Shown here piece after piece: positions 1 through 64,000 of a stretch of 64,000 bases of DNA (position 1 is its first letter; each line of letters opens with the position of its first letter). The position numbers and the translations under genes are program-made. The notes below the pieces were generated by a model, which was given only the letters and a program-made list of their open reading frames with translations, made no database searches and was not told the DNA's origin. This DNA comes from SAR116 cluster bacterium AG-321-K23 (GTDB lineage: Bacteria > Pseudomonadota > Alphaproteobacteria > Puniceispirillales > Marisalimonadaceae). The stretch spans positions 1-64,000 of the forward strand of contig QBXO01000006.1 in the NCBI GenBank assembly GCA_003284565.1. The letters are read 5' to 3'.

Positions 1-1
1 T

Positions 2-1168
<1,167 letters not shown>

Positions 1169-1198
1169 TCTTTTGAACGTTTTTCAGATGAGGTAAGA

Positions 1199-1597
1199 AT
1201 GTCAGAAACAACTAATTTAGAGGTAGTTACACCCTCAGCTATAATTGTGTCAGAACCTGTTGAAATGGTTGTTGTTCCAGGTTCAGATGGACAAATAGGT
1301 GCTCTTCCAAGACATTCCAAAGTTATATCTACTCTTGATAGAGGTTTAGTTGATATTTTTAATGATAATAAAATTTCATCACAGATAATGATAGATGGTG
1401 GAATAGCTGAAATAAATGAAACAACAGTTACAATATTAGCGGAAAGAGCTGAAAAGATTGATAAAGCAAATAAACAAGTTCTTGAAGAAAAACTTCTAGC
1501 TTTTAAGTCTCTAGAAAATCATAGCGATCAAAATATTGCAGATCTTGCAATGAAAAATTCATCTTTTATAAAGGCTGTTTTAGATAAAATAGGTTAA
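1199..1597 (+). CDS. atpC: ATP synthase F1 epsilon subunit
   Basis: Epsilon subunit of F1, part of the central stalk that couples proton flow to catalysis and can inhibit ATP hydrolysis. The 132-residue product has the N-terminal beta-sandwich signature (IIVSEPVEMVVVPGSDGQIG, then a Leu-Pro-His segment) and a helical C-terminal part from about residue 88. The ATG is preceded by GAGG at a good distance. It is the last gene of the atp operon and ends one base before a convergent amidase gene, leaving no room for a separate terminator. The N-terminal domain is clear; the C-terminal helices are short and divergent, as is common. Confidence 0.95.
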   Translation: MSETTNLEVVTPSAIIVSEPVEMVVVPGSDGQIGALPRHSKVISTLDRGLVDIFNDNKISSQIMIDGGIAEINETTVTILAERAEKIDKANKQVLEEKLLAFKSLENHSDQNIADLAMKNSSFIKAVLDKIG

Positions 1598-1598
1598 T

Positions 1599-2888
1599 TC
1601 ATTTTTGCAATACTTTTTCTATTTCAGAGCTTATACTCAAAAGATAATCATCTTCATTTGTAGTAGCATTTAACATAATCCCGATAGGTTTTTTATTTTC
1701 AAAATAAGGTATAGAAATGCTACAACCATTCATATAGTTAGCTAATGTTGTGTTTCTTAAAGAAACTAAATTTGCTTCATCATAGTATTCACTATCTTTG
1801 CACTTTTCTAATGAAGGTGGTTTTATTGTTACAGTTGGCAAAAGTAAAAAATTATTTTTTAAAAATTGATTAAATTCTACAATTATATTTTCTCTTATTT
1901 TTTTTAACAAATTATATTCAACAGCCGTAACTTCGTTAGCTCGTTCTATACGTCTTAATACGTTTGGATCAATTAAATATTTTTTTTCATCATATAAATA
2001 AAAGTACTCTGTTGCACACTCCACTGATGCAAATTGCCATATTGGTACTTTTTTATATAAATCCAAAACAGGTATATTCATTTCAATGACTTCGTATCCA
2101 CTTTCACTAATTTTTTTCTTAGCAAAATCAAAAGCTACTCTAATTTCAGTATCTATGTTTTCAAATCCAAAATTAGAAGGAATTATAAATTTAAGATTTT
2201 TATTTTCTAATTTCTCCTGTTTAGTATTTACCTTTCCTCTCATTGCTTGGTAGCCAAGTTTACAAAGTTCAACGTTTTTTGCCATTAATCCAACACTATC
2301 TAGGCTTGAAGAAAGTGTAAGAACACCATCTCTTGAAATACGATCTTGTGTAGGTTTAAAGCCTGTAATTCCTGTGAAAGCGGCTGGTATCCTCGTTGAA
2401 CCTCCAGTATCTGTTCCTATAGTAATATCAGCCAAATCTAAAGCTACTGACACAGCTCCACCAGATGTTGATCCACCTGGCACAGATCCAGGATATAAAG
2501 GGTTATCCGGAGTTCCATAATGAGGATTTATTCCCAAACCTGAGTAGGCAAGTTCAGTCATATTTGTATGTCCTAGAAGCAAACCTCCAGCTTTTCTTAT
2601 ATTATAGATACATTTTGCATCGCTTATAGAAATATTGGGTTCCAGAAACTTAGTTCCTCCTCTTGTATGATATCCCTTAACATCAAATAAATCTTTTACA
2701 GATATTATTAAACCTTTTAACAATCCATTTTTAAGTTTACTTATCTCATTCAACTGGACTTCAAAATCTTTTTCAAAAAGCTCAGTAAATATATTTTCAA
2801 TTTTTTTGGGTTTGTCTTTAAATGTTGTTAAAATTTTAAATACTTTATCAACCAGTTTTTTATTCTTTGAGTTAATATCTTTTTTCAT
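1599..2888 (-). CDS. amidase signature family protein
   Basis: A 429-residue member of the amidase signature family, which hydrolyses carboxamides with a Ser-cisSer-Lys triad. The catalytic Lys lies in LIISVKDLFD (about K65), the cis-Ser in PGGSTSGG (about S140), and the nucleophile in GTDTGGSTRIPAA (about S164), so the site is complete. It could be a GatA-like paralogue, but no gatB or gatC lies nearby and the C-terminal half is divergent, so a free-standing amidase is more likely; the substrate is unknown. It lies five bases after rppH and may be the last gene of the long minus-strand housekeeping run. Its 3' end abuts atpC. Confidence 0.88.
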   Translation of the reverse strand: MKKDINSKNKKLVDKVFKILTTFKDKPKKIENIFTELFEKDFEVQLNEISKLKNGLLKGLIISVKDLFDVKGYHTRGGTKFLEPNISISDAKCIYNIRKAGGLLLGHTNMTELAYSGLGINPHYGTPDNPLYPGSVPGGSTSGGAVSVALDLADITIGTDTGGSTRIPAAFTGITGFKPTQDRISRDGVLTLSSSLDSVGLMAKNVELCKLGYQAMRGKVNTKQEKLENKNLKFIIPSNFGFENIDTEIRVAFDFAKKKISESGYEVIEMNIPVLDLYKKVPIWQFASVECATEYFYLYDEKKYLIDPNVLRRIERANEVTAVEYNLLKKIRENIIVEFNQFLKNNFLLLPTVTIKPPSLEKCKDSEYYDEANLVSLRNTTLANYMNGCSISIPYFENKKPIGIMLNATTNEDDYLLSISSEIEKVLQK

Positions 2889-2893
2889 AATAA

Positions 2894-3400
2894 TTAATTA
2901 GAGTTTAGTGCGTTAAAGTTATTAATCACGGGAATAAATATTTCATTAATTTTTTTGTAAACATCTTTCTTAAATGAAATTGCTTTTTCAGGCAATAATT
3001 CTGGATAAAGCCAAATCCAGTTTTTAAATTCTGGATGATTAGTATTAATATCTATTTCTTTATCCTCACCTATAAAATGAAATAAGAGCCACTTTTGTGT
3101 TTGTCCTCTATACTTACCTTCCCATAGATTGTCTGCTAATGGCAAAGGGATATCATAATTCAACCATATCGGATATTCACTAACAAACTCTGCATTAATT
3201 ATACTTGTCTCTTCTTTTAGTTCCCTATATCCTGCTTCTATAGGTAATTCTCCTTTGTCAATTCCTCCTTGTGGTAATTGCCATGCCTCAGCTTTATTAT
3301 CAAGTCTTTGTCCACAAAACACTTTTCCATCTTTATTAAAAACCATTAAGCCAACACAAGAGCGGTAAGGTCTTTCCAAAAGAGGAATATTATTTTTCAT
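2894..3400 (-). CDS. rppH: RNA pyrophosphohydrolase (Nudix)
   Basis: RppH removes pyrophosphate from 5'-triphosphate mRNA ends, which starts decay by RNase E. The 168-residue product has the family opening RPYRSCVGLMVFN, then LPQGGIDKGE, and a full Nudix box with RELKEE at about residues 59-64. A TTG at 3409 would add three residues and overlap the ctpA stop, but the ATG at 3400 fits the family N-terminus better; neither has a strong Shine-Dalgarno, so coupling to ctpA translation is likely. A ctpA-rppH neighbourhood is common in Alphaproteobacteria. The function call is firm. Confidence 0.95.
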   Translation of the reverse strand: MKNNIPLLERPYRSCVGLMVFNKDGKVFCGQRLDNKAEAWQLPQGGIDKGELPIEAGYRELKEETSIINAEFVSEYPIWLNYDIPLPLADNLWEGKYRGQTQKWLLFHFIGEDKEIDINTNHPEFKNWIWLYPELLPEKAISFKKDVYKKINEIFIPVINNFNALNSN

Positions 3401-3405
3401 TATGT

Positions 3406-4773
3406 TCAATTGCTAAAACTACTAAATTTATTTTGGACAGGTTTTTTTATGATTTTGGCGGTGGAAGTTGTTTTATTTTTATTACTAAATAAATTAATTC
3501 CTCTTATAAGGTCAACTGCACGAGATATTTGATTATCTTGTAAAAGTTTTTCAACTGGGGTTAATTCTGGCTTGTCTGCGTGATCTTTCTTTGTATCTTT
3601 TTCTTTTTTGTCTAAGGCTCCTCTTAAATTTTCCTCTCGTCTATCTTCTGGTATTTCTTTAGACAACTCAGTTATACCAGATTCTACTATTATATCTGGT
3701 TCAATGCCCTTGGCTTGTATTGAGATTCCACTTGGTGTGTAATATCTAGCGGTTGTAAGTCTCATTGCACCATTACCTGCTAAAGGAATTATAGATTGAA
3801 CTGATCCTTTACCAAAACTACGAGTACCAACTATTATTGCTCTTGAATGATCTTTTAGTGCTCCTGCTACAATTTCACTAGCAGATGCTGAACCACTATT
3901 GATAAGAACTATCATTGGTTTACCATGAATTATGTCACCTTTTTTTGCAAAAATTCTTGAAGTATCATCATCTTTTCTTCCTTGAGTTGATACTATTTCA
4001 CCTTGGTTTAAGAATGCGTCAGTAACTGAAATTGATTGGTTTAAAAGTCCTCCTGGATTATTTCTTAAATCTAGTATGAGTCCTTGTAATTTCTCTCCAA
4101 GTTCCTTTTTAATTTTATCTACAGATTTTTCCAGACCAGAAGTTGTTGTGTCTGAAAAAGTAGTTAAGCGCACATAACCTATATTTTTAATTACATTGTG
4201 TCTTACAGATCTAATTTTTATAACATCTCTAATTATTTCAATTTGAAATGGATCTTTTTTATCACGAACAACAGTTATAACAACTTTGGTTCCAACAGGC
4301 CCTCGAAGTTTAGATACAGCGTCATTTATTGAAAGTCCTCTAATTGATTCTCCATTTATACCAATAATTAAATCACCTGATTTCATTCCTGCTTTAGCAG
4401 CAGGAGTATCGTCTATGGGTGAAACAACTTTAACCACACCATTTTCCATAGTTATTTCGATACCCAAGCCACCAAACTTGCCTTTGGTCTTTACCTGCAT
4501 ATCTTTATATGATTCTGAACTCAAATAAGAGGAGTGAGGATCAAGCGATTGAAGCATCCCTGAAATTGCAGCTTCAATAAGTTTCTTGTCAGTAACTTCT
4601 TCAACATATTGTTCTTGTACTCTTTGAAAAACATCACCAAAAAGATTTAGTTGCTTATAGGTTTCTTGACGATTATCAGCTTTAGCTAAATTCTTATCAA
4701 GCAAACATATATTAAAAACCAAAAAAAATGCTAAAAATATATTTATATTATAATTAGAGATTTTTTTAATCAT
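3406..4773 (-). CDS. ctpA: carboxyl-terminal processing protease (S41)
   Basis: Periplasmic serine protease of the CtpA/Prc family that trims or degrades exported proteins and affects cell-wall enzymes. The 455-residue chain has an N-terminal hydrophobic segment (about 10-25) for export or anchoring, a PDZ domain at about 100-175 (KFGGLGIEIT, GLSINDAVSKLRG), and the S41 catalytic domain. The Ser-Lys dyad is seen as S297 in NSGSASASE and K322 in FGKGSVQ, 25 residues apart as in Prc. A charged low-complexity stretch follows near 375-405. It lies downstream of gpmI with an 87-base gap that holds no gene and overlaps the possible TTG start of rppH. Confidence 0.96.
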   Translation of the reverse strand: MIKKISNYNINIFLAFFLVFNICLLDKNLAKADNRQETYKQLNLFGDVFQRVQEQYVEEVTDKKLIEAAISGMLQSLDPHSSYLSSESYKDMQVKTKGKFGGLGIEITMENGVVKVVSPIDDTPAAKAGMKSGDLIIGINGESIRGLSINDAVSKLRGPVGTKVVITVVRDKKDPFQIEIIRDVIKIRSVRHNVIKNIGYVRLTTFSDTTTSGLEKSVDKIKKELGEKLQGLILDLRNNPGGLLNQSISVTDAFLNQGEIVSTQGRKDDDTSRIFAKKGDIIHGKPMIVLINSGSASASEIVAGALKDHSRAIIVGTRSFGKGSVQSIIPLAGNGAMRLTTARYYTPSGISIQAKGIEPDIIVESGITELSKEIPEDRREENLRGALDKKEKDTKKDHADKPELTPVEKLLQDNQISRAVDLIRGINLFSNKNKTTSTAKIIKKPVQNKFSSFSN

Positions 4774-4860
4774 TTAAGTAGGCCTTAATTTTAGTAGTAA
4801 CTCGCCGTAATAATATAGAATATATTTACTACAACAACTATAGAAAATTTAATTAAATTT

Positions 4861-6393
4861 TTATTTTACTAAAAGTGATTTACCACTCATGCTTTTAGGT
4901 GATTTGATAGATAGAAGCTCTAAAATTGTTGGAGCAATATCAGCCAGTCTTCCATCTCTTAACTTATAGTCATTATTTTTAGAAATTAGTACCAAGGGAA
5001 CTTTATTACATGTATGTGAGGTATGTGGTAAATTCATAATCTCATCAAACATAATTTCACAGTTTCCATGGTCTGCTGTTAATAGCATAATCCCATCTAA
5101 CTTAATTATCATATCTTTTACATTTCCTACAGCTGTATCCACAGTTTCTACTGCTCTAATTGCAGCTTTTAAATTACCGGTATGTCCAACCATGTCAGGG
5201 TTTGCAAAATTAATTATAATTAGATCATAAGTTCTATTTTTTATAGAGTTTATGAGTTCAGTTTCCACTTTTTTAGCTGACATTTCTGGTTTTAAGTCAT
5301 ATGTGGATATTTTGGGTGAGGGTATCATTATTCTAGTTTCACCAGGGTAAACAGTCTCTTCGCCTCCATTAAAAAAGAAAGTAACGTGAGGATATTTTTC
5401 TGTTTCAGCTAATCTCAATTGTTTTAAATTAGCTTTAGAAATAACTTCACCAAGAGTATCTTTGATCTTTTCTTTTACAAAAATAGAATTCATAAAATTT
5501 GATAATTCTGTTGAATATTCAGTCATTCCAAGATTGTTTAACAAAATTGGAGTATTACTATCTTTTTCAAATTCTTTAAATTTAGGATCTAGTATTGCTG
5601 TTAATAATTCTCTAACTCGATCTGCCCGAAAGTTTATCATGATTAAGCTATCACCATCTTCAAACCCTTTGTAATCTCCAATCAGAGTTGGAGATATAAA
5701 TTCGTCAGTTTCGTTATATTTATAAGCTTCTTCTAATCCTCTTGATATGTTGGAAAATTTTCTTTCATACTTTCCATATACAATCAGATCAAAAGACTTT
5801 TTTACTCTTTCCCACCTATTATCTCTATCCATTGAGTAGTATCTACCTATAAGTGAGACTATTTTTATATTTTTTGGTAGGGACATTTCAAATTTTCTTA
5901 TTTGCTGGCCTAATTGTTTTGGAGAACAATCTCGTCCATCTGAAAAAATATGGATGTAGGCTTTACAATTATTTTTATCCAAAAGTTTTGACATTTCAAG
6001 AATATGATTTGAATGGGAATGCACTCCACCGTTACTGCACAAACCTAGTAGATGAACAGTTTTATTTTTATTGTGATTTGATAAAAACTTTTGAAAATTA
6101 TTATTATTTTCTATTTTGTTATCAGCAAAAGCTTTGTTTATCTTTGGTAAAGTTTGAAGAACCACTCTTCCAGAGCCAAGATTCATATGACCAACTTCAG
6201 AATTTCCTACTTGACCTAAAGGTAAACCAACATCTTCACCAGAAGCATCTAGTGTTGCATATGAGAAAGTTTTAGTTAAAAGATCTATATTTGGAGTATT
6301 TGCTAATGCTACGGCATTATTTTCTGGGTTTTTATTAATTCCCCATCCATCCATAATGCACAAAACGATTGGTTTTTTTGGTGTCTCATTCAT
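4861..6393 (-). CDS. gpmI: 2,3-bisphosphoglycerate-independent phosphoglycerate mutase
   Basis: Interconverts 3- and 2-phosphoglycerate in glycolysis and gluconeogenesis by a Mn-dependent phosphoserine mechanism. The 510-residue length is standard. Metal-binding Asp is in CIMDGWG (D15), the phospho-accepting Ser in GNSEVGHMNLG (about S65), and the second metal site shows as FANPDMVGHTG and TADHGNCE, with a late PHTSHT His cluster. It starts 23 bases after rlmH, part of the housekeeping operon. No cofactor-dependent mutase is seen in the window, so this may be the cell's only one, but that cannot be judged here. Confidence 0.98.
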   Translation of the reverse strand: MNETPKKPIVLCIMDGWGINKNPENNAVALANTPNIDLLTKTFSYATLDASGEDVGLPLGQVGNSEVGHMNLGSGRVVLQTLPKINKAFADNKIENNNNFQKFLSNHNKNKTVHLLGLCSNGGVHSHSNHILEMSKLLDKNNCKAYIHIFSDGRDCSPKQLGQQIRKFEMSLPKNIKIVSLIGRYYSMDRDNRWERVKKSFDLIVYGKYERKFSNISRGLEEAYKYNETDEFISPTLIGDYKGFEDGDSLIMINFRADRVRELLTAILDPKFKEFEKDSNTPILLNNLGMTEYSTELSNFMNSIFVKEKIKDTLGEVISKANLKQLRLAETEKYPHVTFFFNGGEETVYPGETRIMIPSPKISTYDLKPEMSAKKVETELINSIKNRTYDLIIINFANPDMVGHTGNLKAAIRAVETVDTAVGNVKDMIIKLDGIMLLTADHGNCEIMFDEIMNLPHTSHTCNKVPLVLISKNNDYKLRDGRLADIAPTILELLSIKSPKSMSGKSLLVK

Positions 6394-6416
6394 TAATTAA
6401 ATCCACTAAGAAATCT

Positions 6417-6866
6417 TTATTTGTGGTAAGGATGACCATGAATTATAGTTTCTATTCTGTAAATTTGTTCAGCAATCATCATTTTAACCATTTGATGTGG
6501 CCATGTAAGTTTACCTAAAGCAATAATTTTATCTGCTGTTCTTTTTATTTTCATACCGTTTCCAAAAGCACCACCAATTGCAAAATTTACACTTGTAATA
6601 TTGCTGTTGCTCCAATTTAATATTAATTTTGCTAGATCTGAACTAGATATATTTTCACCTATTTCATCTAACAAGATCAATTTACCATCTTTAGGTGTTA
6701 AATTAATTAACTTGTCAGCTTCTTCTTCTATTCTTTTTTCTGTGTTTTTTGTTTTAACTTCGCATTGTTTTAATTCAATATTTCTTATTCTTTTAAGATA
6801 TTTTCTAGTAATCAAGTCTTCATCATTATTTTTAATTTTACCAATTGTCGAAATTATATATTTCAT
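6417..6866 (-). CDS. rlmH: 23S rRNA pseudouridine-1915 N3-methyltransferase
   Basis: SPOUT-fold methyltransferase that methylates pseudouridine 1915 in helix 69 of 23S rRNA on assembled 70S ribosomes. The 149-residue product has LILLDEIGENISSSDLA, the SAM-binding loop FAIGGAFGNG, and the characteristic C-terminus with LTWPHQM and HGHPYHK. It starts one base after the rsfS stop, so the two genes are probably translationally coupled. The rsfS-rlmH pair is conserved across bacteria, which supports both calls. Confidence 0.96.
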   Translation of the reverse strand: MKYIISTIGKIKNNDEDLITRKYLKRIRNIELKQCEVKTKNTEKRIEEEADKLINLTPKDGKLILLDEIGENISSSDLAKLILNWSNSNITSVNFAIGGAFGNGMKIKRTADKIIALGKLTWPHQMVKMMIAEQIYRIETIIHGHPYHK

Positions 6867-6867
6867 T

Positions 6868-7242
6868 TTATTTTTTTACAGCATCACTTGGTATATTATC
6901 CTGTTTTTTTCCCCACATTTTTTCTAAACTATAAAACTGTCTAACTTCTGGTCGAAAAATATGAATTAAAATGTCATTAGCATCAATTAAAACCCAATCT
7001 CCATTTGACATGCCCTCTGGAGATGATAGGCGAAGGCCTATTTCTTTATATTTTTTTATTAGATTATTTGCCATAGCAGTTACTTGTCTGACAGTATTCC
7101 CACTTACCACGATCATATAATCTGCAATACTACTTCTTCCAACGAGATCAATACTAACAATGTCTATTCCTTTATCATTTTCCAACGAATTTAGTGTAAA
7201 TTTTAATAATTCTTTTGAGGACAAACTTTTTGTTTTTCGCAT
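6868..7242 (-). CDS. rsfS: ribosomal silencing factor RsfS
   Basis: RsfS binds ribosomal protein L14 and blocks joining of the 50S and 30S subunits, lowering translation in poor conditions. The 124-residue product shows the family pattern: DIVSIDLVGRSSIADYMIV, SGNTVRQVTAMANN, GDWVLIDANDILIHIF and RQFYSLEKMWG. It lies between nadD (12-base gap) and rlmH (1-base gap), the usual order. The product is of normal length and the N-terminus starts right at the domain. Confidence 0.96.
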   Translation of the reverse strand: MRKTKSLSSKELLKFTLNSLENDKGIDIVSIDLVGRSSIADYMIVVSGNTVRQVTAMANNLIKKYKEIGLRLSSPEGMSNGDWVLIDANDILIHIFRPEVRQFYSLEKMWGKKQDNIPSDAVKK

Positions 7243-7254
7243 TATATGAACCTA

Positions 7255-7902
7255 TTAAGTGTAAGTTTTGCTTTTTCTTATCTCTGAAGAGGAGACAGAT
7301 AATAGTTTATTCTTTAAAAAAACCCAGATTGGTTTTTTTTTATGAAATATAGTTCTACTTTTATGTGTTTTAAGTTTTTGCCCAAGATATGGAATTCTTG
7401 AGGTGTTTAAAAAGGAATTTATGAAACCTGGTCTCGAAATGACTGCAACGTGGAAATTCTGAGCTATTATATTTGGATAAAGCCATTTATTAAAATTGTC
7501 TAAAATATCACTTCCCATTAGCCAGATAAATTTTACCTTTCGGGTTCTTTGATTTAAAAAATTAACTGTTTTGTATGAGGCATATAGCTGATTTTTTTGT
7601 TCAATGTCTAAGACTTTTATATAAGAAATATTTTTTATTAATAGCCTAGCATAACTCAGTCTTTTGTCAAAATTCTCCATATCTAAACTAGATTTTAATC
7701 TATTTTGAGGAGCAACCAGCCACCAAATTTCGTCTAGTCCAAGATTTATGAGTGCAGTATTGCTAATGTGAATATGTCCATAATGAGCTGGGTTAAATGA
7801 ACCGCCTAAAACACCGATTTTTCTTTTTCTAGAGTAAGAATAAAAAACTGGAATTCTGTTTTTAAAATTGACTTTCAGATCTTTAGTCACGTATTTGGTC
7901 AT
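7255..7902 (-). CDS. nadD: nicotinate-nucleotide adenylyltransferase
   Basis: Adenylates nicotinate mononucleotide to deamido-NAD in NAD synthesis. The nucleotidyltransferase motif is GVLGGSFNPAHYGHIHIS, with WWLVAPQNRLK after it and the C-terminal SVSSSEIRKS motif, all diagnostic. The 215-residue length is normal. The start overlaps the end of proA by 20 bases, which suggests coupled translation. An N-terminal lead of about 25 residues precedes the fold; the exact start could be later, but no better start with a Shine-Dalgarno is seen. Confidence 0.95.
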   Translation of the reverse strand: MTKYVTKDLKVNFKNRIPVFYSYSRKRKIGVLGGSFNPAHYGHIHISNTALINLGLDEIWWLVAPQNRLKSSLDMENFDKRLSYARLLIKNISYIKVLDIEQKNQLYASYKTVNFLNQRTRKVKFIWLMGSDILDNFNKWLYPNIIAQNFHVAVISRPGFINSFLNTSRIPYLGQKLKTHKSRTIFHKKKPIWVFLKNKLLSVSSSEIRKSKTYT

Positions 7903-9148
7903 TTCCTCTAATAATGTATTTAAAACTAGTTAGTTGAGCAGCTCCTACTGGACCTCTAGCATGTATTCTACCTGTAGATATTCCTATTTCTGCACCCATT
8001 CCAAATTCTCCTCCATCCGCAAATTGAGTTGAAGTGTTGTGCATGACAATTGCGCTATCAACATTATTTAAAAAAGTTTCAGCTGCTTTGGTGTTTTCAG
8101 TGATTATAGATTCTGTATGGTTTGATGAATATTTGCCAATGTGGTCTATAGCGCCTAAAACTCCATCAACTAATTTGACAGATAAAATAGCGTCAAGATA
8201 TTCTGTGTGCCAATCTTTTTCTGATGCTAACTCAATTTCATGTATAATTTTTTTTGTTTCAATGTCTCCTTTAATATGACATCCTGATTCAATTAATTTT
8301 TTGACTATGATTGGAACAGCTTTTTCAGAGATATCTCTGTCTACGAGTAATGTTTCTAAGGCACCACATATACCTGTTCTTCTCATTTTAGAGTTAATGA
8401 TTATTTTTATTGCTTTATTTATATCTGCATCTTTATCCACATATATATGGCATATTCCCTCTAAGTGAGCAAAAACTGGAACTCTTGCTTCATCTTGAAT
8501 TTTTTTAACAAGAGATTTCCCCCCACGAGGTATGATTATGTCAATTTCCCCAGTCGAAGTAAGCATTGCTGAAACAGCCTCTCTATCTGTATTTTCAACT
8601 AATTGTACAGTGTTACCCGGTAAATTGGCACTTTCTAAACCTTTTTGCATGCATTTAGCTAACATTTTAGAAGAATTAATCGAGTCAGATCCTCCTCTAA
8701 GTATTGCTGTATTGCCAGATTTAATGCATAGGCTGCCAGCATCAATAGTCACATTAGGTCTAGATTCGTAAATAATACCAATAATGCCCAACGGAACTGA
8801 AATTCTAGAAATATTTAAACCATTTGGTTGTGTCCATTTTGACAACTCAACACCAATTGGATCACTCATTTCTGAAATCTGATTTAAACCCTCCACAATA
8901 TTATCAATTCTTTTATCGTCTAGCAAAAGCCTATCAACAAAAGCATTGTTAAGTTGCTTTTTTTTAGCATTTATAATGTCAATTTCATTTGCTTTAAGGA
9001 TCTCTTCTTGTTCTTTTTTTATAATTCTAGATATATTTAATATTGCTAAATTTCTATCTTTTGAACTGCTTCTAGAGATGACATTAAAAGCTTCTTTTGA
9101 TTTTTTGTTAATATTTTTTATATATTCAAAAATATTTTTGCTGTTCAT
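7883..9148 (-). CDS. proA: gamma-glutamyl phosphate reductase
   Basis: NADPH-dependent reduction of gamma-glutamyl phosphate to glutamate semialdehyde, the second step of proline synthesis. The 421-residue product is of normal length; the catalytic Cys sits in RRTGICGALETLLVD, and the C-terminal GGEFGMGAEIGISTGRIHAR segment is typical. It follows proB with an 11-base gap and overlaps nadD, so proB-proA-nadD is one transcription unit. Nothing unusual is seen. Confidence 0.98.
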   Translation of the reverse strand: MNSKNIFEYIKNINKKSKEAFNVISRSSSKDRNLAILNISRIIKKEQEEILKANEIDIINAKKKQLNNAFVDRLLLDDKRIDNIVEGLNQISEMSDPIGVELSKWTQPNGLNISRISVPLGIIGIIYESRPNVTIDAGSLCIKSGNTAILRGGSDSINSSKMLAKCMQKGLESANLPGNTVQLVENTDREAVSAMLTSTGEIDIIIPRGGKSLVKKIQDEARVPVFAHLEGICHIYVDKDADINKAIKIIINSKMRRTGICGALETLLVDRDISEKAVPIIVKKLIESGCHIKGDIETKKIIHEIELASEKDWHTEYLDAILSVKLVDGVLGAIDHIGKYSSNHTESIITENTKAAETFLNNVDSAIVMHNTSTQFADGGEFGMGAEIGISTGRIHARGPVGAAQLTSFKYIIRGNDQIRD

Positions 9149-9159
9149 TTATTTTACTC

Positions 9160-10287
9160 TTATTTTTTTTCCAATACTAGATCATCCCTATGGACTACTT
9201 CGTCTTTACCTCTGTAGCCTAAGATGGATTCAATATCATTACTTTTTGATCCTTTTATTAAATCTACTTCAGAATTATTAAAGTGTATTAAGCCTTTTCC
9301 AACAAAGTTTTGTTGTTCATCTACTATTTGTATTAAGTCACCTTTTTCATAGTTGCCTTCTGTACTAACTATACCAGCAGATAGCATAGAAAAACCTTTT
9401 TTCACAGCCTCGGTTGCTCCTTTATCTATAGTTATTTTACCTTTGACTTGTAATGCGCCAGATATCCATTGTTTTCTTGAGTTCAAAGGTTTCTCTATAG
9501 CTCTAAACCAACTAAATTCCATTCCATCTATTTCCAACTTTGATAAAGGATTAATAAAATGTCCATTGCAAATGAACATATTACAACCTGCTTTAGTAGC
9601 AATTTTAGCGGCAGCAACTTTGGTTATCATACCACCAGATGCCATATTAGAAAGTGGTGGACCTGCCATTGTTTCAATTTCATCTGTAATTTCATGAATT
9701 TCTTCAATTAAGACAGTACTCTTGCTCTTATTGGGATCAGATGAATAAAGACCATTTATGTCAGACAGTAATATGAGTAAATCTGCACTACACATTTGTG
9801 CAACTCTTGCTGCTAATCTGTCATTATCTCCAAATTTAATCTCTTCAGTAGAGACTGTATCGTTTTCATTAATTACAGGAATAACTTGTAATTCAAGAAG
9901 TTTTAATAATGTAGCTCTTGCATTAAGATGTTTTCTTCTCTTTTCAGTATCATCAGGTGCAAGTAAAATTTGTGCTATATTAAGACCAAATTTTTCCATA
10001 ACTTCTTTCCATGCATAAGCTAGGCTTACCTGACCAGTTGCAGCTGCGGCTTGTTTTTCATCTAAAGATAAATTACCTTTAAGTTTTAATTGTTTTTGAC
10101 CAAGTGCGATAGATCCTGAGGAAACAATAATAATTTCTTTTTTTTGCTTAATAAGTTTGTGTATATCTTGTGCTAATGACCCTAACCATTCACTTTTAAG
10201 ATTACCTTTGTTTTTATCTATCAATAGTGAAGAGCCAATTTTAATGACAATTCTTTTTGAGTCTTTTATTAAATTTTCTTTTTTCAT
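9160..10287 (-). CDS. proB: glutamate 5-kinase
   Basis: Phosphorylates glutamate at the gamma carboxyl, the first and feedback-controlled step of proline synthesis. The 375-residue chain has the amino-acid kinase domain (IVIKIGSSLL near residue 14, VIPVINENDTV, KFGDNDRLAARVA) and a C-terminal PUA domain from about 280 (GKITIDKGATEAV). The two-domain form is usual. It sits 12 bases after obgE, the standard alphaproteobacterial order. Confidence 0.98.
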   Translation of the reverse strand: MKKENLIKDSKRIVIKIGSSLLIDKNKGNLKSEWLGSLAQDIHKLIKQKKEIIIVSSGSIALGQKQLKLKGNLSLDEKQAAAATGQVSLAYAWKEVMEKFGLNIAQILLAPDDTEKRRKHLNARATLLKLLELQVIPVINENDTVSTEEIKFGDNDRLAARVAQMCSADLLILLSDINGLYSSDPNKSKSTVLIEEIHEITDEIETMAGPPLSNMASGGMITKVAAAKIATKAGCNMFICNGHFINPLSKLEIDGMEFSWFRAIEKPLNSRKQWISGALQVKGKITIDKGATEAVKKGFSMLSAGIVSTEGNYEKGDLIQIVDEQQNFVGKGLIHFNNSEVDLIKGSKSNDIESILGYRGKDEVVHRDDLVLEKK

Positions 10288-10299
10288 TTTTGTTATACT

Positions 10300-11343
10300 T
10301 TATGGAGACCAAGATATAATTTTTTTTCTTTGATCTTTACTATTTTCTTTACTTTTCATCTTTACTATAAAGTTTTGTAATTTTCTAATTAGGTAAGTAA
10401 TATTTTCTCCTGAAACTGAAGAAATATTAATGACATTTTCTATATTGAGTTTTTTTAAAATATTTTTCGCTGAATGAACTCTTTTTTCTTCAACTGCATC
10501 ACATTTTGTTAAAACTAAAATCTGCTTTTTCTTCGATAAATTACTATCATATGCTTTAATCTCACGAATAATAGTAAGATAATCTTTTTCAATATCCTTA
10601 GAAGTAACGTCTATTAGATGCAATAATCCTTGGCAACGTTCAACATGACCTAAAAATCTATGACCCAAGCCAGATCCTTCATGAGCCCCCTCTATTAATC
10701 CAGGAATATCTGCTATTACAAATTCCATGTTATCTTGATTTACAACCCCAAGATTTGGATGGAGTGTTGTAAAGGGATAATCGGCTATTTTAGGTTTGGC
10801 TGCTGTAATTCTAGAAAGTAAAGTACTTTTACCTGCATTTGGCAGTCCAATCAATCCTATATCTGCAATTAATTTTAGTCGGAGCCAAATCCATTTTTCT
10901 TCCAATGGACCTCCAGGTTGTGCTTTCCTTGGTGCTTGATTTACAGAAGTTTTAAAAAAAGCGTTACCTTTACCTCCTTCACCTCCCTTAGCCAAAACAA
11001 TTTTTTGCCCAATTTTTGTCATGTCAGCTAATATAAAATTATTTGTTTCGTCTAATATCTGCGTTCCAATAGGGAGCTTAAGAATAATATCTTTGCCACT
11101 TATTCCACTTCTATCTCTTCCTTTGCCACCCTCTCCAGGTCTGGCTTTGAAATGTTGTTGATAACGAAAATCTATTAGCGTATTTAAACCATCTGAACAT
11201 AAAGCAATAACATCACCACCTCGGCCACCATTACCACCATCTGGTCCGCCAAAAGGAACATGTGCTTCTCTTCTAAAAGAAATAGATCCAGGTCCACCAT
11301 GCCCACTAGCTACATAGATTTTAGCTTGATCTAAAAACTTCAT
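10300..11343 (-). CDS. obgE: Obg family GTPase
   Basis: Essential GTPase for 50S ribosome assembly and stress signalling. The 347-residue product has the glycine-rich Obg fold at residues 1-157 (GGPGSISFRREAHVPFGGPD), then the G domain with G1 GLPNAGKST, G3 DIPGLIEG and a G4 read as LTKCD, where Thr replaces the usual Asn. The tail is short and basic, ending near the G domain. It follows rpmA, with a probable terminator hairpin between them, so transcription into obgE is either read-through or has its own start. Confidence 0.97.
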   Translation of the reverse strand: MKFLDQAKIYVASGHGGPGSISFRREAHVPFGGPDGGNGGRGGDVIALCSDGLNTLIDFRYQQHFKARPGEGGKGRDRSGISGKDIILKLPIGTQILDETNNFILADMTKIGQKIVLAKGGEGGKGNAFFKTSVNQAPRKAQPGGPLEEKWIWLRLKLIADIGLIGLPNAGKSTLLSRITAAKPKIADYPFTTLHPNLGVVNQDNMEFVIADIPGLIEGAHEGSGLGHRFLGHVERCQGLLHLIDVTSKDIEKDYLTIIREIKAYDSNLSKKKQILVLTKCDAVEEKRVHSAKNILKKLNIENVINISSVSGENITYLIRKLQNFIVKMKSKENSKDQRKKIISWSP

Positions 11344-11379
11344 TATAAAACCCTAATATATAGTATTCTAGATTTAAAG

Positions 11380-11416
11380 ATATAAAATAAAAATGGAATA
11401 GCCAGTAAAGCTATTC
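11380..11416 (-). terminator. probable intrinsic terminator after rpmA
   Basis: On the minus strand a 7-bp stem GAATAGC / GCTATTC with a 7-base loop is followed by CATTTTTATTTTATA. The position between the rpmA stop and obgE fits a partial terminator that sets ribosomal protein expression above that of the downstream genes. The stem is short, so read-through is expected. Confidence 0.6.
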
Positions 11417-11441
11417 TAGAATTTAAATAATAGGGAGTTGA

Positions 11442-11711
11442 TTATTCAGCTGCTTGTTTGATTGGTTCTACAGAAACAAACATTTTTTTCCCTTTGTGTT
11501 CTTTAAACTTAACACGACCATCTATGAGTGAAAATATTGTATGATCTTTCCCCATTCCAACGTTTGAACCTGGGTGGTACTTTGTACCACGCTGTCTAAT
11601 TATGATATTGCCAGCGACTACAGCTTCACTGCCAAATTTTTTAACACCTAATCTTCTTCCGGCTGAGTCTCTGCCATTTCTAGAACTACCGCCTGCTTTT
11701 TTATGTGCCAT
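11442..11711 (-). CDS. rpmA: 50S ribosomal protein L27
   Basis: Ribosomal protein L27, whose N-terminal tail reaches the peptidyl transferase centre. The product is 89 residues with the conserved opening [16 protein letters not shown] and [23 protein letters not shown]. There is no N-terminal cleavage extension of the Firmicutes type. It follows rplU after 14 bases. Confidence 0.98.
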
Positions 11712-11725
11712 TTGTTAATCCTTTA

Positions 11726-12286
11726 CTATTTTTTAGTAGTAGTTTTTTTTGTTTTAGTAGTTGTTTTTGTTTTAGCTATTGTATCAGGTTTAGTAGTAAC
11801 TGATTTTGTTTTTGTTTTGGCTTTTTTGCTTTCAGTTGGTTTGGCTTTAACTTCCTTTTTTACTTTTTCTTCAACTACTTTTGGCTGAGATTCAGTTTTT
11901 GGTTTAGCCTCAATTTTAATCTTTTTTTCTGTTGATTTAGCATTAGCCTTTTTTGGAGATAGCTTAGATCCACCAGTTTCAGCTATATCAATAATTTTGA
12001 GAACTGTAAGGTCTTGTTTATGACCTTGCTTTCTTCTGCTGTTCTTTCTTCTTCTCTTATATATCATTGTAATTTTTGGACCACGAGTTTGTCTAATAAC
12101 TTGGGCCATTACTGCAGCGTCGTTCACAAGTGGAGTTCCTAAATTTACTTTTTTACCGTCACCAATCATTAACACATCACCAAGCACTAGCTGGTCACCA
12201 TCGTTGGCGTTAAGTTTTTCAACTAAAACAACGTCATCTTTTTCAACACGATATTGTTTTCCACCGGTTTTAAATACTGCATACAT
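11726..12286 (-). CDS. rplU: 50S ribosomal protein L21 with long basic C-terminal tail
   Basis: Ribosomal protein L21, a 23S rRNA-binding assembly protein. The core (residues 1-103) opens with MYAVFKTGGKQYRV and contains the RRRKNSRRKQGHKQ basic loop. An upstream ATG at 12313 would add nine residues, but the family start is the ATG at 12286. The chain is 186 residues, not about 103: a tail of some 80 residues rich in Lys, Thr, Glu and Ala follows, ending in near-repeats of KTKT and KTTTK. Extended L21 tails are known in some Alphaproteobacteria. A good sigma70-type promoter lies about 75 bases upstream. Confidence 0.97.
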   Translation of the reverse strand: MYAVFKTGGKQYRVEKDDVVLVEKLNANDGDQLVLGDVLMIGDGKKVNLGTPLVNDAAVMAQVIRQTRGPKITMIYKRRRKNSRRKQGHKQDLTVLKIIDIAETGGSKLSPKKANAKSTEKKIKIEAKPKTESQPKVVEEKVKKEVKAKPTESKKAKTKTKSVTTKPDTIAKTKTTTKTKKTTTKK

Positions 12287-12361
12287 CTTTATAATCCGAT
12301 AATTAGTTAACATAAAATTATTTATACAATTATTAAATAATCATATCTCAATCGTCATGGG

Positions 12362-12389
12362 AATATAACTTGATACTGTAATCTGTCAA
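12362..12389 (-). promoter_or_regulatory. predicted sigma70-type promoter of rplU-rpmA
   Basis: On the minus strand TTGACA (12389-12384) is followed after 16 bases by TATATT (12367-12362), a perfect -35 and a 5/6 match to -10. Transcription would start near 12355, leaving a leader of about 70 bases before the rplU ATG. It lies in the only sizeable gap upstream of the housekeeping block. Confidence 0.6.
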
Positions 12390-12437
12390 GTTTTAAGATG
12401 ATGTATATTATATTACATTAAATATATTTCTATTTAC

Positions 12438-13316
12438 TTATTTTTTTATAAATAGCGCTGGATCTAAGCGCTCAGAAAACCAATTGATTCTCCAATCTAA
12501 GTGAGGCCCTGTTGATCTTCCAGTTGATCCAACTTCACCAATTTTTTGATCTTTATTTATTTTATCGCCAACTTTTACATATATAGAAGACAAATGAGAA
12601 TATACTGAGGTTACCCCGTGTCCATGATCTAACATTACAGTTCCACCTGTATAGTATAAGTCTTTTTCTGCCATTCTGACAATGGCTTCTGTGGGAGCAA
12701 TTATATCAGTTCCCTCTGGAGCAGCAATGTCAATACCATAATGAGGGCGTTTTGGTTTTCCATTAAGTATCCTTTGACTTCCAAAAACACCAGAAATTAT
12801 GCCTTTAGTAGGCCAATCAAACTTTTGAAATATAAAATCTACATTACTATCTAAACTTCTAACTTCTCTAATTACTTTATTTTCTCTTTTAATTCTATCC
12901 CAAAAAGATTTGGGCGGGGTTACCATTTTTTTTTCTAGTCCATTAATAAATTGAGTTTTATATTTTCTTTCTTTTATATCTAATTTTTTTAAATACCAAT
13001 TTTGATTAATAAAAAAATATAAATTAGCTTGTTTAGGATGGTCTCTTCCAAAACCTATCACAAAACTTCCGTCGGAAGTTTTTCTTAAGATTTTTTCTTT
13101 AAATTTTACATCTAAATCTTTATCGATTTTACCTTTTACTAAGCCTCCTTGAACAAAATCACCTTCAAGTATAATTTTTGTATTATTAATATTTATAATT
13201 AAGTTATTTGTTGCAAGACAAGGGTATGTTGTGAGTAATAAAAAGATCAATATTAATTTAATATAGTTATAATTCACTACTTCAACGAAATTTGAAAAAC
13301 TTTTAATTTTGGACAT
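12438..13316 (-). CDS. M23 family (LytM-type) metallopeptidase, exported
   Basis: A 292-residue exported peptidoglycan endopeptidase or its regulator. A hydrophobic signal segment lies at about 18-37 (LILIFLLLTTYPCLATN). The middle is a small beta-rich domain, and the M23 domain fills the last 120 residues with the zinc ligands in RPHYGIDIA (His and Asp) and GPHLDWRIN (His), plus the HLSSI His. The active site looks intact. It has no long coiled coil, so it is not EnvC. It starts two bases after livM, so it may be co-transcribed with the ABC transporter although the functions look unrelated. Confidence 0.9.
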   Translation of the reverse strand: MSKIKSFSNFVEVVNYNYIKLILIFLLLTTYPCLATNNLIININNTKIILEGDFVQGGLVKGKIDKDLDVKFKEKILRKTSDGSFVIGFGRDHPKQANLYFFINQNWYLKKLDIKERKYKTQFINGLEKKMVTPPKSFWDRIKRENKVIREVRSLDSNVDFIFQKFDWPTKGIISGVFGSQRILNGKPKRPHYGIDIAAPEGTDIIAPTEAIVRMAEKDLYYTGGTVMLDHGHGVTSVYSHLSSIYVKVGDKINKDQKIGEVGSTGRSTGPHLDWRINWFSERLDPALFIKK

Positions 13317-13318
13317 TT

Positions 13319-14632
13319 TTAACGTTTGACTTCTGGAATTAGGCCTTTTGGGGCAAACCTTAATGTAATTAATAATATCATTCCCATGAACATTAACCTG
13401 ATATGAGCAGCATTTTCTAATAAGTGACTTTTAATTATATTTGTATCAGATATATGAGTGGTAACTTGAGATATAAACCATAAACCGAGTGGTTCAGACT
13501 GCACCCAAAAAAACCAAATTAAAAAACCACCAATAATTGAGCCAAAATTATTTCCAGATCCTCCGACTATGACCATTATCCATATCAAAAAAGTATATCT
13601 CAATGGTTGATATGAAACTGGAGTAAATTGTCCATCTAGAGTTGTCAACATTGCCCCTGCAACACCAACTATAGCAGAGCCAATTATAAATACTTGTAAA
13701 TGTCTTTTTTTAATATCCTTTCCCATTGCATTTGCAGAAACTTCATTATCTCTTATGGCTCTCATCATTCGGCCCCATGGAGATTTAACTGCCACTTCAA
13801 GTAAAAATAAAACACTTAATAAAACTACACAGAACAATATAGAATAAGATAATTTTACTATAATCGAGGAGAGTTCATTTATGGGAATATTTAGATTATT
13901 CGAAGTTTTTAACACCCATGCTTGTGATTGTAATTCAATTTCATATGGGACTGGCCTTGGAAGCCCGTTAACATTTTTAACACCTCTTGATAACCAATCC
14001 TCATTCTTTAAAAAGTAAATTATGATCTCTGATATACCAAGTGTGGCAATTGCTAAATAATCTGATCTTAAACCCAAAGAAATTTTTCCAATTATAAAGG
14101 CAGAAAAAGCTGCTAATAAACCTCCTACAGGCCATGACATTAAGACTGGTAAATTAAAACCTCCTAGGTAACCGGTTTTTGCAGGCTCAATAGCTTCTAT
14201 TTTCTCAATAGGAATATCAACTAGAAATCTCATAAAAAAATAACTTGAAATGACAAGGATAAAAGAAATTAGATATTTAATTTTATTACTAAGACTACTT
14301 TTCTTAAACAAAATTATGGAAAAAACAATAGATAAAATGAATAAAATTAAACCAATAATTATCATTGCACCACCTGACTCCCAAGCATTTAAAGTTGGAG
14401 GCATAGAAATAATTATGTTTGCTAGTCCGCCTAAGGCTGCAAAACCCATTACACCAAAATTAACAATACCAGCATTTCCCCATTGGATATTTATACCAAG
14501 GGTCATTATTGAGGATATTATGCATAAATTAAATATTGTGAGTGCAACATTCCAGCTCTGGAAAAACCCAACTGCAATTAAAGCTATTAACATTAAAAAA
14601 TATGTAATTTTTATTCGAGATAAATTTGTCAT
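13319..14632 (-). CDS. livM: branched-chain amino acid-type ABC transporter permease (LivM-like)
   Basis: Inner-membrane permease of a HAAT-family ABC importer. The 437-residue chain has about ten hydrophobic segments and the family motifs GINIQWGNAGIVNFGVMGF near residue 47, LRSDYLAIATLGISEI near 188 and GRMMRAIRDNEVSANAMGKD near 287. It is somewhat longer than usual, with an extra loop around 145-165 and 215-240. It follows livH by 10 bases. The symbol marks the family only; the substrate may be any amino acid, amide or urea-like compound. Confidence 0.92.
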   Translation of the reverse strand: MTNLSRIKITYFLMLIALIAVGFFQSWNVALTIFNLCIISSIMTLGINIQWGNAGIVNFGVMGFAALGGLANIIISMPPTLNAWESGGAMIIIGLILFILSIVFSIILFKKSSLSNKIKYLISFILVISSYFFMRFLVDIPIEKIEAIEPAKTGYLGGFNLPVLMSWPVGGLLAAFSAFIIGKISLGLRSDYLAIATLGISEIIIYFLKNEDWLSRGVKNVNGLPRPVPYEIELQSQAWVLKTSNNLNIPINELSSIIVKLSYSILFCVVLLSVLFLLEVAVKSPWGRMMRAIRDNEVSANAMGKDIKKRHLQVFIIGSAIVGVAGAMLTTLDGQFTPVSYQPLRYTFLIWIMVIVGGSGNNFGSIIGGFLIWFFWVQSEPLGLWFISQVTTHISDTNIIKSHLLENAAHIRLMFMGMILLITLRFAPKGLIPEVKR

Positions 14633-14642
14633 TTTTAAATCT

Positions 14643-15653
14643 TTAAATAATTTTCCCCTTATAAATACCAGTTGGTTTTATTAGAAGCACTATTACTAAT
14701 ATAACAAAAGAAATAGCTATTTTATAATCTGTAGACAGTATTTGTAATAATCCTTCAGGAACAAGGTAAGTTGGAAGAAAATAAAAAAATATTTTTTTAT
14801 AAGCAAATGTAATTATTAATTCTGAAAAGGCTATCACATATCCTCCTATAATTGCTCCAATAGGATTGCCAACACCACCTACAATAGCAGCAGAAAATAT
14901 TGGTAATACTAAGTGGAGGTAAGTAAAGGGTTTATAACTTTTATCTAATCCATATAAAGTTCCTGCAACACATGCTAAAGTGCCTGTTATTATCCAAGTT
15001 ATTAAAACTACTTTTTCAGGATTAATCCCAGATAATAAAGCTAACTCTTTATTATCAGAATAAGCTCTCATAGATTTACCTGTTTTAGTTTTGTTAAGAA
15101 ACCAAAAAAGTATTATAACTAAAAGAACACTTAATATAATGGTAACTCCCTGTGTAGTTTTCAGCGTAAGTCCTTCGTTCAGTCCAGTAATGTTCTTGAA
15201 AGTTCTGGCTTTTAAAAAAAATCTTTCTCCATCAAAAAAATTTTTATCACCTGGGCCAACAATAAATCTTATCAATCCACCAGTAAAAAACATCACACCT
15301 ATGGATACAATTAGATTTATTACGCTTTTAGAATTTTGTTGACGATAGAATTTAAAAACTAATCTATCTACAATTAAACAATAAGCAATAGTTAACAAAA
15401 TAGCTATTGGTAAAACCATTATTGCAGTTGGAAGAGGATATATATTTATTTTGAAAGACATAAATAGCCAACTTAGGAGAATTGCACTCATTGCCCCAAA
15501 TGACATAAACTCACCATGAGCAAAATTAGAAAATCTTAAAACACTATAAACAATGGTAATACCAAGTGCACCAAGTGCTAATTGGCTCCCATAAGTAAAG
15601 CCTGGTATAAAAATATAATTCAAAATTAGGGTAATACCGTTCAGGAAATCCAT
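14643..15653 (-). CDS. livH: branched-chain amino acid-type ABC transporter permease (LivH-like)
   Basis: Partner permease of the LivM-like protein. The 336-residue chain has about eight membrane segments and the conserved YGSQLALGALGITIVYSVLR opening, FAHGEFMSFGA and GKSMRAYSDNKELALLSGIN near residue 192, followed by VGGVGNPIGAIIGG. It starts five bases after livF and is followed by livM, so the two permeases form the channel with the two ATPases livF and livG. Confidence 0.92.
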   Translation of the reverse strand: MDFLNGITLILNYIFIPGFTYGSQLALGALGITIVYSVLRFSNFAHGEFMSFGAMSAILLSWLFMSFKINIYPLPTAIMVLPIAILLTIAYCLIVDRLVFKFYRQQNSKSVINLIVSIGVMFFTGGLIRFIVGPGDKNFFDGERFFLKARTFKNITGLNEGLTLKTTQGVTIILSVLLVIILFWFLNKTKTGKSMRAYSDNKELALLSGINPEKVVLITWIITGTLACVAGTLYGLDKSYKPFTYLHLVLPIFSAAIVGGVGNPIGAIIGGYVIAFSELIITFAYKKIFFYFLPTYLVPEGLLQILSTDYKIAISFVILVIVLLIKPTGIYKGKII

Positions 15654-15658
15654 AGTGA

Positions 15659-16363
15659 TTAACCCCCTAAAAAGGCTTGGCGAACCTCTTTATTTGCTAA
15701 AAGTGAATTTCCACTATCTGTAAAAAGGTTTTTGCCCTGACTTAATACAAAGCCTAAGTTAGAGATTTTTAGTGCTTGTTTTGCATTTTGTTCAACCATT
15801 AATATTGCAGTTCCTTGATCAGCTATTTCTCTAATTTTTGAAAAAAGACCCTCCATTATTATTGGGGAAACACCAGCAGAGGGCTCATCTAACATTAAAA
15901 CTTTTGGTTTTGTCATTAACGCTCGGCCTACAGCTACTTGTTGTCTTTGACCCCCAGATAACTCTCCTGCATCTTGATTCTTTTTATCCTTCAAAACAGG
16001 AAATAACTCATAAACGTACTCTAACATTTTGTTCAAATCATTTTGATCTATGAATGCACCCATTTCCAGGTTTTCTCTCACAGTTAACGATGGAAAAATA
16101 TTGTTGGTTTGCGGAACAAAACCCATTCCTTTTAATACTCTTTTCTGCGGAGGTAAATTTGTAACATCCTCTCCATTTAAGATTACTTTTCCTTTTTTTA
16201 CTGGAAGTAAACCAAATAATGCTTTCATGGCAGTAGATTTACCAGCGCCATTTGGTCCAACTACAGATGAAATGTTACCTTTATTTACGCCAATACTGCA
16301 TTCAGAGACAATGTCAACTGATCCATACCCACAAGTAATTTTTTCACCTGATAACAAATACAT
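15659..16363 (-). CDS. livF: branched-chain amino acid-type ABC transporter ATPase (LivF-like)
   Basis: Cytoplasmic ATPase that drives the LivHM permeases. The 234-residue product shows Walker A GPNGAGKST near residue 37, signature LSGGQRQQ, and Walker B VLMLDEPSAGVSP with the catalytic Glu, then the switch His replaced by the family's usual MVEQNA. It follows livG with an 18-base gap. Short length and the VEQNAKQAL motif place it in the LivF rather than LivG group. Confidence 0.95.
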   Translation of the reverse strand: MYLLSGEKITCGYGSVDIVSECSIGVNKGNISSVVGPNGAGKSTAMKALFGLLPVKKGKVILNGEDVTNLPPQKRVLKGMGFVPQTNNIFPSLTVRENLEMGAFIDQNDLNKMLEYVYELFPVLKDKKNQDAGELSGGQRQQVAVGRALMTKPKVLMLDEPSAGVSPIIMEGLFSKIREIADQGTAILMVEQNAKQALKISNLGFVLSQGKNLFTDSGNSLLANKEVRQAFLGG

Positions 16364-16381
16364 AACTTATTAATTCTTCAC

Positions 16382-17137
16382 TTAATTTTTACCTAAATAT
16401 ACTTCAATAACTTTTTCGTTTTCTCTAACTTTTGAAATATTATCTGTCATTAAAATTGATCCTTCGGCCATTACAATTACTGGATCACACAATCTGCTTA
16501 TAAATTCAATATCATGTTCTATCATACAAAATGTATAATTATATTCTTTGTTAAGTCTCAAAATGGCGTCACCAATTGTATTTAATAAAGTTCTATTCAC
16601 TCCAGCTCCAACTTCGTCAAGAAGAACAATTTCTGGTTTGACCATCATAGTTCTACCTAATTCCAATAATTTTTTCTGTCCTCCCGAGAGATTTCCAGCA
16701 TATTCATTTGCTAAATGTTTTAATTGTAAAAAATCCATTACTTCATTAGCTTTTTTTGAAATTTCAGACTCTTCAATTCTAATTTTTTTTGGGGAAAGCC
16801 ATGTTTGCAATATTGATTCTCCAATTTGATTAGGTGAGACCATCATAAGATTATCTTTAACTGTTAAAGAAGAAAATTCATGAGCAATTTGAAAAGTTCT
16901 TAGTATGCCTAAATTAAATAGTTGATGAGGTTCGTATCCTGAAATATTCATGTCATTTAGTTTTATAGTCCCAGAATCAGGTTTTATAGAGCCATTTATA
17001 AGGTTGAATAAGGTGGTTTTTCCTGCTCCATTGGGGCCAATAAGTGCTGTTATAGAAGATTTTTCAATTTCTAAAGTAACGTTATTTATGGCCTTTATAC
17101 CACCAAAACTTTTATAGAGATTCTTTATTCCAAGCAT
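16382..17137 (-). CDS. livG: branched-chain amino acid-type ABC transporter ATPase (LivG-like)
   Basis: Second ATPase of the LIV-type importer. The 251-residue product has Walker A GPNGAGKTT near residue 34, the LivG-type LGILRTFQIAHEF, signature LSGGQKKL, and Walker B IVLLDEVGAGVN, in which Val replaces the common Pro after the catalytic Glu. MIEHDIEFI carries the switch His. It lies downstream of a strong hairpin that follows the binding-protein gene, so its transcript level should be lower than that of the binding protein. Confidence 0.95.
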   Translation of the reverse strand: MLGIKNLYKSFGGIKAINNVTLEIEKSSITALIGPNGAGKTTLFNLINGSIKPDSGTIKLNDMNISGYEPHQLFNLGILRTFQIAHEFSSLTVKDNLMMVSPNQIGESILQTWLSPKKIRIEESEISKKANEVMDFLQLKHLANEYAGNLSGGQKKLLELGRTMMVKPEIVLLDEVGAGVNRTLLNTIGDAILRLNKEYNYTFCMIEHDIEFISRLCDPVIVMAEGSILMTDNISKVRENEKVIEVYLGKN

Positions 17138-17147
17138 TTGAAAACAT

Positions 17148-17180
17148 AAAAAAAAGGCTTAAGAATAAATCTTAAGCCTT
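17148..17180 (-). terminator. intrinsic terminator/attenuator between binding protein and livG
   Basis: A perfect 10-bp stem AAGGCTTAAG / CTTAAGCCTT with a 7-base loop is followed, on the minus strand, by a run of T residues from the A-tract at 17148-17155. It lies 8 bases after the stop codon of the substrate-binding protein and just before livG. This is the usual place for a partial terminator that makes binding protein more abundant than the membrane parts. Confidence 0.8.
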
Positions 17181-17188
17181 ATTTAATT

Positions 17189-18367
17189 TTACCTGTAACC
17201 AACTCTGTTTGTTTTTTGGTTATCTATTAAAATTTCAGCAAAACTTCCAGAAGATTCACCTGACCCAACAAGTTCTAAAGCAGTTGCTCCAACATAGTCT
17301 ATGTCTTTTCCTGATTTGATCAAATTAAGAGCTTTACCAAGTTCACCTGGAAAAATCTTTTCACCAGGAGCATTAGCTACATCCATAATGCTTTTTTTAA
17401 AAACATTACTTTTAGTAGATTTTGATTTTTCCATAGCAAGCATAATTAAAGCAGCAGCATCATATGATTCGGGACCATAGGGACCTGATTTAAATCCAGC
17501 TTTTTTTGCCAGCTCTCCATATTGTGCAGCACCTGGGCTATCAGTACCTGGGACAGAACCAATTGATCCATTGAGGTCAGAACCAATTGCTTTTGGAAGA
17601 GCGTCACCAATCATACCGTCAGGTAAGAAAAATTTGTTAAACGCGTCTGCATCAAGCGAAGCCTGAATTATTCCTTTACCTCCTTGATCAAGATAGCCCG
17701 CCACTATTAAAATATCTCCGCCAGCTTGAGCTAAAGCTGCAACTTCAGCACTGTAGTCTGCTTTACCATCTTCGTGAGACGCTGTTATAGTTATTTTGCC
17801 ACCTTTAGATGTAAAGTTTTTTTCTATACTTGCAGCCAGACCTTTTCCATAGTCATTGTTTGTATGTGACAGAGCTGCGGTTTTAAATCCCTTTTCCATT
17901 AAAAGATCTGCGATTACTTCACCTTGTCTAGCATCTGATGGTGCCGTTCTAAAAAACAGACCATTATCAGGTTCAGTTGATAATGCAGGGGATGTTGCTG
18001 ATGGGGAAATCATGACTATACCATTAGGCATTGCAACATTTTTTAAAACAGCTGTAGTTACACCAGAACAATCTGCTCCCATAATAGCATTAACCTTTTC
18101 TGCAGTAATTAATCTCTCTGCAGCTGCTTGTGCTGCAGCGGCATCAACGCATGTAGAGTCTGCTCTCACAGTATTTATTTTACCGTGGGTAAAGTTACCT
18201 GATTTGTTTACCTCATCGATAGCCATTTCTGCGCTTTTAGCCATTACAGGTGCCAATGATTCAATTGGACCCGTAAAACCGAGAATAATTCCAATTTTTA
18301 CATTATCCGCATATGTTGGAAAGACTAAAAACATAGATAGCATTAATGAAATTAAAGTTTTTTTCAT
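17189..18367 (-). CDS. ABC transporter substrate-binding protein (LivJ-like)
   Basis: Periplasmic receptor of the LIV-type importer. The 392-residue chain has a signal peptide (MKKTLISLMLSMFLVFPTYA, cleavage likely before DNV) and the type I periplasmic-binding fold: VKIGIILGFTGPIESLAP, GADCSGVTTAVL, MISPSATSPALS and FRTAPSDARQGEVIADLL. It is the first gene of the operon, with GGAGAA well placed before ATG, and is followed by an attenuator hairpin. The ligand cannot be read from the sequence; a neutral or branched amino acid is the default guess. Confidence 0.93.
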   Translation of the reverse strand: MKKTLISLMLSMFLVFPTYADNVKIGIILGFTGPIESLAPVMAKSAEMAIDEVNKSGNFTHGKINTVRADSTCVDAAAAQAAAERLITAEKVNAIMGADCSGVTTAVLKNVAMPNGIVMISPSATSPALSTEPDNGLFFRTAPSDARQGEVIADLLMEKGFKTAALSHTNNDYGKGLAASIEKNFTSKGGKITITASHEDGKADYSAEVAALAQAGGDILIVAGYLDQGGKGIIQASLDADAFNKFFLPDGMIGDALPKAIGSDLNGSIGSVPGTDSPGAAQYGELAKKAGFKSGPYGPESYDAAALIMLAMEKSKSTKSNVFKKSIMDVANAPGEKIFPGELGKALNLIKSGKDIDYVGATALELVGSGESSGSFAEILIDNQKTNRVGYR

Positions 18368-18521
18368 ATATGTTCTCCTTCATAATTTTTATAATGGTAA
18401 TTTATAAAGAAAATATGGAATTAAGCGAATCAAATTTTAAATTAATTAAAAAAATTTAGGTTGTGATATGGATATTCCTTTAGTAATTTATTTTTAGATT
18501 AAACTCTAACGAATTTGGATA

Positions 18522-19772
18522 ATGTATTACAACTTTCTAAAAATTTTAAAAGAAGGATTAACGAATAACAATGGTTGGAAAAAAACCTGGCAAAACCCTC
18601 AGATAAAGAAAAAATATGATGTAATTATTATTGGTGGTGGAGGACATGGTCTCGCAACTGCGTTTTACCTAGCAAAAGAATTTAATGTAAAAAATATTGC
18701 TGTTCTTGAAAAAAATTGGATAGGTGGAGGTAATGTTGGACGAAATACAACAATAATTAGATCTAACTATATGTTAAATGAAAATGAAGCTTTTTACGAA
18801 TTCTCATTAAAATTATGGGAAAGTCTTGAAAAACAAATTAATTACAATGCAATGGTTAGCCAAAGAGGTGTTTTAAATCTTTTTCATTCAGATGCACAAA
18901 GAGATTCATTCATTAGACGTGGTAATTCAATGATAATAAATGGAGCTGATGCTGAGCTTTATAATGTTCAAAAAATAAAATCCATATATCCTTTTTTAGA
19001 ATATGAAAATGCAAGATTTCCTATTAAAGGAGGGCTTTTTCAAAAAAGAGGTGGAACAGTCAGGCATGACGCAGTTGCCTGGGGGTACGCGCATGCGGCC
19101 GACACACTAGGTGTTGATATTATTCAAAACTGTGAAGTTGATAACTTTAAATTTAAATCCGGTGTTTGTATCGGTGTTGAAACAAATCAAGGGTATATTA
19201 AAGCTAATAAAATTGGATGTGCGGTAGCTGGATCAACTAGTTTACTGTTATCTAAGGCAAATATGTCACTCCCTATTGAAAGTCACGTTTTACAGGCTTT
19301 TGTAAGCGAGAGTATTAAACCAATTATCCCAGGAGTTATTACTTTTGGAGCAGGTCATTTTTATATTTCTCAATCTGATAAAGGTGGATTAGTTTTTGGT
19401 GGGGATATTGATGGGTATAATTCATATGCTCAAAGAGGAAATTTAGATACTTTAGAAGATGTCTGTGAGAGTGGGCTAGCTTTAATGCCTACAATTAGTA
19501 AAGCAAGGCTACTCAGAATGTGGGGTGGTATTATGGATATGTCTATGGATGGCTCTCCAATCATAGATAAAACTCATATTAAAGGATTATATATGAATGC
19601 AGGATGGTGTTATGGAGGTTTTAAGGCAACACCAGCATCTGGATGGTGTTTTGCTCATTTAATTGCTAAGGATTATTCTCATAGATTATCTGAAAATTTT
19701 AGATTAAATAGATTTAAAAATGGGTATATGATTGATGAAAAAGGTCAAGGTGCCCAACCAAATTTACATTAA
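18522..19772 (+). CDS. soxB: heterotetrameric sarcosine oxidase beta subunit
   Basis: Flavoprotein subunit that oxidises sarcosine to glycine, carrying FAD and the covalent FMN at the interface with the alpha subunit. The 416-residue product begins with the family lead (FLKILKEGLTNNNGWKKTW) and has the dinucleotide motif VIIIGGGGHGLATAFYLAK at about 33-51. The His that binds FMN covalently in characterised enzymes is present in GTVRHDAVAWGYA (about H182). It is first in soxB-D-A-G, with a 2-base gap to soxD. The folate gene folD is not nearby. Confidence 0.96.
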   Translation: MYYNFLKILKEGLTNNNGWKKTWQNPQIKKKYDVIIIGGGGHGLATAFYLAKEFNVKNIAVLEKNWIGGGNVGRNTTIIRSNYMLNENEAFYEFSLKLWESLEKQINYNAMVSQRGVLNLFHSDAQRDSFIRRGNSMIINGADAELYNVQKIKSIYPFLEYENARFPIKGGLFQKRGGTVRHDAVAWGYAHAADTLGVDIIQNCEVDNFKFKSGVCIGVETNQGYIKANKIGCAVAGSTSLLLSKANMSLPIESHVLQAFVSESIKPIIPGVITFGAGHFYISQSDKGGLVFGGDIDGYNSYAQRGNLDTLEDVCESGLALMPTISKARLLRMWGGIMDMSMDGSPIIDKTHIKGLYMNAGWCYGGFKATPASGWCFAHLIAKDYSHRLSENFRLNRFKNGYMIDEKGQGAQPNLH

Positions 19773-19774
19773 AG

Positions 19775-20065
19775 TTGAAAAATATGATTATTAATCATCC
19801 ATTATTAGGCCCAAGGGATATGAGTGAGTTTATTTATTATGGTGACGCATCTCTATTAAAAAGACCTAAATGGGATAATAAAAATGCAGAAGACGAATTT
19901 TATAAATACTTATATTTAAGAAAAAATATATCAGGTTTTCATAAAGAATTATGGTTTCACCAACAAGGTGATAGGAGTTGGCTAATTGTTACAAGAAATA
20001 CAAAAAATCACGAAATAATAAGAGTTGAACTTGCCACTGAAGTTGTCAAAGGTCTAGACAAATAA
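19775..20065 (+). CDS. soxD: sarcosine oxidase delta subunit, zinc ligands lost
   Basis: Small structural subunit of tetrameric sarcosine oxidase. The 96-residue product keeps the family frame: HPLLGPRDMSEFIYYGDA at the start, then ELWFHQQGDRSWLIVTRNT. In the zinc-binding form a CPxCG pair opens the protein and a Cys follows the His-x3 segment; here the first pair reads H and L, and the later Cys is Asp (HQQGD). The zinc site is therefore missing while the fold seems kept. It lies tightly between soxB and soxA, so it is very likely functional. Confidence 0.93.
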   Translation: MKNMIINHPLLGPRDMSEFIYYGDASLLKRPKWDNKNAEDEFYKYLYLRKNISGFHKELWFHQQGDRSWLIVTRNTKNHEIIRVELATEVVKGLDK

Positions 20066-20066
20066 T

Positions 20067-23009
20067 ATGAGCAATATAAATAGAATTAAATCCTCTCTTA
20101 TTGATACCACAAAAGAAATAAATTTTGTATTTAATGGCAAAAAATATAAGGGGTTTGAAGGTGATACTCTAGGCTCAGCGCTATTAGCTAATGATGTAAA
20201 ATTAATTGGCAGATCTTTTAAATATCATAGACCCAGAGGGATAGTTTCACATGGTTCTGAAGAACCAAATGGCCTTGTTGAGATAATAAATGACCATTAT
20301 AATGAACCAAATACCAAAATTACAACTGTTGAATTATATGAAGGTTTGAAAGCTAAAAGTCAGAACTGTTGGCCATCTGTAAAATACGATTTAATGTCTA
20401 TCAATGATAAATTGTCAAATTTTATTTCAGCTGGTTTTTATTATAAAACATTTATGTGGCCTTCATCTTTTTGGGAAAAAATTTACGAGCCTTTAATAAG
20501 AAAAGCTGCAGGATTAGGATCTTTATCTTTAAGTAATTTCAGTAGAAATTCTGAAAAAGGTTTTTTACATTGCGATGTCTTAATTATTGGATCTGGTCCC
20601 GCCGGACTTGTTTCTGCTTATATTGCAGGTTTATCTGGAGTTAGAGTAATATTAGTTGAAGAAGACTTTATTTATGGAGGAAGCTTAAATAATGAGGTCT
20701 TTCATATTTCTGATATGCCTGCACAGAATTGGGTAAAATCTATTTTAAAAAATTTGGATAAATTATCCAACGTAAGGTTAATGAAGAAAACAACAGTAAC
20801 TGGAATGTTTGACCATGGTATTTTTGGTGCGATTGAAAAAAATAAACATAAAAAGATTGAACAAATTTTTTGGAAAATAAATACAAAAAAAACACTTTTA
20901 TGTTCAGGTTCTACTGAACGTATAATACCGTTTCAAAACAATGATATACCTGGTATTATGCTGTCAGGTTCCATTAGAAGTTATGTAAATAGGTGGGGCA
21001 TCAATAATTTACAAAAGGTATTATTATTCACTAATAACGATGATGCCTATTTAACAGCGAAAAACTTAATTGAAAATGGAATTAATTGCATTGGAATAGT
21101 AGATACTAGAAATAGTTCAAAAAAAACAGATTATAAATTAAAAATCTATAAAGACTCTCAAGTCATTAATGCTTTTGGAAAATTAAATCTCAAGGGTGTC
21201 AACATTATTAATAAAGAAGGTAAAATTACATATTTAGAATGTGATTATCTTGGCGTATCAGGTGGATGGAATCCAAATATTCACATAAGTTGTCATACAG
21301 GCGTAAAACCTGAATGGAACCAAGAGATTTTGGCATTTACTCCAGGATTGAATAATATCTCTACACATATAGAGGCTGCAGGATCGGCTAGTGGAAAATT
21401 TACTTTAAATGCATGTTTTGCTGACGCCGAAAGTAAAATTACAAATATCCTTAATGAATTAAAAGTAAAGCCAAAGAAATATGTCATTCCCAAATTTAAT
21501 AGAGACAAATACAACATAGATCCATTTTGGTATGTAGAGCATGGATCTCAAAGAAAATGGGTAGACTTTCAAAATGATGTTACAATTAAAGATATCGAAA
21601 TAGCATATGATGAAAACTTTAGATCAGTAGAACATTTAAAAAGATATACAACTTTAGGAATGGGTACAGATCAAGGTAAAACCTCTAATGTAACAGGTTT
21701 AGCTATCCTCGCTAAATTATCAAAAAAATTAATCCCAGAAGTTGGAACAACTGTGTTCAGGCCACCATATATCCCTTTATCGTTGGATGCTGTAGTAGGT
21801 CAGCATATTGGCAAAAATTTAAAGCCTATTAGATTAACACCAACGCACAATTGGGCTAAAGCTAACGGTGCAAGCTTTACTGAATCCGGTTTATGGTTGA
21901 GAGCTGAATGGTATTCAAAAAAAAGTGAAAAAAAATGGAGAGAAAGTGTTGATAGGGAAGTTATTTCAGTTAGAAATTCTGTGGGTTTCTGCGATGTTTC
22001 TACCTTAGGTAAAATAGATATACAAGGAAGAGATGCACAAGATTTTATAAATAAAATTTACTCCAACAGATTTGCAAAGTTACCTATTGGTAAAGTCAGA
22101 TATGGATTGATGCTCAGAGAAGACGGAATAGTGATGGATGATGGTACAACTGCAAGAATGAGTGAAAATCATTTTATTATGACTACCACTACTATTAATG
22201 CTGAAAGTGTATACAGACATCTAGAATTTTGTCATCAATGCCTTTGGCCTAAAATGGATGTACGTTTAATATCAACAACTGATGCATGGGCACAAATTGC
22301 AATTGCTGGACCAAATTCTAGAAAAGTCATCTCTAAGATCCTTGATAAAGAATTTGATATTTCGAACGAGAAATTTCCTTTTATGTCTTGCAAGGAATTA
22401 ACAATTTGCGGAGGTATAACTGCGCGTTTATTCCGAATTTCATTTTCTGGTGAATTAGCATATGAATTGTCTTTACCAACCCAATATGCGTCTTCTTTTG
22501 TATCTTATCTTATGAAGGTTGGAAAAGAAGAAAATATTATTCCTTATGGAACTGAAGCTCTTGGTGTCATGAGAATAGAAAAGGGACATGCTGCTGGAGC
22601 AGAACTAAATGGCACCATTTCAGCATTAAATCTTAATATGGAAAAATTGGTTTCTCCACAAAAAGATAGCATAGGAATGATTTTGTCAAAACGTGAAGGT
22701 CTATGTCTTCCTAATGGATTAAGGTTAATTGGTTTGAAGCCCATAAACCCTAAAAATCAACTAATCTCAGGATCTCATTTATTTAATGAAAACGAAAATA
22801 GAATACCTGAAAATGATTTAGGTTATGTTACATCCTCTTGTTATTCACCAACTTTAAAAAGTTTCATAGCACTTGCTTTTTTAAAAAATGGAACTCGGCG
22901 TTATGGACAAAAAATAAATGTGAGCAATCCAATTTTAAAAAATGAAACCATGGCAGAAATCTGTAATCCTATTTTTGTAGATCCAAATGGAGATAAATTG
23001 CGTGTATAA
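20067..23009 (+). CDS. soxA: heterotetrameric sarcosine oxidase alpha subunit
   Basis: Large subunit that binds NAD and passes the one-carbon unit to tetrahydrofolate. The 980-residue product has an N-terminal ferredoxin-like fold without cysteines (GDTLGSALLANDVKLIGRSF), a dinucleotide-binding domain from about residue 168 (VLIIGSGPAGLVSAYIAG), and a C-terminal aminomethyltransferase (GCV_T-like) region from about 590 (GLWLRAEWY, GFCDVSTLGKIDIQGRDA) ending in a barrel. Length and domain order are normal. It begins one base after soxD and overlaps soxG by 23 bases. Confidence 0.97.
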   Translation: MSNINRIKSSLIDTTKEINFVFNGKKYKGFEGDTLGSALLANDVKLIGRSFKYHRPRGIVSHGSEEPNGLVEIINDHYNEPNTKITTVELYEGLKAKSQNCWPSVKYDLMSINDKLSNFISAGFYYKTFMWPSSFWEKIYEPLIRKAAGLGSLSLSNFSRNSEKGFLHCDVLIIGSGPAGLVSAYIAGLSGVRVILVEEDFIYGGSLNNEVFHISDMPAQNWVKSILKNLDKLSNVRLMKKTTVTGMFDHGIFGAIEKNKHKKIEQIFWKINTKKTLLCSGSTERIIPFQNNDIPGIMLSGSIRSYVNRWGINNLQKVLLFTNNDDAYLTAKNLIENGINCIGIVDTRNSSKKTDYKLKIYKDSQVINAFGKLNLKGVNIINKEGKITYLECDYLGVSGGWNPNIHISCHTGVKPEWNQEILAFTPGLNNISTHIEAAGSASGKFTLNACFADAESKITNILNELKVKPKKYVIPKFNRDKYNIDPFWYVEHGSQRKWVDFQNDVTIKDIEIAYDENFRSVEHLKRYTTLGMGTDQGKTSNVTGLAILAKLSKKLIPEVGTTVFRPPYIPLSLDAVVGQHIGKNLKPIRLTPTHNWAKANGASFTESGLWLRAEWYSKKSEKKWRESVDREVISVRNSVGFCDVSTLGKIDIQGRDAQDFINKIYSNRFAKLPIGKVRYGLMLREDGIVMDDGTTARMSENHFIMTTTTINAESVYRHLEFCHQCLWPKMDVRLISTTDAWAQIAIAGPNSRKVISKILDKEFDISNEKFPFMSCKELTICGGITARLFRISFSGELAYELSLPTQYASSFVSYLMKVGKEENIIPYGTEALGVMRIEKGHAAGAELNGTISALNLNMEKLVSPQKDSIGMILSKREGLCLPNGLRLIGLKPINPKNQLISGSHLFNENENRIPENDLGYVTSSCYSPTLKSFIALAFLKNGTRRYGQKINVSNPILKNETMAEICNPIFVDPNGDKLRV

Positions 23010-23553
23010 GAAGAAATCATTGCAACCGTCAATTTTTTCTAATTTGCTTTTGTTTGATACAAATGAGTTAAAATTAAGTGTTGATAATTCTACTAGCCTT
23101 TATTCTATTTATTCAAGTGATGATGACAATAAGAAAGTTATAAAAGAATTTAAAAATTTTTTTAAATTTTTACCACCTAAAATTTCTAAATTTGAAAAAA
23201 ATGAAAAAGTGTTAGTTTTTTGGGTTAGGAAAAATAATTATTTTGTTTTGGGTGAAATAGACTACGAAAAATTCAATCAAAGTTTCAAAAACATCTCATC
23301 TATTACAATTCAAACTGGTGGTTGGATTACTTTCAATTTAAGTGGAAATTCTATTAATCTATTATTAGAAAAATTGATATCTGTGGATCTAGATAAATTG
23401 ACCTCTAAGACTGTAATTAGGACTTCAATAAATAAGACAAATTGTTTTGTATTATGTAATTCGCAATTCCAAAATTACAAAATATTATGCCCAATATCGT
23501 TCTATGAAAGTATGAAGTCAAGATTAGTAAATCTAATAAGATTAATTAACTAA
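22987..23553 (+). CDS. soxG: sarcosine oxidase gamma subunit
   Basis: Fourth subunit of tetrameric sarcosine oxidase, a partner of the alpha subunit folate domain. The 188-residue product is poorly conserved, as is normal; the segment ISSITIQTGGWITFNLSGNS followed by DLDKL fits the family pattern in which a Gly-rich turn precedes a Leu-rich helix. The call rests mainly on its place after soxA with overlapping frames. No good Shine-Dalgarno is seen at the ATG, so translation is probably coupled to soxA; a GTG at 23002 is another possible start. Confidence 0.85.
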   Translation: MEINCVYKKKSLQPSIFSNLLLFDTNELKLSVDNSTSLYSIYSSDDDNKKVIKEFKNFFKFLPPKISKFEKNEKVLVFWVRKNNYFVLGEIDYEKFNQSFKNISSITIQTGGWITFNLSGNSINLLLEKLISVDLDKLTSKTVIRTSINKTNCFVLCNSQFQNYKILCPISFYESMKSRLVNLIRLIN

Positions 23554-23559
23554 AATTTT

Positions 23560-24966
23560 TTAAGACATCATTAAATCTGGTAACCAAGTAATAATTTCAG
23601 GAAACATTATTAAGACCAAAATTGTTAGAATATCTGCTATGAAAAATAGAGTTACACCCTTGAAAACATCTGTTACAGGTATGTCTTTTCTTACACCTGC
23701 AACTACAAAACAATTTAAACCTATAGGCGGTGTTATTAGACATACTTCAGCCATTTTAACTACTATGATACCAAACCAGACACTTACTTGATTAAAAGTC
23801 ATGCCGAAAGGACTTTCAGCTGCTGTCACATCTGGTCCTCCATTCAATAATATTATAGCTGGGTAAACAACGGGTAATGTTAACAATAATAATCCTATAG
23901 CGTCAATAAACATGCCTAATATTACGTAGCCAAGCAAAATTAAAATTAATACGGCATATGGGTCAAACGGTAGAGAGATGATCCAGTTTGCAAATGTTTC
24001 AGGCAACCCTGAGAAACCAAGAAATCGAACAAAAATAAGTACTCCCCATATTATAGAAAATATCATTGCAACAAGTTTTGCGGTTTCTATTAGAGCAAAA
24101 TTAAGTGATTTAAGATTTAATCCTCTTAAAACTGCAATGACTAATACTACAAAAGCTCCTAGAGCACCAGCTTCTGTTGGGGTTGCCCAACCAGCATAAA
24201 TTGCACTTATAATCACAGCTATTACGATTGCAATTGGGAATATTCCAGGCAAGGCTCTAATTTTTTCATTAAAACTATATTTTCTTCCTGGTGGACCAAG
24301 GTTTGGATTTAATTTTGCCCAGATTATTATTATTCCACCATAGACAATCGCAGAAAAAATCCCTGGTAAGAAACCTGCTAAAAGAAGAGCTCCAACAGAC
24401 TCTTCAACAATAATAGCATAGATAACCAAGATTGCTGAAGGTGGTATTAAGGATGCAAGAGTACCTCCAGCTGCAACAACTCCTGCAGCAAGTTTTTTAT
24501 CATATCCTTCTTTTAACATCTCAGGTATTGCAACTCTAGAAAATACTGCGGCTGTCGCTGTAGACGCCCCAGAAACAGCAGCAAATCCAGCAGTTGCAAA
24601 AACTGTAGCTACAGCAAGACCACCTGGTACAAAACCAATCCATGCTTTTGCAGCTTCATATAATTGTCTTGTCATACCAGCTTGATAGGCTAAAAAACCA
24701 ATTAAGATAAATATCGGTAATAAACCAAGAACAAATGTAACGGATTTTGAATACGGAATTGCACCTACATTACCTAAAGCTGGACCAACACCAATTAATT
24801 CAATAAGCCCGATTATACCAGCAATACTAGCTGCAAAAACAACTCTTACTCCTGAAACAACCATAACTAATAAAATAATAGTACATATTATTCCTACAGT
24901 TGTTGGATCATCATAGCCTATACCAAATACTCCTGATGGTTGACCAGATAAAAGTTTTTCAAACAT
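23560..24966 (-). CDS. dctM: TRAP transporter 1 large permease (DctM)
   Basis: Twelve-helix permease of a tripartite periplasmic transporter that imports organic acids using the sodium gradient. The 468-residue chain has the DctM repeats: ATAAVFSRVAIPEMLKEGYD, AAGGTLASLIPPSAILVIYA, GWATPTEAGALGAF and CLITPPIGLNCFVV. It starts two bases before the end of dctQ and ends six bases from the convergent soxG. The substrate is unknown; being next to soxBDAG suggests, but does not show, a link to methylated amines. Confidence 0.95.
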   Translation of the reverse strand: MFEKLLSGQPSGVFGIGYDDPTTVGIICTIILLVMVVSGVRVVFAASIAGIIGLIELIGVGPALGNVGAIPYSKSVTFVLGLLPIFILIGFLAYQAGMTRQLYEAAKAWIGFVPGGLAVATVFATAGFAAVSGASTATAAVFSRVAIPEMLKEGYDKKLAAGVVAAGGTLASLIPPSAILVIYAIIVEESVGALLLAGFLPGIFSAIVYGGIIIIWAKLNPNLGPPGRKYSFNEKIRALPGIFPIAIVIAVIISAIYAGWATPTEAGALGAFVVLVIAVLRGLNLKSLNFALIETAKLVAMIFSIIWGVLIFVRFLGFSGLPETFANWIISLPFDPYAVLILILLGYVILGMFIDAIGLLLLTLPVVYPAIILLNGGPDVTAAESPFGMTFNQVSVWFGIIVVKMAEVCLITPPIGLNCFVVAGVRKDIPVTDVFKGVTLFFIADILTILVLIMFPEIITWLPDLMMS

Positions 24967-24968
24967 TT

Positions 24969-25541
24969 TTAATCCTTAATTACTTTTATTTCTTCATTAG
25001 CAAGTTCTTCCGGTGTCTTCATTACAGGTATAGCTATTGGTTTAGCATCAACATAAATAGTCATTCTTAAAAAACCAAATATTTCTAGAGTTAATCTTAG
25101 TGCCCATATGAAAAAAGCAATTGGGACAAGTGCTTTTGCGGGCCATGTTGGGTAAAGATAATCATAGGTTGTGTCACCAATCAAATATGCGTCAATTGCA
25201 AATAAAGAACTGTAATATATTAAAATCGTTACCACTACTAAAGATAATATAGTTGAAACGAATTCAAGAAACCATTTTGGCCTTCCAATTAAGTTACTTA
25301 CTAAAAGTTCCATTCTAATATGGGTATCCAATCTTTGTGCATATGAAACACCTAGAAAAGCAAAAATAGCTATTGATAATTCAGATAATTCTAAATATCC
25401 AGGCCAAGGAAAACCTGCTACTCGAGAAATTATTTGAAATGATGTTAAAATCATCACTATGAAGAGTGATATGCCAGAAACTTTTATAAGATTGTCCTCA
25501 ATTACAGACAAATATTTGTTCAATAAAGATAATAAAATCAT
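24969..25541 (-). CDS. dctQ: TRAP transporter 1 small permease (DctQ)
   Basis: Four-helix small permease of TRAP transporter 1. The 190-residue chain has hydrophobic segments at about 20-40, 55-75, 95-115 and 140-160 and the family-like RVAGFPWPGYLELSELSIAI followed by RLDTHIRMELLVS. It lies between dctP, from which it is separated by a hairpin, and dctM. A C-terminal charged tail of 25 residues is unremarkable. Confidence 0.9.
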   Translation of the reverse strand: MILLSLLNKYLSVIEDNLIKVSGISLFIVMILTSFQIISRVAGFPWPGYLELSELSIAIFAFLGVSYAQRLDTHIRMELLVSNLIGRPKWFLEFVSTILSLVVVTILIYYSSLFAIDAYLIGDTTYDYLYPTWPAKALVPIAFFIWALRLTLEIFGFLRMTIYVDAKPIAIPVMKTPEELANEEIKVIKD

Positions 25542-25551
25542 AATTCATTAT

Positions 25552-25590
25552 AAAAAACATGCACTTCAAAATTTGAAGTACATGTTTTTA
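25552..25590 (-). terminator. hairpin after dctP of TRAP 1 (terminator/attenuator)
   Basis: Arms AAAACATGCACTTCAAA and TTTGAAGTACATGTTTT pair with a single mismatch, followed on the minus strand by more T residues. It lies just after the dctP stop and before dctQ, as in the LIV operon, and would raise binding protein over permease. Confidence 0.7.
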
Positions 25591-25594
25591 TTTA

Positions 25595-26623
25595 TTATTT
25601 TTTAGCAGTTTCAAAAATTAAGTCTAGTAGCGCTTGTGCATCAAACTTATCCTTGTTTGCGTTAACCCAAGCATCCCAAACAGGTTTGCCAGCTGTTTTT
25701 CTAAATTCAGCTAATGTTTTATCGTCATACTTAATTTCCTTAAGTTTTGATTTAAACATAGGTAAATTTTTATCATCAGCTTTTTTATAAGCAGCTTTCA
25801 TTGAAGCTAATGCTTCAGGTTTAAGATCTTGAAGTAGCTTTTGATACTGTTTTGGTAATTTTGCGTATGAACTTTTATTAATGACATACGGACAATCAGA
25901 TGTGCCAGGTGATAAGTTAGCTGTATACCATTCCGCAACCTCATGTATTTTATACGCTGCATGAGCATATGTGTATGGGAATGACACGGCGTCAACTGCA
26001 CCTCTGGAAATTAGAGTGTAAACTTCACTTGCAGGAACTGTTTGTCTTATTGCACCAAGCTTTTCCATTGCTTTACCTACACCACCTCCAGCTCTCACTC
26101 TCATTCCTTTGAAATCAGCTAAACTTGTGGGCGCTTTTCCCTTACCCAAAAACTCATATTGAGGTAGGTTAGAAGTCATGTACAACATAGCATTCCATTT
26201 TGCTAATTGACCTGACACTATAGGATGATCATAAACTGCTTGCCTTATTTTAGCATCGTTGTCAAAATTACCCATAGGTAAAAAAGGCATTGTTAAAACC
26301 ATCAAACCAGCATTTTTCCCAGGATGATAGAAGTTACAGAAGGCAGCCATTTCAAACGAATTAGCTTTCAATCCATCCAAATTTTCTTTAGATTTAGATA
26401 ATTGGCCTCCATAAAATATTTTTAGTTTAAATTTGCCATTTGTTTCCTCGCTTAGTCTTTTGGATAAGGTTTCTGCACCTTCTGTAAAAGCTCTTCTTTT
26501 ACCCCATAAACTAAACTTCCAAAAAACGTTAGGGCCGTCAACACCTGCAAGAACTAGATTCGCCATAAAATTTGACGTTAGAACCATCAAGAAAACGGCA
26601 ATAATTCTCTTTAAATTTTTCAT
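25595..26623 (-). CDS. dctP: TRAP transporter 1 substrate-binding protein (DctP)
   Basis: Periplasmic receptor of TRAP transporter 1. The 342-residue chain has a signal peptide (about residues 1-26, ending NLVLA), then the DctP fold: LSKRLSEETNGKFKLKIFYGGQL, LKANSFEMAAF, LADFKGMRVRAGGG and VYTLISRGAVDAVSFPY. The conserved Arg that usually pairs with a ligand carboxylate is in MRVRAGG. It is the first gene of dctPQM. The ligand is probably a carboxylate, by family rule. Confidence 0.94.
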   Translation of the reverse strand: MKNLKRIIAVFLMVLTSNFMANLVLAGVDGPNVFWKFSLWGKRRAFTEGAETLSKRLSEETNGKFKLKIFYGGQLSKSKENLDGLKANSFEMAAFCNFYHPGKNAGLMVLTMPFLPMGNFDNDAKIRQAVYDHPIVSGQLAKWNAMLYMTSNLPQYEFLGKGKAPTSLADFKGMRVRAGGGVGKAMEKLGAIRQTVPASEVYTLISRGAVDAVSFPYTYAHAAYKIHEVAEWYTANLSPGTSDCPYVINKSSYAKLPKQYQKLLQDLKPEALASMKAAYKKADDKNLPMFKSKLKEIKYDDKTLAEFRKTAGKPVWDAWVNANKDKFDAQALLDLIFETAKK

Positions 26624-26778
26624 ATATTTTCCCCTAAGTATTAAAATTAAAAGCTTAGATAAACTTATTACATGATAATAGTCAAATTGAATTGATTAAC
26701 AAATTAAAAAAAATCTTTTAAGGTTACATAAAAAGTACATATTATAATTATATGCATATATAATTACCAGGAATTAAA

Positions 26779-27789
26779 ATGAATAATACTATTATCAAGA
26801 CTTCACAAATTAGCTTAAAAGAAATAAAAAAATTAGTTTACGAAGTATTTTTAAAACAAGATTGTAACCATGAAAATGCTAATGCTTTAGCCAACACAAT
26901 TACAAAGGCTGAAGAAGATGGATCTAGTTCTCATGGCTTGTTCCGTGTTCCAGGATATGTCGCTTCTTTACAATCAGGAAAAGTTAATGGAAACGCATCT
27001 CCAAAACTAGAAAAAATTACACCTGTTATATTAAAATGTGACGCTGATAATGGTTTTGCATCTACTGCTCATGAATTTTCATTGCCTAAACTTGCAGATG
27101 CAGCAAAAACAAATGGAGTGGCAGTATTAAGCATAAAAGGTTGTTATCATTTTGCAGCTTTGTGGCCAGAAACAGAGTATTTAGCAAAACAAAATTTAGT
27201 TGGTTTTGCATGCACAGCATTCAAACCTTCCGTTGCACCAGCTGGAGCAAAAAAAGCATTTTTTGGTACTAATCCTATTTCAATGGCTTGGCCAAGAAAC
27301 GGTCAAGATCCAGTAGTTTTTGATATGGCAACTGCAACAATGGCAAAAGGCGAAGTAATGATAGCTGCAAGAGATGGACATCGATTACCTGATGGTGTTG
27401 GTCTTGACGAAAATGGAGAACCGTCAAATGATCCTGCAGAAATTTTAAAAGGAGTGTTATTGCCTTTTGGTGGCTATAAGGGTTCTGCTATTTCCTTGAT
27501 GGTTGAATTATTCGCTGCAGGGCTTACTGGAGATGTTTTTTCTTATGAAGCCCAAGAAAATGATAATAATGACGGAGGCCCTCCAAGTGGTGGAGAATTT
27601 ATAATGGCCTTTAACCCTGAAATTATAGCTAGCTCAAATTGGGAAGAGCATTGTGCTAATTTTTTTCAAAAATTAACATCTATTGATGGAGTAAGACTTC
27701 CAGGTTTAAGAAGGCATAAAAACAGATCAGGTAATAAGTATCGCCTCATAAATGAGGAATTATTATTTAAGGTTAGGTCTTTTTTATAA
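26779..27789 (+). CDS. LDH2 family NAD(P)-dependent reductase, DpkA-like
   Basis: A 336-residue member of the LDH2/MDH2 family. The conserved His is in EDGSSSHGLFRVPGYVASL (about residue 53), with GCYHFAALWPE, FFGTNPISMAWPR, LLPFGGYKGSAISLMVE and DGGPPSGGE after it. GCYHFAALWPE resembles delta-1-piperideine-2-carboxylate / pyrroline-2-carboxylate reductases more than malate dehydrogenases, but lactate or ureidoglycolate dehydrogenase activity cannot be excluded. It is a single gene between two divergent TRAP clusters, so it may act on an imported amino or keto acid. Its own promoter region is the 155-base AT-rich gap upstream. Confidence 0.85.
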   Translation: MNNTIIKTSQISLKEIKKLVYEVFLKQDCNHENANALANTITKAEEDGSSSHGLFRVPGYVASLQSGKVNGNASPKLEKITPVILKCDADNGFASTAHEFSLPKLADAAKTNGVAVLSIKGCYHFAALWPETEYLAKQNLVGFACTAFKPSVAPAGAKKAFFGTNPISMAWPRNGQDPVVFDMATATMAKGEVMIAARDGHRLPDGVGLDENGEPSNDPAEILKGVLLPFGGYKGSAISLMVELFAAGLTGDVFSYEAQENDNNDGGPPSGGEFIMAFNPEIIASSNWEEHCANFFQKLTSIDGVRLPGLRRHKNRSGNKYRLINEELLFKVRSFL

Positions 27790-27792
27790 CAT

Positions 27793-28029
27793 TTAGTACT
27801 TTCTACCTTCTGTATCTTTTATGAAATTTAAATAAGTCATAACTTCATTAATTTTTTCATCAGGTAGATCTTTATAACTTTTTCCGAAATTATTTTTTAC
27901 CTTTAATGCAACATGGGCATAGGGGTTTCTACCGTTAGGATGATTTGGATGGTCGGGTAATTTGTTAACTAAACTATCTCCAGTTAGTTGGATTAACTTC
28001 CATAAATATTTTTTGTTAGCCTCATTCAT
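27793..28029 (-). CDS. 78-residue protein at end of TRAP 2 operon, ORF6C-like C-terminus
   Basis: Function unknown. The gene begins one base after dctM 2, so it belongs to the dctPQM transcript. There is no signal peptide or membrane segment. The first half has KYLWKLIQLTG and a Pro/His/Asn-rich loop (PDHPNHPNGRN). The second half, VKNNFGKSYKDLPDEKINEV, looks like the C-terminal ORF6C-type domain of phage antirepressors, in which FGV-SYKDIP precedes a helix. That likeness is by eye only and may be chance. It could be a nucleic-acid-linked or regulatory partner of the transporter. Confidence 0.65.
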   Translation of the reverse strand: MNEANKKYLWKLIQLTGDSLVNKLPDHPNHPNGRNPYAHVALKVKNNFGKSYKDLPDEKINEVMTYLNFIKDTEGRKY

Positions 28030-28030
28030 C

Positions 28031-29347
28031 TCAAAATACTTTTAATAAAAACAATGTAATCCCAGGAAATGAAAACAATAGTATAACTCTTAAAATATCA
28101 CTAAATAAAAATGGTAAAACTCCCTTAAAAGTATCAATAATACTAACATCCCCAGCCATTTTATTAATAATAAAAACATTTAACCCAACAGGAGGTGTGA
28201 TTAATCCTACTTCTACTACGATAAGTGTTAATATTCCAAACCATATTGCTGTTTCTTCAGCAGACATTCCAAAATCCAATATCATTATTAAGGGGAAGAA
28301 AACTGGTATGGTTAGTAATATCATTGCCAAGCTATCCATTAAACAGCCTAAAAACAAATATAATACAAGAATACATGCTACAATTAAATAAGGAGAAAGG
28401 TTGTTTTCTAACGCAATCTTACTTAACTGGTTTGGAAGTTGTGTCAATGCTATAAATGAATTAAAAAATTCTGCTCCAAGAAGCACTAAAAATATCATAG
28501 CAGAAGTAATTGCGGTGCTCTCGATCACATCAACTAAGTCTTTATACTTAAAATTTTTATTAGAAAATGCAATCAGACCAGCTCCACCTGCTCCTATAGC
28601 GCCCCCCTCTGTAGGAGTAAACCAACCTAAGTAAATACCTCCAATCATTATAAAAAAAATAAGAATAATCTGCCAAATATTTTTAAATAAAAATAACCTT
28701 TGTTTCCAACCAACTCTTTCTTTGGTTGGTCCAGATTCCTTTACAAATCGAACATATAAAGCAATTGCAAGTATGTATCCCATAGCTGCCAAAATACCAG
28801 GAATAAATGCAGCTAAAAACATTTTAGCAATATTTTGTTCCGTTAAAATTGAGTAAATAATTAATATAACTGAAGGTGGAATTAATATCCCTAAAGTTCC
28901 ACCAGCAGCCAAAGTACCTGTACTTAGAGCACCAGAATATCCTAGCCTCCTAAGTTCAGGAAGTGCAACTTTTCCCATTGTTGCAGCTGTTGCTAATGAT
29001 GATCCGCAAATAGCTCCAAAGCCAGCACATGCTCCAATTGCTGCCATTGCAACTCCGCCTTTTCTATGACCAAGACAAGCACCAGTAAATTTAAAAAGTG
29101 CCTCACTCATCCCTGCTTTACCAGCAAAATTACCCATTAATAAAAATAATGGAATGACTGATAATGAATAATTAGAGAATAAATGCCACGCACTTGTCTT
29201 AACTTGAGACAAAATTGGAAGCCAACCAGCTATCATTATAGTTCCAGAGCAGCCAACTATCAACATCGCTAATCCTATAGGCACTCTTAGTGCCAGCATA
29301 GAAAATAATATTGGAAAAGCAATGATACCAAGTACAAATTTTTCCAT
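28031..29347 (-). CDS. dctM: TRAP transporter 2 large permease (DctM)
   Basis: Large permease of TRAP transporter 2, 438 residues with about 12 membrane segments. Family motifs are GKAGMSEALFKFTGACLGH, GSSLATAATMGKVALPEL, GGTLGILIPPSVILIIYS, FTPTEGGAIGAG and VGLITPPVGLNVFII. It lies four bases after dctQ and is followed at once by the 78-residue gene. Because the plus-strand ring-cleavage genes start divergently from dctP 2, the substrate may be an aromatic or related acid; this is inference from position. Confidence 0.95.
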   Translation of the reverse strand: MEKFVLGIIAFPILFSMLALRVPIGLAMLIVGCSGTIMIAGWLPILSQVKTSAWHLFSNYSLSVIPLFLLMGNFAGKAGMSEALFKFTGACLGHRKGGVAMAAIGACAGFGAICGSSLATAATMGKVALPELRRLGYSGALSTGTLAAGGTLGILIPPSVILIIYSILTEQNIAKMFLAAFIPGILAAMGYILAIALYVRFVKESGPTKERVGWKQRLFLFKNIWQIILIFFIMIGGIYLGWFTPTEGGAIGAGGAGLIAFSNKNFKYKDLVDVIESTAITSAMIFLVLLGAEFFNSFIALTQLPNQLSKIALENNLSPYLIVACILVLYLFLGCLMDSLAMILLTIPVFFPLIMILDFGMSAEETAIWFGILTLIVVEVGLITPPVGLNVFIINKMAGDVSIIDTFKGVLPFLFSDILRVILLFSFPGITLFLLKVF

Positions 29348-29351
29348 AAAT

Positions 29352-29882
29352 TTATTTTCCTGTTACATGATTGATTTTTAATAAAAAAGTATAGAAGCAA
29401 CAAATAGTGAGGAGAAAGAATGAAGCGATTACAGGAATAAAAGGTATCCAAATTGGAAATGCTAAAAGCATAGTTTCCTCTTGATAAATGTACATATCTT
29501 TCGCGCCTAAAATCATGCGAATACTGAAAAATAATGCTACCAAACCAAATATAAGAGAACTTAAAGAGTCTAATAAATTAATTTTATTCTTTGATAATTT
29601 AGCAGTAATAAAATCAACAATGACATTGCCACTTCTTAAATGGCACAGTGGCATAAAAGACCCAATAGCAACAGCACAAGCTATTTCAACTAACTCAAAA
29701 TCTCCAAGAATGGGAGAAGAAAAAACTACTCTACCAAAAATGGAAAAGATGCTTATCAAAGCTGCTGTTAAAAGTGTAAAACCACCAAATATTGCAAAAT
29801 ATCTACATGTTAAATTTAAAATACGTCCAAATTTATTATTTGGACGTATTTTAATTGTAATGCTCTTTTTCCCAAAACTCAT
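29352..29882 (-). CDS. dctQ: TRAP transporter 2 small permease (DctQ)
   Basis: Small permease of TRAP transporter 2, 176 residues with four hydrophobic segments (about 28-52, 64-84, 100-122, 142-165) and the conserved FELVEIACAVAIGSFMPLCH, then LRSGNVIVDFITAKLS. It starts 11 bases after dctP. Codons 11-22 lie in a perfect 15-bp inverted repeat, so the mRNA near the start should fold into a strong hairpin that may slow transcription or translation of the membrane parts. Confidence 0.92.
   Translation of the reverse strand: MSFGKKSITIKIRPNNKFGRILNLTCRYFAIFGGFTLLTAALISIFSIFGRVVFSSPILGDFELVEIACAVAIGSFMPLCHLRSGNVIVDFITAKLSKNKINLLDSLSSLIFGLVALFFSIRMILGAKDMYIYQEETMLLAFPIWIPFIPVIASFFLLTICCFYTFLLKINHVTGK
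29818..29852 (-). repeat. perfect 15-bp inverted repeat inside the start of dctQ 2
   Basis: Arms AAAATACGTCCAAAT (29818-29832) and ATTTGGACGTATTTT (29838-29852) are exact complements with a 5-base loop. The repeat lies 30-65 bases into dctQ rather than between genes, while TRAP 1 and the LIV operon have their hairpin right after the binding-protein gene. It may serve the same attenuating role while being read as protein. Confidence 0.75.
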
Positions 29883-29893
29883 ATTTTGGATAA

Positions 29894-30928
29894 TTACATC
29901 ATTTTTTCATATTTTGAAATTAAAGACTTTGCAGTATCGTAAAGTTTTTGTCCGTCCAAACCTTTACTATTTGCATCTTTAATCCAATCTTGAATGACCT
30001 CATCTGCAGCTTTCTTAATATCAGTAAGAGGCTCTCCAGTTATAGTATGAAATTCACCACCGGCTTTTACTGCTAATGCACGAGCAGGACCTTCAAAGCT
30101 GTCCCATAATACTCCTGCCTGTCTAGCTAAAGACATACCAGAATTATTATCTATTACTTTTTTATGAGCAGGTGATAATGAATCGTACTTTGCTTTATTC
30201 ATAACAAATAGAAATGGTGAAGTATATAGACCTCTATTTCCCGCAACATTGGTATGTGATTTAGTTAATTCTTGAAGTTTAAAAGATGGCATTATTTCCC
30301 ACGGTACTACCATTCCTGTAATAACACCTTTTGACAAAGAAGGTGCAACTTTAGGAATTGGCATTCCAACTGGTGTAGCTCCTAGTTTTTTTAATAAACT
30401 TGTTGCAGATCGCGTTGGACCTCTTAGCTTAAGGCCTTTAAAGTCACTTACTGATTTAATTAATGTCTTTTTAGTATGTATCATACCGGGGGCATGAACG
30501 TGGACTGCAAGAATTTTATAATCTTTAAGATCCTCTGCTCCTGCAGTTTCTACAAATTCTTGTACAGCCTGTGCTGTTATTTTTGCACTTGTTGGCATAA
30601 AAGGTAATTCAAAAACTGACAATCTTGGAAATCTCCCAGGAGTATAACCTGCAACAGTCCAAACTATGTCAACAACACCTTCACGAGCTTGATCAGCTAA
30701 TTGTGGTGGTTTTCCTCCAAGCTGCATTGAAGGGTACATTTCGGTAATAATTTCTCCATTACTTTCTTTTTTTACTTTGTCAGCCCATGGTTTAACAAAT
30801 TTAGCATTCGAATTTGCAGGCATAGGAACCATAGTATGAAATTTTAAAGTAACCTTGTCAGCTAATGCTGAAAATGATAATCCAGCGCTGATTAATGTAG
30901 TGGCTAGTACGCCAATCATTTTGTTCAT
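29894..30928 (-). CDS. dctP: TRAP transporter 2 substrate-binding protein (DctP)
   Basis: Periplasmic receptor of TRAP transporter 2. An upstream ATG at 30973 gives 15 more residues, but the ATG at 30928 has GGAGA in front and begins a clean signal peptide (MNKMIGVLATTLISAGLSFS, cleavage near ALA-D), so it is preferred. The mature chain shows WADKVKKESNGEIITEMYPS, MQLGGKPPQLADQAREGVVD, DFKGLKLRGPTRS with the usual Arg, and GMVVPWEIM. It is transcribed away from the dioxygenase operon from a shared 196-base region that holds a 17-bp palindrome. Confidence 0.94.
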   Translation of the reverse strand: MNKMIGVLATTLISAGLSFSALADKVTLKFHTMVPMPANSNAKFVKPWADKVKKESNGEIITEMYPSMQLGGKPPQLADQAREGVVDIVWTVAGYTPGRFPRLSVFELPFMPTSAKITAQAVQEFVETAGAEDLKDYKILAVHVHAPGMIHTKKTLIKSVSDFKGLKLRGPTRSATSLLKKLGATPVGMPIPKVAPSLSKGVITGMVVPWEIMPSFKLQELTKSHTNVAGNRGLYTSPFLFVMNKAKYDSLSPAHKKVIDNNSGMSLARQAGVLWDSFEGPARALAVKAGGEFHTITGEPLTDIKKAADEVIQDWIKDANSKGLDGQKLYDTAKSLISKYEKMM

Positions 30929-31034
30929 TAATATTTCTCCATATAAAATTTTGAAAGATAAATTTTTATTCACAATAAATCATTAACCACATATTTAGAT
31001 AAATCAAATTGTATTTTAAAAATTATTTCTTTAA

Positions 31035-31051
31035 TTATCATTAAATGATAA
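31035..31051. promoter_or_regulatory. perfect 17-bp palindrome, candidate operator
   Basis: TTATCATT-A-AATGATAA has two exact 8-base arms about one central base. It lies in the divergent gap between dctP 2 and the first ring-cleavage gene, 16 bases upstream of a weak -35. Size and symmetry fit a dimeric regulator site; the IclR gene within the operon is the natural candidate. AT-rich sequence makes short palindromes common, but 8-bp perfect arms are less so. Confidence 0.5.
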
Positions 31052-31066
31052 ATTTTAGATAAATAG

Positions 31067-31095
31067 TTTAATTTTTTATCAAAATAATATATAAT
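31067..31095 (+). promoter_or_regulatory. possible promoter of the ring-cleavage operon
   Basis: TATAAT at 31090-31095 is a perfect -10; 17 bases upstream lies TTTAAT, only a 3/6 -35. A weak -35 with a palindrome just upstream is the layout of an activator-dependent promoter. The start codon lies 29 bases after the -10, with GAGGA as ribosome site. Confidence 0.4.
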
Positions 31096-31124
31096 GTTAA
31101 AATATTTAACTGAGGATTAATTTT

Positions 31125-32102
31125 ATGCCCATAAATGCTTTGAGTTATATTGGGGTCAATTCAGATAAAATTGAGGATTGGAAAAATTTTGCTACAACAA
31201 ATCTTGGTATGCAAAAAATGGATTATTCTAAAAAGTCCCTATGTTTTCGTATGGATGACCAAAAACAAAGATTTACCATATCTGGAGAACCAGGTGATAA
31301 ACTAGCATTTCTTGGATGGGAAGTTGAATTCAAATCAGATCTTCAAACATATGCAAAAAAATTAGATCAAATTGGAGTGGCTGTTAATGTTGGTGATAAA
31401 AACCACACTGATATGAGGTTTGTTGATGATTTGATATATTTTGACGATCCTGCTGGTAATAGAATTGAACTTGTGTACAAACCACACCTTGAATCTAGTC
31501 CATTTGTTCCAGGCAGACCAATTTCTGGTTTTAAAACTGGAATTTGTGGTTTAGGCCATGCGGTTTTGCACGTTTCTAATATTGATGATTTAATTCCTTT
31601 TTATAAAAATACTTTGGGTTTTAAAGTAAGTGACTATAGCTTTGATCCAATTTCATTATGTTTCTTTCATGTAAATGGACGACATCATAGTTTTGCATTA
31701 ATTGGTACTGGAAAAAGAGGTTTTCATCACTTTATGGTAGAATATCAAAATTTAGATGATGTTGGTCAAGGTTATGATTTACTTCAATTCGAAAAAAATG
31801 GCGTAGCCTACACATTAGGTCGACATACAAATGATTATATGACTTCATTTTATGCACATACCCCATCTGGATTTTTTATTGAAAATGGTTGGGGTGGTCG
31901 GATCATTGATCCAAATACTTGGGTTCCTCACGAAACAAATTTAGGACCAAGTTTTTGGGGGCATGAAAGGTTATACTTGCCTGATGAAGAAAGATTAAAG
32001 TTTAGAAAAAAACGTATAGAAACTGCTAAGGAAGGTAAAAGGTCTCCAATGATTATTGATTGTCCATGGTTATATCAAAATATAGCAAAAAATGAAAAGT
32101 AA
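31125..32102 (+). CDS. type I extradiol (vicinal oxygen chelate) dioxygenase, BphC-like
   Basis: Probable ring-cleaving dioxygenase of 325 residues with two VOC modules. The second module has the three Fe ligands in the usual places: His in GLGHAVLHV (H145), His in FHHFMVEY (H201 or H202), Glu in GFFIENGWG (E253). The acid-base residues of the BphC group also appear: His in GRHHSF, His in LGRHTND, Tyr in FYAHTPSGF. This complete set suggests an active catechol-type dioxygenase. It opens the operon, and its end overlaps the FAD hydroxylase by 11 bases. The exact diol substrate is unknown. Confidence 0.9.
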   Translation: MPINALSYIGVNSDKIEDWKNFATTNLGMQKMDYSKKSLCFRMDDQKQRFTISGEPGDKLAFLGWEVEFKSDLQTYAKKLDQIGVAVNVGDKNHTDMRFVDDLIYFDDPAGNRIELVYKPHLESSPFVPGRPISGFKTGICGLGHAVLHVSNIDDLIPFYKNTLGFKVSDYSFDPISLCFFHVNGRHHSFALIGTGKRGFHHFMVEYQNLDDVGQGYDLLQFEKNGVAYTLGRHTNDYMTSFYAHTPSGFFIENGWGGRIIDPNTWVPHETNLGPSFWGHERLYLPDEERLKFRKKRIETAKEGKRSPMIIDCPWLYQNIAKNEK

Positions 32103-33564
32103 AGATTTTGATTTTGATATTGTTATCGTTGGTCTTGGTCCTACTGGAGGAACTTTAGCTAATTTGCTAGCTATGAACAACTTATCAGTACTAATCTTAG
32201 AAAGAGAAGCTGGTATATATAATTTGCCACGAGCTGTTCATTTTGATGATGAAGTTATGAGAGTATTTCAAACTATTGGAATTACCAAAACTATAGCCAA
32301 AAAACTAATTATTAATAAGGGTACAAAATTCTTAGACGAAAATGGTAGGTTAATTTTAGATTGGCCAAGGCCAAAAGTAATAACCGAAAACGGTTGGTAT
32401 CCTAGTTACCGCTTCCACCAACCAGATTTAGAGAGAAGTCTTCGACAAAAATTAAAAATATTTACAAAAGTTGTTACTTTGCAAAACTCTGAAGTAATTA
32501 AAACAATAAATCACAAAAATTTTTCCATAGTTAATTATAAAGACTTAAATACCGGGAATATTTTTTCAGTAAAGTCAAAATATATTATTGGTTGTGATGG
32601 TGCAAATTCATTTGTCAGAAACGAGATGAAAACAGAAATGAAACATATGGGCTTTGAACAACGCTGGGCAGTCATTGATTTAATCTTGAAAACAAAAAAA
32701 ACAAACTTACCAGATAGAACTATACAATACTGTAACTCTATTAGACCCGCGACATATTGTCGAAATGTAGGTAAAAGAAGAAGATGGGAAATAGCCTTAA
32801 AAGAAAATGAAAGCGCAGAAAAATTTTTTGAAGATAAAACTTTTTGGAGTTTTTTAAGTCAATGGGTATCGCCACATGAAGTAGATATTGAAAGGAAAAC
32901 TGTATACACATTTCAATCTGCGATTGCAAAAAAATGGAGAAAAGGTCGTTTATTTCTTGTTGGAGATGCCGCTCATTTAACTCCACCATTCATGGGGCAA
33001 GGTATGTGTGCTGGGATTAGAGATGCGTCTAATCTAGCTTGGAAAATTAACATATGTTGTAAAATTGGACATAATGAAAAGTTACTTGATAGCTATCAAA
33101 GTGAGAGGTCTTCAAATGTAAGAGATTATATAAATACTGCTATGAAAATGGGTGAATTATTAAATTCTATTGGTGGGACAAAAGTATCAAATACAGTTTA
33201 TGCACAGCAAGATGGTACAATAAAGATGAACTCTATTAAGCCTGTTCTTGGTAAAGGATTGGGTGATATAAAAGATAAAAACAGAGGAAAAACCTTTCCT
33301 TCATTGAAGATAGACACCAACGAATATTTTGATAGTTTGTTTTCTTGTAACCCAATTTTGATTACGAATAAGAAATTCAATCCGAGTAAATTAAAAATTA
33401 AAGCATATAATGCTTCCAAAATACCTGAAATAAAAAATGTTTTAAAAGACTTTGATACAAGTAGTTTAATAATTAGACCAGATAGATTTGTTCTTGGAAG
33501 TACAGATAAAAATGATTTAAAAAATTTTACTGAATCATATCTTAATGAAATTTATATTTCATAG
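32092..33564 (+). CDS. FAD-dependent aromatic hydroxylase (MhpA/PheA-like)
   Basis: Group A flavin monooxygenase, 490 residues, that should hydroxylate a phenolic ring using NAD(P)H and oxygen. FAD motifs are VIVGLGPTGGTLANLLA near residue 11, IIGCDGANSFVR near 163, and FLVGDAAHLTPPFMGQGMCA near 285. It resembles 3-(3-hydroxyphenyl)propionate hydroxylase (MhpA) in the PRAVHFDDEVMRVFQ segment, but is about 60 residues shorter at the C-terminal side. It is coupled by overlap to the dioxygenase upstream and the IclR gene downstream, so it likely makes the diol that the dioxygenases cut. Confidence 0.9.
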   Translation: MKSKDFDFDIVIVGLGPTGGTLANLLAMNNLSVLILEREAGIYNLPRAVHFDDEVMRVFQTIGITKTIAKKLIINKGTKFLDENGRLILDWPRPKVITENGWYPSYRFHQPDLERSLRQKLKIFTKVVTLQNSEVIKTINHKNFSIVNYKDLNTGNIFSVKSKYIIGCDGANSFVRNEMKTEMKHMGFEQRWAVIDLILKTKKTNLPDRTIQYCNSIRPATYCRNVGKRRRWEIALKENESAEKFFEDKTFWSFLSQWVSPHEVDIERKTVYTFQSAIAKKWRKGRLFLVGDAAHLTPPFMGQGMCAGIRDASNLAWKINICCKIGHNEKLLDSYQSERSSNVRDYINTAMKMGELLNSIGGTKVSNTVYAQQDGTIKMNSIKPVLGKGLGDIKDKNRGKTFPSLKIDTNEYFDSLFSCNPILITNKKFNPSKLKIKAYNASKIPEIKNVLKDFDTSSLIIRPDRFVLGSTDKNDLKNFTESYLNEIYIS

Positions 33565-33571
33565 GCCTAAG

Positions 33572-34345
33572 ATGTCAGGGTTCCAAAGATATAAAAAAAT
33601 TTTAGATTTGTTTTCAGAAGATAGAATTTCGTGGACAGTTTCAGAAATATCTAATGAACTTAAAACCCCATCTAGCACCATTTATAGAATTGTTCGTGAA
33701 ATGGTTGTAGCAGAATTTCTTGAAAGCGCTGCTGGATCATATTTTAGGTTAGGACCTGCATTTATTAAATATAATAGAACTATAAATTTGTCTGATCCGT
33801 TAATAAGAGCAGGGCAACCATTTCTTGAAAAGCTTGCAAGTGAAAATCCTATTGTAAGTGTAAATGTTTTGGCAAGGCTTTATGGTAATAAAGTTATGTG
33901 TGTTGCTGATTATAAAAGTCCTTTTTTTAAGAATAATACAAGCTATCAAAAAGGAAAATTAATGCCTTTGATTTATGGAGCAACTTCAAGAGCAATAATA
34001 ATGCAAATTACTGGTAGACGTTTAGATGAATTAATTAACTCTGAAAAATTTTTTTCTGTAGATGAAAAAAACAGTTTTTTAGAGGGTTTAAAAGTTGACA
34101 GGAAAAAAGGATATTGTTTTACACAAGGTCAAGTAGATAAAGGACTAATAGGGTTTGCAGTATCAATTAGTAATAAGAAATTGGGTATTGAGGCATCTTT
34201 AAGTTCAATATTTAATTCAAGTGATTTTCTTTTAGAACATGAACCTATAATTTATGCAAATTTAACAAGTTATGGTTTATTAGTAGAAAAATATATCAAC
34301 GAAATTTTTAATGACATCCAAAATTATCATCATAAACCTAATTAA
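33572..34345 (+). CDS. IclR family transcriptional regulator
   Basis: Regulator with an N-terminal winged helix (about residues 1-65: ILDLFSEDRISWTVSEISNE, TPSSTIYRIVREMV) and a C-terminal effector-binding domain (PFLEKLASENPIVSVNVLA, LIYGATSRAIIMQIT, KGYCFTQGQVDKGLIGFAVS). The ATG at 33545 would add nine residues and overlap the hydroxylase; the ATG at 33572 opens at the domain edge and is preferred, though neither has a strong Shine-Dalgarno. Being inside the operon, it probably controls it in response to an aromatic acid, acting at the palindrome upstream of the first gene. Confidence 0.9.
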   Translation: MSGFQRYKKILDLFSEDRISWTVSEISNELKTPSSTIYRIVREMVVAEFLESAAGSYFRLGPAFIKYNRTINLSDPLIRAGQPFLEKLASENPIVSVNVLARLYGNKVMCVADYKSPFFKNNTSYQKGKLMPLIYGATSRAIIMQITGRRLDELINSEKFFSVDEKNSFLEGLKVDRKKGYCFTQGQVDKGLIGFAVSISNKKLGIEASLSSIFNSSDFLLEHEPIIYANLTSYGLLVEKYINEIFNDIQNYHHKPN

Positions 34346-34360
34346 AAGTAAGTTAATAAA

Positions 34361-35203
34361 ATGGCACTAAATGCAGTACAAGCAAAAATATCATTACACC
34401 ATCTCGAAATCAAAAGTTGTGATCCATTAGGCCTTGCTAAATTTTATTCAAAAGTTATGGATATGAAAATAAAGAAGGTTACAAATCAAAAATTTTTGTG
34501 TGAAGGTCCTGATCGAAAAATAATTATAAAAAAAGGAAATAACAAGATATTGGGCTATGCAGGCATGGTTTGTAAAAACGAAGAAAATTTAGAAAGATAT
34601 AAAGAATTTTTAAAACTAAATAAATGTGAAATTAATCATTTTGTTTCAGAATTTTACCAATCGGGCTCCTTTTCACTCAATGATCCTGACAATAACATGA
34701 TTTGTTTTGGTGTTCTAAAAAAAGAAGACACTTTTGTTACGAAAGGTATTTATGCACCATTACAGCATTTAACTTTTGCATCTAAAAACGTTGAAAAATT
34801 TCAAAATTTCTATCAAAAAAAACTTGGGTTTCAAGTATCTGATAGAGTGGTAAAAAGTAATGATGAACTTGCAACTTGTTTCATGACATCTAATCACCAA
34901 CATCATACAATTGCATGTTTTCAGTCTTCACAAAATGGCATAGATCATCACTCCTATGAAACTGGTGAATGGAATAATATAAAAATATGGTGTGATCATT
35001 TTGCTCAAAATAATGTTAAGTTGATGTGGGGTCCTGGTAGACATGGTCCAGGAAATAATTTATTCGTATTTATTGAAGATATTGATGGTAATTGGATAGA
35101 AATATCAGCTGAGTTGGAAACAGTAATTGGTCGACCACCAAAAAACTGGCCTCAAGAAGAAAGAACTCTGAATTTATGGGGAAAAGCAATTATGAGATCT
35201 TAA
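34361..35203 (+). CDS. second type I extradiol (VOC) dioxygenase
   Basis: A 280-residue two-module VOC protein. Candidate metal ligands are His in PLQHLTFAS (about H136), His in IDHHSYE (about H196/197) and Glu in NWIEISAE (about E247); His in NHQHHTIACF and GPGRHGPG match the dioxygenase pattern. It is clearly distinct from the first dioxygenase of the operon and shorter. Its C-terminal PQEERTLNLWGKA segment occurs in catechol 2,3-dioxygenase-like proteins. Two different extradiol enzymes in one operon may act on successive or alternate diols. Confidence 0.87.
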   Translation: MALNAVQAKISLHHLEIKSCDPLGLAKFYSKVMDMKIKKVTNQKFLCEGPDRKIIIKKGNNKILGYAGMVCKNEENLERYKEFLKLNKCEINHFVSEFYQSGSFSLNDPDNNMICFGVLKKEDTFVTKGIYAPLQHLTFASKNVEKFQNFYQKKLGFQVSDRVVKSNDELATCFMTSNHQHHTIACFQSSQNGIDHHSYETGEWNNIKIWCDHFAQNNVKLMWGPGRHGPGNNLFVFIEDIDGNWIEISAELETVIGRPPKNWPQEERTLNLWGKAIMRS

Positions 35204-35221
35204 GAAAGGAAATAAACTAAA

Positions 35222-36079
35222 ATGAAATTACTAAGTTTTACAAGACTAGGAAAAACAGGATTTGGAGCAGTTGTAAATGAAGGAATAATCGATTTAACTG
35301 GAAAACTTGATCCTGAAATTAATTCTATAAAAGATTTAATTACTTTAAATATGGAAGATGACGCAGAAGAATACATACTAGGAAAAAATGAAGACCTGTC
35401 TTTATCAGACATTACTTTCTTACCTGTAATTCCAAATCCAGAAAAAATTATGTGTATTGGCTTAAATTATTTAGAACACAAAAAAGAAACTGGAAGACCA
35501 GATGTAGATAATCCTACAATTTTTACTAGATTTGCTGACTCTCAGGTTGCACATTTACAACCTTTGATCAAACCAGATAAATCTGATCGTTTCGATTACG
35601 AAGCTGAAATGGCTGTTATCATAGGTAAAGGTGGTAAGTTTATATCTGAAGAAGATGCATTAAATCATATAGCTGGTTACTCTTGTTATAATGATGGTAG
35701 TGTAAGAGATTACCAAAGGCATACTTCTCAATTTACGCCTGGTAAAAACTTTCCTGGTACTGGTGGATTTGGCCCTTATTTAGTCACTCCTAGCGAAGTA
35801 GGTGATTACAGAGAATTGCCAATTGAATTAAGACTCAATGGTAATGTAATGCAGAAAGCTACATTATCGGATCTTATTTTTCCAATACCAAAATTAATAA
35901 GTTACATTTCAGAATTTACAGCATTATCATCTGGAGATGTAATTGTCACTGGTACCCCTGGAGGCGTTGGAGATAGAAGAAATCCACCTTTATATATGGT
36001 CCCAGGAGATATTGTTGAAGTTGATATTGGGTTGTTAGGAGTGTTAAAAAACCCAGTGGTTGCAGCACCGAAGTTGTAA
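35222..36079 (+). CDS. fumarylacetoacetate hydrolase family protein
   Basis: A 285-residue FAH-fold enzyme. The metal site is intact: two Glu in DYEAEMAVIIG (E127, E129) and Asp in CYNDGSVRDYQ (D158), with IMCIGLNYLEHKKETG before and VIVTGTPGGVGDRR after it. Family members hydrolyse acylpyruvates or hydrate/decarboxylate ring-cleavage products such as 2-oxohept-3-ene-1,7-dioate. As last enzyme of the operon it most likely processes the ring-opened product. The GGVGDRRNPPLYM part recalls 2-keto-4-pentenoate hydratase-like enzymes. A good GAAAGGAAAT site precedes ATG. Confidence 0.9.
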   Translation: MKLLSFTRLGKTGFGAVVNEGIIDLTGKLDPEINSIKDLITLNMEDDAEEYILGKNEDLSLSDITFLPVIPNPEKIMCIGLNYLEHKKETGRPDVDNPTIFTRFADSQVAHLQPLIKPDKSDRFDYEAEMAVIIGKGGKFISEEDALNHIAGYSCYNDGSVRDYQRHTSQFTPGKNFPGTGGFGPYLVTPSEVGDYRELPIELRLNGNVMQKATLSDLIFPIPKLISYISEFTALSSGDVIVTGTPGGVGDRRNPPLYMVPGDIVEVDIGLLGVLKNPVVAAPKL

Positions 36080-36105
36080 ATTTAGTATATGATGGTTTAT
36101 AAATT

Positions 36106-36798
36106 ATGAATAAATCTTTAATAACAAATTTATTATCAATATTAATTATAATTGTAGGTTACTTTTATAGAGATAATTATTCATTCATAATAATAATAGG
36201 AGTATTTGCTTTATCTGGAAGTATAACCAATTGGCTAGCTATTCATATGTTGTTTGAAAAAATTCCTTTGTTATATGGATCTGGAGTTATCTTAGATAAA
36301 TTCGAAGATATAAAGCTAGGAATTAAAAATCTTATTTTACAAGAATTATTCACTGAAGCCCAGATAAATAATTTTTTACTAGATAGTAAAGTTAGTACAT
36401 CGGAAACAATTATTAATAAGATTGATTTTGATAAGGTTTTTTTAGGCTTGGTTGAGGCTATAGAGAGTTCACAATTAGGTGGCATGCTCGCAATGGTAGG
36501 TGGCCGAAAAGCTCTTGATCCACTTAAGGAACCTTTTAATAAAAAATTAAAAATAATAATTGAAGACTTTGTAACTGAAAATACTTCTAACGATAACAGC
36601 TCTGATACTACCGCCTCTTTATTGTTAAAGATTGAAAATATATTAGACGCTAGATTAGCTGATTTGTCCCCCGAAGATATAAAAATTATTATTCAAAAAA
36701 TGATAAAAGAGCATCTAGGTTGGCTCGTGGTTTGGGGGGGGTTTTTTGGTGGTTTTTTGGGGTTCATACTAAGTCCTGTTGGATTTAATATTTTTTAA
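36106..36798 (+). CDS. DUF445 family membrane protein
   Basis: Function unknown. The 230-residue product has two N-terminal hydrophobic segments with the DUF445 motif SGSITNWLAIHMLFEKIP, then a soluble region (KFEDIKLGIKNLILQELFT), and a C-terminal membrane segment LGWLVVWGGFFGGFLGFILS. Family members are inner-membrane proteins, some linked to membrane adjacency in spore formers. It starts 27 bases after the FAH gene but the function seems unrelated. A run of eight G at 36734-36741 lies in the last membrane segment; a length change there would alter the C-terminus. Confidence 0.85.
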   Translation: MNKSLITNLLSILIIIVGYFYRDNYSFIIIIGVFALSGSITNWLAIHMLFEKIPLLYGSGVILDKFEDIKLGIKNLILQELFTEAQINNFLLDSKVSTSETIINKIDFDKVFLGLVEAIESSQLGGMLAMVGGRKALDPLKEPFNKKLKIIIEDFVTENTSNDNSSDTTASLLLKIENILDARLADLSPEDIKIIIQKMIKEHLGWLVVWGGFFGGFLGFILSPVGFNIF

Positions 36799-36845
36799 AA
36801 TAGATAAAGAAGAGTATTAAAATATACTCGCCTTAATTTTATCTA
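36797..36845. terminator. possible two-way terminator between convergent genes
   Basis: An outer stem (ATAGATAAA with TTTATCTAT, offset by a few bases) encloses an inner GAGTAT / ATACTC stem. It occupies the 44-base gap between the converging DUF445 and SDR genes and slightly overlaps both ends. The stems are AT-rich and not perfect. Confidence 0.4.
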
Positions 36846-37547
36846 TGAAATCAGCCACCCACCATCAATATCAATTGTTGTTCCAGTTATAAATTCATTT
36901 TCGATCGCAAAAATAATTCCAGTAGCAACTTCATCTGGGGTACCTGCTCTGGGAATTAAGTTGTTTTTTGTCGTGTTATTATAAAAATCTTCTCTTTCTT
37001 TACCTTGAAGAGGGCTCATTGGAGTATCAATGACGCCAGGTGAAACTATATTAATTCTTTTTGGAGCAATTTCTGGCGCTATACCTCTTGCAAATGCTTC
37101 TACAGCAGCACCAACTGATGAAATAGCTATTTGTCCAGGTCTACATTTTCTGGCTGGAGAGCCGCTAACTAAAACAATGTTTCCATTATCTTTAAGATAT
37201 TTAGTCCCATATCTAACTACATTGGTGTAACCCCATAATTTGTCAAATGACGCTCTGTATCCGTCTAAATCCATAGATAAGAATGGACCAACAGCTCTAG
37301 CACCGCCTGTGGCAGAATTAACTAAAATATCATACTCGCCTACTTCTTGAAAAAACTGTTCTAATGCATCCCTGTCTAAAACATTCATTTTTTTAGTTGT
37401 AACATTTTTAGGTACATTTCGTACTTTTTCAGGTTTTCGGCTAAGTGCTATTACATGAGCACCTTTATCTGATAACATTTGAGTTGCTGACAGCCCTATC
37501 CCAGACGTACCACCAAAAACAATTGCTTTTTTACCGTTAATATCCAT
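36843..37547 (-). CDS. short-chain dehydrogenase/reductase fold protein lacking the YxxxK motif
   Basis: A 234-residue SDR-fold protein. The cofactor motif VFGGTSGIGLSA and the NSATGG segment are present, and the C-terminal VSPGVIDTPM and TTIDIDGGWLI are normal. The catalytic Tyr-x3-Lys is absent: the place just before GAAVEAFARG reads IAISSV, so Tyr and Lys become Ile and Gly. Such SDR subgroups (Lin1944-like) are known and their reactions are mostly undefined. It converges on DUF445 and has its own upstream region of about 100 bases shared with the divergent alaX. Confidence 0.85.
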   Translation of the reverse strand: MDINGKKAIVFGGTSGIGLSATQMLSDKGAHVIALSRKPEKVRNVPKNVTTKKMNVLDRDALEQFFQEVGEYDILVNSATGGARAVGPFLSMDLDGYRASFDKLWGYTNVVRYGTKYLKDNGNIVLVSGSPARKCRPGQIAISSVGAAVEAFARGIAPEIAPKRINIVSPGVIDTPMSPLQGKEREDFYNNTTKNNLIPRAGTPDEVATGIIFAIENEFITGTTIDIDGGWLIS

Positions 37548-37646
37548 TTTATTTATCCTTAAAATTTATTTACAATTTAGAAAATTTTTATAACATTTTA
37601 CTATGAGATTTGTAATTAAAGTCTAAGATATATTAAAGGTAATAAA

Positions 37647-38339
37647 ATGACAACTGAGTTATTCAGAAACGATTCATATTTGAAAGAGCATAAAACAATT
37701 ATATCTGATATTGTATCTGAGGGTTTAGTTCTAAATGAAACCATTTTTTATCCTGAAGGTGGTGGGCAGCCTGGAGATGAAGGTTCAATTACAGTAGACA
37801 ATCAAACGATTGAAATTAATGGAACTAGATATATCGATAGTAAATTAGTTCATTTAATTGAAAATATTGATGGTTTAAACAAAAATGAAGAGGTCAAATT
37901 AAATTTAAATTGGGTTAAAAGATATAGTTATATGAAGGTGCATACTTCACTTCATCTGTTATGTTCAATAATACCTTTTCCTGTTACAGGAGGTTCTATA
38001 GGTGATGGAAGAGGTCGTATAGACTTTGATCTTGAAAGCAAGCCTGATAAAGAAGAAGTGTTAAATAAAATTAATCAATTGATTGATGAAGACCATTCAA
38101 TTTATATATCAAGCATAACAGATAAAGAGTTAGATGAAAATCCAGAATTAGTTAGAACTATGGCTGTAAAACCGCCGAGAGGATCTGGACAAATAAGAAT
38201 GATAAAAATTGGGGATAATATAGATTTTCAGCCATGTGGTGGAACACATGTAAATAAAACTTCTGAAATTGATCATGTTAAATCTGTAAAAATAGAGAAC
38301 AAAGGTAAAATGAATAAAAGAATAATTTTAAATTTTTAA
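37647..38339 (+). CDS. alanyl-tRNA editing protein (AlaX-like)
   Basis: Free-standing editing domain homologous to that of AlaRS, which removes wrongly attached Ser or Gly from tRNA-Ala. The 230-residue product has PEGGGQPGDEGSI at the N-terminal, the zinc motif KVHTSLHLLCS (HxxxH) and QPCGGTHVNKTSEI (Cys and His). All zinc ligands are present, so activity is likely. Length suggests the AlaX-M type with the N-terminal beta-barrel. It ends three bases from the convergent methyltransferase. Confidence 0.92.
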   Translation: MTTELFRNDSYLKEHKTIISDIVSEGLVLNETIFYPEGGGQPGDEGSITVDNQTIEINGTRYIDSKLVHLIENIDGLNKNEEVKLNLNWVKRYSYMKVHTSLHLLCSIIPFPVTGGSIGDGRGRIDFDLESKPDKEEVLNKINQLIDEDHSIYISSITDKELDENPELVRTMAVKPPRGSGQIRMIKIGDNIDFQPCGGTHVNKTSEIDHVKSVKIENKGKMNKRIILNF

Positions 38340-38342
38340 AAA

Positions 38343-39167
38343 TTATTTTTTGCACAGAATCTCAAATGGTAATGTTCGCTTTTCTTTAATAGACTTCATT
38401 GAGTTAATAGATCTTTGTTTCATTGTAGTTCCACCAATTACATGAATTCCGAGAATAGGTTCTACCTTTTCAGGTTTAGCATTGATCATTTTTTCATAGC
38501 CTGAGATATATTTCTCAGATGTTTCAATAATTTGAACATCATAAAATCCAATTTCTTTTAATAACAATATAGTGCTTTCAGGAGACATTAAAAAACTCAT
38601 CTCAGATGTGTCTGCCCACGGTAATGGGAAAATTGGGTTTCCTTCTGGCCCTAATCCGTGTTCTGAAAACGCAAAAAAAGTTCCTTTTTTTAAAACTCTA
38701 TATGCTTCTAAAAAAAATTCTTTTCTATTTTTGATGTTCATAGTGACATGTTGTGAATACCCACCATCAAAAGTTTCATCATCAAAATCTAATGTTTCAC
38801 CATTGCCTATTTGAAGGTATACATGCTCAGACATCGAAGTAAGCTTGTTAAATTTATTTCCAATTTCAATGAAGCTTGGTGTTATATCTATTCCTGTTAC
38901 AAAACATTTAAAATGTTTCGCAAAATACCTTGCAGGTCCCCCAAGCCCACAACCAATATCTATGATTTTATGATTTTCAGATATTGGCATTCTTTTCCCA
39001 AGATCTACAGTAGCAGCAATTCCCCGCGCATGATATTGATCAATAGGAAATAAATCTTCAATTTCTAAACTTTTATCATTTAAACCAGCTTTTGACATTG
39101 CTAAATGGATTCTTGTATGAATATCACCCCGTGTCCAAAAATTTTCTAAATCAGATCTATTTATCAT
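38343..39167 (-). CDS. class I SAM-dependent methyltransferase
   Basis: A 274-residue methyltransferase. Motif I is IIDIGCGLGGPARYFAK at about residues 67-83, followed by the acidic VTGIDITPSFIE and the DETFDGGYSQHVTMNI post-motif. The DQYHARGIAAT lead and GCGLGGPARY pattern are found in small-molecule N- or C-methyltransferases such as sarcosine/dimethylglycine methyltransferases and sterol-type enzymes. It starts two bases after the GMC oxidoreductase, so the two may act in one route, perhaps methylated-amine or osmolyte metabolism. The substrate is not clear. Confidence 0.85.
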   Translation of the reverse strand: MINRSDLENFWTRGDIHTRIHLAMSKAGLNDKSLEIEDLFPIDQYHARGIAATVDLGKRMPISENHKIIDIGCGLGGPARYFAKHFKCFVTGIDITPSFIEIGNKFNKLTSMSEHVYLQIGNGETLDFDDETFDGGYSQHVTMNIKNRKEFFLEAYRVLKKGTFFAFSEHGLGPEGNPIFPLPWADTSEMSFLMSPESTILLLKEIGFYDVQIIETSEKYISGYEKMINAKPEKVEPILGIHVIGGTTMKQRSINSMKSIKEKRTLPFEILCKK

Positions 39168-39169
39168 TT

Positions 39170-40765
39170 TTAATTATTTAATATAAAGTCAGCACAACGT
39201 TCACCAATCATCATACAAACTGCATTTGTATTCCCAGAGACTAGTGTAGGCATTATTGAAGCATCAGCAATACGAAGACCTTTGATACCATGTACCTTTA
39301 AATTTTTATCAACAACGGATTCTTGGTCAAAACCCATTTTACATGTCCCTGTGGGATGATAAAGTGTTTCGGCTTTATTCCTGATAAATTGCATAATATC
39401 CTCCTCAGAAGAAAAATCGTAACCAGGTTGAGTTTCAGTGTCGCAAAATTCCTTCATTGCCTCTGACTGCATTAATTTTCTAACTATTTTTACTCCAGCA
39501 ACCAAAGTATCCCTGTCTAACTGACTTGATAGAAAATTATATTTTATACTCGGATATTCTTCTGGGTTGTTAGATTTTATGTGAATACTACCTTTACTTT
39601 CAGGTAAGTTTTGATTAACAGTACACGTTATGCCTGGTTCTTTTCCCAAGGTTCTTTTCCCATTATTTAAAACAACCTTATATGGAATAAAGTGTACTTG
39701 AATGTCTGGTGCAGCTAACTCTTTCCTGGTCTTGAAAAAACCAAGAACTGGTGCAGACGGTAGAGTTAAAAAACCTTCCCTTTTAAAAACATACTTTAAA
39801 ACCTGTTTTATTAAATTAACACCTCTGGCTTTATCATTATAAGATATTCCTCGTTTAGTGATATTATATACCAGTCTAGGTCCTAAATGATCTCTTAAAT
39901 TTTCTCCTACTCCCTTTAATTCATGGACTAATGATATTCCTTTTTCCTCTAAAAGAGATTGATTTCCAATTCCTGATAGCTCTAATATTTGAGGCGAGTT
40001 AATGGCTCCTCCACATAAAATGACTTCATTTTGAGCAAAAAAATCTGTGATTTTATTATTGCTTTTTACTTTCACTCCTTTACATGTTTTACCGTCAAAA
40101 ATCAATTTTGTAACAAGTGAATTAGTAATTATTTTAAGATTTTTTCTTGATCTTATAGGTCTTAAGTAAGCTACTTCGGCACTCATTCTTTCACCTTTAA
40201 AAATGGTCGTTTGAGTATAGCTTATACCTTCTTGTTCATGGCCATTATAGTCTTTGTTAATAGGAATACCAATCTCTTCTGCACCCTTAAATAATCCCTC
40301 ATAAATAGGATTTCTGTCTACTACCTCAGATATTTTTAAAGGACCTTCTGTACTCCTAACTTCTGTTATATCCCCTTGGTAATTTTCCATTTTTTTAAAA
40401 AATGGTAAGACGTCATCATATGACCAACCAGTATTACCCAATTGAGCCCAAGTATCATAATCTAATTTATTACCTCTCACATACACAAGTCCGTTAATAG
40501 AACTAGAACCGCCAAGTAATTTCCCACGTGGTATAGGAATTTGTCTATTTGACGTATTTTCTTCTGGCTCAGATCTATATCTCCAATTTGCACTTGGATT
40601 ATCAATTAATAACGCAAAACTAGCAGGAAGTCTTGAAACAGGGTGGGAGTTATTACCAGCTTCAATTAATAATATTTTGTTTTCAGGGTTTTTTGATAAT
40701 CTATTTGCAATAGCACAACCTGCAGAACCTGCACCTACAATAATATAATTATATTCTTTGTTCAT
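39170..40765 (-). CDS. GMC family oxidoreductase, choline dehydrogenase-like
   Basis: FAD-dependent alcohol oxidoreductase of 531 residues. The FAD motif IIVGAGSAGCAIANRLS opens the chain; GGSSSINGLVYVRG is the GMC signature 1 region, and GGAINSPQILELSGIG signature 2. C-terminal active-site residues are in LYHPTGTCKMG (His) and SGNTNAVCMMIGER (Asn in place of the second His, as in BetA-type enzymes). It may be choline dehydrogenase, but many marine GMC enzymes act on other alcohols and no betB is nearby. It is co-transcribed with the methyltransferase. Confidence 0.9.
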   Translation of the reverse strand: MNKEYNYIIVGAGSAGCAIANRLSKNPENKILLIEAGNNSHPVSRLPASFALLIDNPSANWRYRSEPEENTSNRQIPIPRGKLLGGSSSINGLVYVRGNKLDYDTWAQLGNTGWSYDDVLPFFKKMENYQGDITEVRSTEGPLKISEVVDRNPIYEGLFKGAEEIGIPINKDYNGHEQEGISYTQTTIFKGERMSAEVAYLRPIRSRKNLKIITNSLVTKLIFDGKTCKGVKVKSNNKITDFFAQNEVILCGGAINSPQILELSGIGNQSLLEEKGISLVHELKGVGENLRDHLGPRLVYNITKRGISYNDKARGVNLIKQVLKYVFKREGFLTLPSAPVLGFFKTRKELAAPDIQVHFIPYKVVLNNGKRTLGKEPGITCTVNQNLPESKGSIHIKSNNPEEYPSIKYNFLSSQLDRDTLVAGVKIVRKLMQSEAMKEFCDTETQPGYDFSSEEDIMQFIRNKAETLYHPTGTCKMGFDQESVVDKNLKVHGIKGLRIADASIMPTLVSGNTNAVCMMIGERCADFILNN

Positions 40766-40915
40766 TTAACCAACCTTATCTTTAAGAAAAATAGTAGACA
40801 ATTATATTTTCATATCAATTTTTAAATTTAACAAATTTAATTTAATTAACAACACGCTTTATTGATAAAAAACTAAAACAATGTTAATTATCCCAAAAAT
40901 CTTGGAGTTTTAAAT

Positions 40916-41524
40916 TTGCTTGAGTGGTTATTAGATATAACTCAAATAATAGTTGCAGACATAGTGTTGTCTGGAGATAATGCTCTTATAATTGGTATGG
41001 CAGCGGCATCTGTTCCTGAAGAAAGTAGAAAAAAAGTAATATTTATAGGTTTGATGGCAGCCGCAATTCTGAGAATTTTATTTGCCCTTGTAGCTTCCTA
41101 TCTAATAAGTATTCCTGGGTTGCTTTTATTAGGCGGGTTATTACTTTTCTGGGTGTGTTGGAAGTTTTATAATGATATAAAAGAATTTTCTTCATCAGAT
41201 GAAGAAAAAGAAAAGCTCCAAAAAGATGTGTCAGGTAAAGGATTAAAAGGAGCTCTTATAACTATCATTATAGCTGATATTTCAATGTCTCTTGATAACG
41301 TTATAGCCATAACTGCAATAGCAAGAGATAACAAGACTTTGTTGATTTTAGGAATTGCATTTGCCATTTTAATAATGGCATTATTTGCAACAGCTATTGT
41401 TAAAGTATTAACCAAGTTTAAATGGTTATCTTATCTGGGTCTCGCTTTTTTAGTTTACCTGTCGTCTAAAATGACTTTAGATGGTTGGTTACAAATTTAT
41501 CCTCTCATTAACGATCATCTATGA
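40916..41524 (+). CDS. TerC/YjbE family integral membrane protein
   Basis: A 202-residue protein with about six membrane segments and the paired TerC motifs IVADIVLSGDNALIIGMAA near residue 11 and IIIADISMSLDNVIAITAIA near 118, whose acidic residues are thought to bind metal. Family members export manganese or load metal onto exoenzymes. The start is TTG at 40916 with TTGGAG ten bases before; no better ATG is seen. The last six bases overlap the convergent TRAP 3 permease gene, so there is no terminator space. Confidence 0.88.
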   Translation: MLEWLLDITQIIVADIVLSGDNALIIGMAAASVPEESRKKVIFIGLMAAAILRILFALVASYLISIPGLLLLGGLLLFWVCWKFYNDIKEFSSSDEEKEKLQKDVSGKGLKGALITIIIADISMSLDNVIAITAIARDNKTLLILGIAFAILIMALFATAIVKVLTKFKWLSYLGLAFLVYLSSKMTLDGWLQIYPLINDHL

Positions 41525-43576
41525 TCCAAGCCACTTTGGAAACCAAAGTGCGATTTCAGGATAAAACATAACTAATAACATCCCTATTATTTGTAGCGCT
41601 ATGAATGGCAGAACAGATAAAAATATTTCTTGCAACGTAATATCTGCCGGCGCCACGGATTTTAACCAGAAACAAGCAGGCCCAAAAGGTGGTGAAAGAA
41701 AATAAATCTGAATATTCATAACAAATAATACGCCAAACCAAACAGCTGCCCACTCAGGCTCTAATCCTAATTCTGGTGCCATTCCAACAACAACAGGAGC
41801 AAATACGGGAACTGTTATAAATGCGATTGCGATCCATTCCATAAAGGTTCCAAGAATAACTAAAATTCCCATCATCACAAAAACTATCCCTATTGCGGGC
41901 AAGCCTAATCCTGAAAACAATGATCTCATAAAATCAGCGCCTCCAATGAGATTATAAATCCCAACAAATGCTACAGCTCCCAAAATTAACCAAATAATTG
42001 TTCCTACTGTAGACATTGTTCCAGCGAGAGCTACTTGTAATAAGTTCCAACTGAAGGAGTTTCTAAACCATGCAACAAAAATAGCTCCTAACACTCCAAC
42101 TGCTGCAGCTTCAGTTACAGATGCAATTCCACCATAAATTGAGCCCATAACACAGAATATCAAAAAGATACTCAAGAATACTGCATAGAGTTTATCTTTA
42201 GACATTTTCATTTCTTTTTTTCTTGCTTTAGCAACTTCTTCTGCAGTAGGTGCCATGGCAGGATTAATATTACACCTTGCGAGTACATAAATAGCATACA
42301 ATCCAGCAAGCATTAATCCTGGCACTGCTCCTGCCATAAATAAATCCCCAATAGCAACTTGGGCAGATAAGCCATAAATGATCATGATGATACTCGGTGG
42401 AATAAGGGTTGCTAATGCTCCAGAAGCACAAATCAATCCAATAGACATTTTTCTGTCATAACCTAACCTTAGGAGTTGCGGAAGAGCAACTAAGCCAAGC
42501 ATAACAATTTCTCCGCCCATAACACCTGACATTGCCGCTAACACAACTGCTACAGCAATAGTTTGAATCGCAACACCACCTCGCAGCTTTCCAGCAAAGA
42601 TTGACATGGCGTCAAATAAATCCTCAGCCACACCAGCCCTTTCCAGAATAGACGCCATTAATACAAATAGTGGAACTGCAATTAATGGGTATTTTTCCAA
42701 TAACCCAAAAGCATTGGTAGAAACCAAATAAAGTCCCCCATAACCAAAATAACAAAGAGCACTTAGAACAGACACAAACAAGGTAACTACCCCAAGAGGC
42801 ATACCTGTCATCATTAACACTAGCATTAATACGACTATTAATATGCTCGCAGTACCAATATTCATATCCTGCATATTAAGGTAATCTTGTGGATTAATAT
42901 GACTACCAACTGCGCCATAGATTGAGTTTATATATCCAGCAAAACTCTCTTCTCCAATGAAGTGCACTATAATAACACAAGTGACTCTCAAAATTATCAA
43001 ACCACAAATTCCTAAAACTATTTTTTTTGCAAGATTTGAACTAAAATGCCTGTAAAGATTAATCATTAATTGAATTATGTAAGTCGTTGCACCGATGGTA
43101 AGCATAGATTTCAATATCATTGGTTGTGGAGAGTTCCATGCACTTCCTGCTTTTTCTAGCATCATTACTGAATCAAGAGCGCGAATAACAGAATCGTCAA
43201 TTAACAACCATAAAGCAACAATACCAACTACATACGCTATAAGGTCTAGCCACCATTTGCCCCTATCTGAAGCCATTATGTAAAATACAGTTATTCCAAT
43301 ATGACGTTTATGCAGAGTTACGTAAGCGGCTGATAACATCCACGCAGTTGCAGCTAAAACCATCACAACTTCAAATACCCACTGTGTTGGGGAATCAAAT
43401 ACGTATCTTGATATAACTTCGTATCCTGTTACAGCAGCACATATCAAATAAAGTTGAGCTACAGCTAACCCAGAAAACTTGCTGAAGTGATCAAAGAAGG
43501 CAAAACGATCTTTTCCAGGCTCAAAATTTTCCATGTTATCCAAATCATAATTTTGCTTTTGGACAGCTTCTGACAT
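41519..43576 (-). CDS. dctM: TRAP transporter 3 fused small/large permease (DctQM)
   Basis: A single 685-residue protein joins the DctQ (about 20-230) and DctM (about 255-685) parts of a TRAP transporter. DctQ-like VISRYVFDSPTQWVFEVV and DctM motifs GASILIVVLMLVLMMTGMPL, AGGEIVMLGLVALPQLLRLG, SGALATLIPPSIIMIIYG and FLSPPFGPACFWLKS are seen. An ATG at 43609 would add 11 residues, but the ATG at 43576 has GGGGG eight bases before and is preferred. The fused form is typical of the group called mannitol/chloroaromatic-type; the receptor lies on the opposite strand. Confidence 0.93.
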   Translation of the reverse strand: MSEAVQKQNYDLDNMENFEPGKDRFAFFDHFSKFSGLAVAQLYLICAAVTGYEVISRYVFDSPTQWVFEVVMVLAATAWMLSAAYVTLHKRHIGITVFYIMASDRGKWWLDLIAYVVGIVALWLLIDDSVIRALDSVMMLEKAGSAWNSPQPMILKSMLTIGATTYIIQLMINLYRHFSSNLAKKIVLGICGLIILRVTCVIIVHFIGEESFAGYINSIYGAVGSHINPQDYLNMQDMNIGTASILIVVLMLVLMMTGMPLGVVTLFVSVLSALCYFGYGGLYLVSTNAFGLLEKYPLIAVPLFVLMASILERAGVAEDLFDAMSIFAGKLRGGVAIQTIAVAVVLAAMSGVMGGEIVMLGLVALPQLLRLGYDRKMSIGLICASGALATLIPPSIIMIIYGLSAQVAIGDLFMAGAVPGLMLAGLYAIYVLARCNINPAMAPTAEEVAKARKKEMKMSKDKLYAVFLSIFLIFCVMGSIYGGIASVTEAAAVGVLGAIFVAWFRNSFSWNLLQVALAGTMSTVGTIIWLILGAVAFVGIYNLIGGADFMRSLFSGLGLPAIGIVFVMMGILVILGTFMEWIAIAFITVPVFAPVVVGMAPELGLEPEWAAVWFGVLFVMNIQIYFLSPPFGPACFWLKSVAPADITLQEIFLSVLPFIALQIIGMLLVMFYPEIALWFPKWLGS

Positions 43577-43683
43577 TAATTTACCCCCATTTGAATTTTT
43601 ATCTTGCAATTTGTTTAGATTTATTAAGTATAAGTATCATTAGAAACATTAATTTAACTATGTCAAGAACCAAGGAGGAAATT

Positions 43684-43806
43684 GTGGCTAAACCTGTTAG
43701 AAGTGATCATGTAGATGCTTACGGTCCCTGGGCGTGGATTATTGGATTTGCCTTCGCGGTTCTTATTACTTGGATGATGTTTTATATAGCTGATGGTTTC
43801 AGTTAA
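43684..43806 (+). CDS. 40-residue single-span membrane peptide before TRAP 3 receptor
   Basis: Function unknown. GTG at 43684 has a perfect AGGAGG five bases before, so this start is far better than the upstream ATGs at 43591 or 43660. The product has a short polar N-terminus (AKPVRSDHVDAYGPW) and one membrane helix (about 16-36, AWIIGFAFAVLITWMMFYIA). It ends 21 bases before dctP 3 and is read in the same direction, in the promoter region shared with the divergent fused permease. It may be a small subunit or assembly aid of TRAP 3. Too short for most gene finders. Confidence 0.7.
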   Translation: MAKPVRSDHVDAYGPWAWIIGFAFAVLITWMMFYIADGFS

Positions 43807-43827
43807 TTTCACAATAGGAGGAATAAA

Positions 43828-44844
43828 GTGAAAAAATATTTATTAAGCGCTTTAATCGTAGCAGGACTTGCCTTTACTGGTGCTGCAAATGCGAAAAAGC
43901 TAAAGTTTCAAATGAGCTCCAAAGCCGGTGACTGGGCTCATACTTATATGGGTGAAAAGGCAAAAGTCTTATCAGATCTTACTGACGGCAAATTACAAAT
44001 TGAAGGATTACCAACTAAGTCTGTTGTACCTCATAGAGAAACAATTGATGCGGTTGCAAACGGTATATTAGATGGTGATTTTAATGCTATCGCGTACTTT
44101 GCAGGAAGAGATCCAGCATTTGCAATTATGGGAGATCTGATTGCTGGTTATGATACACCAAAACAATATCAAGAGTATTGTATGCATGGTGGTGGAAAAG
44201 AAATGCTACAAAAAATATATGATAGCGTTCTACCAGGTAAAATTCTTGTTCTAGGTTGTGGTCCATATGGTAAAGAAGCTCTTGTTTCAAAGGTTCCGAT
44301 CAATGGTGTTGCTGACCTTAAAGGTGTTAAAATTAGATCACCAGAAGGTTTAGCTGCTGATGTATTTAGAAGAGCTGGCGCTTCACCATCTTCAATACCA
44401 TTTTCTGAAGTTTATACTTCATTAGAAAAGGGTATCGTTGATGCTGCTGATGCTTCTGTTTACATTAACAACCATGCTAGTGGTTTTCATAAAATTGCCA
44501 AGTATCCATTATACCCAGGTATTCACTCTATGGCTAACCTTCAGACTATTATCAACAAGAAAGTTTTTAATAAGCTAAGCAAACAGCATCAAACAGCTTT
44601 AACAGTTTGGACTTATATGACTTGGACAGCTAAGCTAAGAGACGCTGGTCTTGATGGTAGAGCACAGGTAGCTAAAGATAAGGCTGCTGGTAAATTAACT
44701 ATTATTGATTGGCCTGTATCTGAAAGAGCTAAGTTCAGACAAATCGCTGTTGAGGCATGGAACTCTGCAGCATCAAAAAGCCCACTTGCAAAAGAGGCTT
44801 TAGACTCAAATCTATCTTATATGAAGAAAATAGGTTTACTTTAA
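43828..44844 (+). CDS. dctP: TRAP transporter 3 substrate-binding protein (DctP)
   Basis: Periplasmic receptor of the fused TRAP system, 338 residues. It starts with GTG after a perfect AGGAGG, and has a signal peptide (KKYLLSALIVAGLAFTGAAN, cleavage near NA-KK). The fold is DctP: VPHRETIDAVANGILDGDFN, GVADLKGVKIRSPEGLAADV with the usual Arg, and EVYTSLEKGIVDAADASVY. The latter part resembles receptors for 2-oxo acids or mannitol/chloroaromatic-type systems. GC-rich codons are more frequent than in neighbours, as expected of a highly expressed gene. A strong terminator follows. Confidence 0.94.
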   Translation: MKKYLLSALIVAGLAFTGAANAKKLKFQMSSKAGDWAHTYMGEKAKVLSDLTDGKLQIEGLPTKSVVPHRETIDAVANGILDGDFNAIAYFAGRDPAFAIMGDLIAGYDTPKQYQEYCMHGGGKEMLQKIYDSVLPGKILVLGCGPYGKEALVSKVPINGVADLKGVKIRSPEGLAADVFRRAGASPSSIPFSEVYTSLEKGIVDAADASVYINNHASGFHKIAKYPLYPGIHSMANLQTIINKKVFNKLSKQHQTALTVWTYMTWTAKLRDAGLDGRAQVAKDKAAGKLTIIDWPVSERAKFRQIAVEAWNSAASKSPLAKEALDSNLSYMKKIGLL

Positions 44845-44859
44845 ACAGATAACTAATTT

Positions 44860-44898
44860 AGCTTGCTGACTTTTCTAGTCAGCAAGCTTTTCTTTTTG
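44860..44898 (+). terminator. strong intrinsic terminator after TRAP 3 dctP
   Basis: An 11-bp perfect stem AGCTTGCTGAC / GTCAGCAAGCT with a 7-base loop is followed by TTTCTTTTTG. It ends the dctP transcript and overlaps the last codons of the convergent amidase. Among the hairpins seen it is the most GC-rich. Confidence 0.85.
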
Positions 44899-46191
44899 TA
44901 AGATATACTTACATATTTCCAATAATTTTAAATCTTCACCCCAATTTGCAATAAATTGAATGCCAATTGGTAAATCATCTCTTCCCTTTAAAAAAGGAAG
45001 ACTTATTGCTGGAACTCCCATCATAGTCCAGTATCCATTGAATATTGCATTTCCTGTATTCATCAGATCGCGAGGTGCCTGACCAGTAGATGCAGGGGTT
45101 ATGATTGCGTCATATCTTAGAAATAATTTACCTAAAACTTGTTCCATTTTTTTTGCTTTTTCTATGGCCATAATATAATCACTAGCAGAAACTGGTATTC
45201 CAGCCTCTATTCTTTTTACAGTAAATGGATGAAGTTTAGATTTATCAGATTTGTAATAACTATATAAAGATTTTGCAATTGATCCATTCATTATAATTTC
45301 GTGTGATTTAGCTGCATCGTCAAAATCTTTTCCAAGATTTAGCTCCTCTATATCAAGCGAGGCGTTTCTTACAAACTCTTCAATTCCATGTTGCATATCT
45401 TCATCACCAAAATCCCAAACAGGTCCTTTGACAAATCCAAATTTTATTGAATTTTTTAAATTGACAGTTTTTTTATACTTATAATTTTGGATCATATCTA
45501 AATCATCACTATCATATGATAAAATAACAGAAGCAACCAAGTCTATGTCTTCTACAAAATTTGCATAAATGCCAGGGTGGTCCAATCTTTGAGAAATTGG
45601 TGACATACCAGATCTTGATATTGTTCCAAATGTTGGTTTAAAACCCAATATACCTGTAAATGACGCGGGCCTTAAAACGGAGCCTCCTGTTTGTGATCCA
45701 ATTGCTAAAGGAACCATATTGTCTGATACAGCTGCTGCAGAACCAGAAGATGAGCCACCTGGAGTGCATTCTAAATCTCTTGGATTTTTAGTTTTACCTG
45801 GTCCCGATAAAGCAAATTCAGTTGTAACACATTTACCCATAATAACTGCGCCTTCATCTCGAAGTAATTTTACTAAATGAGAATCATTTGAGGGTTGTCT
45901 ATTTTTACATAACAAAGAACCATTCGCTGTAGGCATATCTTTCGTATCAATAATGTCTTTAATACCAATTGGAAGACCATTCAAATTACCTGCGCTTTTA
46001 TCTTTCCATCTTTTATCAGCTTCTCTTGCTTGCTCTAATGCAAGTTCAGGATCTAAAAAAATCCAAGCGCCAACGTCATCCTCTCTAAGTTCTATTTTTT
46101 TTAAAAATGCTTTAACATAATTCTCGGAAGATAGAGATCCTTCCTCCATCATTCTTAATGCTTCACTAGCGCTAATTTTAATTAAGTCCAT
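44875..46191 (-). CDS. amidase signature family protein
   Basis: A 438-residue amidase with complete triad: Lys in GLPIGIKDIIDTKD (about K75), cis-Ser in PGGSSSGSAAAV and nucleophile in GSQTGGSVLRPASF. It differs from the first amidase of the window in sequence and length and resembles general aliphatic or aryl amidases. It follows ridA by 13 bases, so the pair may act on an amide or imine/enamine intermediate. The 3' end lies inside the TRAP 3 terminator hairpin. Confidence 0.9.
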   Translation of the reverse strand: MDLIKISASEALRMMEEGSLSSENYVKAFLKKIELREDDVGAWIFLDPELALEQAREADKRWKDKSAGNLNGLPIGIKDIIDTKDMPTANGSLLCKNRQPSNDSHLVKLLRDEGAVIMGKCVTTEFALSGPGKTKNPRDLECTPGGSSSGSAAAVSDNMVPLAIGSQTGGSVLRPASFTGILGFKPTFGTISRSGMSPISQRLDHPGIYANFVEDIDLVASVILSYDSDDLDMIQNYKYKKTVNLKNSIKFGFVKGPVWDFGDEDMQHGIEEFVRNASLDIEELNLGKDFDDAAKSHEIIMNGSIAKSLYSYYKSDKSKLHPFTVKRIEAGIPVSASDYIMAIEKAKKMEQVLGKLFLRYDAIITPASTGQAPRDLMNTGNAIFNGYWTMMGVPAISLPFLKGRDDLPIGIQFIANWGEDLKLLEICKYILQKEKLAD

Positions 46192-46204
46192 CTAAATATT
46201 CTCA

Positions 46205-46588
46205 TTATAATTTTGTAGTAATTGCTTCAGCTTCAATTTCAACTTTCATTCTTGGGTCCACAAGAGCAGACACTTCCAATAAAGTAGATGCTGGTTTATG
46301 TTCTCCAAAATACTCAATTCTTTTTGGATTAATTATAGATCTATCTTTAATATCAGTTAAAAAAACTCTTACTTTAACCACATCATTTGACGAGCTTCCA
46401 GCTGCGATAAGACAAGTATTTAGATCTTTCATAGCAATATTAAACTGATCCTTTGTAGTCTCTGGTATAGTACCATCAAAATTCATGCCGACTAATCCTG
46501 AAACCCATACAATACCATTTGCCTCACAAGCATGACAATAGTGACTTACTGGTTGAAGTATATCTGGAATTAATATTCTTTTAATCAT
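46205..46588 (-). CDS. RidA family reactive-intermediate deaminase
   Basis: A 127-residue trimeric RidA/YjgF protein that hydrolyses enamines or imines formed by PLP and flavin enzymes. The core has CHACEANGIVWVSGLVGMNF, DLNTCLIAAGSSSNDVVKVR (with the conserved Arg), and a late STLLEVSALVDPRMKVEIEA. An ATG at 46600 is possible, but the ATG at 46588 has GAGG in front. It is probably co-transcribed with the amidase. Archetypal RidA sits near isoleucine genes; this copy more likely belongs to an amide or amino acid catabolic unit. Confidence 0.9.
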   Translation of the reverse strand: MIKRILIPDILQPVSHYCHACEANGIVWVSGLVGMNFDGTIPETTKDQFNIAMKDLNTCLIAAGSSSNDVVKVRVFLTDIKDRSIINPKRIEYFGEHKPASTLLEVSALVDPRMKVEIEAEAITTKL

Positions 46589-46737
46589 TTTAATCCTCAT
46601 AAATATTAATTTATTCGAAGTATTATTATTCTACATTAGTATCTTATAAAATATACTTTAAAAATAGATTCATTTACTTTGCATGAATTTTGAAAATGAA
46701 TAACATAAAAATTATTATTTTTAATAAGAGGAATAGT

Positions 46738-47757
46738 ATGCCTACAATAGTTTACCTTGATACCTTACCTGCTCAAAATGGTTTAGATATTTTATATTCT
46801 CAATCTAAAGTAGAAATATTAAAGATTAACAGTTCTGATAATGAAGAAAAATGTTTGTCAATTCTTCAAAAGGCTGACGCTTATCAAGTAGGAGCAGCAA
46901 GAGATGAGGTCCCCAAATATTTGCAAGTAGATAAACAATTTTTAAATAAAGTACCTAACCTAGTTGTTGTTTCTTCATCTGGTGCTGGTTTCGACACTAT
47001 TGATGTAGATGCATGTACAGATGCAGGTGTTTTAGTCGTGAATCAAACAGGTGGAAATGCAGAAGGCGTTGCTGAGCACGCTGTAGCTATGATCTTAAAT
47101 CTATTTAAGAGAATTGGGGAAAGTGATCACGCTCTTAGAAGAGGTTGGAATGAACCTAGAGTAAGTCTTATTGGTAACGATCTGTTAAATAAAAAAGTTG
47201 GTATTATTGGTCTTGGAAACACAGGTGGTAGAGTTGCAGAAATATGTAAAGTTGCATTTAATTGTAATATTTTAGCCTATGACCCTTACGTAACCGATGA
47301 GACTTTTCATAAGAAAAAAGCAAACAAAACTGAATTGGATATTTTATTAGCAGAAAGTGATGTTGTCTCTGTGCATATACCATTAAATAAAGAAACAAAT
47401 AATATGATCAATAAAGAGTGGTTTAAAAAAATGAAAAAAGGTAGTTACTTTGTTACTACATCCAGAGGATCGATACATAATGAACATGATTTGTATAAAA
47501 TACTTAAAGAAAGACATCTAGCAGGTGCTGGTTTAGATGTATGGGAGTTTGAACCTCCGCCTTCAACCCATAATCTTCTCAAACTTGAAAACGTTATAGC
47601 CAGCCCACATACTGCTGGTATAACTAGAGACAGTCGTAATAAAATGTCAGAATATGTTGCAACACAACTTTTAGATATATTTGATGGAAAAGATCCAGCG
47701 AGACCAGTTAATCCTGAAGTTTTGGATATTTTTCGTGAAAAAATTAAAAAACTTTAA
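46738..47757 (+). CDS. D-isomer-specific 2-hydroxyacid dehydrogenase
   Basis: NAD-dependent dehydrogenase of 339 residues. The cofactor motif is VGIIGLGNTGGRVAEICK, and the catalytic residues are in SRGSIHNEHDLY (Arg), LDVWEFEPPP (Glu) and SPHTAGITRDSR (His). It resembles phosphoglycerate dehydrogenase-like or glyoxylate/hydroxypyruvate reductase enzymes but lacks the ACT domain of SerA. An ATG at 46690 would add 16 residues; the ATG at 46738 has AGAGG in front and begins at the domain. It precedes an SDR gene by 29 bases. Confidence 0.9.
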   Translation: MPTIVYLDTLPAQNGLDILYSQSKVEILKINSSDNEEKCLSILQKADAYQVGAARDEVPKYLQVDKQFLNKVPNLVVVSSSGAGFDTIDVDACTDAGVLVVNQTGGNAEGVAEHAVAMILNLFKRIGESDHALRRGWNEPRVSLIGNDLLNKKVGIIGLGNTGGRVAEICKVAFNCNILAYDPYVTDETFHKKKANKTELDILLAESDVVSVHIPLNKETNNMINKEWFKKMKKGSYFVTTSRGSIHNEHDLYKILKERHLAGAGLDVWEFEPPPSTHNLLKLENVIASPHTAGITRDSRNKMSEYVATQLLDIFDGKDPARPVNPEVLDIFREKIKKL

Positions 47758-47786
47758 AGCTGATATTAAATATAAAGGAAACGCAA

Positions 47787-48521
47787 ATGAAAAATATTTT
47801 AATTACAGGAGCTAGCCAAGGGATAGGAAAAGCGACAGCCATTGAAGCTGCTAAAGCAAAAATGTTTGTAGGTATAAATTACAATCAAAATCTTATTGCA
47901 GCTGAGGAATGCCTTAATTTAGTTAAAGAAGCTGGCGGTGACGGAATGATATTACAATGTGACGTAGCTCAAAAAAAATCAGTAACTAAAATGTTTGAGA
48001 GTTTTATTAAAAAGGTTGAAATAATTGACTGTGTTTTTAACAATGCTGGAATAACAGGGCCAATATCACCAATTCAAAATCTAAGTGAGAAAGATTTAAA
48101 ATTATTAATAGATACAAATATATCTGGTGCATTTTTTGTTGCTCAAGAATCAGCAAGAATTATGATTAAACAAAAATTTGGTACTATCGTAAACATGTCT
48201 TCAATAGCAGCTGATATTGGGGGTGGTGGTGAATTTGTTCACTATGCAATGTCAAAAGGTGCAATACATTCGCTTACTTACGGTATGGCAAAAGAATTAG
48301 GAAAATTTGGGATAAGAGTGAACGCTGTAGCACCAGGGTTAATTGATACTGAAATTCATGCAAAAGCAGGAGATGCCTCTAGAGTAGATAGATTGATGCC
48401 ATCAGTTCCACTTGGAAGAATAGGTGAAGCTGAGGAAGTTGGTAAAACAGTAATGTGGCTACTTAATGATGGTTCAAGTTATATTTCTGGTTCAGTAGTG
48501 CCAGTTTCTGGTGGACGTTGA
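47787..48521 (+). CDS. SDR family oxidoreductase (3-oxoacyl-ACP/glucose dehydrogenase-like)
   Basis: Classical SDR of 244 residues: ITGASQGIGKATAIEAAK, NNAGITGP, catalytic Ser in VNMSSIAADI, YAMSKGAIHSL with Tyr and Lys, and VNAVAPGLIDTEI. In contrast to the other SDR of the window, all catalytic residues are present. AAGGAAA lies before the ATG. It likely works with the preceding hydroxyacid dehydrogenase in oxidation of a hydroxy acid or sugar acid, but the substrate cannot be named. Confidence 0.9.
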   Translation: MKNILITGASQGIGKATAIEAAKAKMFVGINYNQNLIAAEECLNLVKEAGGDGMILQCDVAQKKSVTKMFESFIKKVEIIDCVFNNAGITGPISPIQNLSEKDLKLLIDTNISGAFFVAQESARIMIKQKFGTIVNMSSIAADIGGGGEFVHYAMSKGAIHSLTYGMAKELGKFGIRVNAVAPGLIDTEIHAKAGDASRVDRLMPSVPLGRIGEAEEVGKTVMWLLNDGSSYISGSVVPVSGGR

Positions 48522-48523
48522 AA

Positions 48524-49429
48524 TTAGAGATTCATGTTATTATTCAAATTACTTCTATTTTTTGCCTGTCTTATGCCGATATATGTAGAAGCTCCCAAAA
48601 TTAATGCTGATCCAAGCCAAAGTCCAATATGAGGGATTTCATTAAAAAAAATGAAACCTAAAGAGACAGACCAAATTAATCTTAAATAATCTAAAGGAAG
48701 AAGGGCACTTATGTCAGCTTTTTTGAGTGCTAAATTTAAAAACCAGTGAACTAATGTTCCTGCTATTGCTATAAACAGAAACATCAAAAGTTGTTCTAAA
48801 GTTGGCCATTCCCAGACTTGTATAGCAAGAATAAAAGTTGCGGGTATAAGGCCTGCTGCTTGCCAGAAAGTTATGCTAACAGTAGTATCAGTTTCGGTTA
48901 ATTTTTTAGCCATCAACATTGAAGAAGACCACATCAATGAGGCGCATAAAATCAGTAGTGGACCAAATCCTAATTCTACATCTGGTCTAAGGACAATTAC
49001 AGCTCCTATAAAACCTACAAACATTGCAATCCATTGTCTTAAGCCAACGACTTCTTTAAGAAAAAAAATTGCTAAAATTGTTGCAAATATAGGAACAGTA
49101 AACATAAGTGCAGTAGCTTTTGCTAATTCAGTTATACTTAAGCCGAAAAACATGCATAACATGGCAATACTCCCTACTATTGCTCTACATGATTGAAGTT
49201 TAATATTTTTAGACTTAAATGATTCCGTTCCATTTTTTAAGAATACTGGAAAAAATATTAGTAATACAAATATAGTTCTAAAAAATGCTACTTCAAAAGG
49301 ATGAGTTTCATCTGTAGCAAATCTTATTAAACAATGCATAGTAGTTGCAAACATACCCGACAAAACCATAAACAAAACGGCTAATAATGCAGGGGGCAAA
49401 AACTCTTTTTGAACTTTTTCTTGATTCAT
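48524..49429 (-). CDS. EamA/DMT superfamily transporter
   Basis: A 301-residue membrane protein with about ten helices and two EamA repeats (GMFATTMHCLIRFATDETHP, SITELAKATALMFTVPIF, then LMWSSSMLMAKKLTETDT, PLDYLRLIWSVSLGFIFFNE). Members export amino acids, purines or other metabolites. It converges on the SDR gene with a 2-base gap and is divergent from the haloacid dehalogenase. Substrate unknown. Confidence 0.9.
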   Translation of the reverse strand: MNQEKVQKEFLPPALLAVLFMVLSGMFATTMHCLIRFATDETHPFEVAFFRTIFVLLIFFPVFLKNGTESFKSKNIKLQSCRAIVGSIAMLCMFFGLSITELAKATALMFTVPIFATILAIFFLKEVVGLRQWIAMFVGFIGAVIVLRPDVELGFGPLLILCASLMWSSSMLMAKKLTETDTTVSITFWQAAGLIPATFILAIQVWEWPTLEQLLMFLFIAIAGTLVHWFLNLALKKADISALLPLDYLRLIWSVSLGFIFFNEIPHIGLWLGSALILGASTYIGIRQAKNRSNLNNNMNL

Positions 49430-49550
49430 AATTCTTTGTTAAAGTTGAATGTTAATTCAATCGGGAGTACTTTCTTTTTATATTTTTGATAATAAGTATA
49501 TTAAAAAAATTGATTGATAATACTTAACATATTAATTGATTGGAGGCAAA

Positions 49551-50276
49551 ATGTTAAAAGTCAAAGCACTTTTGTTTGATGTATTTGGAACAGTTGTAGA
49601 CTGGCGGACAGGCATAGCTAGAGAAGTAGAAAATTTAGCAAATAATAATGGAATTTCTTTAAACCCTTTTGATTTTGCAGATGCATGGAGAGCAGAATAT
49701 CAACCATCTATGGATGAGATTAGAAAAGGTAATCGACCCTTTACAATTCTTGATATTTTACATAAGGAAAATTTAAAAAAAATTTCACCAAAATTTAATT
49801 TAAGTAATCTTTCTGAAGAAGATTTAAACAAATTAGTAACAGCATGGCATAGGCTTCCTGGTTGGCCAGATAGCACTGAAGGTATAAATGCTCTAAAGAA
49901 AAAATATATATTAGCCACACAATCTAACGGAAATATAGCTTTGATTGTGAACATGGCTAAATTTTCAAATTTAAATTGGGATGTTGTTTTAGGAGCAGAA
50001 GTAATTGGTCACTATAAACCCGAACCAAATGCTTATTTAAAAGCTTGTAGTGCACTCAATTTAAAAACAGAAGAATGTTTGATGGTTGCAGCGCACGATG
50101 ATGATTTGAAAGCTGCAAGTCTTCAAGGAATGAAAACTGCGTATGTGCACAGACCATTTGAGTATGGCAAAGATAAGTTGTTTGATATTGCTGAAGTAAA
50201 TGATTATAAAGGTAATAGAAAATGGGACATCATTTCAAAAGATTTAAACCACTTAGCAAAAAAATTAGGCTGCTAA
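49551..50276 (+). CDS. haloacid dehalogenase type II-like hydrolase
   Basis: HAD-superfamily hydrolase of 241 residues. Nucleophile Asp is in LLFDVFGTVVDWRTG, followed by TQSNGN (motif 2), HYKPEPNAYLKAC (motif 3 Lys) and AAHDDDLKAASLQGM (motif 4). The DVFGTVVDWR pattern is that of L-2-haloacid dehalogenases. The ATG at 49551 with GGAGG before it is preferred to the TTG at 49536. Real halide release is plausible for marine bacteria but not shown; a phosphatase role is the alternative. Confidence 0.88.
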   Translation: MLKVKALLFDVFGTVVDWRTGIAREVENLANNNGISLNPFDFADAWRAEYQPSMDEIRKGNRPFTILDILHKENLKKISPKFNLSNLSEEDLNKLVTAWHRLPGWPDSTEGINALKKKYILATQSNGNIALIVNMAKFSNLNWDVVLGAEVIGHYKPEPNAYLKACSALNLKTEECLMVAAHDDDLKAASLQGMKTAYVHRPFEYGKDKLFDIAEVNDYKGNRKWDIISKDLNHLAKKLGC

Positions 50277-50311
50277 TTGAAATTAAAATAATAGAAAGAT
50301 TCAAATAAATC

Positions 50312-51079
50312 ATGTCTTCAACCAAACCAGTAATTGGTATATCAACTAATGAAATTATAAATTTTGGTGGTAGGCAGATCTCTCATTCAACAGGTTTAAG
50401 ATATGTTAATGCTGTATCTAAGTTTAGTAACGCAATACCAATTTTAATACCTTCTAACATAAAAGGTAAAGACCTAGATCAGTTACTTAATAAAATTGAT
50501 GGTTTAGTTTTAACAGGCGGAAGAGCAAATATTGAGCCTCATCATTTTGGAGGTGATCCATTCCCACCAGATGAGCCTATTGACGTTGGAAGAGATGAGA
50601 TTGTTTTAGAAATGATTCCAAAATGTGTCACCCTAGGTATTCCAATTTTTGGTATTTGTAGAGGTATTCAAGAAATGAATGTAGCCTATGGTGGTACATT
50701 GCATTATCGTGTACACCACTTAGCTAACAAAAATGATCATAGGATGCCAAGAGGGGATGATGTAACAATAGAACAAATTTTTAAATTAAAACATAGAATT
50801 GATTTTGTAAAAAATGGATACTTCTCAAAGCTACTTAATAATGGTTCTTGCTTAGTTAATTCACTACATGGACAGGCCATTAATACTATTGCTAATGAAT
50901 TGAAAATTGAAGCTTTTTCAGACGATGGTATCATTGAAGCTGTTAGCATACCTAATCATCCATCATTTGCTGTAGGTGTTCAATGGCATGCTGAGTATGA
51001 ACCCGAAAAGAATGAATTAAATAAATGTTTGTTTGCTGAATTTGGATCAGCATGCTCACTTTATTCTAATAAAAAGTAG
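50312..51079 (+). CDS. class I glutamine amidotransferase-like hydrolase (peptidase C26, PuuD-like)
   Basis: A 255-residue gamma-glutamyl hydrolase type protein. The catalytic Cys is in IFGICRGIQEMNVAYGG, and the His-x-Glu in VQWHAEYEP; LTGGRANIEPHHF and VNSLHGQAIN are also typical of PuuD and GATase1_2111-type proteins. PuuD frees GABA from gamma-glutamyl-GABA in putrescine use; no other puu gene is here. It follows the dehalogenase on the same strand and converges with the GST gene. Confidence 0.88.
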   Translation: MSSTKPVIGISTNEIINFGGRQISHSTGLRYVNAVSKFSNAIPILIPSNIKGKDLDQLLNKIDGLVLTGGRANIEPHHFGGDPFPPDEPIDVGRDEIVLEMIPKCVTLGIPIFGICRGIQEMNVAYGGTLHYRVHHLANKNDHRMPRGDDVTIEQIFKLKHRIDFVKNGYFSKLLNNGSCLVNSLHGQAINTIANELKIEAFSDDGIIEAVSIPNHPSFAVGVQWHAEYEPEKNELNKCLFAEFGSACSLYSNKK

Positions 51080-51089
51080 CATCAGTAAG

Positions 51090-52022
51090 CTAAAATGGCT
51101 TCTCAGGACCAAGCGGTATAATTCTGTTTGGATTAATGCTCTCGTGAGAAAAATAGTAATGTCTTTTTATATGATCAAAATCTGTTGTTGAATGTATTGC
51201 AGGAATATTAAATAATTTTTTTACATAATGACTTATATTTTTAAATTCGGAAATTTTTTTCAAGTTGCACTTGAAATGAACATGATAAACACTGTCAAAT
51301 CTTAACAAAGTAGGTATTAATCTGATATCTGCTTCGGTTAGTTGGTTGCCAACTAAATATTCTTTACCCTTTAGAATTTCATCAATCATTTCTAATGACG
51401 AAAATAGTTTTTTTACTGCATCCTCATACGCGCTTTGAGTTTTAGAAAAACCAGATTTATAAACACCATTGTTAATATTTTCGTAAGTAATTTTATTTAT
51501 CCTGTCTATTTCAGGTCTTAAGTTTGATGGATAATAATCATCAAAATTTTTTGTAATTTTATTGAATGCACTATTCATTATCCTAATTATTTCAGCAGAC
51601 TCATTATTTACAATAGTGTTGGTTTTTTTATCCCATAATACAGGTACTGTAGCTTTTGAAGATACTTTTTTATCTGAAAGTTGATAAATTTCGTGAATAT
51701 AGCTTTTTAAATGAAGACTGTCTCCGGTGGTTTTTGGGAAGTTATTTGAAAAAGACCACCCATTTTCAAGCATGTCTGGATGAACATAATCAACAGAGAT
51801 ATGGTTCTCAAGTTTTTTTAAATGTCTAAATATTAATGTCCTATGAGCCCATGGACACGCATAACTAACGTACAAATGATATCTATTTTTTTCAGGCTTA
51901 TAGACTTTATCATTATCGCTTATTTCATTTCTAAAAACACTATCAACTCTTTTAAAACTTCCATCTTTTTGATTGTTTGAAACTGAGCCTTTTTTCCAAA
52001 CACCATTGATCAACTGTCCCAT
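51090..52022 (-). CDS. glutathionyl-hydroquinone reductase (Xi-class GST)
   Basis: A 310-residue enzyme that reduces glutathionyl-hydroquinones. The N-terminal thioredoxin fold carries SYACPWAHRTLIFRHLKKL with the catalytic Cys, and the C-terminal helical domain EADIRLIPTLLRFDSVYHVH, matching the YqjG/PcpF group, with the usual GWSFS and ATVPVLWDKKTNTIVNNESA. These enzymes often belong with quinone and phenol metabolism, so it might serve the ring-cleavage genes 15 kb away, but it stands alone. Confidence 0.93.
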   Translation of the reverse strand: MGQLINGVWKKGSVSNNQKDGSFKRVDSVFRNEISDNDKVYKPEKNRYHLYVSYACPWAHRTLIFRHLKKLENHISVDYVHPDMLENGWSFSNNFPKTTGDSLHLKSYIHEIYQLSDKKVSSKATVPVLWDKKTNTIVNNESAEIIRIMNSAFNKITKNFDDYYPSNLRPEIDRINKITYENINNGVYKSGFSKTQSAYEDAVKKLFSSLEMIDEILKGKEYLVGNQLTEADIRLIPTLLRFDSVYHVHFKCNLKKISEFKNISHYVKKLFNIPAIHSTTDFDHIKRHYYFSHESINPNRIIPLGPEKPF

Positions 52023-52095
52023 TAATTTATCCCAAAAATTAAATTTAGTGACAAACTATCATGATTTTCTAAATATAAATAAATAATTTAAGTTA

Positions 52096-52124
52096 TTCAC
52101 TAGTTGAATTATAAATAATATAAA
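52096..52124 (+). promoter_or_regulatory. predicted promoter of the hydroxyacyl-CoA dehydrogenase-like gene
   Basis: TTCACT (4/6 of TTGACA) is followed by 17 bases and TATAAA (5/6 of TATAAT). Transcription would begin near 52131, about 26 bases before the ATG at 52157, which has AAAGGAA in front. It lies in the divergent gap with the GST gene. Confidence 0.45.
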
Positions 52125-52156
52125 AATTAATAAAAAATAATTTTAAAGGAATTTTC

Positions 52157-53089
52157 ATGAAAAATATTGGCATAATTGGTGGTGGATTAATTGGAGCAAG
52201 TTGGTCCGCAATATTTTCCAAAAGTGGTTTTAATGTTTTTGTTTATGACCCATATCCTGAAGTTTTTAATGGTTATGAAGAAAAAGTGACTTTATTTCTA
52301 GAAGAATTGAAAGCAATAGATGACAAAGTTGATGTTGAAAGGTGTTTAACTAAAATTTCGCAAAATATATCTCTTGAAGAATTGTGTTCTAAAGTTGAAT
52401 ATATTCAAGAAAGTGCGCCTGAAATTTTATCTATTAAGCAAGAATTATTTGCACGATTGGACAATTTATCGCCTCAAAATGTTGTTATAGGCTCATCTTC
52501 TTCTGCCATCCCTATTTCAAAAATTTCCCAAAATCTTAAAGGTCAACATAGATGCTTGATAGCACACCCTGCAAACCCACCACATCTTATACCATGTGTG
52601 GAGATCTGCCCAGGAGAGAATACATCTATAAAAGCGATTGAAAAAGCTAAAGAAATTTTTAAACTTTCGGGTTCGTCAATTGTTACAGTTAAAAAAGAAA
52701 TTGATGGCTTTGTACTTAATAGATTACAAGGGGCCCTTTTAAATGAAGCGATGAGATTGTATTCAGAAGGATATGCTAGTTCAGAAGATATAGACGCAAC
52801 CATAAAAGATGGGTTAGGTCTGAGGTGGGCATTTATGGGGCCTTTTGAAACAATTGATCTAAATGCACCAGGTGGAATAAAAGATTACATGGCTAGATAT
52901 GGAGCTATATTTATAGAAATGGCAAAAACCCAAACTAAAATCCCAGATTGGTCAGAAGATGCAGGCAATAAACTTGAGTTAGAAAGACGTAAAGTGCTTA
53001 GTAAAGACGATTTAGAAAAAAGAGCTAAAAAAAGGAATTTCTTGTTGAAACAACTTAGGAGATTAAAAATTGAAAGTGATGAATCATAG
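52157..53089 (+). CDS. 3-hydroxyacyl-CoA dehydrogenase family (carnitine/gulonate dehydrogenase-like)
   Basis: NAD-dependent dehydrogenase of 310 residues with NIGIIGGGLIGASWSAIFSK, catalytic HPANPPHLIPCVEI (His and Asn region) and GLGLRWAFMGPFETIDLNAP. The last motif is that of lambda-crystallin / L-gulonate 3-dehydrogenase and L-carnitine dehydrogenase, rather than fatty acid FadB. It precedes a CaiB-like CoA-transferase by 18 bases, so a route for a hydroxy acid or carnitine-like compound is plausible. The last 30 residues are basic and probably disordered. Confidence 0.88.
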   Translation: MKNIGIIGGGLIGASWSAIFSKSGFNVFVYDPYPEVFNGYEEKVTLFLEELKAIDDKVDVERCLTKISQNISLEELCSKVEYIQESAPEILSIKQELFARLDNLSPQNVVIGSSSSAIPISKISQNLKGQHRCLIAHPANPPHLIPCVEICPGENTSIKAIEKAKEIFKLSGSSIVTVKKEIDGFVLNRLQGALLNEAMRLYSEGYASSEDIDATIKDGLGLRWAFMGPFETIDLNAPGGIKDYMARYGAIFIEMAKTQTKIPDWSEDAGNKLELERRKVLSKDDLEKRAKKRNFLLKQLRRLKIESDES

Positions 53090-53107
53090 AAATAAGGAAT
53101 TTTAAAT

Positions 53108-54292
53108 TTGCTACCATTAGAAAATATTAAAATTTTGGATCTCTCGCGTTTGGCAGCAGGTAACATGGTAAGCCATATGTTTGCTGATTTTGGAGCAGAT
53201 GTAGTCAAGGTAGAAAAACCTGGAAAGGGTGACGACCTCAGAAATTGGAAAATAAATGGTGTCTCTCACTGGTGGGCAGTTTATTCAAGAAACAAAAGAA
53301 GTATTTCTATAGATCTAAAAAAAAATGAAGGGTTAGATCTTTTAAAGGAGTTGGTGAAAAAGGCTGATGTTTTTATTGAAAATTTTGTTCCAGGCACACT
53401 AGAAAAATGGGGAATTGCTCCAGAAAAGTTAAATAAGTTAAACAAGAATTTAATTATTTTAAGAATTTCAGGTTGGGGGCAAACTGGGATTTTTAAAAAT
53501 GCTCCAGGTTTTGGCTCACTTGTAGAAGGTATGAGTGGATTTGCGGCAATGACTGGAGAAGAAAAACAAGCTCCTCTTTTACCTCCTCTAGCTTTGGCTG
53601 ACATGGTTGCTGGATTAACAGGGTTTGGCGCAATTTTGATGGCTATTTTGGCTTCTAAAAAAAATAATACTGGGGGTCAAGTAATTGACCTCTCTCTTTT
53701 TGAGCCTTTTTTTTCAATTTTGGGGCCATGGGCAGCAAGTTATAAAATTTCAGGTAAAATACCAGCAAGAATAGGAAATAGAAGTAATGTTGCAGCACCA
53801 AGAGGCATATATAAAACAAAAGATAATAAATATGTTTCTCTATCCGCTTCAATGCAATCAATGTGGGAAAAACTTGCCCAAACAATAGGTTCAAGCGAGT
53901 TAATAAAAGACACAAGGTTTTTGACTAATAGTGATAGACTAAATAATCAAGATGATTTGGATAAACCTATTTCAATATTTATTAAAAAATATAATAGAGA
54001 AGAAGTCTTGAATATCTTCTCAAAAGAAGGAATTACAGTTGGACCTGTTCTTGATATATCAGAAATTATACAGCATCCATACATACATGACAGAGAAATT
54101 CTCATTGAGCACTTTAATAAAGAATATGGCAATGTTTTAATGCATCAAGCTTTTCCAAGGTTAAGTAAGACGCCGGGAAAGATAAGAAATTCTGCACCTT
54201 CTTTAGGATATGATACTGATGTAGTTCTTAAGGAGATTGGAATATCAAAAAAACAGATACAAATGCTAAGGAAAAATAAAATTATAAGTTAA
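53108..54292 (+). CDS. CaiB/BaiF (family III) CoA-transferase
   Basis: CoA-transferase of 394 residues. It has the family opening ILDLSRLAAGNMVSHMFADF followed by GADVVKVEKPGKGDD and the nucleophilic Asp in PPLALADMVAGLTGFGAIL. The TTG start at 53108 follows AAGGAATTTT; no better ATG lies before the domain. Substrates range from carnitine and formyl-CoA to mesaconyl-CoA, so the acid is not known. It is coupled to the dehydrogenase before it and followed by a separate promoter for the amidohydrolase. Confidence 0.92.
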   Translation: MLPLENIKILDLSRLAAGNMVSHMFADFGADVVKVEKPGKGDDLRNWKINGVSHWWAVYSRNKRSISIDLKKNEGLDLLKELVKKADVFIENFVPGTLEKWGIAPEKLNKLNKNLIILRISGWGQTGIFKNAPGFGSLVEGMSGFAAMTGEEKQAPLLPPLALADMVAGLTGFGAILMAILASKKNNTGGQVIDLSLFEPFFSILGPWAASYKISGKIPARIGNRSNVAAPRGIYKTKDNKYVSLSASMQSMWEKLAQTIGSSELIKDTRFLTNSDRLNNQDDLDKPISIFIKKYNREEVLNIFSKEGITVGPVLDISEIIQHPYIHDREILIEHFNKEYGNVLMHQAFPRLSKTPGKIRNSAPSLGYDTDVVLKEIGISKKQIQMLRKNKIIS

Positions 54293-54320
54293 TTATAAAT
54301 TATTAAAACAAAATGACTTA

Positions 54321-54349
54321 TTGACATCAAATAATTTAAATAACAAAAT
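54321..54349 (+). promoter_or_regulatory. predicted promoter of the D-aminoacylase-like gene
   Basis: Perfect TTGACA, 17-base spacer, then CAAAAT (4/6). The predicted start lies near 54356 with a leader of about 18 bases, and GGGGG nine bases before the ATG as ribosome site. It separates this gene from the CoA-transferase upstream. Confidence 0.5.
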
Positions 54350-54373
54350 ATTCCAATTTGGGGGTAATTATTT

Positions 54374-56131
54374 ATGGATGGCTTAAATAGAGAAATAAAT
54401 GATTTTGACTTAATTATTAAAAACGGCACCCTAGTCGATGGTACAGGTGCTAAGCCAAAATCCGGTGATATAGCTATTAAAAATGGTATAATAGCCGCAA
54501 TTGGTAATTTTACAGGCAAAGCTGATAAAGTGATTGATGCGACTAATTTCGTTGTAACCCCTGGCTTTATTGATATTCATACTCATTATGATGGCCAAGC
54601 AATTTGGGATAGCCAATTAAAACCTTCGTCAATTCATGGTGTTACTACAGTTGTTATGGGTAATTGTGGAGTTGGCTTTGCTCCTTGTAAACCAGAAGAT
54701 AGAGTTAAGTTAGTAGAACTTATGGAGGGCGTTGAAGATATTCCTGCTCCAGTAATGCATGAAGGTTTAAACTGGCAGTGGGAAACTTTTGAGGAATATA
54801 TCAAGGCTCTTGAAAAAAACAAATTAGACATAGATATATGTGCACTTTTACCACATGCGGCATTAAGAGTTTATGTGATGGGTGAAAGAGCAATCAAGCA
54901 TGAAGTTGCAACAAAAGAAGATATGCAAATAATGAGAAAGCTTGCAAAAGAGGCTGTTGAGGCTGGTGCATTTGGTTTTTCAACATCACGTACAATTAGT
55001 CACAAAAGTTTAAAAGGAGAATATACTCCAACCTTAAGAGCTCACGAAGATGAATTAACAGCTATCGCAATGGGTTTATCAGATGCAGGATCTGGATTTA
55101 TAGAAATAGTTTCAGATTGGAATGAACCTGATCCTGAAACAGAATTTGAAGTTCTAAAAAGAATTGTTAAAAGATCTGGGAGACCACTTGTCTTTAGTTG
55201 TACACAAAGACATGATAGACCTCATTTCTGGGAAGATCTTATGGCAATGGCTAGACAAGCACAGAAAGAAGGATTGCCTATTAGGCCGGTTGTCACTCCA
55301 AGACCTATTGGTTTATTATTAGGATTAAATGGAAGTCAAAACCCATTTTCTGGAACAGACACTTACAAATCTATTTCAGATTTACCATTAGATCGACGTG
55401 TAATTGAAATGAAGAAAAATGAAATAAAAAAGAAAATTTTATCTGAAGATCCAATCAAGGGCAGTACTTTCCCACTAATAAATAGAATTGGATATACTAA
55501 AATGTATAGATTTGGCTCACCACCTAATTACAATCCTAAACCAGAAGAGTCCATTGAAGCAATGGCAAAAGAAAAAGCTATGACGGCGGCTGAATTAGCT
55601 TACGAAATTCTGATAGAAAATGATGGTAATAACTTTATTTATGCTCCATTGGTAAATTATGCAGATCATACATTTAGTGTTTGTAAAAAAATGCTTGATG
55701 ACAAAAACGCAATAATGGGGCTGGGTGACGGTGGAGCTCATGTTGGCTTCATTTTAGATGCAGGATATCCAACATGGCTTATATCATATTGGTCAGTTAA
55801 GAAAAAAGCGTTTTCTATGGAGGAAACAGTTAGAAGGTTAACTTCAGACACAGCAAATGCAGCAGGTTTGAATGATAGAGGTCTCTTAAAAGTTGGTTTA
55901 AAAGCTGATATCAATATAATTGATTGGGAAAATGTAGGTTCTTCTGATCCATTTATGACACAGGATTTGCCAGCAGGGGGAAAAAGATTAATGCAGCATA
56001 CTCAAGGCTATGTAACTACACTTGTATCAGGTAAGGTCACTTACGAAAATGGAAAATTTACTAAAGAGAGACCTGGTACTATTGTCAAGTCAGTCAAGGA
56101 TGAAGAAAAGATATTAGAATTTACAAATTAA
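54374..56131 (+). CDS. D-aminoacylase / N-acyl-D-amino-acid deacylase family amidohydrolase
   Basis: Amidohydrolase of 585 residues. The metal motif is GFIDIHTHYDGQAIWDSQLK, with GNCGVGFAPCKPEDR after it, a middle STSRTISHK segment, FSCTQRHDRPHFW and late GDGGAHVGFILDAG with the catalytic Asp. Cys in GNCGVGFAP is a zinc ligand in D-aminoacylases. The length is above the 480 residues of classical enzymes but normal for this marine-type branch. Substrates may be N-acyl-D-amino acids, hydantoin-like rings or lactams. Confidence 0.92.
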   Translation: MDGLNREINDFDLIIKNGTLVDGTGAKPKSGDIAIKNGIIAAIGNFTGKADKVIDATNFVVTPGFIDIHTHYDGQAIWDSQLKPSSIHGVTTVVMGNCGVGFAPCKPEDRVKLVELMEGVEDIPAPVMHEGLNWQWETFEEYIKALEKNKLDIDICALLPHAALRVYVMGERAIKHEVATKEDMQIMRKLAKEAVEAGAFGFSTSRTISHKSLKGEYTPTLRAHEDELTAIAMGLSDAGSGFIEIVSDWNEPDPETEFEVLKRIVKRSGRPLVFSCTQRHDRPHFWEDLMAMARQAQKEGLPIRPVVTPRPIGLLLGLNGSQNPFSGTDTYKSISDLPLDRRVIEMKKNEIKKKILSEDPIKGSTFPLINRIGYTKMYRFGSPPNYNPKPEESIEAMAKEKAMTAAELAYEILIENDGNNFIYAPLVNYADHTFSVCKKMLDDKNAIMGLGDGGAHVGFILDAGYPTWLISYWSVKKKAFSMEETVRRLTSDTANAAGLNDRGLLKVGLKADINIIDWENVGSSDPFMTQDLPAGGKRLMQHTQGYVTTLVSGKVTYENGKFTKERPGTIVKSVKDEEKILEFTN

Positions 56132-56147
56132 TCTTGAAAGATGGATT

Positions 56148-57545
56148 TTGAGTAAATTAAGTTTATCAGACAGCTTAACCGAATTACCCTTTAATAAAAT
56201 TTTTTTCAAATTAGCAGTCCCTAATATTTGCGGTACATCTTTTGCTGCTTCTACAGTAATATTTGACCTTTGGTATATTGGTAAAATTGGAATTTCTGAA
56301 TTAGCAGGAGTTGCGTATATTTTCCCAATTTACATGTTAACAAGTATGCTTTCCAATGGTGCATTCGGAGGAGCTGTAAGTGGGGCTACTGCTAGAGCAT
56401 TTGGTAGCAAAAACATTACTCAAGCTGAATGTATATTTAGGTCAGCAATTTTAATTGCTTTTTTGGGAGCAATAATAATGATGTTTCTATTTTTTTCTTT
56501 TTCAGAAATATTTTTAATTTATTTCAATGTTGATAAACAAGTCAGCATTGCTGCAATTACTTATGGAGATATTTTGTTAAAAGGTATTTTTTTAATTTGG
56601 TTATTTAATATTATTATTGCCATAACGAGAGGATCAGGAAACACAACTATTGCAGCTGTTAGTTGGTTAATTGTTTTATTTTTTCATATTTTATTTGCAA
56701 CTTTAAATTTTAATTTTGATGAAGGAAATATTCTTTTAACAAACAACGTCTCTTTTTTAAATGAGATGTTTGTATTTACGTCTATAGAATGGTCAGCAAT
56801 TTCGTTGTTGACAGGATATTTAGCTGGAATAATTTTTATTTTAGGTTTTTATTTCTTTGGAAGTCATTCATATTCGTTTAATTTTCAAGATATTTTAAAA
56901 TTAAGAGGTTTTTACAAGCTAATCAAATCTGGATCATTAGCAAGTTGTCAGTCATTGATGACAATATCTTTAGCATTATTTTGTACAACAATTATTGGTA
57001 TGTTTGGACCCAAGTGGGCTGCTGGATTTGGAATTGCCATAAGATTGGAATTGCTACTAATTCCGATAATTTTTGGTATTGGAGGAGCTTTGATAGCAAT
57101 AGTTGGAGCAAATGTAGGTGCAAATAAATTTAAAAGAGCAGTACATATGACTTGGAAAGGTACTGCTTTTTCTATTTTGATAGTTGGAATAATAGGATTA
57201 TTCTTTTCAATATATCCAGATTTGTGGTCAGGTCTTTTCACTAGTGATTTACAAACAAAAGAAACTACGAAAACTTATTTAAATTTAGTGGCACCATTTT
57301 ATGCTTTTTTCGCTCTTGGCCTTGGTCTTTATTTTGTTTGTCAGGGATTTAACACTTTGTTTTGGCCAGTGGTAGGTACTTTTTTAAGATTGACTTTTGT
57401 TGTAATCATAACCTTAATCCTCTTGTATAATAATTTAGCTAGTCCTTATTTATTATTTGTTACGATGTCTACTGGATTAATAATCTATGGTTTATTTATA
57501 AGTTTAAGCTTACACTTTGGACCTTGGAAGTTATATTATAAATAG
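56148..57545 (+). CDS. MATE family efflux transporter
   Basis: Twelve-helix exporter of 465 residues in two halves, with the MATE pattern LAVPNICGTSFAASTVIFDL, GAFGGAVSGATARAFGSKN, AITRGSGNTTIAAVSWLIV and the second half FGIAIRLELLLIPIIFGIGG, IVGANVGANKFKRA. The start is TTG at 56148 with GAAAGATGGA before it; an ATG seven bases upstream is closed by a stop at once. It follows the amidohydrolase by 16 bases. It may export a drug or metabolite with sodium or proton antiport. Confidence 0.9.
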   Translation: MSKLSLSDSLTELPFNKIFFKLAVPNICGTSFAASTVIFDLWYIGKIGISELAGVAYIFPIYMLTSMLSNGAFGGAVSGATARAFGSKNITQAECIFRSAILIAFLGAIIMMFLFFSFSEIFLIYFNVDKQVSIAAITYGDILLKGIFLIWLFNIIIAITRGSGNTTIAAVSWLIVLFFHILFATLNFNFDEGNILLTNNVSFLNEMFVFTSIEWSAISLLTGYLAGIIFILGFYFFGSHSYSFNFQDILKLRGFYKLIKSGSLASCQSLMTISLALFCTTIIGMFGPKWAAGFGIAIRLELLLIPIIFGIGGALIAIVGANVGANKFKRAVHMTWKGTAFSILIVGIIGLFFSIYPDLWSGLFTSDLQTKETTKTYLNLVAPFYAFFALGLGLYFVCQGFNTLFWPVVGTFLRLTFVVIITLILLYNNLASPYLLFVTMSTGLIIYGLFISLSLHFGPWKLYYK

Positions 57546-57562
57546 AATTAATCTTTAAGATT

Positions 57563-58612
57563 TTAAGGTATAATTACACCTTTACCATCTGATTGTTTGT
57601 CAAATAATTTATAGGCGTCTTCGGCTTGATTAAGCGACCACTTGTGAGTAAATAATTTGTCTACGTCAAGTTTTTTTTCTGCGACAAAGTCTGCACATTC
57701 GGCTTGTCCATGTTTTGAAAATGTCCAACTTCCTATAAGTGTAACTTGTCTTCTTAAAAGATCATTACTAACATCTAAAGTGACATCTCCACCTTCACCT
57801 ACAAAGCATGCTTTACCCCATGTTTTAACACACTTTACTGCTAATGATCGTGCTTCTGGTGAAGATGATGCCTCTAATGTTGCATCAACTCCAACACCTT
57901 TTGTCAGATCTTTGATTTCTTCTAATAAGTCATTACTTTCGAGCGGATTTATGAGGATGTTGGCTCCAAATTCAAGAGATCTCTCTAACCTTTGTTTATT
58001 TATATCTATTGCGATAACTTTAGATCCCATCTTATTGGCTAACATTACAGCTGATAATCCAACGGGTCCCATACCAAAAATTGCAATAGTTTGACTCGCT
58101 TTTAAATTTAATCTTTCTAGAGCCCCCCACGCTGTCCCAGTTCCACATGATATTGCAGCGCCAGCAACAAATGATATATCATCTCTTAAAGTAACTAATG
58201 TGCTAGCAGGACACTTCATATATTTAGCATGGGCGCCATGTCCAGTGACTCCGAAAACGGCTTTAACTCCTTCAATACAAAGTTGCTGCCATCCTGTGGA
58301 GCAATGTGAACAATTCCCACAGCCCTCATAATGATGTTGCATTACAGGAGTATCTAAACGAAAATCATTCTTTGAGATGTTAGAGCCTATTTCTACAATT
58401 GTTCCACATGGTTCATGTCCAGCAATAACTGGTTTGTCGTCTCCTCCAAGTCCTAGAGATGATGGTCCACTATTTGCTCTGTAGAACTTGAGATCACTTC
58501 CACACATTCCTGATGCCTTGATCTCAATAATCACATCATTTGGACCCGGTGTAGGGTCCTCAAAATCTTGAATTTCTAAATTCTTATCTCCTAAAAAAAC
58601 TACACCTTTCAT
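57563..58612 (-). CDS. zinc-dependent alcohol dehydrogenase family protein
   Basis: Medium-chain dehydrogenase of 349 residues. Catalytic zinc ligands are in MCGSDLKFYR (Cys), AGHEPCGTIVEIG (His-Glu), and structural zinc in GCGNCSHCSTGWQQLC (four Cys). Cofactor motif IFGMGPVGLSAVMLANKMG with DINKQRLE suggests NAD. It resembles threonine or sorbitol dehydrogenase-like enzymes. It follows the frame-broken cytochrome by 23 bases and converges with the MATE gene. Confidence 0.92.
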   Translation of the reverse strand: MKGVVFLGDKNLEIQDFEDPTPGPNDVIIEIKASGMCGSDLKFYRANSGPSSLGLGGDDKPVIAGHEPCGTIVEIGSNISKNDFRLDTPVMQHHYEGCGNCSHCSTGWQQLCIEGVKAVFGVTGHGAHAKYMKCPASTLVTLRDDISFVAGAAISCGTGTAWGALERLNLKASQTIAIFGMGPVGLSAVMLANKMGSKVIAIDINKQRLERSLEFGANILINPLESNDLLEEIKDLTKGVGVDATLEASSSPEARSLAVKCVKTWGKACFVGEGGDVTLDVSNDLLRRQVTLIGSWTFSKHGQAECADFVAEKKLDVDKLFTHKWSLNQAEDAYKLFDKQSDGKGVIIP

Positions 58613-58635
58613 AATATTATACCTTTAAATAAAAT

Positions 58636-59084
58636 TTAATTTCTAAACTTTTGATGGCATCCTTTACATGTTCTAGCAAGACCTCGGAAAGCAACCACTG
58701 TCTTGTCTAAGTTTTTTTCTTTAGAGTTATCAACTAATTTTAAAGAAGCTAACTCAAAATTATTAACTGCTTTTTTAAAACCTTCTGGATCTAACCAGAT
58801 ATCTCCAGAGGCTTCAGAAGGGGCTACGTCACTGCCTTTTGGGAAATAATTTATCATTTCTTTACTCCACTTTAAAAGGATAATCCCTGATTTTCCTATT
58901 GTTTCAAAATCTTCGTTCTGAATAGACCTGTGAATAGTTTGCATCATTTTTTTGCTCATCTAAATTTGTCCATTCTTTCTTTAATTACTCCTGTAGCACC
59001 CTCATGAGCAAGTAGAGGCGTTATAAAAACAAAGCTATTTATTAATAAGAAGCTTATATAATTTATTAGATTTTTTATTGCCAT
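58636..59084 (-). pseudogene. cytochrome c' (class II c-type), frame-broken
   Basis: A class II cytochrome c read in two frames. The first part, ATG at 59084 with AGAGG before it, encodes a signal peptide (INYISFLLINSFVFITPLLA) and the mature start HEGATGVIKERMDKFR, then stops at TGA (58958-58956). The second part starts with ATG at 58959, overlapping the stop as ATGA, and gives 107 residues with KGSDVAPSEASGDIWLDPEG and the heme site CKGCHQKF at the end. The family joins both parts in one chain, so one base is missing near 58957 (or inserted elsewhere). As it stands, the heme part has no export signal. It may be a real mutation, a sequencing error or -1 frameshifting. Confidence 0.85.
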
Positions 59085-59156
59085 GTTAAACCTCTTTTAA
59101 GCTGATTAATTAAATAGTATACAGTTATAGCATAAATTAATTAAGAGTTCTTTTCA

Positions 59157-60359
59157 TTGAAAAAGAGTAAAAAAACAAAGATAGAAAATTTAGATATCTT
59201 TCTATCCTTTCTATTATTAGGCCTAACCTCTTTTGGAGGACCAATTGCACATATTGGTTATTTTCGAAACTTTTTTGTAAAAGAAAAAAAATGGTTAGAT
59301 GAAAAGCTTTATGCTGATTTTGTTTCTCTTTGTAACTTTTTACCAGGTCCTTCTTCTAGTCAGGTTGGTATATCTATTGGCTATTATTTCAAAGGTATAA
59401 AAGGAGCAATTTTAGCGTGGGTAGGTTTTACGACGCCTTCAGTAATAATTCTCATGTTATTTGGTTACACAATTTTAAATTATGATAGCTCAATTCCTCA
59501 AGGTGTGCTCCAAGGCTTGAAAGCTATTGTTGTCGTAATCGTGTTTCAGGCAATATTAGGGATGAGTAAAAATTTATTAAAAGACAATTTTGGGTATATA
59601 ATTACATTTTTCACAGCACTGTTTTTAATAATTTTTCCATCATCATTTAATCAATTAATGTGTTTGATCATGAGTGGTCTAATTGGAGGATTTGTTTATA
59701 AAGAACAAAAAAGAAAAGAAAAAAACAAAAAGTTTTTTATTGACATAAGTTTTTGGAATTTTTTTCCATTAATTTTATTTTTTGTTTTTTTATTTATTCT
59801 ACCAATAATCACTGAGATTTTTAACTTTAATCTATTAAACTTAGCTAATAGTTTTTTTAAAGTTGGTTCCATAGTTTTTGGAGGAGGCCATGTTGTCTTA
59901 CCATTATTAAAAGAAGAATTTGTTGCTAGTGGAATGATTGAAAATGATCTATTTTTAGCAGGATATGGTGCGTCACAGGCGATACCAGGCCCTTTATTTG
60001 CATTTTCATCCTATCTAGGAATTTTCTTAAGAAGTGAATTCAATATTTTGTTTACAAGTTTATTTTGTTTGTTTTTCATTTTCCTGCCTTCATTTCTTTT
60101 ACTTATTGGCACTTTGTCTATATGGAATGAATTAAGAAAATTTAACTTAATTACTAATGTTTTTAAAGGCTTTAACGCTAGTGTCATAGGATTATTGATT
60201 GCGGCATTATATGATCCTATCATCATTTCTAGTCTAAAAAGTTATTATGATTTTGCTCTTATTTTAATTTCTTTTGTAGTTCTATTTTTTACTAAAATAC
60301 CACAATGGGCGGCTGTGTTCCTTATTTCATTTTGTGGTTGGATATTTACATATATTTAA
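59157..60359 (+). CDS. chrA: chromate transporter (CHR family, two-domain)
   Basis: Membrane protein of 400 residues with two CHR halves. Half 1 has LGLTSFGGPIAHIGYFRNFF and SLCNFLPGPSSSQVGISIGY; half 2 FKVGSIVFGGGHVVLPLLKE and GYGASQAIPGPLFAFSSYLG. The FGG and PGP motifs are family marks. Two-domain proteins export chromate, though related marine proteins may carry other oxyanions such as sulfate. The TTG start at 59157 has a weak AAGAG. It runs divergent from the cytochrome gene. Confidence 0.92.
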   Translation: MKKSKKTKIENLDIFLSFLLLGLTSFGGPIAHIGYFRNFFVKEKKWLDEKLYADFVSLCNFLPGPSSSQVGISIGYYFKGIKGAILAWVGFTTPSVIILMLFGYTILNYDSSIPQGVLQGLKAIVVVIVFQAILGMSKNLLKDNFGYIITFFTALFLIIFPSSFNQLMCLIMSGLIGGFVYKEQKRKEKNKKFFIDISFWNFFPLILFFVFLFILPIITEIFNFNLLNLANSFFKVGSIVFGGGHVVLPLLKEEFVASGMIENDLFLAGYGASQAIPGPLFAFSSYLGIFLRSEFNILFTSLFCLFFIFLPSFLLLIGTLSIWNELRKFNLITNVFKGFNASVIGLLIAALYDPIIISSLKSYYDFALILISFVVLFFTKIPQWAAVFLISFCGWIFTYI

Positions 60360-60360
60360 T

Positions 60361-60852
60361 TTAATCTTCAATTTGAATTATATCATCACCTTTTCTAATT
60401 ATACCACCTTTAACTATTGAGCAATTTAGGCCGGATCTATTGTATAATGGAAGAACGAGTGGTTTTTTAAGAAGATCAGCAAGATATTTACATGGAAAGT
60501 TAAGCCTTCCTCCAAATAAAATAACATCACCAACTTTAAACTTTTTACCAACTAGATAATTAAGTGGAACACCAGAAGTTGTTAAATTTCTTCTATGTTC
60601 TATTGGTTTCAATATAATGGGTTTTTCTTGAAGGGGTGGTTGATTAGCTGCCAATGCTTCTAGAACCTCATTTTCTATTAAAGTTACATCTCTTATGTCA
60701 GGTATTGGTGAATATGTACCTGTTTGGTTATAATAACGATCATTTATAATACCTTTGCCTTCAACTAATTCTGCTTCTTGTAATTCTACCATATCAATGG
60801 AAGCTTTTGGGGCAATATGTATATGCAATAGGGTCCCACTTTCCCATCTCAT
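60361..60852 (-). CDS. MOSC domain-containing protein
   Basis: A 163-residue single-domain MOSC protein, the sulfur-carrier domain of molybdenum cofactor sulfurases. It has LVEGKGIINDRYYNQTG, RDVTLIENEVLEAL, EHRRNLTTSGVPLNYLVGKK and the conserved Cys in LNFPCKYLADLL. Small free-standing MOSC proteins may pass sulfur to metal-sulfur clusters. It converges with chrA with one base between them. The neighbour may be linked to sulfur relays such as the sulfurtransferase 2 kb away, but this is position only. Confidence 0.9.
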   Translation of the reverse strand: MRWESGTLLHIHIAPKASIDMVELQEAELVEGKGIINDRYYNQTGTYSPIPDIRDVTLIENEVLEALAANQPPLQEKPIILKPIEHRRNLTTSGVPLNYLVGKKFKVGDVILFGGRLNFPCKYLADLLKKPLVLPLYNRSGLNCSIVKGGIIRKGDDIIQIED

Positions 60853-60914
60853 AAAAAACTCCTATTAATTATTTAAGACATTCTAAATAAATTTTGGAAT
60901 TTATAAAATAAATT

Positions 60915-60942
60915 TTGACAAATTACTTAAATAATTTAATAG
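60915..60942 (+). promoter_or_regulatory. weak candidate promoter of the 135-residue membrane protein
   Basis: Perfect TTGACA followed by 16 bases and TAATAG, a poor (3/6) -10. It lies 30 bases before the gene start. In such AT-rich sequence a -10 match is easily found, so only the -35 gives support. Confidence 0.3.
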
Positions 60943-60973
60943 AAAATTATTATATCATTTTAAGGTGAACTTA

Positions 60974-61381
60974 ATGGAAGACAAAAATATTAGTATAATT
61001 GCTGACCAGACAAATGACTCTAACTCTCCTTTAACTGGAAGTTCTATGACAAAAGCTGGTAGATTAGCAATGGAATTATCACACGAGAAAAAAAGACTAA
61101 AACAAGAACTAGAAGAGCTTCAGACGGAGTATGATGAAATTAAACCTACAACCCCAACGGGTACAACTGATTGGTATGTTAAATGGATTTCTATGCTTTT
61201 AGCGGTTGCTGGTATTTTTTTAATAAGTGCTTCTTATACACTTTATGGGCAGTTGGCTTATGTGGTAAGTTGTATTGGTTGGATTTATGTGGGTATGCAA
61301 TGGGGAGACAGGGCTATAATGATTGGCTCATCTGTAAGTTGTACTGCAATAGCTATGAATTTAGTTAATACACTCACTTAA
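60974..61381 (+). CDS. small coiled-coil membrane protein of unknown function
   Basis: Not recognised. The 135-residue product has a polar N-terminus, a predicted coiled coil at about residues 27-52 (SHEKKRLKQELEELQTEYDE), then three hydrophobic segments (WYVKWISMLLAVAGIFLISA, YGQLAYVVSCIGWIYVGMQW and a final IMIGSSVSCTAIAMNLVNT). The membrane part recalls small three-helix proteins common in marine bacteria and phages, by pattern only. A GTG at 60965 is possible, but the ATG at 60974 with AAGGTG before it is preferred. Confidence 0.75.
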   Translation: MEDKNISIIADQTNDSNSPLTGSSMTKAGRLAMELSHEKKRLKQELEELQTEYDEIKPTTPTGTTDWYVKWISMLLAVAGIFLISASYTLYGQLAYVVSCIGWIYVGMQWGDRAIMIGSSVSCTAIAMNLVNTLT

Positions 61382-61383
61382 AC

Positions 61384-61587
61384 TTAATCTTTTCTCTTTG
61401 TTTTGAAAAAGAAGCTTTTTAAAGAAAATTGAGCAATGTTATTATTTTTATTGAGATAACTTATTATTAAAATTGTGAATAAAATTATTACTATAGCAGT
61501 TGCAAAATTATTTAATCGTCCCTCATTTATTAAGTGTGCTAACGCAAACGGAAGTAAGAAACATAATATTAAAATGAAAAATTTCAT
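61384..61587 (-). CDS. 67-residue two-helix membrane protein
   Basis: Not recognised. The first segment FFILILCFLLPFALAHLINE could be a signal or membrane helix; the second, FATAIVIILFTILIISYLNK, is a membrane helix, and the tail is basic (SFFFKTKRKD). It converges with the preceding gene, with two bases between stops. The ATG has AGG right before it but no ideal Shine-Dalgarno. Both strands are AT-rich here, so some doubt remains that it is a gene. Confidence 0.55.
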   Translation of the reverse strand: MKFFILILCFLLPFALAHLINEGRLNNFATAIVIILFTILIISYLNKNNNIAQFSLKSFFFKTKRKD

Positions 61588-61629
61588 CCTGTAATAATAG
61601 TATTTTTTTAAAAAGAAAAAAACTTTTGA

Positions 61630-62136
61630 TTACGTATCGGATTTACATCTGAAAATATCAGCAGTTACCCTTGATAGTAGATTAGTTTGTTTCATGAATG
61701 CATAACGCACTTTTAAACTATTTTTTATATCAATTTCTTTATTAGCGTAAATAATTTCTTTATTTTCGGCTAAATTATAAATTCCAATAGCATTGCCACC
61801 CATAGTAGCGGCTCTTTTTCTAAGTTCGTACATTAAGTCATCATAGTTCAAACTACCAAGCACACTAACTCTAATAACACTAATACAATTAGGATCACCT
61901 TTTAGAAACTTACTAGAAGAAAAATCAATATTTTCAAATCTATTAGTTTTGTTTATGTCTTTATTTGATAAGGAAACATTAGGCTTGTTAACATTTCTAA
62001 CGGTATTAAGTTCATCAATTACTTCAACTTGGTTTGGAATTTTTACAATACTTTGACCATAATTACTTATGATTGATGTTTCACGAAAACATCCAGACAA
62101 AAAAATGAACAATAGTATTAAAAAAAATATTTTCAT
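61630..62136 (-). CDS. predicted lipoprotein, RcsF/DUF4156-like core
   Basis: A 168-residue lipoprotein. The signal KIFFLILLFIFLSGCF ends in the lipobox LSGC, so Cys-17 or nearby is lipidated. A TTG at 62151 would add five residues; the ATG at 62136 suits a signal peptide better. The C-terminal part, DPNCISVIRVSVLGS, YDDLMYELRKRAATMGGNAI and FRCKS, resembles the small fold seen in RcsF and DUF4156, where a pair of Cys forms a disulfide and A-x3-GGNA is typical. Two Cys near residues 92 and 163 would fit. The function is not known. Confidence 0.7.
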   Translation of the reverse strand: MKIFFLILLFIFLSGCFRETSIISNYGQSIVKIPNQVEVIDELNTVRNVNKPNVSLSNKDINKTNRFENIDFSSSKFLKGDPNCISVIRVSVLGSLNYDDLMYELRKRAATMGGNAIGIYNLAENKEIIYANKEIDIKNSLKVRYAFMKQTNLLSRVTADIFRCKSDT

Positions 62137-62256
62137 TATTAACAATTCCAAAATTGTACACTTTATGAATACGTCTTATAAATTAGAATATTTAATATTT
62201 TTCGAAAATAATTAAATCATATTTATAATAACAAAAACTTTTCATTAATGAAAAAA

Positions 62257-62841
62257 CTAATTTGTCATAAATACGTCATAGCGTATAGTTTTTCCTAAAA
62301 TCTGGTGAGAGCATTTTCTAATCTCTCTAATTGGAACGGCATATCTAGGTTGTTTGAGAACTACCCTATTCTTTGCGCAATTTAAAGCAATCTTTAAAAG
62401 TTCAACATAATCAGAATCAGGGCCTACAATCTCTCTAACTAATCTCATATTATTCTTAACAAGAGCTGTTTTCTTTCTATCTTTATACATAGTATCGATC
62501 ATAACAACTTCAGGAGACAACTTTACTAATATATCCTTAGAATCTCCAAATAATAATTCCATCCTATTTATTATTCTCTCAATTTCACCACCAAATGATG
62601 TTGCTTCATTGATACCATTTTGGAGTATTTCATACATTTCTTTTGATCGTTCAATTAACGTTACTTTAGCTCCAAGAGAGGCAAGAATAAATGCGTCGTA
62701 TCCTAGTCCAGCTGTTGCATCTACTATATTTCTATTTTTATTAGATTTCATACCAACAGCTTTAGCAAGGTTTTGCCCTCTACCTTTGCCGTATTTTAAT
62801 CTATGTAAAATTGGGCCTTCAACAAAAGAACATTTTAAAAT
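62257..62841 (-). CDS. rsmJ: 16S rRNA (guanine-1516-N2)-methyltransferase RsmJ, unusual start
   Basis: Methylates G1516 of 16S rRNA. The ATG at 62751 cuts off conserved RsmJ sequence: in the same frame upstream lies FVEGPILHRLKYGKGRGQ then NLAKAVGM, matching [20 protein letters not shown] in E. coli. The frame is open back to the TAA of the preceding sulfurtransferase gene (same frame) and holds no ATG, GTG or TTG before 62751, so an ATT at 62841 with GGAG ten bases before is the likely start. The 194-residue chain lacks the N-terminal 55 residues of E. coli RsmJ, and the catalytic-region DPMFP reads DTMYK. DATAGLGYDAFILASLGAKV is motif I. Confidence 0.8.
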   Translation of the reverse strand: MLKCSFVEGPILHRLKYGKGRGQNLAKAVGMKSNKNRNIVDATAGLGYDAFILASLGAKVTLIERSKEMYEILQNGINEATSFGGEIERIINRMELLFGDSKDILVKLSPEVVMIDTMYKDRKKTALVKNNMRLVREIVGPDSDYVELLKIALNCAKNRVVLKQPRYAVPIREIRKCSHQILGKTIRYDVFMTN

Positions 62842-63729
62842 TTAATTATTCTCCATTGGTAAAGTTTGATCAATAGCTGCCCATTCGTGAAGGGAATTAT
62901 CATAAATTGTAATATTTTCAAAACCTAATTGATATAGTACAAATGCCTCTAAAGATGCGGCAATACCGCCACCACAGTAATTTAAAATACAGCTGTCTCT
63001 AGATATGTTATTGACTTGAAAAATTTTTAATAATTCATTAAATTTTTTAAATTTACCTGTTTCACTATCAAGTAATTCGTGAAATGGTATATTGATACTT
63101 GTAGGTATTCTCCCAGGTCTTCCATACCTTGAATTTTCACCATTATGGATATCGTCAGTTAATGAATTTAATATTGTAAACTTTGGATTATTCATGGCTT
63201 CAAGAACTACATCTTTATTAACAAAAATATTATTTCTTGGTGAAAAAACAAAATCAGATTTTGAGAAAGTTAAATTATCTTTTGAGGTAGGTAAGTTTTT
63301 TTTTTGCCACTGATTAAATCCACCATCTAATATACTTACTCGATCAAATCCTACAGCCCTTAACATCCACCAAATACGTGCAGACCATTGTGCTCCATTC
63401 CTAGAATAAAGAATTACATGATAATCGTTTCCAATTCCCTGTTTTTTAAAACTATCTGCGAGAATTTCAAGTTTAGGTAGAGTAAACCTATACGGACTGG
63501 TTTTATCGGATAGATCTAAATGAAGGTCTAAAAAACTAGAATTCATAATATTACAAAATTCATAATTTTCTCTACCACTCTCTACAATGTAGGGTAAGGT
63601 AGGGTCATTATCTCTATAATGTAGATAAGTTGTACAATCATATATTCTTATATTTTCGTTATTAAGATTTTTACTTAACCATTCACAGCTAACAATTGCT
63701 TCGGGATTTCTCCAAGTATCTAATTTCAT
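62842..63729 (-). CDS. thiosulfate/3-mercaptopyruvate sulfurtransferase (tandem rhodanese)
   Basis: A 295-residue protein with two rhodanese domains. The first (about 1-140) lacks the active Cys, as usual; the second carries the persulfide-forming Cys252 in NYCGGGIAASLEAF. VSCEWLSKNLNNENIRIYDC, SRNGAQWSARIWWMLRAVGF and GRIPTSINIPFHELLD are family segments. CGGG in place of CGSG may favour neither substrate clearly. It lies 32 bases from the quinone reductase and shares a reading frame with rsmJ beyond a single TAA stop. Confidence 0.9.
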   Translation of the reverse strand: MKLDTWRNPEAIVSCEWLSKNLNNENIRIYDCTTYLHYRDNDPTLPYIVESGRENYEFCNIMNSSFLDLHLDLSDKTSPYRFTLPKLEILADSFKKQGIGNDYHVILYSRNGAQWSARIWWMLRAVGFDRVSILDGGFNQWQKKNLPTSKDNLTFSKSDFVFSPRNNIFVNKDVVLEAMNNPKFTILNSLTDDIHNGENSRYGRPGRIPTSINIPFHELLDSETGKFKKFNELLKIFQVNNISRDSCILNYCGGGIAASLEAFVLYQLGFENITIYDNSLHEWAAIDQTLPMENN

Positions 63730-63761
63730 AATTTTTAATTTTCTATGTTAAAAAGACTTTA

Positions 63762-64000
63762 TCAAGGCTCCAAATATACACTACCGCCACCACTTCTAGA
63801 TTCTAACATATTATGAGCTAAGTTAGCATCTTTAAGTTTAAAAGGTTGAAATTCTGGTAATGTGATTTTATTATTTTTAAATTCTTGAAAAACTGAATTA
63901 GCCATTCTTTTGTATAAGGCTGAGTCAGAAATATAATCAAATAAAATAGGTCTCGAAATTGTAAGTGATTTACTGGCTAAAATAGACATTGAAATTGGAT
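63762..64000 (-). CDS. NADPH:quinone oxidoreductase-like protein (5' part outside window)
   Basis: C-terminal end of a medium-chain zinc-independent quinone reductase. Only about 79 residues are in the window; the gene runs beyond base 64000 on the minus strand. The segment MSILASKSLTISRPILFDY followed by ALYKRMAN, FQPFKLKDANLAHNMLESR and GGGSVYLEP matches QorA-type C-termini (SLFLTRPTLFDYI, then AAQAHRDLEGRKT). An internal ATG at 63989 is not the start. It would be cotranscribed with the sulfurtransferase. Confidence 0.85.
   Translation of the reverse strand, partial: PISMSILASKSLTISRPILFDYISDSALYKRMANSVFQEFKNNKITLPEFQPFKLKDANLAHNMLESRSGGGSVYLEP

Follow-up and report, generated by a model that had tools for sequence, protein, structure and literature searches.

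Class II c-type cytochromes (PF01322) include cytochrome c' and cytochrome c556. In the narrow sense, cytochrome c' has a high-spin, five-coordinate heme, and cytochrome c556 is low-spin with a Met ligand. C-type cytochromes receive their heme in the periplasm, once they have been exported, and no attachment takes place in the cytoplasm. Our literature searches on cytochrome c prime and c556 found nothing of use. One report describes a streamlined SAR116 subclade with a low GC content of about 30% (PMC8547437), and the word "cytochrome" does not occur in its main text. The G+C of the window (the whole stretch of DNA that was analysed, 64,000 nucleotides) is 0.321, which resembles this low-GC subclade, and we infer that its genome belongs there.

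The window contains a class II cytochrome c gene that is read in two different frames. The 5' part (59084-58957, minus strand) encodes 42 residues, MAIKNLINYISFLLINSFVFITPLLAHEGATGVIKERMDKFR, followed by TGA. It consists of a signal peptide, assigned by eye along with its cleavage place, and the first 16 mature residues, HEGATGVIKERMDKFR, and was aligned to the N-terminus of the relatives. The 3' part (58959-58636, minus strand), in another frame, opens with ATG, ends at a stop codon, and encodes 107 aa. It holds the heme domain, with a PF01322 profile match of 64.5 bits (curated cut-off 26.5), a CXXCH motif near the C-terminus (CKGCH, followed by five residues), and 60-81% identity to 24 same-genus copies. 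Stop and start of the two parts share an ATGA at 58957-58960 on the minus strand. The first-pass annotation had described this as a cytochrome c' split at an ATGA whose heme part lacks an export signal as read, and both statements agree with the anatomy of the gene: leader and heme domain lie in different frames, so the window does not encode one exported chain with an N-terminal signal peptide. Neither the heme part nor one relative was assigned a family by NCBIfam.

The gene lies between a zinc-binding dehydrogenase gene (57563-58612, minus strand) and a gene of the chromate transporter family (59157-60359, plus strand). These conserved neighbours are intact, stand 544 bases apart, follow the same gene order as in relatives, and served as control genes in the selection analysis. 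Beyond a one-base gap at the junction, both parts align with the relatives without further gaps, stops, or indels, and the heme-binding motif is retained. In the window's genome, a partial assembly of 88 contigs that is 68.75% complete, PF01322 and the DNA of the locus each gave this one match, and no second cytochrome copy was found.

We searched 40 same-genus genomes, including the window's own, and found a PF01322 match in 25. In the other 24 of these, the gene is one open chain across the junction, which agrees with the statement in the first-pass annotation that family members are one chain (a contig end cuts the gene before its start codon in two of them, L017 and L022). Because the two parts form one open chain in these 24 genomes, they are one gene in two frames; chance ORFs were ruled out, as both parts match one conserved gene. 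That annotation had also suggested a comparison with close relatives, and the alignment shows the window to be one base shorter, just upstream of the ATGA, than all 24 unsplit copies, with the gap in the window only. This is the pattern of a pseudogene made by frameshift, with a disabling lesion that is absent from the orthologues. The aligned relatives (n = 14) are single chains of 148-149 aa with a leader. Of 23 loci returned, 14, the nearest named ones, are AG-numbered isolates recorded as uncultured SAR116 cluster alpha proteobacterium, with 78-81% identity in the heme part; the nearest copies are 81-86% identical to the window in DNA.

At the place of the junction, 14 of the 24 copies have ATGA as an in-frame Met-Ser, nine have ATAA, and one has GAAA. 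Since 14 relatives carry this in-frame codon pair, the overlapping stop and start came from a frame change over an old Met-Ser, and the start was not built for the split. An ATGA that separates two parts of a protein may thus be accidental, the codon pair being older than the frame break. Fifteen genomes had no match: G007 holds a remnant, three (G019, G025, and G033) have contig ends beside the locus, and the other 11 gave no hit to either flanking gene under the thresholds applied. Resolved loci numbered 26, with 24 unsplit, one frameshifted (the window), and one reduced to a remnant (G007). In another family of the same order, we also saw a PF01322 copy with an internal TAA (L016, G055:C23:28426-28776).

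We consider it probable, with some reserve, that a one-base frameshift recently inactivated what is otherwise an ordinary gene for a class II cytochrome c in a marine alphaproteobacterium of the SAR116 type. A single one-base deletion would place the signal peptide and the heme domain in different frames and inactivate the gene. The first frame would yield an exported stub lacking the heme site (CKGCH), and the second, if started at the internal Met, would yield a CKGCH protein that has no leader and stays in the cytoplasm; no holocytochrome would be expected from the gene as read. We infer that the mutation is real in the sequenced cell and leaves no working product, and that the gene is dispensable and being lost in the group. 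Other points count against this reading. The gene is usually kept, being present in 24 of the 26 resolved loci; the lesion is a single one-base event in one genome of the species, from a partial assembly (88 contigs); and the selection analysis given below does not separate a very recent mutation from an error.

The same gene was lost separately in G007. Its remnant lies at L082 about 4640-4960 (G007:C3:92640-92960), between intact dehydrogenase and chromate-transporter genes that stand about 260 bases apart, compared with 544 in the window. The start position reads ATA and is followed by TAA, eight leader bases are missing, and the heme domain is deleted. The junction is not shortened in this remnant, and the one-base lesion of the window is absent. 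A tree built from four flanking genes placed G007 with L047-L052, L054, L055, and L057 at 94%, apart from the window's genome, which branched near the base of the close group with a weakly placed exact position (48%). A lesion common to both genomes was ruled out, as the junction of G007 has its full length, its gene is broken elsewhere, and it is not a sister genome. Because G007 carries other lesions and is not sister to the window's genome, there has been at least one nearby loss of the cytochrome gene by a different route. We hold it as a tentative idea, about as easily doubted as believed, that class II cytochrome c has been lost repeatedly and independently in this SAR116 genus, with the window as a first step and G007 as a late step.

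The alternative that survives best is a data error, in which the gene of the cell is intact and a single base went missing during genome amplification, sequencing, or assembly. We regard this as possible but rather doubtful. It would account for a lesion of one base alone in an otherwise sound gene, on whose tip branch an omega of 1 is rejected. The AG-numbered records of close relatives are presumably single-cell genomes, where amplification errors occur, and this too counts in its favor. A literature search on SAR116 single-cell genomes and amplification indels found nothing.

We screened the assemblies for other breaks of this kind in two ways. The second screen used non-overlapping ORFs of at least 80 aa, dropped HSPs below 50% identity, and needed a hit on both sides of a break, so that breaks near gene ends would be missed. 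With the ORFs of G014 as queries (291 non-overlapping, 295 kb), 144 were covered to at least 80% in this assembly (121,398 bp), and the cytochrome gene was the only break. The compared portion was about 146 kb of 1.81 Mb and came from the whole of contig C6, 57 kb of C10, contig C38, and 4.6 kb of C62. Comparison with G009, over 64 of its 75 ORFs, and with G017, over 65 of its 78, showed the same single break. Reverse screens gave one break in G014, one doubtful 95-aa case in G009, and none in G017 or G007. The first screen, which dropped HSPs below 55% identity, had listed further breaks: a second one in the window near position 1180, three in G009, and one in G017. For the break near 1180 and those at 36.7 and 59.8 kb of G009, the queries overlap longer ORFs in another frame, and these breaks were treated as spurious; a 90-aa ORF of G007 that does not overlap a longer ORF appeared broken at 5.8 kb of G009 and at 68.5 kb of G017. 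An error-prone assembly was rejected as an explanation, as the second screen left the cytochrome as the only break in the compared portion of the window's genome.

Isolated one-base breaks are present in two other assemblies of the set, which again speaks for a data error. In L102 (alignment 18089-16735, G014:C1 about 137.3 kb), a gene of 451 aa lacks one base within a run of 7-8 A and is thereby broken; the same gene is intact in the window's genome (C10:19134-20489). In L057 at about 6420-6470 (AG-915-B22), the gene next but one, which we take by eye to be MATE-like, is broken by an extra T in a run of T, with 10 T compared with 9 in L048. The lesion of the window sits in a two-base run, as judged by the closer relatives. 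It is outside a long homopolymer, unlike the two resolved breaks elsewhere, and this contrast, drawn from two cases, argues against an error. The count of breaks argues in the same direction, with one among the 144 genes compared (121 kb), and that one in a gene which G007 lost through different lesions. On account of that separate loss, and of the lack of a second break among the 144 genes, we lean toward a real, recent mutation over a data error, although one base does not settle the matter.

Selection on the heme part was evaluated with 25 sequences over its 107 codons, and the figures are approximate, as the topology and relative branch lengths were fixed from a nucleotide tree. On the tip branch of the window, omega was 0.166, compared with 0.067 on all other branches (2dlnL 5.5). 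An omega of 1 on this tip was rejected (lnL -2397.79, compared with -2387.30 when free, or 10.5 lnL units worse). The flanking genes also had raised omega on their tips, at 0.093 compared with 0.048 (2dlnL 3.3) and 0.116 compared with 0.081 (2dlnL 2.1). Through most of the tip branch the gene was under purifying selection, and it may have decayed for a short time. Because the heme part bears this mark, the break is either recent or artefactual.

An older pseudogene, decaying since early on the lineage of the window, is very unlikely by the same analysis. The rise in tip omega is larger for the heme part than for the two flanking genes, which would fit such decay. We modeled the tip as constrained first and then free, with a dead fraction and, optionally, a flank-like rise of 1.65-fold chosen from the flanking genes. 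The best dead fraction for the cytochrome was 0.10 without this rise and 0.05 with it, values that would again allow some decay. A dead fraction of 0.3, however, costs 2.0 lnL units without the rise and 2.7 with it, and larger fractions cost more; a dead fraction of zero costs 2.1 without the rise and 0.3 with it, so that a very recent mutation and an error are not separated. The two intact flanking genes, as controls, gave best dead fractions of up to 0.05 without the rise and 0 with it, and a small value is thus no proof of decay. The lack of any further stop or indel and the retained heme-binding motif also argue against a long period of decay.

The first-pass annotation had offered a fresh mutation, assembly error, or frameshifting as explanations. 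The first two remain as readings, and the third was not borne out. Programmed frameshifting or translational coupling, by which both frames would make a working cytochrome or two products, might be suspected from the purifying selection on the heme part, and ATGA overlaps are common as coupling junctions. The split arrangement, however, is found in none of the 24 same-genus copies, where the ATGA is an in-frame Met-Ser in 14, and a coupled heme part would be made without an export signal. In the frame of the heme part, a TAG stands directly before the ATG, so that slippage before the last codon of the first frame would end at this stop. The annotation had suggested looking for a slippery sequence, and none was seen by eye in register at the junction. 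The stretch A AAT TTA has the look of a slippery heptamer, yet the first frame reads its codons there as AAA TTT, which puts the stretch out of register (also by eye). Folding of the 111 bases around the junction was not unusual (z -1.44, with 16 of 200 shuffles as stable). With neither a conserved split, a slippery site, nor a stimulator of a programmed -1 frameshift found at this junction, we reject this explanation with high confidence, as the least credible of all.

As a broken copy of a known family with no new mechanism, the locus matters little by itself. Should the lesion prove real, one genus would offer two independent losses in 26 resolved loci, a small test case of streamlined ocean bacteria shedding a non-essential heme protein. 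If loss in the genus is indeed repeated, the role of the cytochrome would be conditional in surface-ocean cells.

In comparison with known systems, the gene agrees with class II c-type cytochromes (cytochrome c', c556; PF01322) in its profile match over the cut-off and in its CKGCH near the C-terminus, and among solved structures its best relatives are 6a3l and 1jaf, which are named cytochrome c and cytochrome c', respectively. At mature residue 12 (L047-L060 and L035), 13 of the 14 aligned relatives have the Met of KERM and one has Ile. We take this Met to be at the heme ligand place of cytochrome c556, and the protein may, judging from these residues, be low-spin and c556-like rather than a true cytochrome c'. 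The window differs from class II cytochromes in that its chain is split by one base, with the leader and first mature residues set apart from the heme domain. As read, it agrees with single-lesion pseudogenes of streamlined marine bacteria in having one disabling base in a gene that is otherwise kept, and G007 corresponds to a late stage of such loss.
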